DNA from: a virus
Length of the DNA: 33,195 nt
IMG/VR virus record: IMGVR_UViG_3300021368_001292
Span: 1-33,195 of that record
Direction: 5' to 3' (one strand)
Made by a program: the position numbers and the translations under genes. The notes below the pieces were generated by a model that made no database searches, was not told the origin of the DNA, and saw nothing but the letters and a program-made list of their open reading frames with translations. This document shows, one piece after another, positions 1 to 33,195 of this stretch (the stretch's first letter is position 1; every line of letters starts with the position of its first letter).

Positions 1-37
1 CAATGCGTTCTGTGATATAGGGTTGTCCATACCTCAT
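1..37 (-). CDS. 5' end of an unidentified gene downstream of uvsY (partial)
   Basis: Only the first codons are in the window; the gene runs off the left edge. An ATG at 37-35 overlaps the uvsY stop codon as TAATG, a coupling seen at other junctions of this genome. A GGAG sequence lies about ten bases upstream, inside the end of uvsY. The visible peptide begins MRYGQPYITERI. A second candidate ATG at 30-28, directly preceded by GAGGT, would give MDNPISQ in another frame. The product cannot be named from so few residues. Confidence 0.4.
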   Translation of the reverse strand, partial: MRYGQPYITERI

Positions 38-465
38 TACAATGCTCCATCTACAAACTTACGCCATTCGATTGCGTTCTTAATATCCCATCCACGTTGT
101 TGGATTTGTTTTAGAATACGTTCACAGGAGTCCATGCACATTGCATTGTACTCCACCTTCTGTTTTGCCTTGATGAGTTCTTCATCAGATTCAAGATAGA
201 TAGGCAAATCCTGTTTTAGAATTTTGTGGTCAAAGGGATTGTCACGATAGACTTCTGGGTCAGATTTACCAGAATAGTACTCCCACTTCTTACGATAGAG
301 AACACGATAGTTACCCTCATTCATAAGTTTGAGTTGTCTAAAGTTATTGTAGATGGTTAAATATTTTTGGTGAAGCGATGCAGACTTGAGAGACTCATCT
401 GCGAGTTCCAAGTCATCCATTTTTAAGTCTTTTTCAGCCTGTTGCTGTAATTCATCAAGTGTCAT
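37..465 (-). CDS. uvsY: UvsY-like recombination mediator protein
   Basis: The 142-aa product matches T4 UvsY (137 aa) along its length. The N-terminus is MTLDELQQQ (T4 MRLEDLQEE), a central YYSGKSD corresponds to YYSGRGD, and the C-terminus RGWDIKNAIEWRKF corresponds to RGFAIKHIQDMRAF. In T4, UvsY loads the UvsX recombinase on ssDNA coated with gp32, in recombination-dependent replication and repair. The ATG is preceded by AGGATG at a normal distance. A consensus late promoter box lies about 115 bases upstream, just after gp3, so it can be transcribed late although its product is a DNA-metabolism protein. The identity follows from conserved positions; activity is inferred from the family. Confidence 0.9.
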   Translation of the reverse strand: MTLDELQQQAEKDLKMDDLELADESLKSASLHQKYLTIYNNFRQLKLMNEGNYRVLYRKKWEYYSGKSDPEVYRDNPFDHKILKQDLPIYLESDEELIKAKQKVEYNAMCMDSCERILKQIQQRGWDIKNAIEWRKFVDGAL

Positions 466-580
466 TATATATCATCCTATAGAGTGAGCAGAGATTGGTT
501 GGAACTTACTGTTCTATATTATCTCTTGTATCTGAGAGACTCAAACTGATACTGCTTAAGTACACCTTGTCTGCTCGGTA

Positions 581-588
581 TATTTATA
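581..588 (-). promoter_or_regulatory. T4-type late promoter box before uvsY
   Basis: The minus strand reads TATAAATA, an exact match to the T4 late -10 element recognised by gp55-containing RNA polymerase. It overlaps the gp3 stop codon and leaves a leader of roughly 110 bases before uvsY, much longer than at the other late boxes here. Confidence 0.7.
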
Positions 589-1138
589 AAACTTCAAACT
601 CGTAAATATCGTATACGAATGTTACGGTTGCAGTGAGTTGTTCTGTATCTGTATTTTGTGTGGTGAAAGACAAACCAGATAGAGATGTTGGGAAACAGTT
701 CTTGAAGTTTGCTTTCAGAACAGGATTGTTCTTGTTCGTCAGAATATGCATAGTTGCATCACTCATCAGATTTTGTGGCCCGTTTGGAACTGCACGAAGT
801 TCTGGGTTTGCACCAGACACAGCGTCCTCAAACTGTTCTCTGTTTTTAGGAAAACCAATACCAACCATCCAATCATGGATTTCTCTGTAGTTAGACAAAT
901 CTTCATTACATAGGAATGTAATCTCTAGACTTTCAAACTCTAGTGTATCACCCATCATATTGATGGCACTGAATGGTGTACTGATAGGAACACCAGAACC
1001 AAAGGTGATGCCAGGGATATTCGCCTCAGTCACAAAATATTCGACTGTGGGAATCTTCAGAAGTTGGAATCTAAACTGACTATTGTTTGCAAAGTCTAGA
1101 TTGTCAACTTGTCTTTGTAGTGGATTGAATGCAACCAT
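584..1138 (-). CDS. gp3: gp3-like tail completion (tail tube terminator) protein
   Basis: The 184-aa product is close to T4 gp3 (176 aa), which caps the tail tube at its upper end. It has the tube-protein style layout: N-terminal FRFQLLKIP strand, an 'ANIPGITFG' turn, then 'GDTLEFESLEITFLCNEDLSNYREIHDWM', which recalls the gp3/gp19 pattern of a beta strand followed by an 'EDLxxxxxxxxWM' helix. Its place between gp23 and uvsY agrees with the order I recall from marine T4-like phages. It has its own late promoter and an AGGA Shine-Dalgarno sequence. A second gp19-like tube or baseplate tube protein (gp48/gp54 type) is the main alternative; the length and position favour gp3. Confidence 0.7.
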   Translation of the reverse strand: MVAFNPLQRQVDNLDFANNSQFRFQLLKIPTVEYFVTEANIPGITFGSGVPISTPFSAINMMGDTLEFESLEITFLCNEDLSNYREIHDWMVGIGFPKNREQFEDAVSGANPELRAVPNGPQNLMSDATMHILTNKNNPVLKANFKNCFPTSLSGLSFTTQNTDTEQLTATVTFVYDIYEFEVL

Positions 1139-1156
1139 ATTTTTCTTCCTTTACAT

Positions 1157-1164
1157 TATTTATA
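1157..1164 (-). promoter_or_regulatory. T4-type late promoter box before gp3
   Basis: The minus strand reads TATAAATA 19 bases upstream of the gp3 ATG. It lies immediately beyond the poly-U tract of the gp23 terminator, so transcription appears to stop and restart here. Confidence 0.8.
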
Positions 1165-1169
1165 CGAAT

Positions 1170-1196
1170 AAAAAAGGGGGAGCAAGAAGCTCCCCC
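1170..1196 (-). terminator. Rho-independent terminator after gp23
   Basis: An 8-bp perfect stem (1176-1183 with 1189-1196, GGGGGAGC/GCTCCCCC) with a 5-base loop (1184-1188) is followed in the minus-strand direction by six T residues (1175-1170). It lies 29 bases past the gp23 stop. It is the only clear intrinsic terminator I see in the window, as expected after the most abundantly expressed virion gene. Confidence 0.9.
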
Positions 1197-1224
1197 AAGT
1201 TCTGGTTGCTTATCGCAACTCTTA

Positions 1225-2508
1225 TTACATGATGTTCGTAACTTGAACTTTTCTGTAGTAAGTGTTTGCGTTTGCAGTAAGGGCGCCAAGTGCGGCAGTT
1301 GTGCCTTCTGCAAAAGGATTGGCAGTAAGACCGTAACGTGTCTTGAAACCAATCTTCGGCTGGAATGTGTTCTCACCCACTGCACGAACCATCTGTAGTG
1401 GAACGTATGGGCAGTAGAAGATACCAGCGTCATAAGGTGATGTACCCTTATAACCAACAACGTAGAACTGCTTATCTGCTGTGTTTGCAGAATAAGGATC
1501 GATGTACACTTTGTAACGTCCGTTAAGAACACCAGCAAATGTGTTACCAGCATCGTCCACGTTTAGGTTGTTGTTAAGAGCAGGTGTGTAATCTAGTACA
1601 CCAGCCATCTGAAGTGCAGAAGCAACATCAGACGAACAGATGATTACGTTACCTTTACCTCTACGAGTTTCTTGAGCGATTGCGTTTGCATCTCTCTCAA
1701 CTTGGAACATAAGTCCTTTGAACTTCTCAACGCTCCAACGGCCGTTTGAGTCAACGTCCATGTCGAAGATACCAGCATTTGCTGTATCGTTGGCTGCACC
1801 CTTCTTAGAAGTGGCGTAGATAGTTCTAACAACTTCTCTGTTGATTTCAGAAAGAATTTCAGCAGATAGGATGTTAGCAAGTTCAGTTTCAGCGTCAAGA
1901 CCATGAATTGCTTTAAGGTCTTGTGCAAGTTCCATAGTGTATTCTGCTTTTAGTGCTCTTGACTTTGCAGTAACAGTCTGCTTCTCAATTGAGAATGCCA
2001 TTTCTGCGAAAGAGTTACCAGCAGAGTCACCAAGTGCTTCTGCAGCACCAGTTGACATACCGGCACCTGTTGTGTAAGAACCGGCTGGGCTGTCGTTAAG
2101 GACAGCAGGGTTTGTGCCTGCGTGTGTACCTGTACCAGAGAAGTCAGTATCAGCTTCGTTGTAGAAGGTTTCTGTACCAGCCTGGTTAGTGTAACGTGAA
2201 CGCATTGCGAAGATTAGACCTGTTGGGCCAGTCATTGGTTGAACACCAGCGACATCATACGCAATAAGGTTAGGCATTGCTCTACGGACTAGAGAGATTA
2301 GGATCGGATCCCAATTATCTACACTAGAACCAGTAGCGTTTGTTGGTGCTGCTTCTGAAAGGAACGCACTGTCCTCACGAAGAGCCTTTTCTTGGTTTTC
2401 TAGGATTACTGTGGTTACAGCCTTACGATAAGAGTCTTTGATCTCTGGAAGATCGTTATGCTCTAGGACTGGCTGCCACTTTTCCTGTAGATGTTCTGTT
2501 TGGAACAT
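1225..2508 (-). CDS. gp23: Major capsid protein gp23
   Basis: The 427-aa product is the hexamer-forming shell protein of T4-like heads. The N-terminal region matches marine gp23 sequences: LQEKWQPVL, LENQEKALRED, then WDPILISLVRRAMPNLIAYD and GVQPMTGPTGLIFAMRSRY. A prohead protease site fitting the (I/L)xE|(A/G/S) rule is visible as L50-S51-E52|A53, which would remove a 52-residue propeptide and leave about 375 aa. It is shorter than T4 gp23 (521 aa), as is usual for marine relatives. It has its own late promoter, an AGGAG Shine-Dalgarno sequence, and is closed by the 1170-1196 terminator, so it forms a short unit of its own. It would assemble on the gp22 core, with gp21 doing the cleavage. 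Confidence 0.97.
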   Translation of the reverse strand: MFQTEHLQEKWQPVLEHNDLPEIKDSYRKAVTTVILENQEKALREDSAFLSEAAPTNATGSSVDNWDPILISLVRRAMPNLIAYDVAGVQPMTGPTGLIFAMRSRYTNQAGTETFYNEADTDFSGTGTHAGTNPAVLNDSPAGSYTTGAGMSTGAAEALGDSAGNSFAEMAFSIEKQTVTAKSRALKAEYTMELAQDLKAIHGLDAETELANILSAEILSEINREVVRTIYATSKKGAANDTANAGIFDMDVDSNGRWSVEKFKGLMFQVERDANAIAQETRRGKGNVIICSSDVASALQMAGVLDYTPALNNNLNVDDAGNTFAGVLNGRYKVYIDPYSANTADKQFYVVGYKGTSPYDAGIFYCPYVPLQMVRAVGENTFQPKIGFKTRYGLTANPFAEGTTAALGALTANANTYYRKVQVTNIM

Positions 2509-2538
2509 TTTAGTTTCTCCTTGTTGAGTTATCTATAA

Positions 2539-2546
2539 TATTTATA
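2539..2546 (-). promoter_or_regulatory. T4-type late promoter box before gp23
   Basis: The minus strand reads TATAAATA 31 bases upstream of the gp23 ATG, in the gap after gp22. Confidence 0.85.
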
Positions 2547-2566
2547 AAAAAGTAACATTTAGTTAC

Positions 2567-3808
2567 TTATTTCGCCCGCTGTACAGTTTTGCCGATAGCA
2601 GCCATGTAAGCGGCCATTGCACCAGTTGTATCGTAGGAATCCGTACCATCAGTTTCGGAATCCACAGATTCAGCGACAGTTGTTTGTTTTGGGAAATAAC
2701 TTTCCTTCAACTGGTCGAGTTTTTCCTTGAAAGATTCTTCCGAAGAAAACTCTACCTCTTCTGCAAGAGATTTGAACTTCTCAACTTCCGTATCGGCAAG
2801 GTCAGAAGCAACCTCTGCAAAGACACTTTCACGAACTAGTTCGTCATGCTTCTTTTTCATTTCAGCAGACTTTTCAATTTGTTCGTTAAGTTTTGCTTCT
2901 AGTTCGTCAATCTTTTCAGACTGTTGACCTAGAATGTCATACTTCTCATCTGGAACATCAATGTAGTGCTCTTCAAATAGAGACTTGAGTCCAGAAATGA
3001 AATCTTCTGCGATTTCGCCTTTGAGTCCACGCTCAATTGCGATTTCGTTTTCTTTCATCCACTCTTCTACAACGTAGTTCATGTAGTTGTCAACTTTTTC
3101 AGTCAACTCATCTTGAACTCTGTTGATTTCTTCAGCGATTTCTTGAGTTTTTTCCATCTCAATTCTTTCGACTTCAGAACGGAGTTTCGACTTAACAGCG
3201 GCTTCAAAGATTGTCGCTGCCTTGTCCTTAAATTCTTCCGATAGTTCCTCATCTTGTGTAAGAGCAGAAACATCATCAGATACATCTACAGATGCAAGAC
3301 GGTCATCAAGAGTAGACTCTTCAACCTTTGCTTCGGCCTTTTCGTCTTTCTTCTCTGAATGATAATCGTCATCCATCATCTTCTCATATGCAGCCTTACA
3401 AGTAGATGCATTCATTTTTTCCATCTGCTTGATTTTCTCATACATTGCGTTGATCATTTCGGCCTTTGTCATACGAGCTTCTTCTAGTTCCTCACCATCA
3501 TGGTCGACTTGGTCGCCTGCGGCAAGGGGTTCTTTGATTTTAGTGGCTTCAGTGTCGCCTCCAGCATCCTTAGCACCTTTGGTTTGAGCGTCTGTTGCCT
3601 TCTTCATCTTGTCACCTGCTTTCGCAGATCCAGATTGGGCCTCAGGTGTCTCTTCACCAGCACCGCCAAGGTCTTGAACTTCACCCTCCACTTTATCCAT
3701 TGATTCACCTTTAGCGGCACCCTTCTTAGGGGCGTCCTGTGCAGCTTCTTCAAGCTCAGCAGAAACTTCCGCTTCTAGTTCCTCAATTGTCTTGTCTAGT
3801 TCTGACAT
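2567..3808 (-). CDS. gp22: Prohead core scaffolding protein gp22
   Basis: The 413-aa product is highly charged and rich in Glu, Lys and Ala, with long predicted coiled-coil stretches (roughly residues 195-350). It has no hydrophobic core typical of an enzyme. A low-complexity A/G/E/K-rich segment covers about residues 20-110. The C-terminus ends AAYMAAIGKTVQRAK. Position between the gp21 protease and gp23 is the canonical scaffold position in T4-like phages. It is longer than T4 gp22 (269 aa), mainly through the N-terminal low-complexity part. The family forms the internal core of the prohead and is degraded by gp21 before DNA packaging. It has its own late promoter and an AGGAG Shine-Dalgarno sequence. 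Confidence 0.9.
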   Translation of the reverse strand: MSELDKTIEELEAEVSAELEEAAQDAPKKGAAKGESMDKVEGEVQDLGGAGEETPEAQSGSAKAGDKMKKATDAQTKGAKDAGGDTEATKIKEPLAAGDQVDHDGEELEEARMTKAEMINAMYEKIKQMEKMNASTCKAAYEKMMDDDYHSEKKDEKAEAKVEESTLDDRLASVDVSDDVSALTQDEELSEEFKDKAATIFEAAVKSKLRSEVERIEMEKTQEIAEEINRVQDELTEKVDNYMNYVVEEWMKENEIAIERGLKGEIAEDFISGLKSLFEEHYIDVPDEKYDILGQQSEKIDELEAKLNEQIEKSAEMKKKHDELVRESVFAEVASDLADTEVEKFKSLAEEVEFSSEESFKEKLDQLKESYFPKQTTVAESVDSETDGTDSYDTTGAMAAYMAAIGKTVQRAK

Positions 3809-3841
3809 TGGGATTTCTCCTTGAGTTTTGTTATCTTTACA

Positions 3842-3849
3842 TATTTATA
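3842..3849 (-). promoter_or_regulatory. T4-type late promoter box before gp22
   Basis: The minus strand reads TATAAATA 34 bases upstream of the gp22 ATG and 4 bases after the gp21 stop. Confidence 0.85.
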
Positions 3850-3853
3850 ATGA

Positions 3854-4501
3854 TTAAAGTTTTGACAAGAATTTTGCAAATGCAAGAGCGGAAACATTTG
3901 CCTGTTTCTGTCTTACACCTTCATTAATCTCATCTTTGATTCCAGCAATCTCAACTTCTTTGAGAATACCATTATCCCACACCCATTCCTTTCCTTCCAT
4001 AATACCCTCAACGAAGGCCTGAGGAGCAGAAGGGTCTGCAACGATATCTGCCGCAGTTGCGAGATAGAAATCGTCTTTCACATAATTTGCACCACCTTTG
4101 TTTTCTAGTGAACCCATGCCTCTAGAAGAGACACCAAGTTTACCACCGTCTTTGATTAGTGCTTTCGCAATTTCCCCCATAGGAGTAGACAAAAGTTTTG
4201 CCTCACCAACGAAGTTCTTTCCATCAGCCTCAAGTTTTGTGATCATGTGCGAAACTCTGTCAAGATTGACAGTTGGGCCCTCTGGGTGTCCAAGTTCCCC
4301 AAACGCACGACCTTCGGCAACAAATTCTTTATTGTAACGGTTGACTTCTTTTTGAAGAACACCCATTGGGTATACTCTACCGTTACGATTCTTTTGATCC
4401 GCCTGCATAAAGATGCCACGGATTTTCATTTCTTTACCACCACCGTCTTTATCTTCAGTGATGTATTCTACGTCTTGTATCTGTTCTGCAATAAGTTTCA
4501 T
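3854..4501 (-). CDS. gp21: Prohead core protease gp21
   Basis: The 215-aa product matches T4 gp21 (212 aa), the serine protease that cleaves gp22, gp23 and core proteins in head maturation. Visible conserved blocks are IRGIFMQADQKNRNGRVYP (residues 28-45), GELGHP with the likely catalytic His72, and GVSSRGMGSL with the likely nucleophile Ser125 or Ser126, followed by DIVADPSAPQAF. The start is taken at ATG 4501-4499. An in-frame extension of 23 residues upstream exists, but it would overlap the preceding ORF heavily and shows no family match. The stop of that ORF lies one base before this ATG, so translation is probably coupled. Confidence 0.95.
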   Translation of the reverse strand: MKLIAEQIQDVEYITEDKDGGGKEMKIRGIFMQADQKNRNGRVYPMGVLQKEVNRYNKEFVAEGRAFGELGHPEGPTVNLDRVSHMITKLEADGKNFVGEAKLLSTPMGEIAKALIKDGGKLGVSSRGMGSLENKGGANYVKDDFYLATAADIVADPSAPQAFVEGIMEGKEWVWDNGILKEVEIAGIKDEINEGVRQKQANVSALAFAKFLSKL

Positions 4502-4502
4502 C

Positions 4503-4754
4503 TTAAAACCCCGCTGCCACGATTGGTGTGCCTTTGAGGTCATTTGTACCACGCAAACCTTCCCCAACACCCAATGTAACGATTATACCAGCGCCGGCAC
4601 CGACATAAATCGAACCGACATTTCCACTATCAGCAGGATTTCTTACTGTCATTTCTATTGCTGAAGAACCAGTATTAAAAACCCAAACTGCACTATCATC
4701 AACAAACTTAGTTGTTCCACTAGCTAGGTTTTGTGCATTTCCTTTAACTCTCAT
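4503..4754 (-). CDS. Small Gly-rich protein of unknown function between gp68-like and gp21
   Basis: The 83-aa product (MRVKGNAQNLASGTTKF...) is rich in Gly, Val and Ala, with alternating hydrophobic residues such as GSIYVGAGAGIIVTLGVGEG. This suggests a small beta-rich fold. There is no signal peptide. The start is placed at 4754 because AGGAAAAG lies just upstream; a longer reading frame continues upstream into the gp68-like gene without family support. It sits inside the prohead gene block and its stop nearly touches the gp21 start, so a role in the head (core or small shell protein) is a positional inference only. I do not recognise the family. Confidence 0.75.
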   Translation of the reverse strand: MRVKGNAQNLASGTTKFVDDSAVWVFNTGSSAIEMTVRNPADSGNVGSIYVGAGAGIIVTLGVGEGLRGTNDLKGTPIVAAGF

Positions 4755-4764
4755 AGTTCTTTTC

Positions 4765-5013
4765 CTAAATTGATAATACCTCTGCCTCAAAATAATCCAT
4801 AAGTTTCTTTGGCGGAACTTTGAACTTCTTTGAAACCGAAGTAATAGTTTTGTCAAAAGTATTTAGGAAATCTGAAGGTTTACTTTCCATTTCCTTGAAA
4901 ATAGCGTCAACAGCATCCTTCATCTTAGGGGATAGTTTTTTATATTCCCTAGACTGTTTATGCTCATCTTTCTCTGGTAGTTCTTGTGCGAACTTAGAAA
5001 AAGGTTTACTCAC
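4765..5013 (-). CDS. gp68: gp68-like prohead core protein (by position)
   Basis: The 82-aa product is basic and Lys-rich (KKLSPKMKDAVDAIFKEME, KKFKVPPKKLMDYF) and helical in character. It starts with GTG (5013-5011), supported by AGAGGTAG a few bases upstream; no ATG exists in a suitable place. Its start overlaps the last 8 bases of gp67. In T4 the order is gp20, gp67, gp68, gp21, and gp68 (141 aa) is a minor prohead core component needed for proper head shape. I base the name mainly on that position, since direct residue similarity is weak. A lineage-specific core protein is the alternative. Confidence 0.55.
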   Translation of the reverse strand: MSKPFSKFAQELPEKDEHKQSREYKKLSPKMKDAVDAIFKEMESKPSDFLNTFDKTITSVSKKFKVPPKKLMDYFEAEVLSI

Positions 5014-5185
5014 TATCTTCTACCTCTGGTACATGGTGTGTTACGAATGTTTTCGCAACTTCCTGTCTTTTTGTTTCTAGTGCATCACCAACCTTGGCGG
5101 CAAGAGCGCCTTTGAAGTGTTGTTCTGCATCTAGGTTATCGCCGGTTGCAATTGCACCAACAAAGTCTTTTACTGAGTCCATCAT
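5006..5185 (-). CDS. gp67: gp67-like prohead core protein
   Basis: This short gene (59 aa) reads MMDSVKDFVGAIATGDNLDA... It follows T4 gp67 in its helical part: 'NLDAEQHFKGALAAKVGDAL' parallels 'DLVAARKLFAEAMAARTIDL', and a following 'ETKRQEVAKTF' parallels 'EEKIALARNF'. The long acidic tail of T4 gp67 (80 aa) is reduced here to EVEDSE. The first ATG overlaps the gp20 stop as ATGA; the second Met at 5182 is equally possible, and AGGAG lies upstream of both. The family is part of the prohead core and is processed by gp21. It is followed by an 8-base overlap into the GTG start of the next gene. Confidence 0.85.
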   Translation of the reverse strand: MMDSVKDFVGAIATGDNLDAEQHFKGALAAKVGDALETKRQEVAKTFVTHHVPEVEDSE

Positions 5186-6705
5186 TTATCTCCTTGTGTG
5201 GGGTCGTTCTGGGCATAGAAATCACCATCGTCTGAACCCATTTCACCACCACCTTCATCTTTTATTTGGTTTTCAATTTCTTCAATTTCATCGTCTGTCA
5301 TACGAAGAACATTTTTGCGTACATACTCTTTTGAGAAATATGTACCGACATAACTTTCGATTTGTCCGAGCATATCAATACGGTTCTGTAGAATTTCTGC
5401 ATTCTTGAGTTCCGTAAAGTGTCCGTCTTGCATATAGTCGAACTGGATATGTTCCTTCATTATATCCCACTCTTCAGCAGCAATCACTCCCTTTAGAACG
5501 AGTTGTGTCTTTAGAATGTCAAGGAATAGAACTGAGAACTTCTTACGAAGTTTCTGCACGAATTTAGTAAACTTTAGTTCATCTCTTGTAATGTTATCAG
5601 AACGTCCTATAGAGAACTGTGATTCTGATTCCAATCTAGAGATTGGTACATTGAGTGAACGGTAAAGTTTTTTCTGGAAGTAGGTAATGTCATCAATCTC
5701 ACCTAGATTTGAACCGCCAGGCAAGGTTGTGATTTCTGTACCTCTACCACCTTCTCTACGAGGTAGCCAGAAATCTTCCAACATTGACATATGATTTCTA
5801 TCGTCACGAATTTCACCAGTTCGTGCATCATACACCAACTTGTTACGATAACGATTCATCACATCTTTTAGGTATGCCTCTGCTTTTACTTTTGGCAAGT
5901 TACCAACATCAATGTAGAAGATACGTCTTTCAGGCGCACGAGAGATACGATAGATAACCAACGCATCTTCAATCATACGCAACTGATTGACAGGTTTGAT
6001 TGCTTTGTTTAGATATGAGAGAACTGTACCCTTGTGCATATCGACAAGTCCAGAAGGACAATACGAAATAGAGTCAGCAGTAATACGAATACCAGAAGTT
6101 GTTCCTGTGTTTTGGTCTAGTCCTTTATCATTATAAAGATAAAAGTCCTCTACCTTCTTCACAAGGTCAAGTCCTGTCTTTTCGTCTTTCTCTTTTCTCT
6201 GTTCCCTCACCTTTTTGATTTTGCGAGGGTCAATATATCTAAGTTCTTGAATACCTTTTCTTGGTGATTTCCTGTCGATAATCTTGTGATAGTAAATTCT
6301 ACCATCAACATACCACCGTCTGAAGATGTCATGTCCTTTGGCACTAAAGTCCATCAAACGCAACACTTCATCAAACTCATCTCTGATTTTTGATTTGATG
6401 TTTGGGGATACGTCTAGTTGATCGAGGGAAAGTGAAACCGACTTGTCTCTTTCGTCAGAGACAATGGCTTCGTTTGCGATATCTTCAATTGCAGTGTCAC
6501 ACTCTGGTTGTTGTGCAATATCTCTATATCTACGAATTAAGTCAAGTTCGTTTCTGTCACGGCCATCCATATCAAGAATGGACGCATAGTGTCCACCGCC
6601 TGATACGATGTCAAGAGTTCCATCGTCAGTAGAGGGAGCAGTGAATCCATCACTACCCCCACTCTGATTTGCTCTCGTGATTTTGAAACCAAAAAGTTCC
6701 GCCAT
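5182..6705 (-). CDS. gp20: Portal vertex protein gp20
   Basis: The 507-aa product is close in length to T4 gp20 (524 aa), which forms the dodecameric portal through which DNA enters and to which the neck binds. Recognisable family blocks include RDIAQQPECDTAIEDIANEAIV near residue 65, 'GRIYYHKIID', 'ELRYIDPRKIKKVRE', 'APERRIFYIDVGNLP', 'RNHMSMLEDFWLPRREGGRGTEITTLPGG' and 'FQKKLYRSLNVPISRLE'. The C-terminus is acidic. AGGAG lies about 11 bases before the ATG. The gene overlaps gp67 by an ATGA junction, so portal and core proteins are translationally coupled. Confidence 0.97.
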   Translation of the reverse strand: MAELFGFKITRANQSGGSDGFTAPSTDDGTLDIVSGGGHYASILDMDGRDRNELDLIRRYRDIAQQPECDTAIEDIANEAIVSDERDKSVSLSLDQLDVSPNIKSKIRDEFDEVLRLMDFSAKGHDIFRRWYVDGRIYYHKIIDRKSPRKGIQELRYIDPRKIKKVREQRKEKDEKTGLDLVKKVEDFYLYNDKGLDQNTGTTSGIRITADSISYCPSGLVDMHKGTVLSYLNKAIKPVNQLRMIEDALVIYRISRAPERRIFYIDVGNLPKVKAEAYLKDVMNRYRNKLVYDARTGEIRDDRNHMSMLEDFWLPRREGGRGTEITTLPGGSNLGEIDDITYFQKKLYRSLNVPISRLESESQFSIGRSDNITRDELKFTKFVQKLRKKFSVLFLDILKTQLVLKGVIAAEEWDIMKEHIQFDYMQDGHFTELKNAEILQNRIDMLGQIESYVGTYFSKEYVRKNVLRMTDDEIEEIENQIKDEGGGEMGSDDGDFYAQNDPTQGDK

Positions 6706-6732
6706 ACTATAATACTCCTAGTTTTACCCAAC

Positions 6733-6740
6733 TATTTAGT
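6733..6740 (-). promoter_or_regulatory. Possible variant late promoter before gp20
   Basis: The minus strand reads ACTAAATA 28 bases before the gp20 ATG, two mismatches from TATAAATA. The position is the same as for the exact boxes, and the same octamer recurs at 31901-31908 before another gene. Weak evidence by itself. Confidence 0.35.
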
Positions 6741-6757
6741 AGGTTTGTAAAACTATA

Positions 6758-7279
6758 TTATACGCCGGCATTAAATGACGTATAACGCCAAGTAATCTCA
6801 AAGGTTTCTACTTCATTTACTGTGTCCATGTTCAAGTCAATCGCACTGATTGCTTGAGGGAAACAACTTGTTAGAGTATATTGTTTTAGAACTCTATTGT
6901 CTCTGTCAAGTTGTTGCACTACCATGTCAGCAGTATATTCAGTCACATTGGATACACCAGTGTTTGTCTGAAGGTCATTGATACCATTCATCCATCTTTC
7001 GATACCGTTTCTGATTGCGAAGTCAGTATCGTTTAGTACTGTTGTTGTCCAAGGCTCGAACTCTCTGTCACCGGCAAGATACAACTGGCGTCCTCTAAAC
7101 TGAATAGGGATTTCACCAAGTGTCTGGCCAGGAAGAGCAGCCGCTCTAATCATAAACTGGGCAGTCGCAGCGACAAGTCCAGTTGCGATGCCTGATGGCG
7201 TATTGAGGATAACACGAAATTGGTTAGCTCTTGCACCGCCACCAGCGATATTTGCTTTGAATTGATCAATTGTTGCCAT
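6758..7279 (-). CDS. gp19: Tail tube protein gp19
   Basis: The 173-aa product matches T4 gp19 (163 aa), which stacks in hexameric rings to form the inner tail tube. Features are ANQFRVILNTPSG near residue 18, 'AAALPGQTLGEIPIQFRGRQLYLAGDREFEPWTTTVLND', 'RNGIERWMNGIND' and a C-terminal 'VETFEITWRYTSF' strand. This is the standard tube fold with its long loop and terminal beta strand. It follows gp18 with only a two-base gap; its strong AGGAGGT Shine-Dalgarno sequence is encoded in the last codons of gp18. Confidence 0.95.
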   Translation of the reverse strand: MATIDQFKANIAGGGARANQFRVILNTPSGIATGLVAATAQFMIRAAALPGQTLGEIPIQFRGRQLYLAGDREFEPWTTTVLNDTDFAIRNGIERWMNGINDLQTNTGVSNVTEYTADMVVQQLDRDNRVLKQYTLTSCFPQAISAIDLNMDTVNEVETFEITWRYTSFNAGV

Positions 7280-7281
7280 GA

Positions 7282-9315
7282 TTAACCTCCTACCTCACTA
7301 AACTCAACGCCAGTTCTTACGGCGATGAAGTTAAGTGTAATAAAGTTGATAGAACGTGCAGGCTTGATGAAGATGTCACCAACAAATTCGTTTCTGTCGA
7401 TTACTTCACCTGTGTTGTTAGATTCATCACAGACAACTGAGAAGTCTGTAATACCTCTACGACCTTGCACATCTCTTAGGAAAGGTTCAACCAAGTTCTT
7501 GAACTGTGCTCTTGTGAACTCATCGTTGAATTCAAACAGTTGGAACTTAGCGGCAGTCGCAATTGCCTTTTCAAGAACAAGGAACAGTCTACGAACATTG
7601 ATTCTGTCAAATGCAGAAGGTCTTGAAAGTGCTGTCTTGTCACCGAAAAGAAGTGTACCCTCGCCTGGCTCAGAAATAACAGGGTTAATTCTAGCAGGAT
7701 AGAGAATATCTCTTTGTGACTTATTTGGGTTGTAGGCAAGTTTTACTGAACCACGAATCTGTCCTCTGTTGTAACCAGCAGGTGAGAACCATGCGTCTGC
7801 AACAAGGTCAGTGTTCGCACAAAGTCCAGCGACATCACCGTTCAAAGGAACGTATCTATAGACATCGTTGTACTTGTCGTACATATACTTGTAACCACTA
7901 TCAAAGACTGCATAAGACGAACTTGCTAGTTGGTCAAAGAAATCTTTGATGTTGTTTGTTTGTGTGATAGATGATGGGATACCCACAACATCTGTTCTTG
8001 TTGGTGAAATGAAACCTACGCAATCTTTTCTCGCCTCACAGAGGTCGATGATGTTAGTTGCGTGTGTTACACCGTCTGCACCAGAAGCACCGATTTCAGT
8101 CGAACCAGCCATAACTAGGTTTACGTCAACAGTCGCTGTATCTGCAAACAAAGTATATGCAGTGTCCAGTTCACCTACTGTTGGAGTAGATGCTGAACCA
8201 GAACTACCACCAGTAAGTAGACTGTTGATAATACCTGCTTTACCTGTACCAGATGCGAATGTAGAACTTGAACCAGAAATTGCCTCTGCGGCTGTCTCAC
8301 CGGCATCACTAAGTGATGCATCATGGTCTGCCCATCTTACATATTCTGATTTTGTGTTGACTACGCTTGGGTAGAATGCAGTACCACCTTGTGGTGTCTT
8401 AGCATCTTCTGCCTGTGAAAGGAATGCGAATACCTCAATAACTGCACTTGTTCTACTGCCTGCAAGGTCGCCATCGTAACCAGTGATGTCACCGTTTGTG
8501 TCGAAAACAACAACATGGATTTCATCATTAGTGATGTTCTTACTTGCACCCCAAACAGATGTGCCAGGAGCCGCATCTACTTGGTCGTAGTACTTCCAAC
8601 GTCTGCGAACATCCGTTGCATCTACAAGAGCAGATTTAAGTCCGCCACCGTTAGGATTGTCTAGTTGTCTGATTGTTAGTGTATCATTAGCGATATTAGT
8701 AATTTCATACTGTGAACCGTCTGCTTCTTGGAAGTACACAATGTCACCGACATTGAACAATGCACCACCGTCACCAGCAGAACCACCACCATTATCAATA
8801 GTAACGGTAGTGTCACCAGCGGCAGGTGTTCCCTCAACAACACCCAATGTTCCAGTTGCACCAGTGAATGTTTGTTCATATGCATTTGCGTTTGCACAGA
8901 TAGAAACACCTAGTGCGTTACCTTGAGAGCCAGGGAATCTTGCAATCCACTCGCCCTGTGAAGGACTACCTACACCAGCGTTGTAAATGTTATCGTCATA
9001 GTCAGTATCATTTTTGACTAGGGCGGGCGTACCAACAGCCGCATTGAGCATACCAGCTTTTTCTGCTCGTACTACTCTAAGTGCGTTGCCGTACTGTAGA
9101 AAATTGGCGGCGGTAAACCATGACTCAAAGTTATTATTGTCAGGCTTACCAAAGACTTGTAACAATGTAGTTTCGTTGTTGATTGCAGTAACCTCACCAA
9201 CAGGCCCGATATTAAACTGGCCTGCAATGGCACCGATTGACGTTGCAACAGCAGGAACTACATTGGTCAGATCAATCTCTTTGACGAGTACGCCAGGGGA
9301 TACTTGAAATGCCAT
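7282..9315 (-). CDS. gp18: Contractile tail sheath protein gp18
   Basis: The 677-aa product is close to T4 gp18 (659 aa). The N-terminus has the sheath signature PGVLVKEIDLTNVVPAVATSIGAIAG. The C-terminal third has the conserved core: 'LAYNPNKSQRDILYPARINP', 'GTLLFGDKTALSRPSAFDRINVRRLFLVLEKAI', 'FEFNDEFTRAQFKNLVEPFLRDVQGRRGI' and a terminal strand ending FIAVRTGVEF. The middle, about residues 120-430, is a variable Gly/Ala/Thr-rich exposed region, as in other sheath proteins. Sheath subunits surround the gp19 tube and contract at infection. It has its own late promoter and AGGAG Shine-Dalgarno sequence and heads the block that continues through gp21. Confidence 0.97.
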   Translation of the reverse strand: MAFQVSPGVLVKEIDLTNVVPAVATSIGAIAGQFNIGPVGEVTAINNETTLLQVFGKPDNNNFESWFTAANFLQYGNALRVVRAEKAGMLNAAVGTPALVKNDTDYDDNIYNAGVGSPSQGEWIARFPGSQGNALGVSICANANAYEQTFTGATGTLGVVEGTPAAGDTTVTIDNGGGSAGDGGALFNVGDIVYFQEADGSQYEITNIANDTLTIRQLDNPNGGGLKSALVDATDVRRRWKYYDQVDAAPGTSVWGASKNITNDEIHVVVFDTNGDITGYDGDLAGSRTSAVIEVFAFLSQAEDAKTPQGGTAFYPSVVNTKSEYVRWADHDASLSDAGETAAEAISGSSSTFASGTGKAGIINSLLTGGSSGSASTPTVGELDTAYTLFADTATVDVNLVMAGSTEIGASGADGVTHATNIIDLCEARKDCVGFISPTRTDVVGIPSSITQTNNIKDFFDQLASSSYAVFDSGYKYMYDKYNDVYRYVPLNGDVAGLCANTDLVADAWFSPAGYNRGQIRGSVKLAYNPNKSQRDILYPARINPVISEPGEGTLLFGDKTALSRPSAFDRINVRRLFLVLEKAIATAAKFQLFEFNDEFTRAQFKNLVEPFLRDVQGRRGITDFSVVCDESNNTGEVIDRNEFVGDIFIKPARSINFITLNFIAVRTGVEFSEVGG

Positions 9316-9367
9316 CTTTGTTTCTCCTTATGGATTCATTATTATAAAGTTTCCAAACTTACATCAA

Positions 9368-9375
9368 TATTTATA
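9368..9375 (-). promoter_or_regulatory. T4-type late promoter box before gp18
   Basis: The minus strand reads TATAAATA 53 bases upstream of the gp18 ATG, in the divergent gap shared with the plus-strand HNH-like gene. Confidence 0.85.
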
Positions 9376-9416
9376 AAAACACTTACCTTCAGACTGATTT
9401 TTATAGACCCTTTGCA

Positions 9417-9424
9417 CATAAATA
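9417..9424 (+). promoter_or_regulatory. Possible late-type box before the plus-strand gene
   Basis: The plus strand reads CATAAATA, one mismatch from TATAAATA, ending five bases before the ATG at 9430. By T4 spacing transcription would begin at about the start codon, giving a leaderless or nearly leaderless message. No Shine-Dalgarno sequence is visible there. It may be fortuitous. Confidence 0.3.
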
Positions 9425-9429
9425 ATTCT

Positions 9430-9729
9430 ATGTCAGAACACTATGAAAAGTACAAAGAAACCATAAAAAGGGTTTCTCAACGCAATTACAGGGCCCGTAA
9501 GATATGGGTAAACGAATATCTAAGGGATAAAGTCTGTAATTACTGTGGGGAGTCTGAAACAGCGTGTCTCCAATTTTATCCTCACGAGAGGAAAATACGT
9601 TCTCTTACTAAAAGGAAGGGATTGAACGAACAATCTAGAACTGAGGTAAAAGATTACATCAGTAAATCTAAGGTTGTCTGTGCAAATTGTTACCTAAAAC
9701 TAGAGAACGACATCATTGACATTATGTAG
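9430..9729 (+). CDS. Degenerate HNH-family zinc-binding protein
   Basis: This is the only plus-strand gene. The 99-aa product has a basic N-terminal helix (KYKETIKRVSQRNYRARK) followed by two zinc knuckles, C36-x2-C39 (VCNYCGES) and C84-x2-C87 (VVCANCYLKL). That spacing is typical of small phage HNH endonucleases of the type 'CxxCG...CLxFHH...K...VLCxNCHxKxH'. Here the FHH motif is FYPH and the final NCH is NCY, so key catalytic and metal-binding histidines are changed. It may be an inactivated endonuclease or a zinc-binding DNA protein. I chose the ATG at 9430 because the extension upstream overlaps gp18 and its promoter and is not HNH-like. It converges on gp17 with a 14-base gap. Confidence 0.7.
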   Translation: MSEHYEKYKETIKRVSQRNYRARKIWVNEYLRDKVCNYCGESETACLQFYPHERKIRSLTKRKGLNEQSRTEVKDYISKSKVVCANCYLKLENDIIDIM

Positions 9730-9743
9730 GTTTTTGATGTTTT

Positions 9744-11387
9744 CTACCAATCAGATTCGTAGGAACGAACTACTGGCGCCCATCTTGTACCATACTCATC
9801 TACGATAGTCTCACCGTAGGTTGATACTCCATCGTCAATAAATCCGAATGGAGCCATGTCCTGTTCTAGTTGGTGTTGTTGTTCCAAATACATTCTAGCA
9901 CGAATATCATCATCTGTCAACTCTTTGAAGTATGTTTGTTCTACTAACCACGCAAAGAGAACACAACACATTGCCAAGTCATCTGTGTGTCCTTCCTCTG
10001 CTTCAAAGGATTGTCCTTTCAGAATAAATGTAGAGAATTCGTTGATAAGGTCATAGTCATTAATAATCAGTTTGTCTGTTTCTATGATTTGTTTGAGGTT
10101 AGAACACCCTAGTTTCTTTACTGCTTTTGTTGTCCGTACACCCAACTGAGCCTTACCACCAGAGAAACCACCACCAACAATCTGTCCTGCTCGTCCACGC
10201 ATGGATGCCATGATTAGGTTCTCATACTCCAAGTCAAACTGTAGTGCAGTCGCAACCTGTTCTCCAATATCATTTACTTCAATCATAGTATATGCCATGT
10301 TATATGCTTTCGCAACATCGTGAATGATGTTAGGAAAGAGTAGAGGTTTGATTTCGTTGTTACGATACTTTGCAACAATTCTGTATGGTACAGTAGACAC
10401 ATCGAAAACAACAAACGCTGAGTAATCGTTCTGCGTACCTCTTGCAACATCAGCGACAATCACATAGGTTGCACCCTCTTTTGGTTTCTCATACATATCC
10501 AAACCAGCATTCGACTGAATAGGGTCATGAAATGCCATTGACTTGATTTTTGAAGATGCGATAAGTGTATTAGAAGAACCTAAGAACTCACATTCAAACT
10601 CTCGCCTGAACTGTTCCTCTGAAGTGTTTGCAATAGTCTCCTGTCTCCATTTATCATCACGGCCAGGCACCTCACTCCAATGAACATCAATAATATTGTA
10701 AGAGTTTCTTTGGTTCTCTGCATCCACCCAAAGTTTGTAGAACAAGTTCATACCATTAGGTGTAGATACAATAATAACCTTTGTAGATTTACCAGATGAG
10801 ATTGTGGGATAAACTGAACTGAAGAAGTCCTCTGCAACATTGGTTGGAACGAATGCAAATTCGTCCAAGAAAATCATGTTATAAGAACCACCACGAACAG
10901 CAGATGATGATGTGGATGACGCAACCACACGAGAACCATTCTCTAAGTCAAGTGAACCTTTGTTCCAAGACATTACTCCCTGCTGTAACCACTTGGGAAG
11001 ATTCTCATACGCAAGTTGGAGTCGTCCAAGAATGTCTCTTGCAGTCGAAGCCTTGTTGGCGAGGATTGCAACATTCATGTTAGGATTGAAGAGGATGTAA
11101 TGTAGTATATAAGATACAAGAGTAGTAGACTTACCACTCTGTCTAGGCATCTTACAGATAGTAAAACGGTTGTTGTGGATTGTTCCCACCATATCCTTTT
11201 GGAATGGGAACATTTTGAAAGGAACTAAACCCTCATCCAAAGATACAATCTTGATATATTCTTGAACGAAGTGCAAGGGATCTTCCATGCACTTCTTATA
11301 TTCAAGAATCTGTTCCTCTGTCCATTCGACAGGAACATTTGCTTTCTTTAGTAGTGGGTTTCCAAGATAATGTTCAAAATTTTGCAT
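9744..11387 (-). CDS. gp17: Terminase large subunit gp17
   Basis: The 547-aa product is the packaging motor ATPase and nuclease (T4 gp17 is 610 aa). The ATPase domain shows Walker A MPRQSGKST (residues 80-88), Walker B MIFLDEF (171-177) with Glu176, and the coupling motif STPNG (208-212). The nuclease domain shows the RNase H-like acidic residues Asp313 in VADVARG, Glu370 in MIEVND and Asp469/Asp470 in GHTDDLAM. All hallmark residues are present, so it should be active. It docks on gp20 and works with gp16. The start is ATG 11387, 14 bases after the stop of the upstream adhesin; its Shine-Dalgarno sequence is weak, unlike its neighbours. Confidence 0.98.
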   Translation of the reverse strand: MQNFEHYLGNPLLKKANVPVEWTEEQILEYKKCMEDPLHFVQEYIKIVSLDEGLVPFKMFPFQKDMVGTIHNNRFTICKMPRQSGKSTTLVSYILHYILFNPNMNVAILANKASTARDILGRLQLAYENLPKWLQQGVMSWNKGSLDLENGSRVVASSTSSSAVRGGSYNMIFLDEFAFVPTNVAEDFFSSVYPTISSGKSTKVIIVSTPNGMNLFYKLWVDAENQRNSYNIIDVHWSEVPGRDDKWRQETIANTSEEQFRREFECEFLGSSNTLIASSKIKSMAFHDPIQSNAGLDMYEKPKEGATYVIVADVARGTQNDYSAFVVFDVSTVPYRIVAKYRNNEIKPLLFPNIIHDVAKAYNMAYTMIEVNDIGEQVATALQFDLEYENLIMASMRGRAGQIVGGGFSGGKAQLGVRTTKAVKKLGCSNLKQIIETDKLIINDYDLINEFSTFILKGQSFEAEEGHTDDLAMCCVLFAWLVEQTYFKELTDDDIRARMYLEQQHQLEQDMAPFGFIDDGVSTYGETIVDEYGTRWAPVVRSYESDW

Positions 11388-11401
11388 AACATAACTTTAT
11401 A

Positions 11402-14400
11402 CTATCTGCCTCTGGCATATTTCTGAGGATTCTCGGCAAATGCCATATAGATATAACTCTGTGAAGAGTTAGTTGCAGCGGAACTTGACTCATGCTTAAA
11501 TCCAGTACTAAGGAACTGACATGAATGTGTTGTAATTTCACCAGTAACTTGATTCCATGCCAGAGTTGAATCTACATTATTCCACCCTACTTGTTGAGTA
11601 GAAGTTGTTTGTGAAGAACCAACTCTATTATTATCAAACACAGTCCAATCGTAACCAGTACCACCATTAGTATATGACTTAACCATAACAAAGGCAGGTT
11701 TGAAGCCACAGTTTACATATGCTCCGTTACCACCGTTATTGTTACCAACATATTTTCCTATAGAACAATATCCATCAACGTCATGCCAACAATAAGCGAC
11801 ATATTCTTTTCCACTTTGATTTGTCAAGCCTGAATATGCACCAGAACCTTGAACTCCTATTACACTATCACTCATAGTTGCCAAATTCCAACGATGTCCA
11901 CTATTAGTATTAGACAGGAACACAGCAGGTTGATTTAGTCTCATATCATCATTATTTCGTGTTACAACATCTTCATGGAAAACAGTCCAATGAGCCTGAT
12001 CAGTCAAATTTTTAACAAAAATCATTACTGGTTTTTTGGTCAATCCATGTGCTATCGTTGCATCTGATTGTGTGCCAGTATATCTAATAATACTAAATCC
12101 AGACTTAGTGTTTGCAGAAAGTTTAGTTGCTGCAGTTGTACCAGCAAGTGCGGCCGTAGACGCAACTCCATCAATCATAACAGAACCAGATGTTGGTACA
12201 TTACCGGCACCGGCAGAGTTGGATGCAGTTGGTTCGCCACCGGCTTTCCAACACCATGCAATATAAGGTTCACCAGTAAGATTAGTATCTCCACCAGTTC
12301 CATGAACAGTAAATCCATTCGTATCAAATGATGTCAAATTATTTACAGTTGGAGTTGCCAAGGCACCGTCAGTGACACTAAGTAGATAATTACTACCAGT
12401 CGCCCCAGGCGTATGTGGGCCTCCATAATTCAATGAATCATATAGTCTATGTTGATTATTGTTATCTCTTCTTTTTATCCATACAAAATCAGGCCTGAAA
12501 CCAATTGTCCTTGCATTGGTTGATGAATTTCCAGTATACAGATGATTTTCAAAGAAATCTTCTGGACGAACATCTTCAACAACAGAAATTGGATCTGGAA
12601 GATTTCTTGAACACATCGAAAGATGACCAGAAGGAACTGCATACTTAAATGCACCAAAGCCGTTTGCATCAGCATTCGTACCTGCTGGACTTTCTCTACC
12701 ATTGAAAGTACCATCTTGTCCAAAATTGACAACATGAGTGACACCAGTGCTCGTTGAACTTCTTCTATCAAATGCAATATAATATGGGCCTGGAATTGTA
12801 AATGCGTTAAACTCTGCAACCTTTGTATTATTTCGGTATACTTCCATTGTACCAGTATCACCATCCCAACGATTAGCAAAAACATCACCGTCAGCAGATG
12901 CATTAACACTGGTACTATCGTAAGAAACTTGAGTACAATTTACAGCTGCTGAGGAGGTGGTAGGATATAATGTGTACACTGTATTCGTACCAGTTGTAGC
13001 ACCTCTGTTCGTAGTATCATTCACTACATAGGAAGCGTAATTATCCGATTGAATTCTCCACTCCCAATACCACTTTCCAGTAGTTGGAAGTGTCGTATTT
13101 ACCATTTTTGTGGTTGTATCAGAAACCGCCCATATTCTACTTCTTCCAGTAATATTTGTTCTACCAGTTTCAGAAGGCATCATATCAAGGTGTGGGAAAC
13201 TGTTTGTAGGAGTATCCTCTAGTTGATGCTGGGCCTGAAGACCACTACTAGTAAAATGATTACCGTTTCCAGAGACATCTTTACCTAAGTCAGAACTATC
13301 TGCAAAGTCTAGATAAAATCCACAATTGCCATATGTTCCAGTATATTGTTTAGGCACCCACACGCCATTATAAAACTCACCAAAATCTGTAGCGTTCAAG
13401 GTTTGTCCATCAACCATTTGAACCTCAGCAATTGTCATCCTACTATAGTAAGTATTAGTAGAATTAGTATTATGGCGTCCAATACGCATTTTTGCGTTTG
13501 GGCCGTTAAACCATTCGTAATGAGTAAAACCAGTTCCACTAGTTGCTAAAACACCAGATTGCCAATTATCGTACACAACTCCATTTACATATGCAGTAAC
13601 CTTGGCCGTACCAGAATTGCCCCAAGCATATGCAACAACTAAGTGATACCATGCATTTGTATCTTCAAACGGTTTATTACTAGTTAATTCAAGAGTATCA
13701 GTGCCATTAGAACTTCTTGTTCTTATGTCCAAATAACATTGGTTACTTAATCCAATTCTATTAAAGGAAGAAGCACCTGTGTTACAACCGAAAATGTGTG
13801 CATGGATGGACTCATCTGCTCTATCTGGCTTTTTTATCCATGCAGAAAATGTTACATTTTGAGTGTCTGTCGCAGTGGGCCAACCATTTTTTTCTAAATA
13901 GTGACTTGACCCATTAAATTCAAGTGAGTGTGGAATATTATAGGCGTTTACTGGCCTAAGAACCTGTAAACTAAACTGACGAGTATTTGTCTGACTTTCA
14001 TCATCTGTTGCAGTAACAGTAAAGTTTGATGTGGTTGTAGACGTTGGAGCAGTTGGTGTTCCAGTAATCTGTCCACTTGCACCTGCTAAAGAAAGGCCTG
14101 TTGGAAGAGCATTTTGAGTAATTGAATATGCAACTGTTCCGCCATCTGTTTCTGCCGCAACAATAGTAATTGTTGACATTGGAACTCCACCTTCAACACT
14201 ACCTAAAGAACCAGCTGCAGTAGAAAACGCAGGCGCACCATTGAAAGAAATACCATTAGTTAAAGTTGCAGCGAGTCCGTTTGAGTTTGTAAATACAATA
14301 TCATAGTCACCGGCAGTTTTTGCTGGTGTTGTGAATCTTACTGTGGTTGAATCAACGAATATTGTTGATGCGGCTGCTGTTCCACCAACAGTTATAGTAA

Positions 14401-14728
14401 ATCCTGCCTGATAGTTTGAACCAGTAAGGGTAATAGTTTCCCCACCGGCAGGGTCAGTTGCAGTGTTAGAACCACTGTATGAAAGTGAATTGATAATAGG
14501 TGGACTATCAATTGCGACCCAATTGTTTGCGTTTGTGCTATATTGTTCTAGTGTTCCTAAGTCAGTATTGAATCTAAGTTGTCCGGCCACAGGATTAGAT
14601 GGTCGTTGTGCAGTTGTTCCATGTGGCACACGAACAAACTGTCCGTCAAAGTCCAAGTCGTGGGCAAGTTTGGCAGAGGTAACACTGTCCTCACCAATTG
14701 CAGTCTGTCTAATTCGTGTCAATGGCAT
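11402..14728 (-). CDS. 1108-aa multidomain adhesin/tail fibre protein, between the terminase genes
   Basis: Domains can be read in order. Residues 1-75 are an attachment-like N-terminus (FVRVPHGTTAQRPSNP, GQLRFNTDLGTLEQ). Residues 76-165 resemble an IPT/TIG Ig fold (GGETITLTGSNY). Residues 167-258 resemble a He_PIG Ig domain (YSITQNALPTGLSL, GQITGTPT, FTVTATDD). Residues 262-480 resemble a LamG/concanavalin-type lectin (HSLEFNGSSHYLE, 'AKMRIGRHN'). Residues 548-675 resemble SPRY (GKWYWEWRI, 'VVNFGQDGTF'). From about 730 on is a DUF7483-like part (IGFRPDFVWIKRR, 'YVAYCWHDVDG'). This fits a surface protein that binds carbohydrate or a receptor. It is a paralogue of the 26060-29227 gene. It begins three bases after gp16, with an AGGGA Shine-Dalgarno sequence in the gp16 end, and separates gp16 from gp17. 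Confidence 0.85.
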   Translation of the reverse strand: MPLTRIRQTAIGEDSVTSAKLAHDLDFDGQFVRVPHGTTAQRPSNPVAGQLRFNTDLGTLEQYSTNANNWVAIDSPPIINSLSYSGSNTATDPAGGETITLTGSNYQAGFTITVGGTAAASTIFVDSTTVRFTTPAKTAGDYDIVFTNSNGLAATLTNGISFNGAPAFSTAAGSLGSVEGGVPMSTITIVAAETDGGTVAYSITQNALPTGLSLAGASGQITGTPTAPTSTTTSNFTVTATDDESQTNTRQFSLQVLRPVNAYNIPHSLEFNGSSHYLEKNGWPTATDTQNVTFSAWIKKPDRADESIHAHIFGCNTGASSFNRIGLSNQCYLDIRTRSSNGTDTLELTSNKPFEDTNAWYHLVVAYAWGNSGTAKVTAYVNGVVYDNWQSGVLATSGTGFTHYEWFNGPNAKMRIGRHNTNSTNTYYSRMTIAEVQMVDGQTLNATDFGEFYNGVWVPKQYTGTYGNCGFYLDFADSSDLGKDVSGNGNHFTSSGLQAQHQLEDTPTNSFPHLDMMPSETGRTNITGRSRIWAVSDTTTKMVNTTLPTTGKWYWEWRIQSDNYASYVVNDTTNRGATTGTNTVYTLYPTTSSAAVNCTQVSYDSTSVNASADGDVFANRWDGDTGTMEVYRNNTKVAEFNAFTIPGPYYIAFDRRSSTSTGVTHVVNFGQDGTFNGRESPAGTNADANGFGAFKYAVPSGHLSMCSRNLPDPISVVEDVRPEDFFENHLYTGNSSTNARTIGFRPDFVWIKRRDNNNQHRLYDSLNYGGPHTPGATGSNYLLSVTDGALATPTVNNLTSFDTNGFTVHGTGGDTNLTGEPYIAWCWKAGGEPTASNSAGAGNVPTSGSVMIDGVASTAALAGTTAATKLSANTKSGFSIIRYTGTQSDATIAHGLTKKPVMIFVKNLTDQAHWTVFHEDVVTRNNDDMRLNQPAVFLSNTNSGHRWNLATMSDSVIGVQGSGAYSGLTNQSGKEYVAYCWHDVDGYCSIGKYVGNNNGGNGAYVNCGFKPAFVMVKSYTNGGTGYDWTVFDNNRVGSSQTTSTQQVGWNNVDSTLAWNQVTGEITTHSCQFLSTGFKHESSSAATNSSQSYIYMAFAENPQKYARGR

Positions 14729-14731
14729 ATC

Positions 14732-15148
14732 TTATTTTCCCTTTAGCATCTTTTGCAGTTCTGCCGTGCTTCCTACAAACAATGCATTTGTTACGTTCTG
14801 TGGTGCAGAGTTAGGAACTTCTTTGAGTTTCTTCATCTTAGTCTGCAAATCTCCAAGTTTCTCTGTTACTTCTGCAACCTGTTTTATCAAGTTTCCGGCC
14901 ACCTCATAACTACGAGGATGTTCTGATTCTCTTGCAAGGTCTAGGATACCATCAATTGCATCCTGTCCTCTTTCTATCAGATTGTAAAAGTTTTCTCTCT
15001 GATATTTATAATCATTATCTATATCTTCATCAGTTCCAGTTGTTGTCGGAACAAGAACTGGTTTAGGTGGTGTTACTTCTCTAGTCGTTGTTTCCACTAC
15101 ATCTGTAATACCAAGAACATTATCTAAAATATCAGTCTGGTTAGACAT
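14732..15148 (-). CDS. gp16: Terminase small subunit gp16
   Basis: The 138-aa product aligns with T4 gp16 (164 aa). The shared pattern is 'DxDDxDY', 'YQRENFYNLIERGQDAID' (T4 'RRNMHFQQQMLMDAAK'), 'SEHPRSYEVAGNLIKQV' (T4 'ADSPRHMEVFATLMGQM'), and 'PQNVTNALFVGSTAELQKML' (T4 'NIQNATVFMGSPTELMDEI'). The middle is a helical hairpin that in the family forms the central coiled-coil oligomer. It recognises DNA and stimulates gp17. The start has AGGTGATG upstream. A TATAAATA on the minus strand at 15003-15010 falls inside the codons for DYKYQ and may or may not act as a promoter for the adhesin downstream. Confidence 0.92.
   Translation of the reverse strand: MSNQTDILDNVLGITDVVETTTREVTPPKPVLVPTTTGTDEDIDNDYKYQRENFYNLIERGQDAIDGILDLARESEHPRSYEVAGNLIKQVAEVTEKLGDLQTKMKKLKEVPNSAPQNVTNALFVGSTAELQKMLKGK
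15003..15010 (-). promoter_or_regulatory. Late-box sequence inside gp16
   Basis: The minus strand carries an exact TATAAATA, but within coding sequence and about 275 bases before the next start. It might serve the adhesin-gp17 unit, which has no other box; equally it can be chance from the codons for Tyr-Lys-Tyr. Confidence 0.3.
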
Positions 15149-15156
15149 CTCATCAC

Positions 15157-15546
15157 CTATGGTTTAGTCGGCCATACCACTGTATCCAAAGAACTGTAGT
15201 CCTCTGTAATATCACGAAGTGCCTGACGATATGCAGTCTGTTCTGCCGTCATTGTTAAGTCAGAACTTGCCCACCAATCTGTTTCTGCAATAAGTCTGTC
15301 TCTTTCTTCTCTAAGAAGTTTTAGAGGTTCTGCTGCTTTGAGTTCATTGACTTTTGTTTCTACTGCATCCCAATTCAAACCTTCAGGCCAATCTGCTGAG
15401 TTGTCTGATTCGATTGCAGAACCATTAGCATCTTCACCAGTGATTATTGTAAACATTGATGCGAACTCATCAGAGTTTGTAGGTTCTCCTCTGAGAACCC
15501 ATCCTGTAAACCCTAATTCTTGTAGTGCGTGTGTTACGTCTGCCAT
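15157..15546 (-). CDS. Tail fibre assembly chaperone-like protein (Phage_tail_APC type)
   Basis: The 129-aa product has the C-terminal signature of the phage tail assembly chaperone family: LREERDRLIAETDWWASSDLTM followed by YRQALRDITEDYSSLDTVVWPTKP. The N-terminal half (GFTGWVLRGEPTNSDEFASMFTIITGED) is different and not assigned. Such proteins help fold or attach fibre proteins. It lies between small fibre genes and gp16, with an AGGATAA Shine-Dalgarno sequence. Its C-terminus is strikingly like that of the gene at 30662-30943, so two copies serve or served two fibre clusters. The function is inferred from the family. Confidence 0.75.
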   Translation of the reverse strand: MADVTHALQELGFTGWVLRGEPTNSDEFASMFTIITGEDANGSAIESDNSADWPEGLNWDAVETKVNELKAAEPLKLLREERDRLIAETDWWASSDLTMTAEQTAYRQALRDITEDYSSLDTVVWPTKP

Positions 15547-15557
15547 ATTCTTTTATC

Positions 15558-16094
15558 CTAAACTGCGTGAAGCAATCCGCCCCTAAACCAAGTGTGAAAA
15601 CCATTGGCATTAATTGTATTACTAGTTGCCCCACTTAAATATACATGAACAGTAACTTGATCATTTGCTGCTAATTTAACGTGCCAATTACCATTCAACA
15701 TAGTGCTTGGTTGACCTAAGTTAGCACGATCACCCCTTAGTAATCTGGTGCCGTTAATATACAACCAAAGGTGAGATGTAGAACTAGTACTATATACACA
15801 AGTATCAAAGAAATATATACCAGCCATAGGTGCTATAAATTTACCGATATTACCACCACTGGTATGCATATGCCCACCGTCATTTGTATCTTCTCTGTTC
15901 CATTGAATGTAAACACTGCCATCAGTAGTGTTACTATTATACCCAGTGATATTAGCACTTATGTCACACACAAAAAATGGTGGTGTAGTTAGTTTAATAT
16001 TATTTGTAGCAAATGTTACATTACCACCACTATCAACAGTCGCCGCACTAGTACCACTTGCGTTTGCAATTGTGTTTACATTTATCTGACTCAT
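15558..16094 (-). CDS. Small fibre protein with C1q/TNF-like domain
   Basis: The 178-aa product has a short N-terminus MSQINVNTIANASGTSAATVD, common in phage fibre subunits, then a C1q-like jelly-roll (about residues 39-178). The signature is 'GKFIAPMAGIYFFDTCVYS', 'HLWLYINGTRLLRG', 'WHVKLAANDQVTVHVYLSG' and a terminal 'FHTWFRGGLL'. C1q domains trimerise and often form receptor-binding tips in phages. The start overlaps the stop of the preceding fibre gene by ATGA, so the pair is coupled. Host receptor binding is inferred, not shown. Confidence 0.7.
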   Translation of the reverse strand: MSQINVNTIANASGTSAATVDSGGNVTFATNNIKLTTPPFFVCDISANITGYNSNTTDGSVYIQWNREDTNDGGHMHTSGGNIGKFIAPMAGIYFFDTCVYSTSSTSHLWLYINGTRLLRGDRANLGQPSTMLNGNWHVKLAANDQVTVHVYLSGATSNTINANGFHTWFRGGLLHAV

Positions 16095-16645
16095 TGTGCA
16101 ATCTCCATAACTGTTAATGTTGAAACGCCACGAGCATCATAACCGTTTGCATTGTCCAAGTCTCTTGTAGTTCTGTTAATTCGAGCTGTTCCACTATCCA
16201 ATCTTCCAGTAAATTGAACCTTGTATGTAACATTTCCTGTAGTATTTGGTGCATCTAAAACTTGAGCTGGAATTACATTCATTACATAAGCAGTTGAACC
16301 ATTATTTGTGTCACTAGTAGCAAAATGAGATGATTGTCTGTTGGCTGAACCGGCTCCGTCAGGTGTTATTATTGGAGATCCATTTCTTACAAATCTAAGA
16401 AAAACAAAGTGGGCGTCATTATGACAGGCTATATTTGCTGATACCAAAAACTTAGAAGTTGCAGATGCAGGCGTCATTGTTATAGATAAATCTGTAATAT
16501 CTACATATGAATTACCACTGGAATAAGCATGAGCCTGAGTACCAGTAAAATTTACAGATTGAGCATTGATAACATGGCCTGGAATATGAATTTTCCCTGC
16601 TGTTGTTGCCCCTACGATATTATCTACTGTTAATGTTGATGCCAT
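16091..16645 (-). CDS. Small tail fibre-like structural protein
   Basis: The 184-aa product begins MASTLTVDNIVGATTAGKIHIPGHVINAQ, an N-terminus seen in many marine phage structural proteins. The rest is Ser/Thr/Asn-rich with alternating hydrophobics (YVDITDLSITMTP, KFLVSANIACHN, HFVFLRFVRNGSPI), which suggests a beta-sandwich head domain. GGGGATAA serves as Shine-Dalgarno sequence. It sits in a run of four small fibre genes. No catalytic motif is seen. A fibre or fibre-tip role is inferred from composition and context. Confidence 0.65.
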   Translation of the reverse strand: MASTLTVDNIVGATTAGKIHIPGHVINAQSVNFTGTQAHAYSSGNSYVDITDLSITMTPASATSKFLVSANIACHNDAHFVFLRFVRNGSPIITPDGAGSANRQSSHFATSDTNNGSTAYVMNVIPAQVLDAPNTTGNVTYKVQFTGRLDSGTARINRTTRDLDNANGYDARGVSTLTVMEIAQ

Positions 16646-16654
16646 TTTTATCCC

Positions 16655-17017
16655 CTATACGATTGTCAAGTTACCACTAACAGTGAGTGTTGTTGAAGTT
16701 GAAATTGTCAACGGGCCTGCTGCCAATGCATTGTCTGTCGATGCGATTGTTGTGTCAGTATCTAGTTGTTGTTCGTGAACTCTGAAGATGTCACCTTTGT
16801 TACCTGTTGCAACTGCACCATTCTCACCATTATAAGAACCACCGCCAGCAGACAAGTTACTTACAGTAATTCCAGAGAAGTCTAGTGTCGAAGAAAGTTT
16901 TGCACCTGTTACAGCACCGTTTGCGATTTCAGCAGTCTCTACTGAGTTTGCCGCCAAGTCCTCTGCAGCGATAACATCAACTCCGATACTTCTTGATACG
17001 ATTTTTCTAATTGCCAT
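16655..17017 (-). CDS. Short tail fibre-like protein
   Basis: The 120-aa product begins MAIRKIVSRSIGVDVIAAEDLAANSVETAEIANGAVTGAKLSSTLD. The 'NSVETAEI.NGAVTGAKL' pattern is a recurrent fibre-shaft motif in tailed phages and also appears in the 30943-31878 gene as 'NSAVETAKINANAVTVAKM'. The C-terminus is a run of Thr/Ser-rich strands (TISTSTTLTVSGNLTIV). It is short compared with most such fibres and may act as a linker or trimerising segment. AGGATAA lies upstream. The role is inferred from motif and neighbours. Confidence 0.65.
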   Translation of the reverse strand: MAIRKIVSRSIGVDVIAAEDLAANSVETAEIANGAVTGAKLSSTLDFSGITVSNLSAGGGSYNGENGAVATGNKGDIFRVHEQQLDTDTTIASTDNALAAGPLTISTSTTLTVSGNLTIV

Positions 17018-17023
17018 TTTCTT

Positions 17024-17581
17024 TTATCCTATATAAAACCCTGTCCAATAACCACCATTATGGTCATCGCCAGGCACAGTTACAGCAACACTAGTATATT
17101 GTCTTACTCTTAACTTTTCATTTGCAGTAAGATTTGTAACACCAGCAATTGTAACTGTTTGCCATCCTGCTACGGTTTGTGGAAATTCGTGAATCCAAAC
17201 GTAACCGTTACTTGAATTTGCAAAGTAAGAATAGTTTGTACTAAAATTATCTGTTGAACCCTCTAAATTAAAATACACCTCACTTGATGCTGGGGTTCTT
17301 ATTTTCATAACAATATTTAATTGATACAATCCAGTTTTCGGTACTGTCAAGTATCCATTTGAAGCATCATATGCAAACCCACCATTTACTTGTGATTGTG
17401 TGCCTGGCGTAAAACTTGATTGCCCCCAAACAACTGTTGCCTGACTGGCGATATCATTTGGAATTCCCACCAATATAAATGATGGACGGGCTGGTTGTGA
17501 TACAACACCAGAACTGTCAACAGTTAATGCACTAGTGCCTCCAGTGTGTTGTAACTCATTTACTTTTAGAACGCTTGCCAT
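17024..17581 (-). CDS. Small fibre protein with C1q-like domain
   Basis: The 185-aa product starts MASVLKVNELQHTGGTSALTVDSSG, an N-terminal fibre motif, then a C1q/TNF-like region: 'NGYLTVPKTGLYQLNIVMKIRT', 'WQTVTIAGVTNLTANEKLRVRQYTS', and a terminal 'YWTGFYIG'. This is the first gene of the small fibre cluster after gp15, and a near-consensus late box lies 25 bases before its ATG. AGGATAA is the Shine-Dalgarno sequence. It is related in plan, but not closely in sequence, to the gene at 15558-16094. Confidence 0.7.
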   Translation of the reverse strand: MASVLKVNELQHTGGTSALTVDSSGVVSQPARPSFILVGIPNDIASQATVVWGQSSFTPGTQSQVNGGFAYDASNGYLTVPKTGLYQLNIVMKIRTPASSEVYFNLEGSTDNFSTNYSYFANSSNGYVWIHEFPQTVAGWQTVTIAGVTNLTANEKLRVRQYTSVAVTVPGDDHNGGYWTGFYIG

Positions 17582-17605
17582 GTGTTTATCCTAATTCTTT
17601 TCTAC

Positions 17606-17613
17606 TATTTATT
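17606..17613 (-). promoter_or_regulatory. Variant late promoter before the small fibre cluster
   Basis: The minus strand reads AATAAATA, one mismatch from TATAAATA, 25 bases before the ATG at 17581. It overlaps the stop region of gp15. The same octamer is found at 29249-29256. Confidence 0.6.
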
Positions 17614-18430
17614 CATCTTGACCAGTTTGTGGGTTATAATTTTTGGCATCTTCAAAGAAACTTGTTGTCTCATTGAAACCAAAGTTATCATCATCTGGGT
17701 CAAACTCTTGTGCTGTAGCGGTTGATGGATTCGGTGTAACCGTATATCTCTGTTCTCTTGTCGGTGCATTGACAGGTGTGTTTGCATACTGGTCAACCTG
17801 TACAGTACGAATAACATTTGTAGACGTTACTGGGCCGTACAAGTAATACTTTGCAGTAAAACTCAAAGTGTAGATAACACTCCTTCTACTTGCAAAGTCA
17901 CCCTCATAGTCATCTTCATAAGAGATACTATTGAGTACGATTGGTACGTCACGAATGATTTCCAACTCTGGCACTTCCCTCATAGTCACTGTGTACTCTG
18001 GTTGGAAGTATGGAAGAATCTGTTCTACAATCTGTAGTGCATCATCTGAACTCTTTGACATAACGAAGAGTTCAAAGTTGACGTTGTAAGGAACAGGCAT
18101 GAAACCAGACTTTAACTGGTCATTGTCTGCACCGTCCAGTACCTTCTTTGCCTTGATTACCTTGTTCTGTTTTCTACTTGCATCGTATTCGATACCAGAA
18201 ATCTCAAAACCAATACGAGGTAATGTGACAGCAACCTTCTTTGCAAGGTTAGGGTCTTCAGTCAGTCTTGCCAACCACTTTTGTTTTGGGCCATATGCAA
18301 GTGGAACTTTCATTGTTTGAATGACGTTACCACTTCCATCCTTCTTTGTCAACTGAATATTGTTGAAAAGAGTACCAAATGCTACCACAACATTTCGTGT
18401 GGATTGATTATAAAAATATTGTCCAATCAT
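17609..18430 (-). CDS. gp15: Tail sheath stabilizer and completion protein gp15
   Basis: The 273-aa product matches T4 gp15 (272 aa). The N-terminus MIGQYFYNQSTRN parallels MFGYFYNSSFRR, 'LFNNIQLTKKD' parallels 'LFSNIQIKRQ', 'QIVEQILPYFQPEYTVTMRE' parallels 'QIVEQILPYFQPHFNTTMYE', and 'DFASRRSVIYTLSFTAKYYLYGPV' parallels the SRRRIEWSLTF region. gp15 forms a hexameric ring at the top of the tail, binding gp18 and gp3 and joining the neck. It follows gp14 with a two-base gap, with GGGATGAG as Shine-Dalgarno sequence. Confidence 0.95.
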   Translation of the reverse strand: MIGQYFYNQSTRNVVVAFGTLFNNIQLTKKDGSGNVIQTMKVPLAYGPKQKWLARLTEDPNLAKKVAVTLPRIGFEISGIEYDASRKQNKVIKAKKVLDGADNDQLKSGFMPVPYNVNFELFVMSKSSDDALQIVEQILPYFQPEYTVTMREVPELEIIRDVPIVLNSISYEDDYEGDFASRRSVIYTLSFTAKYYLYGPVTSTNVIRTVQVDQYANTPVNAPTREQRYTVTPNPSTATAQEFDPDDDNFGFNETTSFFEDAKNYNPQTGQDE

Positions 18431-18432
18431 AG

Positions 18433-19185
18433 TTATCTCATCCCAGCATCACCGAATGGATTAGATTCAGTGAAGTCTAATATATTATCATCTGCAAGTT
18501 CAAAGTCCTCATTCTGTGAGTTCTCATCAATAGTTGCAATATCATACGTTTCTAGTATTATATAGGACGCCGCTGCACCTTCAACTGCATTCTCTAGGAT
18601 TAGTGAACCACTACCATCTTCCAAAGTCATTTGGTGTGAAAGCATATCCAAAGAGTTGTCAGTTTCGATTGCGTCAATCTCTGCAATACCAGTATCAATA
18701 ACTTCAGATGCATATTCAAATGTCTTACACTTCAGTTTATATGTTGGTAGATTCTGTACTTGATAGAAAGGGTCATCATGGTCAACAAAGGTAATCTCAA
18801 ACAACTTGTTCCCTTTGGGGAAGTAAATCAAGTCACCCTCATTAGGCCGTGAAGAAACAATTATATTGTTATCTACCGAAACAAATTGTTCCCATCTTCT
18901 TCTCGCAACAACAAAGGTTGCATCGTCTTGGATGTCCAATCCAAACTTAGACATGAGTTCTTTCTCACCCTCATATCCATCAATATTCTCCATGTACATT
19001 TCAATAAGGTATGACGATTCAAAAGACGAACTAATATCCTCTTGCCAAATCGTATCTGTACCAGCCATCTTACGAGGAATGTAGTAAACATCTTGTCCGT
19101 ATATACGGAGCTGTTCAATCATCAAGTCCTCATACAATGCCTGCTCTGGTTTTGTACCTGTATCGAAATATACATTAGTAGGCAT
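18433..19185 (-). CDS. gp14: Neck protein gp14
   Basis: The 250-aa product is close to T4 gp14 (256 aa). Shared blocks are 'EDLMIEQLRIYGQDVYYIPRKM' (T4 '[22 protein letters not shown]'), 'QEDISSSFESSYLIEMYMENIDGYEGEKELMSKFGLDIQDDATFVVARRRWE' (T4 '[46 protein letters not shown]'). gp14 sits with gp13 in the neck between portal and tail. It begins three bases after gp13, with AGGGTAAG upstream. Confidence 0.95.
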   Translation of the reverse strand: MPTNVYFDTGTKPEQALYEDLMIEQLRIYGQDVYYIPRKMAGTDTIWQEDISSSFESSYLIEMYMENIDGYEGEKELMSKFGLDIQDDATFVVARRRWEQFVSVDNNIIVSSRPNEGDLIYFPKGNKLFEITFVDHDDPFYQVQNLPTYKLKCKTFEYASEVIDTGIAEIDAIETDNSLDMLSHQMTLEDGSGSLILENAVEGAAASYIILETYDIATIDENSQNEDFELADDNILDFTESNPFGDAGMR

Positions 19186-19188
19186 ATC

Positions 19189-20004
19189 TTACCCTATCAT
19201 GTGCATTGGCGGCAACTCGTATGCAAGTTGAATTTGTTCTTCCAACTTGTCAATCTCTTCTTGTGCCTGTGTATAAATTTGTTCACCGTTTAGTGCAACC
19301 CCACCCAACATCTGAATACCTTGAAACTTAGAAAGGTTTGCACCCCATTGTTTCTTAATAAGTTGAGTTGCATACTTCTTCAAGAATATATCGTTGAAAA
19401 CATCTGGATATGTCGATGGATCGAGTTTACGATAACATTCAATGATTAGGTAATCGTCCTCAACATAATCTGTTTGGAAGTCTGCATCCAAGTAAAGTCT
19501 GTTCTGGTGTTGGTTGTGACGAATTGCTGTCTCACCAATAAGAATGTGGTCTAGGAAGTCCAAATGTTGCATTGTCATTTCGTAGTGAATGACTGAAGTA
19601 GAACTAAAGTCATACAAATCATTCAGTCTCAACTGATAACGAATATCAAACATATTTAGAGCTTGTTTGTCTGTAAGAGGGAATACCTTTACAATTGACA
19701 TGATAGAACTAGGAACTGGAATATAGTTCTTCTGTTCATACCATGTTGCAGTTGTGGTTGTGTCAATGTCTGTCACAGTTGTTCCAGCATCATTACTTCT
19801 TGCACGAGTAATGTCTGCGGCAGTCAACTGATATTTTAGGTATACTCTCTCAATCCCATCGTAGTGATACTGGGCAAAATACTGCAATGCTTCGTCTATT
19901 CTATCCTCAACTTGGTCTGGATCGACATTGATTTCGATAACAGGTTTGCCGAGGCTTCTAAGACACCACTCCTTAAATTCTGTTCTGGTTGTAGGTATTG
20001 CCAT
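19189..20004 (-). CDS. gp13: Neck protein gp13
   Basis: The 271-aa product matches T4 gp13 (309 aa) in the usual order: an N-terminal 'REFKEWCLRSLGKPVIEINVDPDQVEDRIDEALQYFAQYHYDGIER', then 'YIPVPSSIMSIVKVFPLTD', 'DLYDFSSTSVIHYEMTMQHLDFLDHIL' and 'VFNDIFLKKYATQLIKKQWG'. It binds the portal and closes the filled head together with gp14. It heads the gp13-gp14-gp15 unit with an exact late promoter and AGGATAA Shine-Dalgarno sequence. Confidence 0.95.
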   Translation of the reverse strand: MAIPTTRTEFKEWCLRSLGKPVIEINVDPDQVEDRIDEALQYFAQYHYDGIERVYLKYQLTAADITRARSNDAGTTVTDIDTTTTATWYEQKNYIPVPSSIMSIVKVFPLTDKQALNMFDIRYQLRLNDLYDFSSTSVIHYEMTMQHLDFLDHILIGETAIRHNQHQNRLYLDADFQTDYVEDDYLIIECYRKLDPSTYPDVFNDIFLKKYATQLIKKQWGANLSKFQGIQMLGGVALNGEQIYTQAQEEIDKLEEQIQLAYELPPMHMIG

Positions 20005-20023
20005 TTAATTTATCCTTTTACAG

Positions 20024-20031
20024 TATTTATA
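20024..20031 (-). promoter_or_regulatory. T4-type late promoter box before gp13
   Basis: The minus strand reads TATAAATA 20 bases before the gp13 ATG and just past the stop of the fibre gene upstream. Confidence 0.85.
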
Positions 20032-20034
20032 TGT

Positions 20035-21219
20035 CTAGGCGAGAGCAGTAATTCTAATCCTTGGCTTCACAATAATGTCTGTTCCACCACCATCCCAATG
20101 GTTCGTTGCATGAAACCTTCCTTCATATGAAGAAGAGTATTCTCTTGCAGTAAAGTCTAGTGTTTTTGAACTTGTCCATGTACCAACATCGCCCGCTGAC
20201 AGACTTTCAGTAACACCAACTCTAAGAATCATTTTACTATAAATCCACATCTGATAGTCTGCGCTTGCATATGCCGCTCTCCAAGTGTGTCTAGAATTTG
20301 TCACCTGTGTTCCAGCAACTCTTCCAGCAAAGTGTAGAATTGGGCCAACATCTGTATCTCTCATAAACGTCCAAAACTCATAGATGACTCTAGTTGTTCC
20401 AGTTGGTGGGGTGTAACCAATACTAGAACCGTTTATTACTGTGTGAGATGTGGACAAGTCTTGAATTGCAGTTACATTAGTTGGGGTGTATGTTCCAGAT
20501 TGAACTGTAACAGCAACACCATCTGCCTGTGTTTCTAGTTGTTCAATAATCTCGCCCGGCTGATAATCAACTCTAAGTGTGCCAGATAAATTTGGCAGAG
20601 TAATTGTTCGATCGGCAGTTTGTGTGGCCGTCTGTAAAATCGTTTCATAACTGTTATTGGATGGGCCCTCAAAAAAAAGATAACCATTGAGGTTTAGATA
20701 TAATTTATTGACACTTAACGTATTAGTGCCAGGATTGAAAGTTAATCCACCATCATCCTGTATAGGTGTCATCTGCACATTACCAGTACCAGCGGTATCA
20801 CTAAACAATACATTGTAAGTTGCATTATTATCTGTACTTTCATCAACATCAACACTCGCAGCCTGAACACCTGTAAGATTACTTCCATCCAATGCAGGCA
20901 GTGTTCCTGTAAGATTCGCCGCTGGAATATTACCTGTTCCAGTAATATTGTTTCCATTCAAATCAAGGTTGCCCCCAAGTTGTGGCGTAGTGTCAGAAAC
21001 CAAGTCTGTATTAATACCAGACAACGAAGAACCATCACCACTAAAAGATGAACCAGTAATTGTTCCAGATGCAGTAATCGTACCAGTTGTGTTTATGTTT
21101 CCTGTACCAGTAATATCGTTAGAGTTGAGGTCAAGATTGCCTCCAAGTTGAGGCGAAGTATCTACTGACAACTCTGATAAGTCAATTGATAGTCCAGATA
21201 GTGATGCGTTATTTGCCAT
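20035..21219 (-). CDS. Repeat-containing tail fibre protein, 394 aa
   Basis: The N-terminal region carries two modules of the form D(T/S)xPQLGGNLDLNxNxITGTGNI (about residues 20-42 and 76-98), separated by Thr/Gly/Ser-rich strands. A shaft follows. The last 150 residues look like a compact tip domain: 'DLSTSHTVINGSSIGYTPPTGTTRVIYEFWTFMRD', 'RHTWRAAYASADYQMWIYSKMILR', ending VKPRIRITALA. The organisation suggests a trimeric fibre with a receptor-contact end. GGGGT lies before the ATG, and the gene begins three bases after the 811-aa fibre. Related modules in that neighbour indicate shared ancestry by duplication. Confidence 0.75.
   Translation of the reverse strand: MANNASLSGLSIDLSELSVDTSPQLGGNLDLNSNDITGTGNINTTGTITASGTITGSSFSGDGSSLSGINTDLVSDTTPQLGGNLDLNGNNITGTGNIPAANLTGTLPALDGSNLTGVQAASVDVDESTDNNATYNVLFSDTAGTGNVQMTPIQDDGGLTFNPGTNTLSVNKLYLNLNGYLFFEGPSNNSYETILQTATQTADRTITLPNLSGTLRVDYQPGEIIEQLETQADGVAVTVQSGTYTPTNVTAIQDLSTSHTVINGSSIGYTPPTGTTRVIYEFWTFMRDTDVGPILHFAGRVAGTQVTNSRHTWRAAYASADYQMWIYSKMILRVGVTESLSAGDVGTWTSSKTLDFTAREYSSSYEGRFHATNHWDGGGTDIIVKPRIRITALA
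20926..20994 (-). repeat. PQLGGNLD-type coding repeat, copy B
   Basis: Codes for DTTPQLGGNLDLNGNNITGT-type sequence (residues 76-98 of the 394-aa fibre). It is close to copy A at the DNA level, with substitutions that are largely at third positions. Confidence 0.7.
21094..21162 (-). repeat. PQLGGNLD-type coding repeat, copy A
   Basis: Codes for residues 20-42 of the 394-aa fibre (DTSPQLGGNLDLNSNDITGT). Related modules occur at 20926-20994, 21847-21882, 22333-22380 and 22867-22920. Confidence 0.7.
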
Positions 21220-21222
21220 ATT

Positions 21223-23658
21223 TTACCCCAATGCTATCGCAAAGGCCGATACCTGTTGATTTGTTTCTGCTTTAGAGAATACGTCTAATGCAGTTCTCGC
21301 TCCTGCCGCACCACCAGATGTCAAGTCTTGTGGACGATATGGAAGAACCACTGCCTCTGTTGTACTCAAAGCAAATAAGATTGGATTACTGTATCCACTA
21401 GTTGGTTCTGTTGTAACATATGCTCCGGCAGTTGTTGTTGAAACAAAATAATACTGTCCAGCAGTCAAACTAGACAGTGTAATCTTACCAGAGAATGTTG
21501 CAGTAAATGTGTTTGTGTTTGCAACAGCAGACACCACAAACAAACCAAGTGTACCAGTTGCGTTTGCCTGTGCCTTTACATAATTAGTACCATTGTTATA
21601 TATAACGTCACCGACTGCAAGTCCATGTGACGATTGAGTGACACTCCACGACACACTCTCACCACTACCACCACCACCACTTGCATCTGCGAAAGTAAGT
21701 GTTCCAGAACCATCAGTAGTTAGAACTTGGTTCGCAGTACCATCAGCCGTTGGATAAGAAAGTCCATCAAGTACAACCTTACCAGAACCGTTAGGTGTGA
21801 TGTTGATATCTCTGTTAGATGTAGATACGATACTATGAGTAACAACATCTAAGTTACCCCCAAGTTGTGGCGTAGTATCATCTGCAACATTAGCAATACC
21901 AGCGCCAGAAAGTGTACCAACAGATGCAAAGGATAGATTACCAGAACCATCTGTTGTAATAACGTGGTTTGCAGAACCATCAGATGTTGGATAAGAAAGT
22001 CCACTTGCTGTTAGTGAACCATCAACACTAAGTCCAACACCATTTAGAAGTTGTAGTTCATCTGATTTCTGTCTACTGACAATTGTGAAAGAACCACCAC
22101 CCTTAATCGCAGTTTCGATAAGTCCATCTTCTGTTCCCTGTGTTGCATCAGAAATCTTACCAGTAACCTTTGCATAGATTTCATCTCCACCACCATCATG
22201 TCTACCTTTGAATTGAAGTTGTCCAATATAATCACCATCGGCAGGAGAAGAACTATTTCTATAGAGAATAATGTCAGGCCCAGCAGTCGAACCAGCATCA
22301 GTTGATGTGAAAGTTCCTGTACCTGTAATATTGATATTACCTGTACCAGTAATATCCTGTGAGTTTAAGTCTAAATCACCAAGTAACTGAACACCAGTAA
22401 GTTTTGCTGTACTGGTAGTTTTCAGTGTTCCTGTAATCTCTACAGTTTCAGTGATTGTTCCAAACGAACTAGGAACAGCACCAAGTGCAACCTTACCATC
22501 ATCATCGAATCTGTGTCTCTCCGTTCCACCAAAGTTGAAAGTAAGAGATGGTGTGTTTGAATTTATTCTCCATCCTTCAATTCTCGTTTCAGAATCATTG
22601 GTGGTTATTGTTGACGAACCAGCCCTGTTTATAAATCTAAGTCTACCAATTGCACCACCAGTTCCAGTTCTAGAACCAGCTATACCAAAATCTTTTGTCT
22701 CATATGTCTCATCACCAGAGACAATAGTAAGAACATTGGCACCAGAATTGAAATATAAATTACTGGAATAATCTAATCTATTATGAGAACCATTATGGTA
22801 AATAGATAAGTCCGTTCCAGCGCCGAAGTTTAGTCTATCATCAGATGAACTTGCACTGTCACCAAAGTTGATATTCTTTGCATTGACATCAAGGTTGCCT
22901 CCAAGTTGAGGCGTAGTATCCTCTACGACATTGTTGATGGAAACTGCTTGAGCTCTTGCGTCTGTATAGTAAAGATTTGTCGAACCTTCAGATAAATCAT
23001 CTGTGTCCTTAGAACTCAAGTTTAGGTTTGCACCTGTCTGTAGATTCACTCGTGCGTCTGCTCGTGCGTTAGTGAAGTAAAGGTTAGAACCCTCTGTCAA
23101 GTCGCCAGTATCGAATGCAGTCAGATTGCTTGTATTGACAAATGCAGCCCAACCCATAAGTCCATGTGCAGAACATTGATAGTGAAGAATAGAAGGAGTC
23201 GAGTGTGATACAACAATCTCTGTGTAAGCACCAGAAGAACCAGCCGTACCGTTAGTTGTCACGCCTGTTGTATAAGCAGTATTCTTGTTTTCATCTAAAT
23301 AGAATCTAAACGGATGTCCAGAGTTACTTGAGTCGCTCTGATCGAAGCGATAGGTGATGCCAGGAATAAGTCTTAGGAATGGTGAGAATGTACCATTGAT
23401 TTTATACTTGTTACTAGAACCACTACCATGATGAACATGAGCAGAAGTAGAGGATGCAACAGTTACATAAAATGTTTTGGTGGAAGGTTCAAAATCAGTC
23501 GTATAGTGACTACCGACAGTAACAATATTGTTACTACCGTCACGCATGAACATCTTACCGTCATAGGTGTTGACAGCAAATTCGCCCTCTGCTAGATCCG
23601 AAGTAGTTGGGATACTAGAATGGGTATGCGACCTTTTTAGTTTTATATCCACAGCCAT
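21223..23658 (-). CDS. 811-aa tail fibre with a cupredoxin-like domain
   Basis: The N-terminus (MAVDIKLKRSHTHSSIPTTSDLAEGEFAVNTYDGKMFMRDG) is a phage attachment-type domain. Residues 61-177 resemble a cupredoxin: 'PFLRLIPGITYRFDQSDSSNSGHPFRFY', then 'AYTEIVVSHSTPSILHYQCSAHGLMGWAAF'. His115, Cys162, His165 and Met168 give the C-x2-H-x2-M spacing of amicyanin-type copper sites. After this come repeats 'NLYFTNARADARV' and 'NLYYTDARAQAV', PQLGGNLD modules, a shaft with 'SYPTxDGxANxVxTTDGSGxLxFA' twice (about 555-579 and 633-658), and a C-terminal domain (SWSVTQSSHGLAVGDVIYNNG). Metal binding is inferred from ligand spacing alone. AGGAG lies before the ATG. Confidence 0.75.
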   Translation of the reverse strand: MAVDIKLKRSHTHSSIPTTSDLAEGEFAVNTYDGKMFMRDGSNNIVTVGSHYTTDFEPSTKTFYVTVASSTSAHVHHGSGSSNKYKINGTFSPFLRLIPGITYRFDQSDSSNSGHPFRFYLDENKNTAYTTGVTTNGTAGSSGAYTEIVVSHSTPSILHYQCSAHGLMGWAAFVNTSNLTAFDTGDLTEGSNLYFTNARADARVNLQTGANLNLSSKDTDDLSEGSTNLYYTDARAQAVSINNVVEDTTPQLGGNLDVNAKNINFGDSASSSDDRLNFGAGTDLSIYHNGSHNRLDYSSNLYFNSGANVLTIVSGDETYETKDFGIAGSRTGTGGAIGRLRFINRAGSSTITTNDSETRIEGWRINSNTPSLTFNFGGTERHRFDDDGKVALGAVPSSFGTITETVEITGTLKTTSTAKLTGVQLLGDLDLNSQDITGTGNINITGTGTFTSTDAGSTAGPDIILYRNSSSPADGDYIGQLQFKGRHDGGGDEIYAKVTGKISDATQGTEDGLIETAIKGGGSFTIVSRQKSDELQLLNGVGLSVDGSLTASGLSYPTSDGSANHVITTDGSGNLSFASVGTLSGAGIANVADDTTPQLGGNLDVVTHSIVSTSNRDINITPNGSGKVVLDGLSYPTADGTANQVLTTDGSGTLTFADASGGGGSGESVSWSVTQSSHGLAVGDVIYNNGTNYVKAQANATGTLGLFVVSAVANTNTFTATFSGKITLSSLTAGQYYFVSTTTAGAYVTTEPTSGYSNPILFALSTTEAVVLPYRPQDLTSGGAAGARTALDVFSKAETNQQVSAFAIALG
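21847..21882 (-). repeat. PQLGGNLD-type coding repeat in the 811-aa fibre
   Basis: Codes for DDTTPQLGGNLD-like residues 593-604 of the 811-aa protein. It closely resembles 22867-22920 and the copies in the adjacent fibre gene. Confidence 0.65.
22333..22380 (-). repeat. Partial PQLGGNLD-type repeat (GDLDLNSQDITGTGNI)
   Basis: Codes for residues 427-442 of the 811-aa fibre. It keeps only the second half of the module, LDLNSxDITGTGNI, as in copies A and B of the neighbouring gene. Confidence 0.55.
22867..22920 (-). repeat. PQLGGNLD-type coding repeat in the 811-aa fibre
   Basis: Codes for residues 247-264 of the 811-aa protein (DTTPQLGGNLDVNAKNI). It follows the 'NLYYTDARA' fibre motif. Confidence 0.65.
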
Positions 23659-23680
23659 GAGGCAACTCCTACATGACTAC

Positions 23681-25342
23681 TTAGAATGTGCCGCCGTCAA
23701 TACTCGTTGCAAAAGATAGTGTATCCGAAGATGCTGTATAGAATAGAACTCCATCATCTACCCCACCACCGTCAAGTGCAGACAAAGTATTGGCAGAGTT
23801 TGCCACAAGTACAGAACCTTTCGCAATAGCGGTTAGTCCAGTACCACCATAAGCAACACCGATTTCTGTACCGTTCCATGTACCAGTAGAAATCGTTCCA
23901 AGTGTCGTAATAGATGATTGTCCAACATATGTGGACGCAATTGTAAGTGCGTTTGCGCTTACTGTAATCTTATCTGCTGTTCCAACAACGTCAATGGTGT
24001 TACCATTTTTTGTCAAACCAGCACCAGCGGCAATCTGCCCTGCACCAGAGAACTGTTCAAAGGTGATGTTTGTTGTACCAACTGTTGGTGTACCGTTGTG
24101 GGATGCAACGTAACCGTTGTCTGCGTTTGCAGTACCCTCTTCAACAAATGTGAATGCACCACCTGTTAGTTCATCTGCTTCATCACCGTCTGGTGTTCTT
24201 GTAAGAACAAAGGCTGCAGAACCAGAACCTACTGTAGTAACTCTATAGAAACCGTTCTCTACTTGACTTGTTTGGTCTTTGACAAGAACTCTATCGTTGA
24301 CAGAAAGTGAAACACCGTCAATTGAGATTGCACCGTTTGAAGATGCAGTGATTGTTCCGTTACCATTGTTGTAAGAACCAGCAAGGTTTGCTGTGGTTGC
24401 AACACGAACTGACTTCTTGACATCAAGTCCATTTGCAACTGCATCAACGTATGACTTGTTTACAAGAGAGTCGTTACCGAAACCTGCTCTTGATTCGTAA
24501 CCAGAAGGAACTGTTACTGAACCTGTTCCATTTGGCTCAAGTACCAAGTTGCCATTTGAATTAGTTGTTGAAATTGTATTTGCATCAAGTGTGATATTGT
24601 CTACATCTACTGAAGTCAATCCATTCAAGTCTGTGATTGTACCACCAAGTGATGTGTCATCAGAACCGATTGTAATTCCATCATTAGCAAGTTTTGCATT
24701 TGATACAGAACCATTTACCAACTGTGATGCGTTGATTGTTTTGTTCGTTAGTGTCTGTGAACCTGTTAGGGTTGCAACAGTAGAATCAATTGCATATGTG
24801 ATTTCGTTGTTTGCAACAGTTGTGTCTATACCTGTTCCACCAGTAAATGTAAGTGTCTCACTGGTATTAAATGTGTCATTAGAACCACTATCAGCTGCAA
24901 GTGTGAATGAACTTGAAATTGTTCCAAATGAGAGTGTACCAGAACCATTTGTTTTCAAGAACTGATCGGCAGAACCATCTGCACTAGGTAAAGTAAATTC
25001 TACGTTACCAGAAAGTGCGTTTGGTGATTTCAGTTGAACATGATGAGTACCATTGTTAGTTCCCTCTTTTAGTTTTAGAGTACCGCCAGTTGTTGCATTG
25101 TTACCGATAATAAAATCGTCAATTGCAGAATTTGAATCTACAAGAACTGCTGAACTTGCAGTCAGTGTTCCGTCTGTGTGGTCTAGTTTGTCATTGAATG
25201 ACTTACCACCAATAACTTTTACTGTAGAACCGTCACCGATATAAAATTTCTCGTTGCCGTGGGTATAGGCGAGTTCACCATCGGCTAGACTGCCAGGAGC
25301 GGTACTACCAGTAGACCTTTTGATTTGTAATGTTAGTGCCAT
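23681..25342 (-). CDS. 553-aa tail fibre protein
   Basis: The N-terminus MALTLQIKRSTGSTAPGSLADGELAYTHGNEKFYIGDGS is the same kind of phage-attachment domain as in the 811-aa fibre. A module 'LPSADGSADQFLKTNGSGTLSFGT' (about residues 118-141) is shared in type with that neighbour. The shaft has 'LTNKTINASQLVNGSVSNAKLANDGI' motifs. Residues of about 300-435 form a recurrent phage fibre domain: 'GLDVKKSVRVATTANL', 'SIDGVSLSVNDRVLVKDQTSQVENGFYRV', 'GGAFTFVEEGTANADNGYVA' and 'FEQFSGAG'. The C-terminus has 'STGTWNGTEIGVAYGGTGLT', another fibre repeat. AGGAAG lies upstream. The role as a tail fibre rests on these motifs. Confidence 0.75.
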   Translation of the reverse strand: MALTLQIKRSTGSTAPGSLADGELAYTHGNEKFYIGDGSTVKVIGGKSFNDKLDHTDGTLTASSAVLVDSNSAIDDFIIGNNATTGGTLKLKEGTNNGTHHVQLKSPNALSGNVEFTLPSADGSADQFLKTNGSGTLSFGTISSSFTLAADSGSNDTFNTSETLTFTGGTGIDTTVANNEITYAIDSTVATLTGSQTLTNKTINASQLVNGSVSNAKLANDGITIGSDDTSLGGTITDLNGLTSVDVDNITLDANTISTTNSNGNLVLEPNGTGSVTVPSGYESRAGFGNDSLVNKSYVDAVANGLDVKKSVRVATTANLAGSYNNGNGTITASSNGAISIDGVSLSVNDRVLVKDQTSQVENGFYRVTTVGSGSAAFVLTRTPDGDEADELTGGAFTFVEEGTANADNGYVASHNGTPTVGTTNITFEQFSGAGQIAAGAGLTKNGNTIDVVGTADKITVSANALTIASTYVGQSSITTLGTISTGTWNGTEIGVAYGGTGLTAIAKGSVLVANSANTLSALDGGGVDDGVLFYTASSDTLSFATSIDGGTF

Positions 25343-25361
25343 TTTACTTTCTTCCTATTTG

Positions 25362-25652
25362 TTAAAAACTTCCACCACTCAAAACGAGATTGCCAGTGGT
25401 TGTATCAAGTTCGTTTCTGGCTGTCCACTTGCCAGTTGACGATCTATACTGCAACAGAGAACCATCTTGCACAGGGAAAGATGTTGTATCAACATCTGAT
25501 AATGCAGATAGTTGGATTGATGCGGCAGATGCTTGCGCTCCAGTATCACCCTTTGGGCCTTGTACTGTTACACGAGTTACTTGAGGTTGGTTTCCTTGAG
25601 ATACCGAACCCACTACCGTTCTTGCTGTATTTACTGTTGCTGTGATTGCCAT
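25362..25652 (-). CDS. Small fibre-associated protein with a collagen-like GPKGDTG segment
   Basis: The 96-aa product has VQGPKGDTGAQASAASIQL, a short collagen-like tract typical of phage fibre trimerisation segments, then 'LSDVDTTSFPVQDGSLLQYRSSTGKWTARNELD', which resembles the 'LxDVDxxxxxDGxxLxYxxxxGxW' fibre motif. It lies between the 111-aa Ig-like protein and the 553-aa fibre with four-base spacing and an AAGGT Shine-Dalgarno sequence. A minor fibre subunit or connector is the likely role; no direct evidence. Confidence 0.6.
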   Translation of the reverse strand: MAITATVNTARTVVGSVSQGNQPQVTRVTVQGPKGDTGAQASAASIQLSALSDVDTTSFPVQDGSLLQYRSSTGKWTARNELDTTTGNLVLSGGSF

Positions 25653-25656
25653 AGTA

Positions 25657-25992
25657 CTACCTTGATACGCTTGGGTTTACAGTTGCAATACCTTCAACCA
25701 CTCTTGTCTTTGTACCAGACGAATCTGTTATGACTAAATCATAAACATATCGTCCAGATTCAAGAGTAGCGGTTTGCGTGTCTGTTAGTGAAATTGTGAT
25801 TTGACCTGTAGTTCGATCTGATGCGAATGTAGAGGTGAACGTAGTTGCACTTGTAGATTGATACGTCTTGCGAATCATGGCAAGTGCAGTGTAACTTGTC
25901 AAATCAAGAGCAGAACCATTACTATCGTTGATTGTCACAGTGGTTGTGAAATCAGCGTCTTGGTCTATGAATAAATTAGAAATTGTTGCCAT
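25657..25992 (-). CDS. Small Ig-like/BppU N-terminal-type structural protein
   Basis: The 111-aa product starts MATISNLFIDQDADFTTTVTINDSNGSALDLTSYTALAMIRKTYQS and continues 'GQITISLTDTQTATLESGRYVYDLVITDSSGTKTRVVEGIATVNPSVSR'. This pattern of beta strands is common in small phage proteins beside fibres and resembles the N-terminal domain of baseplate receptor-binding proteins. It probably links a fibre to the virion. It is the first gene after an exact late promoter, has AGGAG 12 bases before the ATG, and its start codon lies in one arm of an inverted repeat. Confidence 0.65.
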   Translation of the reverse strand: MATISNLFIDQDADFTTTVTINDSNGSALDLTSYTALAMIRKTYQSTSATTFTSTFASDRTTGQITISLTDTQTATLESGRYVYDLVITDSSGTKTRVVEGIATVNPSVSR

Positions 25993-26040
25993 CGAACACA
26001 GTCTCCTTCTTCATCTATTTATAAGGATTGTGTGTTCGAT
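25991..26040. repeat. Perfect 10-bp inverted repeat bracketing a late promoter
   Basis: Arm 1, 25991-26000 (ATCGAACACA), and arm 2, 26031-26040 (TGTGTTCGAT), are exact reverse complements with a 30-base spacer. The spacer holds the TATAAATA box at 26016-26023 and the Shine-Dalgarno sequence. Arm 1 includes the first bases of the start codon of the 25992 gene. A further 4-bp pairing (CCTT/AAGG) lies inside the spacer. Confidence 0.8.
26016..26023 (-). promoter_or_regulatory. T4-type late promoter box before the 25992 gene
   Basis: The minus strand reads TATAAATA 24 bases before the ATG at 25992, centrally between two inverted repeat arms. It would drive the fibre run that ends at 20035. Confidence 0.85.
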
Positions 26041-26059
26041 GTATTAGAAATTACTTGGA

Positions 26060-29000
26060 TTATCTACCTTCAGCGTACTTATACGAATCTTCGGCAAACG
26101 CCATAAACATATAATTGTGGCCACTAGTGTTATAAACATCACCTGTTCTCAATAATCTAAATCCATTTCCATAGAAATCAAGAGTTTGGTTAGCACCACT
26201 TCCTTCACCGCCGACAGCTTGAGCTTCTAATTCTGCACCATCTAGAATAGGGTTCTTTTGAACATTAGTTGCACCTGCTCCATCAGACCTTCTATTATCG
26301 TACATTACCCATCTATTGACACTTGAAAGAGTTTTTATGATAACAAAGGCGGGCTTGAACCCACAATAGACAAAAGGCCCATTACTTGACTGGCCAGTGC
26401 CTACATAAGTTCCAATTTTACTGAAGCCAGGAACGGAATGCCAGCAATATGCAACATATTCATCACCATTAGAACCAACTTCATTATCTGTTGTACTGGC
26501 ACCGATACTGAAAACAGTATTTGTTGGTCTGGTGGAGTTCCATCTTTGATTTACAGGAGAGGACGCAGTACTAGTGGCATTTATTCTTAGATGTTCTGTT
26601 GCGGCAATTTCACTACTATAAACACACCAGTTTTCAGCGTCTGTTCTGTTTTTAATCCATATCATTTCTGGAGCTGAGTTCAATCCATGTGCAATTGTTT
26701 TTGCTCCATTACCCTCGCCAGTATATGTTACAACACTGAATCCAGACTTGGTATTCGCAGTGATTTTATCTGCGGCAAGTGTTCCAGCAAGTGCATCTGT
26801 TTTATTTGCACCGTCAATTTTTACTGAACCAGCAGTTGGAACTGCACCTACACCAGCAGAGTTTGTTGCAGTTGGAGCGCCACCTGCCTTGAAACACCAA
26901 CCGGCAACCTTATTACCATTTTCGTTTACAACACCAGATGTACCAAGTGTAAATCCATCTGAATCAAAACTTGTAACTTCATCTCTGACTAAATCTTCTG
27001 GTGGTGGTGAACCATTTGTACTAAGTCTCTGTGTTACTCCTCGTGCAGTATCAAACAACGCATGAGATGACATAGTTCCACTACCACCACGCTCTTTCAG
27101 CCAAATAAAGTCTGGTTGAAAACCCACACCAGTAATAGATTGAATAGAGCCTGTGCCGTTATATTGCACACAAGCAAAGTTCTTTTCTGGTTGATTGCCT
27201 TGGGCAGTGTTCAAAGGTGACTCTGAAAGGTTTTTGGAACAAAGCGCCAGATGTCCTGTTGGGGGCGCATAGAAAAATTTGCCTGGGCCAGTGGAAGGGG
27301 ATGCATCAGCACCACCAGTTTTGTAACCAGCGAAAGTCATGTCCTGTCCAAAGTTTACAACTTCTTCTTCAGAGGTTGTTCCTTTGACAAAAGGAATATA
27401 ATCGTTTGAATCAATTCCTGTCGTAGTTGACTGTAATGTACCGTTTTTATACCATTTAATTGTACCGGCATCTAAATCAAATGCACAACCAATAACATCA
27501 CCAGTAGTATAAGTTGCACCAGAACCATCATTAGTTCCACTGGCAGCAGAAATAGCGCCTGTCATCCGATAACCATGATAGTGTTGTCCAGAAGAGTTTA
27601 TATCTCCCTGTGTTCCAATACCAATATTAATATTACTGCTTGCTGCCTTTATCCAAACTTCAAAGTACCACTTACCACTACTGACTTCATGTGTTCCAAT
27701 ACCAAATGTTTGGTTTCCACTAGCGTTAGGATGAGACAGTCTTGTATTTCCATCATAGTATGATATAGGCTGAGTTGCAACATCTCTTCTAATCGCCAGT
27801 GAATTAAAGGCACACATATTGATTGTTGGGGAGTCTAATTTTTTATGGTTTTCTTGAATTCCACCAAGTACATAATCATTATTATTTCCAGAGGTATCAT
27901 TACCCAAATCACTAGCATCAGCGAACTCTAATCTTACACTACTGCCAGGGTATGTTCCGGCGTATGCGATAGGTGTCCATACACCATTGTATTCTGTTGC
28001 GAAATCTGTTGGCGATTTTGCCAGTCCATCAATAAAGTGATAGTCTGCCATGTAACCATCGTAATAATAACCACCATTGCCACTGCTATAATAACGTCCG
28101 ATATGAGTTGCATTTGTAGTTGTTTGAAGTGCAACACCAGTGGAGGCGTTATAAATTTGATTTCCATTTATCCAAACGGTTACTGTACCAGCATTATTTT
28201 GAAACACAACGTGCATCCATGTTCCAACATCCCTCAACATTCTAGATGCAGAAAGTTGAGAACCGTTGTAATAGTAAAATTTTGAATCTGTCAGGCCAGT
28301 CCAAAAACCAAAGCCTCTGTTACCATTACTCCAAAGATACTCATAGTCATCAAACCTTCCAGATCTTTTTACCCACATTGAAACTGTATATGTTGTCGAT
28401 GCAGTGGCGGTTGTTCCTACCACGGCAGAAGCAGAACCATCAAATACCAAACTTTGATTGATTTGTGTAACATAAACTGGACGTAGAACTGCTAAACTAA
28501 ATGCACGAGAGTTTGTTTGTCCTTCATCATCAGTTGCAGTCACAGTAAAATTCGATGTAGTTGTGGAAGATACAGATGTTGGTGTTCCTGTGATCTGTCC
28601 ATTTGCACTTCCCAAAGAAAGTCCAGCTGGAAGAGCATTCTGAGTAATTGAATATGCAAGTGTTCCACCGTCTGGCTCTGCCGCAACAATAGTAATCGTT
28701 GACATCGCAACATCAGATTCGATAGTTCCTAAAGAACCAGCTGCAGTTGTAAAGGCAGGCAAACCATTGACTGAAATACCATTAGTTAGAGTTGCGGCAA
28801 GTCCATTTGAGTTTGTAAACGTAACATCATGGTCACCAGCAGTTTTTACTGGTGTTGTGAATCTTACCGTAGTTGTATTAACAAATGTTGTTGATGCCGC
28901 TGCTGTTCCACCAACATCAATAGTAAATCCATCCTTAAAGTTTGAACCTGTAAGAGTAATTATTTCTCCACCAGCAGGATCGGTTGCAGTGTTAGAACCA

Positions 29001-29227
29001 CTATAGGATAGTGAACTAATAATTGGTGGACTGTCGATTGCAGCCCAGTTGTTTGTGTTTGTGTTCCACTGTTCTAGAGTACCTAGTGTGGTATTGAACC
29101 TCATGTAACCAGCGGCAGGGTTAGATGGACGCTGTGCAGTAGTGCCGTGAGGTACACGAACATACTGTCCGTCAAGATCTACATTTTCTTTACTTTGATT
29201 GTCTAGAACAATTTTTGAAATTGGCAT
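26060..29227 (-). CDS. 1055-aa multidomain adhesin/tail fibre protein
   Basis: The N-terminal 260 residues closely match the 11402-14728 protein: attachment segment (QYVRVPHGTTAQRPSNP), IPT/TIG-like domain (GGEIITLTGSNF), He_PIG-type domain (YSITQNALPAGLSLGSANGQITGTPT). Then come a LamG-like lectin region (QSLVFDGSASAVVG, 'STTYTVSMWVKRSG', 'WMHVVFQNNAGTVTVWING'), an SPRY-like region (SSGKWYFEVWIK, 'VVNFGQDMTF') and a DUF7483-like C-terminus ('GFQPDFIWLKERGG', 'YVAYCWHSVPG', ending MFMAFAEDSYKYAEGR). It is likely an adhesin with several sugar- or protein-binding modules. AGGA lies upstream and a variant late box lies 22 bases before the ATG. Confidence 0.85.
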   Translation of the reverse strand: MPISKIVLDNQSKENVDLDGQYVRVPHGTTAQRPSNPAAGYMRFNTTLGTLEQWNTNTNNWAAIDSPPIISSLSYSGSNTATDPAGGEIITLTGSNFKDGFTIDVGGTAAASTTFVNTTTVRFTTPVKTAGDHDVTFTNSNGLAATLTNGISVNGLPAFTTAAGSLGTIESDVAMSTITIVAAEPDGGTLAYSITQNALPAGLSLGSANGQITGTPTSVSSTTTSNFTVTATDDEGQTNSRAFSLAVLRPVYVTQINQSLVFDGSASAVVGTTATASTTYTVSMWVKRSGRFDDYEYLWSNGNRGFGFWTGLTDSKFYYYNGSQLSASRMLRDVGTWMHVVFQNNAGTVTVWINGNQIYNASTGVALQTTTNATHIGRYYSSGNGGYYYDGYMADYHFIDGLAKSPTDFATEYNGVWTPIAYAGTYPGSSVRLEFADASDLGNDTSGNNNDYVLGGIQENHKKLDSPTINMCAFNSLAIRRDVATQPISYYDGNTRLSHPNASGNQTFGIGTHEVSSGKWYFEVWIKAASSNINIGIGTQGDINSSGQHYHGYRMTGAISAASGTNDGSGATYTTGDVIGCAFDLDAGTIKWYKNGTLQSTTTGIDSNDYIPFVKGTTSEEEVVNFGQDMTFAGYKTGGADASPSTGPGKFFYAPPTGHLALCSKNLSESPLNTAQGNQPEKNFACVQYNGTGSIQSITGVGFQPDFIWLKERGGSGTMSSHALFDTARGVTQRLSTNGSPPPEDLVRDEVTSFDSDGFTLGTSGVVNENGNKVAGWCFKAGGAPTATNSAGVGAVPTAGSVKIDGANKTDALAGTLAADKITANTKSGFSVVTYTGEGNGAKTIAHGLNSAPEMIWIKNRTDAENWCVYSSEIAATEHLRINATSTASSPVNQRWNSTRPTNTVFSIGASTTDNEVGSNGDEYVAYCWHSVPGFSKIGTYVGTGQSSNGPFVYCGFKPAFVIIKTLSSVNRWVMYDNRRSDGAGATNVQKNPILDGAELEAQAVGGEGSGANQTLDFYGNGFRLLRTGDVYNTSGHNYMFMAFAEDSYKYAEGR

Positions 29228-29248
29228 CTATCGTTTCCTGTTTCTCTT

Positions 29249-29256
29249 TATTTATT
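29249..29256 (-). promoter_or_regulatory. Variant late promoter before the 1055-aa adhesin
   Basis: The minus strand reads AATAAATA 22 bases before the adhesin ATG, overlapping the stop of the small ORF upstream. Same octamer as at 17606-17613. Confidence 0.6.
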
Positions 29257-29470
29257 CTGGTTCTGCAACGGTTGTTCGTCCAGCCGCAACTTCTTCCATT
29301 ACATAATCCCACTTTTCAGAATCTTTACGAATAAAAGATATTTCTGTTTCTCCATCAGAATTTACTACACTCCAAGTAATTCCAACTTTTTGCGTTGAAT
29401 CCTCTTCATCATAGACATATGTTGCATTGTCTGGAATTGTAAAATCTAATTTCATTACATCATCAGTCAT
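29252..29470 (-). CDS. Small protein following a fibre gene; chaperone-like C-terminus
   Basis: The 72-aa product is acidic. Its end, 'KWDYVMEEVAAGRTTVAEPE', resembles the end of the 57-aa protein at 31904-32077, 'RHYKEIMRQVEAGTLTIADAD'. In phages this type of 'Y-x2-(I/V)M-x2-V-x-A-G' segment is often the N-terminal part of tail fibre assembly proteins. It follows a 'NGxMxVWQR' fibre and precedes the adhesin gene. AGGAG-like GGAG lies before the ATG. Chaperone or minor fibre partner is inferred only from context and pattern. Confidence 0.6.
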   Translation of the reverse strand: MTDDVMKLDFTIPDNATYVYDEEDSTQKVGITWSVVNSDGETEISFIRKDSEKWDYVMEEVAAGRTTVAEPE

Positions 29471-29483
29471 TTATCTCTCCATT

Positions 29484-30662
29484 TTATAGTTCTGCGTCTG
29501 CGTGTACTTGGTATACATAGTGGCCAGGGTCAGCTGAATCATAGGTTTGAATACGAACAGCATTTCCATAAGTCATTTGAAAACTAGCACTACCACCACT
29601 TTGAGTAATCGTATAGTCTGGGGTTCTATGCATTGGGGCCGGCAGTTCATACTGACCAAATGTTGCACTATTATTGTAATTCCAATTTGCACTATACATT
29701 CTATTTTTACCTGTAGTTCCTGTTAGTCTAGTATTATATTGGTGATTATAGTAAAATCTTTGACAACGTGATAGTTGGTCATAAAAAGGAATGAATTCAA
29801 AATCTGTTGCAACAGTGCCTACTTCCATCTGCATTCCAGTGATACGAAAACTTGCACCAGCTGTTCCTGCCATTTCAATATTACCACTTTCTAAAATATA
29901 TCCAACAGCAGTACTATCTGTTTGCCAAGTATCATCTACTTTGGCATCACTTACAGGGTCAAAATATGTCGAACCAGCTGCAGAATGGTCTAACCATTGC
30001 CACAACACAAGTCCATAGTCACCAGATGACGTATCTCTCTGATTAAATTTTTTCAACACATAAGAAGTATTAGTAAGTCCAGAAAAGGTGACAGTTTTAT
30101 ACTCCCATGTATCAGCAGCATTGATTGTGTAATATCTCATGTTATTGATATTAACTGCTGGTGAATTATCAAAAATTGAGGCAGAACCATAAAGTCCAAT
30201 ATGAACTTTTCCTGTCTGATTACTCTTTACCCAAAAGGATACAGTAACACTTTTTGCATCAGCAGTACCATACAAAAGATGTTGAAGGTCTTCTTGTGGA
30301 ATTCTTTGTTCAAATAAAACATATCTATCAGTAGTTGAAGAACGAATATTATCAGTTGCATTATTTACAATTTTGTAAGAAAATGGAAACCCTTGTCCAC
30401 TAGGAACATCTACTGAACGTGAAATTTGAAATGTTGCAGTTGAAGAATTACTTCTCAATACAAATCTGTCAGCGCCTGGTACATATGTTGGATATGTTGT
30501 TGTACTATTATTGTAAGTGCTACTAGAAACCGTGTCAGCAGTGGGTGCGTTTCTTCCACTAGAGGACAATCTTTGCCATACAGACATATCTCCGTTATAT
30601 AGAAGATTTCTACCACGTTCTGTGTTTGAAGTACCTCTGTTATTTACTGTAATCAATGCCAT
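29484..30662 (-). CDS. Tail fibre/receptor-contact protein, 392 aa, NGDMSVWQR type
   Basis: The start is taken at ATG 30662, forming TAATG with the stop of the preceding gene; an in-frame ATG at 30680 would add six residues. The N-terminus has RGRNLLYNGDMSVWQR, then a beta-sandwich, carbohydrate-binding-module-like region: 'PGADRFVLR', 'SFWVKSNQTGKVHIGLYGS', 'DTWEYKTVTFSG', 'ASFRITGMQMEVGTVATDFEFIPFYDQLSRCQRFYY'. The C-terminus ends YQVHADAEL. The 32086-33174 protein has the same plan and the same end (ADAEL), so the two are paralogues. A fibre tip that binds host glycans is an inference from the fold-like pattern. Confidence 0.7.
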   Translation of the reverse strand: MALITVNNRGTSNTERGRNLLYNGDMSVWQRLSSSGRNAPTADTVSSSTYNNSTTTYPTYVPGADRFVLRSNSSTATFQISRSVDVPSGQGFPFSYKIVNNATDNIRSSTTDRYVLFEQRIPQEDLQHLLYGTADAKSVTVSFWVKSNQTGKVHIGLYGSASIFDNSPAVNINNMRYYTINAADTWEYKTVTFSGLTNTSYVLKKFNQRDTSSGDYGLVLWQWLDHSAAGSTYFDPVSDAKVDDTWQTDSTAVGYILESGNIEMAGTAGASFRITGMQMEVGTVATDFEFIPFYDQLSRCQRFYYNHQYNTRLTGTTGKNRMYSANWNYNNSATFGQYELPAPMHRTPDYTITQSGGSASFQMTYGNAVRIQTYDSADPGHYVYQVHADAEL

Positions 30663-30943
30663 TATGGTTTCTCCGGCCAAACAACATCATTCAATGATGT
30701 GTAATCATCTGTTATATCTCTAAGTGCCTGTCTGTATGTTTTCAATGCAGCAGGAATGTTTGTTCCCAACTCTTTATGTTTGGTGATTTCCCAATCTGTT
30801 TCTGCGAGTCTCTTGTTTCTTTCTGCACGAAGGTCTTCCGTTCTCCACGCAGCATCAGATGCTCTTCTTGCATCAAACGCTGTTTGTTCTTCAGAAGTTA
30901 AATCAACTAAACCCTGTCCTTCAATATATACTTGATCTGGCAT
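30662..30943 (-). CDS. Tail fibre assembly chaperone-like protein (Phage_tail_APC type)
   Basis: The 93-aa product has the family C-terminus: LRAERNKRLAETDWEITKHKELGTNIPAALKTYRQALRDITDDYTSLNDVVWPEKP. The N-terminus MPDQVYIEGQGLVDLTSEEQTAFDARRASDAAW is a typical lead-in. It is linked to the genes on both sides by TAATG overlaps at its start and stop, which suggests coordinated translation with the fibre proteins 30943-31878 and 29484-30662. Its C-terminus is nearly the same as that of 15157-15546. The chaperone role follows from the family. Confidence 0.8.
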   Translation of the reverse strand: MPDQVYIEGQGLVDLTSEEQTAFDARRASDAAWRTEDLRAERNKRLAETDWEITKHKELGTNIPAALKTYRQALRDITDDYTSLNDVVWPEKP

Positions 30944-31878
30944 TACTTCTTAACTCCATAAATTCTCAATTTAACTGTATTTACATTTCCAGCAGTAAAG
31001 GCAATACGGATTGCAGTAACTTGTTTTCCACTATTTTCAAAATCATTTGAGGTTGCGAATGAAGCAAGATTGTTACTAGTTGAACCAGAAAGAAAACCTG
31101 TCATCAAAGGTTGACCATCTGTTCCAAAATTTACGCAATGAATAGTTCCACGCCATTCTTTGTTTGGATAGTTTGTTGTCATCCATTCCATATTATCTGT
31201 GTTGTTGGCATTTCTGGTGGTGCCATTTCCAAGATTGATATTGTCAACATTATATGGAGTACTGACACCATCATCCAAAACTCCATTCAACTTAAATTTA
31301 ACATCTAGGTTTTCACTGGTAGATGAAGAAGAACCTGTAATCTGTTCAATCTGAAGAATAAATTCAGAGTAATCATCATAGTCCATCGACCACTCATAAG
31401 TTGATGCAGATGGAGATGCATCAATTGTTGCAAGATGGACAAGTGCAGATGCGTTCTTGTTTAGTGTGACTGTATTAGAACTCAAGTCTAGTGTTGAAGC
31501 CATCTTTGCAACGGTAACTGCGTTTGCATTAATCTTTGCAGTCTCTACTGCACTGTTCGCCAGTTGATTTGTATTTACACTTCCATCACTTGGTGTTCCA
31601 ATATTCAGAACATCACCATATGCCATGATGAAGTCGATACTGTCAGAACTTGATAGAGTGCCACTTGAAGGCACAAATGTAATCTGTGAACCAGATACAG
31701 TGAATGAATCCTGTGGAGCCTGAATAACACCATTGAGCGAAACCATTAGATGGTTCGCACTTGCAGGCGAGTACGCACCACCATTCAACAACAAGTTATA
31801 TGTATTTGTTGATGATGTTGTGATAGCATCCAACTTGTGGAATGCCCCTGAGATTGGTTCTTGTCCTATGAATGGCAT
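30943..31878 (-). CDS. Tail fibre protein, MPFIGQ type, 311 aa
   Basis: The N-terminus MPFIGQEPISGAFHKLDAI, 'YNLLLNGGAYSPASANHLMVSLNGVIQAPQDSFTVSGSQITFVPSSG' and 'SSDSIDFIMAYGDVLNIGTPSDGSV' are characteristic of a fibre protein family frequent in marine phages; this domain likely attaches to the virion. A shaft segment 'NSAVETAKINANAVTVAKMASTLDL' follows. The C-terminal half (from about residue 145) is a beta-rich domain ending VKLRIYGVKK. GAGGAAAG lies before the ATG. It precedes the chaperone-like gene with a TAATG overlap. Confidence 0.75.
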   Translation of the reverse strand: MPFIGQEPISGAFHKLDAITTSSTNTYNLLLNGGAYSPASANHLMVSLNGVIQAPQDSFTVSGSQITFVPSSGTLSSSDSIDFIMAYGDVLNIGTPSDGSVNTNQLANSAVETAKINANAVTVAKMASTLDLSSNTVTLNKNASALVHLATIDASPSASTYEWSMDYDDYSEFILQIEQITGSSSSTSENLDVKFKLNGVLDDGVSTPYNVDNINLGNGTTRNANNTDNMEWMTTNYPNKEWRGTIHCVNFGTDGQPLMTGFLSGSTSNNLASFATSNDFENSGKQVTAIRIAFTAGNVNTVKLRIYGVKK

Positions 31879-31900
31879 TATTTACTTTCCTCTATCACTA

Positions 31901-31908
31901 TATTTAGT
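31901..31908 (-). promoter_or_regulatory. Possible variant late promoter before the MPFIGQ-type fibre
   Basis: The minus strand reads ACTAAATA 23 bases before the ATG at 31878, the same octamer and distance class as before gp20. Two mismatches from the T4 consensus. Confidence 0.35.
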
Positions 31909-32077
31909 CTGCATCTGCAATTGTTAAGGTGCCTGCTTCCACTTGACGCATAATTTCTTTATAGTGGCGATTACCTTCTGATACTGGTACAAAAGATTGG
32001 ACACCATCTATAATTGCCTTTATAGATAAATTATTACCATCAAAATCTGTCATATATTGTGCTTCTGTAATAGTCAT
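31904..32077 (-). CDS. Small protein following a fibre gene, 57 aa; chaperone-like
   Basis: The product is MTITEAQYMTDFDGNNL... ending RQVEAGTLTIADAD. The reading frame is open further upstream (to 32122), but the ATG at 32077 has AGGAAAT just before it, and the upstream extension overlaps the fibre gene without a usable signal. It is related in its last 25 residues to 29252-29470, and it occupies the same place after a paralogous fibre gene. I do not know its function; the position suggests assembly of the preceding fibre. Confidence 0.6.
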   Translation of the reverse strand: MTITEAQYMTDFDGNNLSIKAIIDGVQSFVPVSEGNRHYKEIMRQVEAGTLTIADAD

Positions 32078-32085
32078 ATTATTTC

Positions 32086-33174
32086 CTATAATTCTGCGTC
32101 TGCTGTAACATTGGCAAGCCATACATTACTACTACCAGCAGATGTATAGTAAAGAGACATACCATCAGGGCCCTGATAGGAACTGGCAGCAGTTCCTGCT
32201 CCAACACCTGTCGAACCTATACCGATTTGTGGGGCATCACGCATTTGCACAGGCCACTCTACTTGATACATTACATGAGAAGAGTTCGCACCGAAATTTT
32301 GACCAAATATATATTTGGTGCCAGAGACACTGCTGGCCGTGTCAAAGGCTCCCACATAATAGCGTTGACAATTCCTAAGCTCTTCACTATATAAACGGTG
32401 TTCAAAATCTGTTGCAGTATCGCCAACCTCAAATTGAACGCCTGTAAGATATGCAGTTCCACCAGTTACTTGAAAATTAAGAGTTGCATCACTATGTTTC
32501 TGTCCATAATTGTTCTGTCTAAACCATGCATCTTGAGTTGGTGCAGCTGCCTGATTACTTCCAAAAAACCAATACATTTGAATTGCACTTTCACTAACAT
32601 TCCTTCTCCACCCATCAGTTGCATTGGCAGGAATTAAGTGAGTTTTCTTCTCCCAAGTATTTGCCTGATTAATAGTGAACTTTGTATAAAATTGACCATC
32701 TGCCACACTGTTTACTTGATTACTATCATTTAGTCTTAGTTGAAGAGTTCCAGTTCCAGCAACAGAAGATTTTATCCAATAAGTAAGTGTTGCTTGTTTT
32801 GCAGCAGCAGTTCCCCACCCCAAAGGGTTTGCATTGTATGTTTCAATATGTTGATAGAATAATGCTGTACAATCTGTACCAGATGGTGTTCTACTACTTG
32901 AAGCAACAACTGCTTTCAGACTATATGGGAATGTCTCAGTGGAAGGAACATCTGTACTTTGAGAAAAGGTAGTGGTTAATGTGCCACTGCCTTCATCTTG
33001 GTCTGTTAATGCACCCCATCTATCAGCAGTATGATATTGTCCGCTTGAATGACCTAATGCACTTGATGTTGTGCCACGTTGCCAGACTTCCATGGCGCCG
33101 TTAATAATAAGATTCCTACGACCAAGATTTGATGTAACCTGTCCACCAATTCCTTGAATTTTACTAAGTGCCAT
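32086..33174 (-). CDS. Tail fibre/receptor-contact protein, 362 aa, NGAMEVWQR type
   Basis: The N-terminus MALSKIQGIGGQVTSNLGRRNLIINGAMEVWQRGT is an attachment-type lead into a beta-sandwich region: 'ADRWGALTDQDEGSGTLTTTFSQS', 'FYQHIETYN', 'LTYWIKSSVAGTGTLQLRLNDSN', 'TWEKKTHLIPA', 'AYLTGVQFEVGDTATDFEHRLYSEELRNCQRYYVGAF'. The C-terminus ends NVTADAEL. It is a paralogue of the 29484-30662 protein. The N-terminal Met is at 33174 with AGGAAAC upstream; only 21 bases remain to the window edge, which show no further gene start. Confidence 0.75.
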   Translation of the reverse strand: MALSKIQGIGGQVTSNLGRRNLIINGAMEVWQRGTTSSALGHSSGQYHTADRWGALTDQDEGSGTLTTTFSQSTDVPSTETFPYSLKAVVASSSRTPSGTDCTALFYQHIETYNANPLGWGTAAAKQATLTYWIKSSVAGTGTLQLRLNDSNQVNSVADGQFYTKFTINQANTWEKKTHLIPANATDGWRRNVSESAIQMYWFFGSNQAAAPTQDAWFRQNNYGQKHSDATLNFQVTGGTAYLTGVQFEVGDTATDFEHRLYSEELRNCQRYYVGAFDTASSVSGTKYIFGQNFGANSSHVMYQVEWPVQMRDAPQIGIGSTGVGAGTAASSYQGPDGMSLYYTSAGSSNVWLANVTADAEL

Positions 33175-33195
33175 TTCTGTTTCCTATTTCTCTAT

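Follow-up and report, generated by a model that had tools for sequence, protein, structure and literature searches.

A zinc-HNH-like gene without HNH catalytic residues, possibly retained as a late regulator, at the gp17/gp18 junction of Melnitz-type T4-like phages

A small gene on the opposite strand separates the genes for the large terminase (gp17) and the tail sheath (gp18) in a T4-like virus, and the question arose whether it is a mobile homing endonuclease, the remnant of one, or a protein taken over for a function of the phage. The DNA analysed, here called the window, was the virus record IMGVR_UViG_3300021368_001292 at its full length of 33,195 bases, which carries T4-type structural genes. 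Its closest records in the phage collection were those of four Melnitz phages, with 79% identity over 47% of its leading 25 kb. The open reading frame at 9430–9729 (+ strand) starts with ATG and has 99 codons, specifying a basic product with four cysteines. The divergent neighbour is gp18 (7282–9315, − strand), separated from the gene by 114 bp, and gp17 (9744–11387, − strand) converges on the gene at a distance of 14 bp. This confirmed the opposite-strand gene described in the initial annotation, and no other + strand frame of at least 60 aa stood out in the window, those listed overlapping − strand frames at least partly. A longer, TTG-started alternative to the frame exists from 9304. The ATG was conserved in 81/81 copies, the distance between the gene and gp18 was variable, and the late promoter described below suits the ATG. 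The window contained no RNA at Rfam gathering scores and no tRNA by ARAGORN.

Relatives of the window protein were encoded on 235 stretches in IMG/VR. Four Melnitz records carried the gene at 78.8% identity, annotated as 'hypothetical protein', and these were the only matches above 60% identity in the phage collection. Since the 235 IMG/VR stretches and the four Melnitz records all encode it, the frame is more than a chance occurrence. A pattern search of genome contigs gave 54 matches, with no relative among them. Loci were compared for the best 80 of the 235 stretches. The gp17 gene was detected in 77 of these, with identical offset and strand in all 77, and the three other contigs stop within approximately 375 bases of the gene start. 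Likewise, gp18 was detected in 78/80 loci, the remaining two contigs starting 20 and 35 bases ahead of the gene. A wider set comprised 71 distinct proteins, from which three of odd length were left out (one of 101 aa, one 97-aa fragment and the copy in locus L080), leaving 68 distinct 99-aa proteins. The L080 copy (gene at 4609) has an in-frame stop at codon 65, due either to a sequencing error or to local loss.

The protein was identified as a relative of the phage zinc-HNH endonucleases, an ancestry well supported by profile comparisons. It matched PHROG 2255 and PHROG 3106, both HNH endonucleases, at E-values of 6.6e-8 and 8.7e-6, and HNH endonucleases were the only PHROG matches that reached E 0.01. 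Among 23 diverse family members, all matched phrog_2255 and 20 matched PHROG 3106. In hhalign, the family aligned with 19 HNH relatives from viral contigs at 98.1–98.4% probability over 89 columns. The profile search that had been proposed with the original description thus bore out the HNH assignment, with E 6.6e-8 for phrog_2255 and a profile–profile probability of 98%. No match to the Pfam HNH family (PF01844-type) was reported for the window protein, and the Pfam HNH cut-off was reached by four of eight HNH relatives tested. The best Pfam match, Cas_TM1802 (E 0.003, 16.9 bits against a cut-off of 25.1), was attributed to chance, and NCBIfam gave nothing for the window protein up to E 1. 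A first structural model (pLDDT 71.9) had no structural match at E 0.001, and neither did a second one (pLDDT 85) in Foldseek. When 21 chains were re-aligned to the model, two HNH enzymes came out on top, 4h9d (Z 3.3, rmsd 4.1, 60 aligned) and 9qgv (Z 3.2, rmsd 4.4, 78 aligned), but an unrelated chain tied with them at Z 3.1.

The residues named in the initial annotation (Cys36/39, Cys84/87, FYPH and NCY) were all present in the window protein. The first zinc knuckle, C36-x-x-C39, is encoded at 9535–9546, and the second, C84-A-N-C87, together with residue 88 at 9679–9693 (both + strand). Both CxxC knuckles were kept in 68/68 distinct 99-aa proteins, from which zinc binding is predicted. Among 59 distinct gp17-anchored proteins, Cys84 and Cys87 occurred in 59/59, and Cys36 and Cys39 in 58/59 with one gap. 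All 23 diverse members were basic (pI 8.3–9.4).

The catalytic positions had a different fate. In the alignments, L-x-[FL]-[DH]-H of the relatives pairs with L-Q-F-Y-P, and C-x-x-C-H with C-A-N-C-[FY]. The segment F49-Y50-P51-H52 (9574–9585, + strand) marks the site of the catalytic [DH]H pair in HNH relatives, and residue 88, a tyrosine in the window protein, is a histidine in aligned HNH relatives. The 19 relatives from viral contigs had been chosen by a pattern that demanded the motif histidine and H or N at the last histidine, so the invariance of histidine among them is partly an artefact of selection. For nine relatives from named phages, chosen without the histidine pattern, both histidines were present in 9/9. 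Proline occupied the catalytic histidine site, position 51, in all 59 gp17-anchored proteins and in all 68 distinct 99-aa proteins. Position 50 was Y in 37, H in 16 and F in six of the 59 gp17-anchored proteins, position 52 was H in 42, Y in 10, D in four, N in two and F in one, and position 88 was Y in 30, F in 21, E in three, W in two, K in two and R in one, and never His (0/59). The earlier reading of FYPH as an altered FHH therefore held, with one refinement: because Y50-P51 is the counterpart of the catalytic HH/DH pair, H52 is not a retained catalytic histidine. The cysteines and Pro51 were conserved in the family, and positions 50, 52 and 88 varied. Kept cysteines and loss of the HNH catalytic residues are well supported by the alignments and the counts in 59 proteins. 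Since two defining residues were tested and found absent, the protein was not classed among the functional HNH endonucleases. Judging by HNH family chemistry, loss of these motif residues would abolish cleavage, and the protein is presumably unable to cut DNA.

Junctions between gp17 and gp18 were collected through gp17, not through the gene, in order to follow its inheritance. The gene was present in 67 of the 71 complete junctions fetched by the gp17 of the window, and in nine of the 74 fetched by the gp17 of Pelagibacter phage HTVC008M, 65 being without it. The gp17–gp18 intervals of HTVC008M, Mosig, P-HM1 and S-RIM32 contained neither an annotated gene nor a match to the family. In HTVC008M (locus L083, 346–2305), annotated phytanoyl-CoA dioxygenase and tryptophan halogenase genes separate the small terminase subunit from the large one. 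A quickly built gp17 tree, thinned at 97% identity and cleared of five rows whose state was unknown, had 99 rows, 48 carrying the gene and 51 lacking it. Presence of the gene on this tree required two changes, compared with 33 on average when the labels were shuffled. We interpret the two changes as a single gain and a single loss, the latter in L293, L302 and L314; L315, which had been thinned out of the tree, shows an empty junction like these three. Distances of the gene and of gp17 were correlated (rho 0.865 over 1711 non-independent pairs). The distribution was not sporadic (67/71 junctions, two changes, rho 0.865), and a mobile free-standing homing endonuclease was rejected. The gene is inherited vertically with gp17, with no ongoing homing. 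The median dN/dS was 0.093 and the 90th percentile 0.138 (NG86; 436 usable of 900 sampled pairs), with pairs of dS ≥1.5 excluded and a median dS of 0.99 that is near saturation.

A T4-type late promoter octamer, CATAAATA, lies 5 nt before the ATG (9417–9424, + strand). No other NATAAATA occurs on the window's + strand; the − strand has ten. Across 85 distinct upstream contexts (144 collected), NATAAATA started at −13 in 83 and at −15 in two, and its first letter was C or T in 56/56 contexts printed. T4 late promoters start transcription approximately six bases past the octamer. With such a start, an octamer at −13 would place the beginning of the mRNA at or beside the ATG, and the late mRNA of the gene is probably leaderless. 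The same arrangement, in promoter and position, was conserved between proteins down to 47% identity. A second octamer, TATAAATA, faces gp18 and diverges from the gene (9368–9375, − strand). Between the two octamers is a TTTATA element (9400–9405), the − strand reading of which resembles a late promoter, TATAAAAA, facing gp18. The span from the nearest upstream TTTATA to the octamer was 24 nt in 74/85 contexts, 23 nt in 8/85 and different in 3/85, and the distance from the element to the gp18 octamer was a near-constant 31–33 nt. None of the window's ten other octamers had a separate TTTATA within 40 nt upstream. The element may be half of an operator, a second gp18 promoter (read as TATAAA), or both. 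The palindrome AAGTTTCCAAACTT at 9347–9360, directly past the gp18 late octamer and near the start of the gp18 leader, was seen in many of the relatives printed.

An upstream dyad, with striking arms in individual loci, was considered as an operator and rejected for want of covariation. Its inner pairs matched in 119/330 cases across 55 distinct 24-mers, against a mean of 133 for permuted right halves, which equalled or exceeded the observed pair count in 4888/5000 runs. The inner pairs were more numerous than after plain shuffling of the inner letters (mean 83), an excess that we put down to conserved composition. Among the gene-less junctions printed, with gaps of 44–110 bp, 13/14 had NATAAATA before gp18, and P-HM1 has TCTAAATA. 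The clade of L293, L302, L314 and L315 also kept the late octamer before gp18. Since the gene is absent there, any regulation by its product would be dispensable in that clade.

In one contig (IMGVR_UViG_3300021379_000435, locus L366; 2585–3385, − strand), the HNH-like domain at the gp17/gp18 junction stands behind a GIY-YIG-like domain. The frame encodes 266 aa, with the HNH-like domain C-terminal and an N-terminal part that reads as GIY-YIG. The N-terminal part matched PF22945 at E 1.9e-4 and 21.9 bits, below the cut-off of 27, and the whole sequence matched the GIY-YIG structure 9u75 at 1.5e-4, each stretch alone being weak. The best PHROG match was 5356, of unknown function, and phrog_2255 matched the HNH-like part at 1.5e-4. 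A Shine-Dalgarno-like AGGGAAG upstream of the likely start, ATGGCAAGA, replaces the leaderless arrangement. Seven loci were found with the L366 protein: L413 is the same contig, four aligned to the HNH-like part alone, L418, cut off by the end of its contig, covered no more than the initial 35 residues of the query, and L419 only the last part. The fusion is complete in one contig only. Since a dead HNH domain is joined there to a nuclease-like domain, the former would supply the binding, which suggests that the HNH-like domain is a DNA-binding module. In L316 and L317, an extra frame of approximately 355 aa, which from its letters resembles a Rieske-type oxygenase, lies in gp17 orientation between gp17 and the HNH-like gene (gaps of 1634 and 1493 bp). 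In L286, L290, L304, L308, L311, L318, L383 and L394, the stretch between gp17 and the gene is approximately 100–140 bases longer than in the window and contains no open reading frame of note.

We propose that the protein derives from a homing endonuclease, is unable to cleave, binds zinc and DNA, and has been retained chiefly as a regulator at the gp17/gp18 junction, a reading to which we assign a probability of about 0.45. In an ancestor of the marine T4-like phages of Melnitz type, a single entry would have brought a free-standing zinc-HNH homing-type endonuclease into the gp17–gp18 interval, on the opposite strand. Cleavage would have been lost as the general-base histidine became Pro51 and the last metal-ligand histidine was replaced by a mostly aromatic residue, while the basic Cys4-zinc DNA-binding scaffold was presumably retained under strong purifying selection. 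Expression would be late, driven by the gene's own TATAAATA-type promoter, and the mRNA is probably leaderless. The protein would bind DNA without cutting it, chiefly regulating the divergent late promoters in the stretch that separates its gene from gp18. The sequences themselves show the gene, its homology, the missing catalytic residues, the promoter geometry, selection and vertical inheritance, and from them we infer zinc binding, DNA binding, absence of cleavage, the leaderless start, the binding site and the regulatory role. As a working model we take I-TevI of T4, whose DNA-binding part represses the enzyme's late promoter. The claim that the protein had been 'taken over for regulation or packaging' thus stood in its first half, since dN/dS of ~0.09, vertical inheritance and the fixed promoter position fit a protein taken over better than an ageing one. 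An extended version is more tentative and, in our judgement, doubtful: a resident, cleavage-dead late regulator, made by a lineage of marine T4-like phages from an invading HNH homing endonuclease and served by a leaderless mRNA and a back-to-back late promoter at the boundary of terminase and tail sheath, whose domain would still be recombined with GIY-YIG catalytic domains into new site-specific endonucleases.

The dead HNH protein could instead be an accessory of packaging or assembly, with phage DNA or the gp17 terminase as its binding partner while late packaging proceeds. HNH proteins are encoded beside terminases in other tailed phages, and here the gene has a late promoter upstream, lies 14 bp from the end of gp17 in 77/77 loci with gp17 detected, and co-diverges with gp17. 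However, co-divergence is expected of any neighbour inherited vertically, HNH proteins that take part in packaging elsewhere among phages are known as active nucleases, and both the HTVC008M junction and the 65/74 complete junctions fetched with its gp17 manage without the gene; we consider this role unlikely. A role apart from transcription, in the virion, in RNA binding or as another kind of small zinc protein, would also suit a late promoter amid structural genes, and a Cys4 zinc knuckle with basic charge fits RNA or protein binding as well. Such a role is rather improbable given that homology at E 0.01 in PHROG points to HNH endonucleases only and that the domain joined to it in L366 is GIY-YIG-like.

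To a third alternative we give only a small chance. The protein might cover the ancestral homing site and so block related active homing endonucleases of competing phages, for which a retained basic scaffold without catalytic residues would serve, and HNH relatives do occur in other phages (147 records up to E 10; among the 60 listed, most matched weakly). Yet the unusually long or short junctions opened held no competing HNH gene, and late timing would be slow for the defence of a site. A nuclease with a rearranged catalytic set is very unlikely: E41, R57, R70, N86 and K90 were invariant in the 23 diverse members and position 53 was E in 30, D in 22 and N in seven of 59, but no His or Asp was invariant in the 23, and positions 50, 52 and 88 swap non-equivalent residues. 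Finally, the 'ageing homing endonuclease' of the initial annotation, a decaying gene without function, is hardly credible, since the lost catalytic residues, the stop in L080 and the one clade without the gene are outweighed by purifying selection (dN/dS ~0.09), vertical inheritance and a promoter and position retained among proteins down to 47% identity.

The preferred reading, a cleavage-dead regulator of homing-endonuclease descent, would be a case of homing-endonuclease domestication within phage genomes, a process that in our judgement is often suspected but rarely documented with a clear ancestry, a single point of entry and evidence of selection all at once. Here single gain, fixed site, loss of catalytic residues and purifying selection are all readable from public contigs. 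Since the Melnitz phages are isolates with a host, Methylophilales H5P1, the function of the gene is open to experiment. The late octamer fixed at −13 would also make these T4-like phages a clear-cut natural example of leaderless translation of a late gene. The main text of the Melnitz paper, as far as available, does not use the term 'HNH' (PMC9004378), and the available part of PMC8987985 does not mention a dead HNH protein at the junction. Titles and abstract openings in the open PMC literature yielded no description of this gene. In the same open literature nothing was found on leaderless late promoters, and no precedent was found in SMAD MH1 domains.

Among known systems, the zinc-HNH endonucleases of the PHROG 2255/3106 kind (FelixO1 NP_944871, SUSP1, PaoP5, T7-like 536_P3 and others) are closest. 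They share with the window protein the domain size, a basic N-terminal helix, the CxxC...CxxC arrangement and the L-x-[FL] and C-[AS]-N-C frame. They differ in having [DH]H and CxNCH in 9/9 aligned, whereas the window family has YP and NC[FY]. Their genes adjoin tRNA genes in 7/9 records opened, whereas the window family occupies one structural-gene junction with its own late promoter. The segD gene of T4, according to the portion of the source available, is a free-standing GIY-YIG gene antisense between 23 and 24, the one antisense homing gene of T4, with no promoter identified (PMC2988022). It resembles the window gene as a homing-type gene antisense among structural genes, and differs in its GIY-YIG class and the conserved late octamer of the window gene. 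The same portion describes the DNA-binding part of I-TevI as a repressor of its own late promoter in T4 (PMC2988022), and a homing-endonuclease DNA-binding part at a late promoter is what we propose for the window protein. I-TevI is an intron-encoded, active GIY-YIG enzyme, whereas the operator of the window protein is hypothetical. A further parallel, WhiA, is not an HNH protein. In the available part of its description, it is a bacterial transcriptional regulator related to eukaryotic homing endonucleases (PMC3781837), and thus an example of the kinship between a regulator and homing endonucleases that we propose for the window protein.

Follow-up and report, generated by a model that had tools for sequence, protein, structure and literature searches.

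The virion-proximal part of an 811-residue tail fibre protein from a marine T4-like myovirus contains a cupredoxin-fold domain in which the set of type 1 copper ligands is complete and conserved. The gene belongs to the window analyzed here, a 33,195-base virus contig from IMG/VR. We estimate at about one in two the probability that this domain, a member of a marine-phage family of cupredoxins with intact type 1 ligands, binds one copper ion and serves as a rigid structural module next to the virion; the function is predicted. A preliminary description of the same DNA had pointed to a cupredoxin-like domain with all four type 1 ligands at 23128-23478 (codons 61-177 of the minus-strand ORF 21223-23658), and this assignment is now backed by the predicted fold, the fold search, the register of the ligands and their conservation. 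The four residues that it named, His115, Cys162, His165 and Met168, are all present at these positions of the fibre. The coordinates of the features are given in Table 1.

Table 1. Features of the fibre gene and the cupredoxin-fold domain (positions in the window)
Feature	Position	Strand	Basis or remark
Tail fibre protein with the domain, 811 aa	21223..23658	-	ORF with ATG start; PHROG phrog_30742 (tail fiber), E 7e-49
N-terminal segment, residues 1-57, probable virion anchor	23488..23658	-	Resembles the N-terminus of the upstream 553-aa fibre
Cupredoxin-fold domain, residues 58-177	23128..23487	-	AlphaFold2, Foldseek and VIA-align
His115 codon, first ligand (SGHPFRF)	23314..23316	-	Aligned with the His of amicyanin PHNVHF
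Cys162 codon, ligand	23173..23175	-	hhalign register and conservation of spacing
His165 codon, ligand	23164..23166	-	hhalign register and conservation of spacing
Met168 codon, axial ligand	23155..23157	-	hhalign register and conservation of spacing
Remaining fibre, residues 178-811, largely mosaic in relatives	21223..23127	-	blastp profile along the protein

The contig carries a T4-like gene set, including the gp23 capsid, gp20 portal and gp18 sheath proteins, UvsY and a T4-type terminase; the terminase shares 87% identity with its counterpart in Methylophilales phage Melnitz and 68% with the one in Pelagibacter phage Mosig. The fibre gene is located in a run with neck and sheath-stabiliser genes, as it is in Melnitz, where the gene order is the same and the counterpart of the fibre gene is annotated as a tail fiber. 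Residues 1-236 of the fibre share 62% identity with this annotated protein, and the remainder is unmatched. Several other genes on the contig deserve mention. An ORF on the opposite strand between the sheath and terminase genes (9304-9729, plus strand; likely start near 9430) encodes two C-x2-C pairs resembling a zinc ribbon, with weak Pfam matches only, and is possibly a mobile gene of the homing type. Two related proteins of 1,108 and 1,055 aa (11402-14728 and 26060-29227, both on the minus strand) match phrog_19943, and the latter contains TIG, Ig-like, LamG, SPRY and DUF7483 domains. A 178-aa protein with a C1q domain (PF00386, E 2e-7) is encoded at 15558-16094 (minus strand) in a run of small fibre-like genes.

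The blastp profile of the fibre against all fetched relatives shows that the block most often common to them as a unit consists of the first about 200-260 residues, and that residues 270-420 are the least shared part of the middle of the protein; the conserved block spans residues 1-205. The N-terminal 52 residues show 37% identity to the next fibre upstream (553 aa; E 3e-7 in a single comparison), which itself has a weak match to Mtd_N that falls below the cut-off (E 0.016). By this resemblance, the N-terminal segment of about 50-57 residues is probably the virion-attaching end. Because the N-terminal block is conserved and the N-terminus is shared with the neighboring fibre, the domain can be placed next to the probable virion anchor and outside the variable part of the protein. 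The earlier placement of the domain near the attachment end thus holds with respect to attachment to the virion, whereas attachment to the host finds no support in the sequence.

The AlphaFold2 model of the domain, built from 34 sequences, has a mean pLDDT of 89.6 (93-98 in the core) and nine strands; the window row of the underlying alignment and the model comprise residues 58-189, and most of the other rows start at the equivalent of residue 52. The Greek-key beta-sandwich of approximately eight strands that defines cupredoxins is found both in this model and in its fold matches in the PDB. In particular, almost all of the best 50 Foldseek matches in the PDB are chains with the cupredoxin or multicopper-oxidase fold, starting with rusticyanin (E 5e-4) and including small laccases, pseudoazurin and nitrite reductases, although the TM-scores are only about 0.4-0.5. 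VIA-align gives a Z-score of 9.6 over 103 residues (rmsd 3.5) with copper nitrite reductase (2dv6) and Z-scores of 8-9 with two-domain laccases. The order of the ligands is also that of cupredoxins, with His115 upstream and Cys162, His165 and Met168 following in the loop that connects the final two strands; in the numbering of the model, His58 precedes strand 60-63, Cys105 ends strand 100-105, and His108 and Met111 precede strand 113-117. From the predicted fold and the alignment register, we infer that the four ligand residues converge on one site. The domain has a mass of approximately 13 kDa, and Cys162 is the sole cysteine among the 811 residues of the fibre. An insertion in the domain contains an HxH motif, HVHH (residues 74-77; 23428-23439, minus strand), that resembles the motifs for which iron binding has been proposed in fibres and is kept only in near relatives.

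By its predicted fold, ligand order and ligand conservation, the domain can be assigned to the cupredoxin superfamily. Its sequence likeness to known cupredoxins is weak, yet the ligand residues are correctly matched. Pfam and NCBIfam searches with the complete fibre produced no match, and neither the fibre nor its domain reaches the curated cut-off of the Copper-bind family (PF00127), which is weakly matched by six of the 34 family members (best E 0.03), the window protein not being among the six. Sequence searches against the PDB gave chance-level matches only, including pseudoazurin (E 0.3-0.9). When amicyanin was compared by hhalign with a profile of 63 full-ligand phage domains, H115, C162, H165 and M168 fell on the four amicyanin ligands, with a probability of 19%, whereas none of ten shuffled sequences exceeded 0.8%. 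Rusticyanin reached 13%, with the His and Cys in register, followed by plastocyanin (7.5%), pseudoazurin (1.8%) and azurin (0.65%); of these five sequences, those of amicyanin (1aac) and rusticyanin were found to agree with the PDB. The phage loop C162-S-A-H165-G-L-M168 conforms to C-x2-H-x2-M, and the amicyanin sequence in 1aac (C-T-P-H-P-F-M) confirms the previous attribution of this spacing to amicyanin.

Five scans of viral contigs, together with 22 annotated phage regions, yielded 376 distinct homologous domains in total. All four ligands (HCHM) are kept in 303 of these, and the exact C-x2-H-x2-M spacing is found in 302 of the 303, so the ligand layout is not a matter of chance. The full-ligand domains contain only 28 further cysteines in 38,631 residues. 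Loss of Cys162 and His165 in most homologs had been named in advance as an observation that would speak against the copper site; both residues are kept in most. Compared with nine close relatives, the domain evolves under purifying selection, with dN/dS of about 0.09-0.17, and the ligand codons show synonymous changes only. In two domains (L161 and L210), the axial Met is replaced by Gln (HCHQ), a substitution also known from stellacyanin-type copper proteins.

Where the ligand set is incomplete, Cys, His and Met have in most cases disappeared jointly. Among 99 clusters at 70% identity, four ligands are kept in 63, three in 2, two in 2, one in 13 and none in 19, a bimodal distribution compared to the 22.8, 40.7, 26.9, 7.7 and 0.8 clusters, respectively, that would be expected if the ligands were independent. 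These cluster counts should not be taken for independent events because, in a tree inferred with the ligand columns removed, ligand loss amounts to 8 changes, only 2 of which are forced by well-supported branches, and such branches offer no more than two independent pairs for comparison; all-or-none loss is accordingly weaker evidence than the raw counts imply. Domains that lack Cys, His and Met retain the fold residues Y103 (29 of 29), F105 (27 of 29) and D109 (28 of 29), and their ligand positions vary freely. A model of the ligand-less copies of the gp7 type still matches rusticyanin, auracyanin and laccases, albeit more weakly. Since the full ligand set is missing from about one fifth of the domains, the fold can do without the metal.

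These observations bear on an explanation in which only the fold matters, such that the domain would be a compact spacer or docking module between baseplate parts, with the four residues conserved because they pack and form hydrogen bonds, and the site free of metal in the virion. Copies that lack the ligands but share the fold signature are indeed common in gp7-like proteins and some fibres, and several sites in the baseplate and fibres contain the domain. However, packing alone would allow single replacements, and yet intermediate ligand states are rare; moreover, the Cys-His-Met-His set is kept at fixed spacing in 302 of 303 domains in which Cys is otherwise nearly absent. We consider a metal-free spacer unlikely, if still to be taken seriously.

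The domain is far more widespread than one fibre. A tblastn search detected relatives in 344 phage records, of which nearly all belong to phages of Synechococcus and Prochlorococcus and a few to phages of Pelagibacter and Methylophilales. Tail fibres and gp7-like baseplate wedges carry the domain, as do gp9-like connectors, in which it lies at the C-terminus and the N-terminal part matches the T4 gp9/gp10 family. Several gp7-like wedges (e.g., in loci L114, L115 and L122) carry tandem domains, one with complete ligands and one ligand-less; the gp7-like protein of L115 also matches the YHYH family of Pfam (PF14240). The domain is also found in small-genome phages of Pelagibacter and Prochlorococcus, and the structure search additionally retrieved giant-virus proteins named merely as beta-sandwich proteins. 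A scan of a cellular genome collection with the window-type profile gave no match, and a plasmid search gave none for the domain. A scan of the same collection with another relative yielded matches in Pelagibacter, SAR86, Flavobacteriaceae and other marine records. Most of the Pelagibacter matches resemble the phage fibre type and may come from phage contigs. The SAR86 match (L378, 5767-6312), encoded among metabolic genes, is 181 aa long, starts like a lipoprotein and contains all four ligands; the Flavobacteriaceae match (L377, 5845-12303) is a secreted-looking protein of more than 2,000 aa in which at least one copy of the domain has the full set. Thus, judging by these sequence matches, the domain is common to phages and marine bacteria, and the secreted-looking bacterial relatives with intact ligands suggest that it also serves outside the cell. 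The statement in the preliminary description that similar segments occur in other marine phage fibres was correct but understated, considering the baseplate wedges, the connectors and the secreted bacterial proteins.

We infer copper binding, the time of loading and the mechanical effect from the computed fold, ligand set, conservation, position and spread of the domain. The phage domain would bind a single copper ion via two His, the Cys and the axial Met in an amicyanin-like loop. The cytoplasm is reducing and contains almost no free copper. Since virions assemble in this copper-poor compartment, the site would be empty during virion assembly and filled after release; copper loading would then lock the beta-sandwich and stabilize a structural joint, the domain most likely acting as a rigid module at the virion-proximal end of the fibre. 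Among the functions initially proposed for the metal center, stabilization, itself putative, is the best. A role in electron transfer was set aside, with no redox partner in sight in the virion. Ligand conservation in the fibre and baseplate relatives points to the presence of copper sites in many marine virions. Extending this, we tentatively envisage, as a rather doubtful generalization, that fibres, gp7-like wedges and gp9-like connectors of marine T4-like and other marine phages harbor a family of type 1 copper sites, amounting to many copper ions per virion, and that in seawater the stability of the virion or the onset of infection is influenced by the copper state of these joints in the baseplate.

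An alternative is that the site natively binds zinc or iron instead of copper. HxH motifs are reported to bind iron in T4 gp37, and the same has been proposed for the fibres of marine phages (PMC11705849), a precedent for another metal in such proteins. However, HxH iron represents a site of another kind, whose geometry requires the axis of a trimer, and both the ligand set and the fold of the phage domain are those of type 1 copper proteins, making a different native metal improbable.

The copper center might instead act in infection, by sensing copper or redox conditions at the host envelope, by binding a copper-bearing surface, or by offering copper to a metal-uptake receptor in the manner of a Trojan horse. 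In T4, gp7, gp9 and the fibres relay host contact, and it is in gp7-like, gp9-like and fibre proteins that the domains are found. The hosts of the relatives are marine Gram-negative bacteria, and the Trojan-horse idea has an iron precedent (PMC11705849). Nevertheless, the domain belongs to the conserved virion-proximal block and not to the variable part that is expected to meet the host, which argues mildly against such a role, and the same domain is present across phages of cyanobacteria, SAR11 and methylotrophs, that is, of different host surfaces. We regard a role in infection as quite unlikely, and the earlier proposals of sensing host metal conditions or binding a copper-bearing surface remain unsupported for a domain that adjoins the virion anchor. 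Finally, a chance arrangement or alignment artefact unrelated to cupredoxins, to which the weak Pfam and PDB sequence matches might point, is contradicted by the confident fold, the fold search and the conservation across hundreds of sequences, and is highly improbable.

If the sites hold copper, as favored here, marine virions would be copper carriers, a role already proposed for them with iron, and the joints of the infection machine of abundant marine phages would contain a metal center. Several hundred entries currently labeled 'hypothetical' or 'tail fiber' would gain a testable biochemical property, for which the ligand-less sister copies within the same proteins are natural controls. 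A search of the open-access literature for cupredoxin in combination with tail fiber, virion, baseplate or cyanophage, and for plastocyanin-like in combination with cyanophage, retrieved no relevant paper. A virion site of the copper type appears to be undescribed within this open-access scope, in which absence is no proof of novelty.

The closest known systems include the PHROGs that contain the domain (phrog_30742, phrog_693, phrog_677, phrog_708 and phrog_32294; tail fibre, gp9-like connector and baseplate wedge), all annotated as virion parts only and none as cupredoxin. Two-domain laccases and copper nitrite reductases give the highest VIA-align Z-scores (8-9.6) and contain tandem copies, as do the phage gp7-like proteins, but in the phage domain neither type 2 nor type 3 copper ligands are seen and there is no enzyme context. 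Rusticyanin (1rcy, 1e30 and others), the top Foldseek match, has a similar context of the first His (GHSF vs. GHPF in the phage domain) but differs in its longer C-x4-H-x4-M loop, in being an acid-stable electron carrier, and in sharing only ~15% identity with the phage domain. Amicyanin and the pseudoazurin/plastocyanin family (PF00127) share with the phage domain the types and order of the ligands and the beta-sandwich class, and amicyanin also has the identical C-x2-H-x2-M spacing. The phage domain is distinguished from this family by the long YRFDQSDSSNSGHPF segment ahead of the first ligand and by the Pro after the first His; a His-Pro context of the type 1 His is found in multicopper oxidases. 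Furthermore, the members of the family are free electron carriers of ~100-125 aa, periplasmic in the case of amicyanin, whereas the phage domain is a module inside a virion protein of 811 aa that is encoded beside neck and sheath genes. The HxH iron sites of T4 gp37 and marine fibres (PMC11705849) are likewise metal sites in phage tail fibres; these sites, however, are octahedral, hold iron, and lie on the trimer axis at the host-facing tip, whereas the phage domain presents a within-chain site of the copper type at the virion-proximal end.
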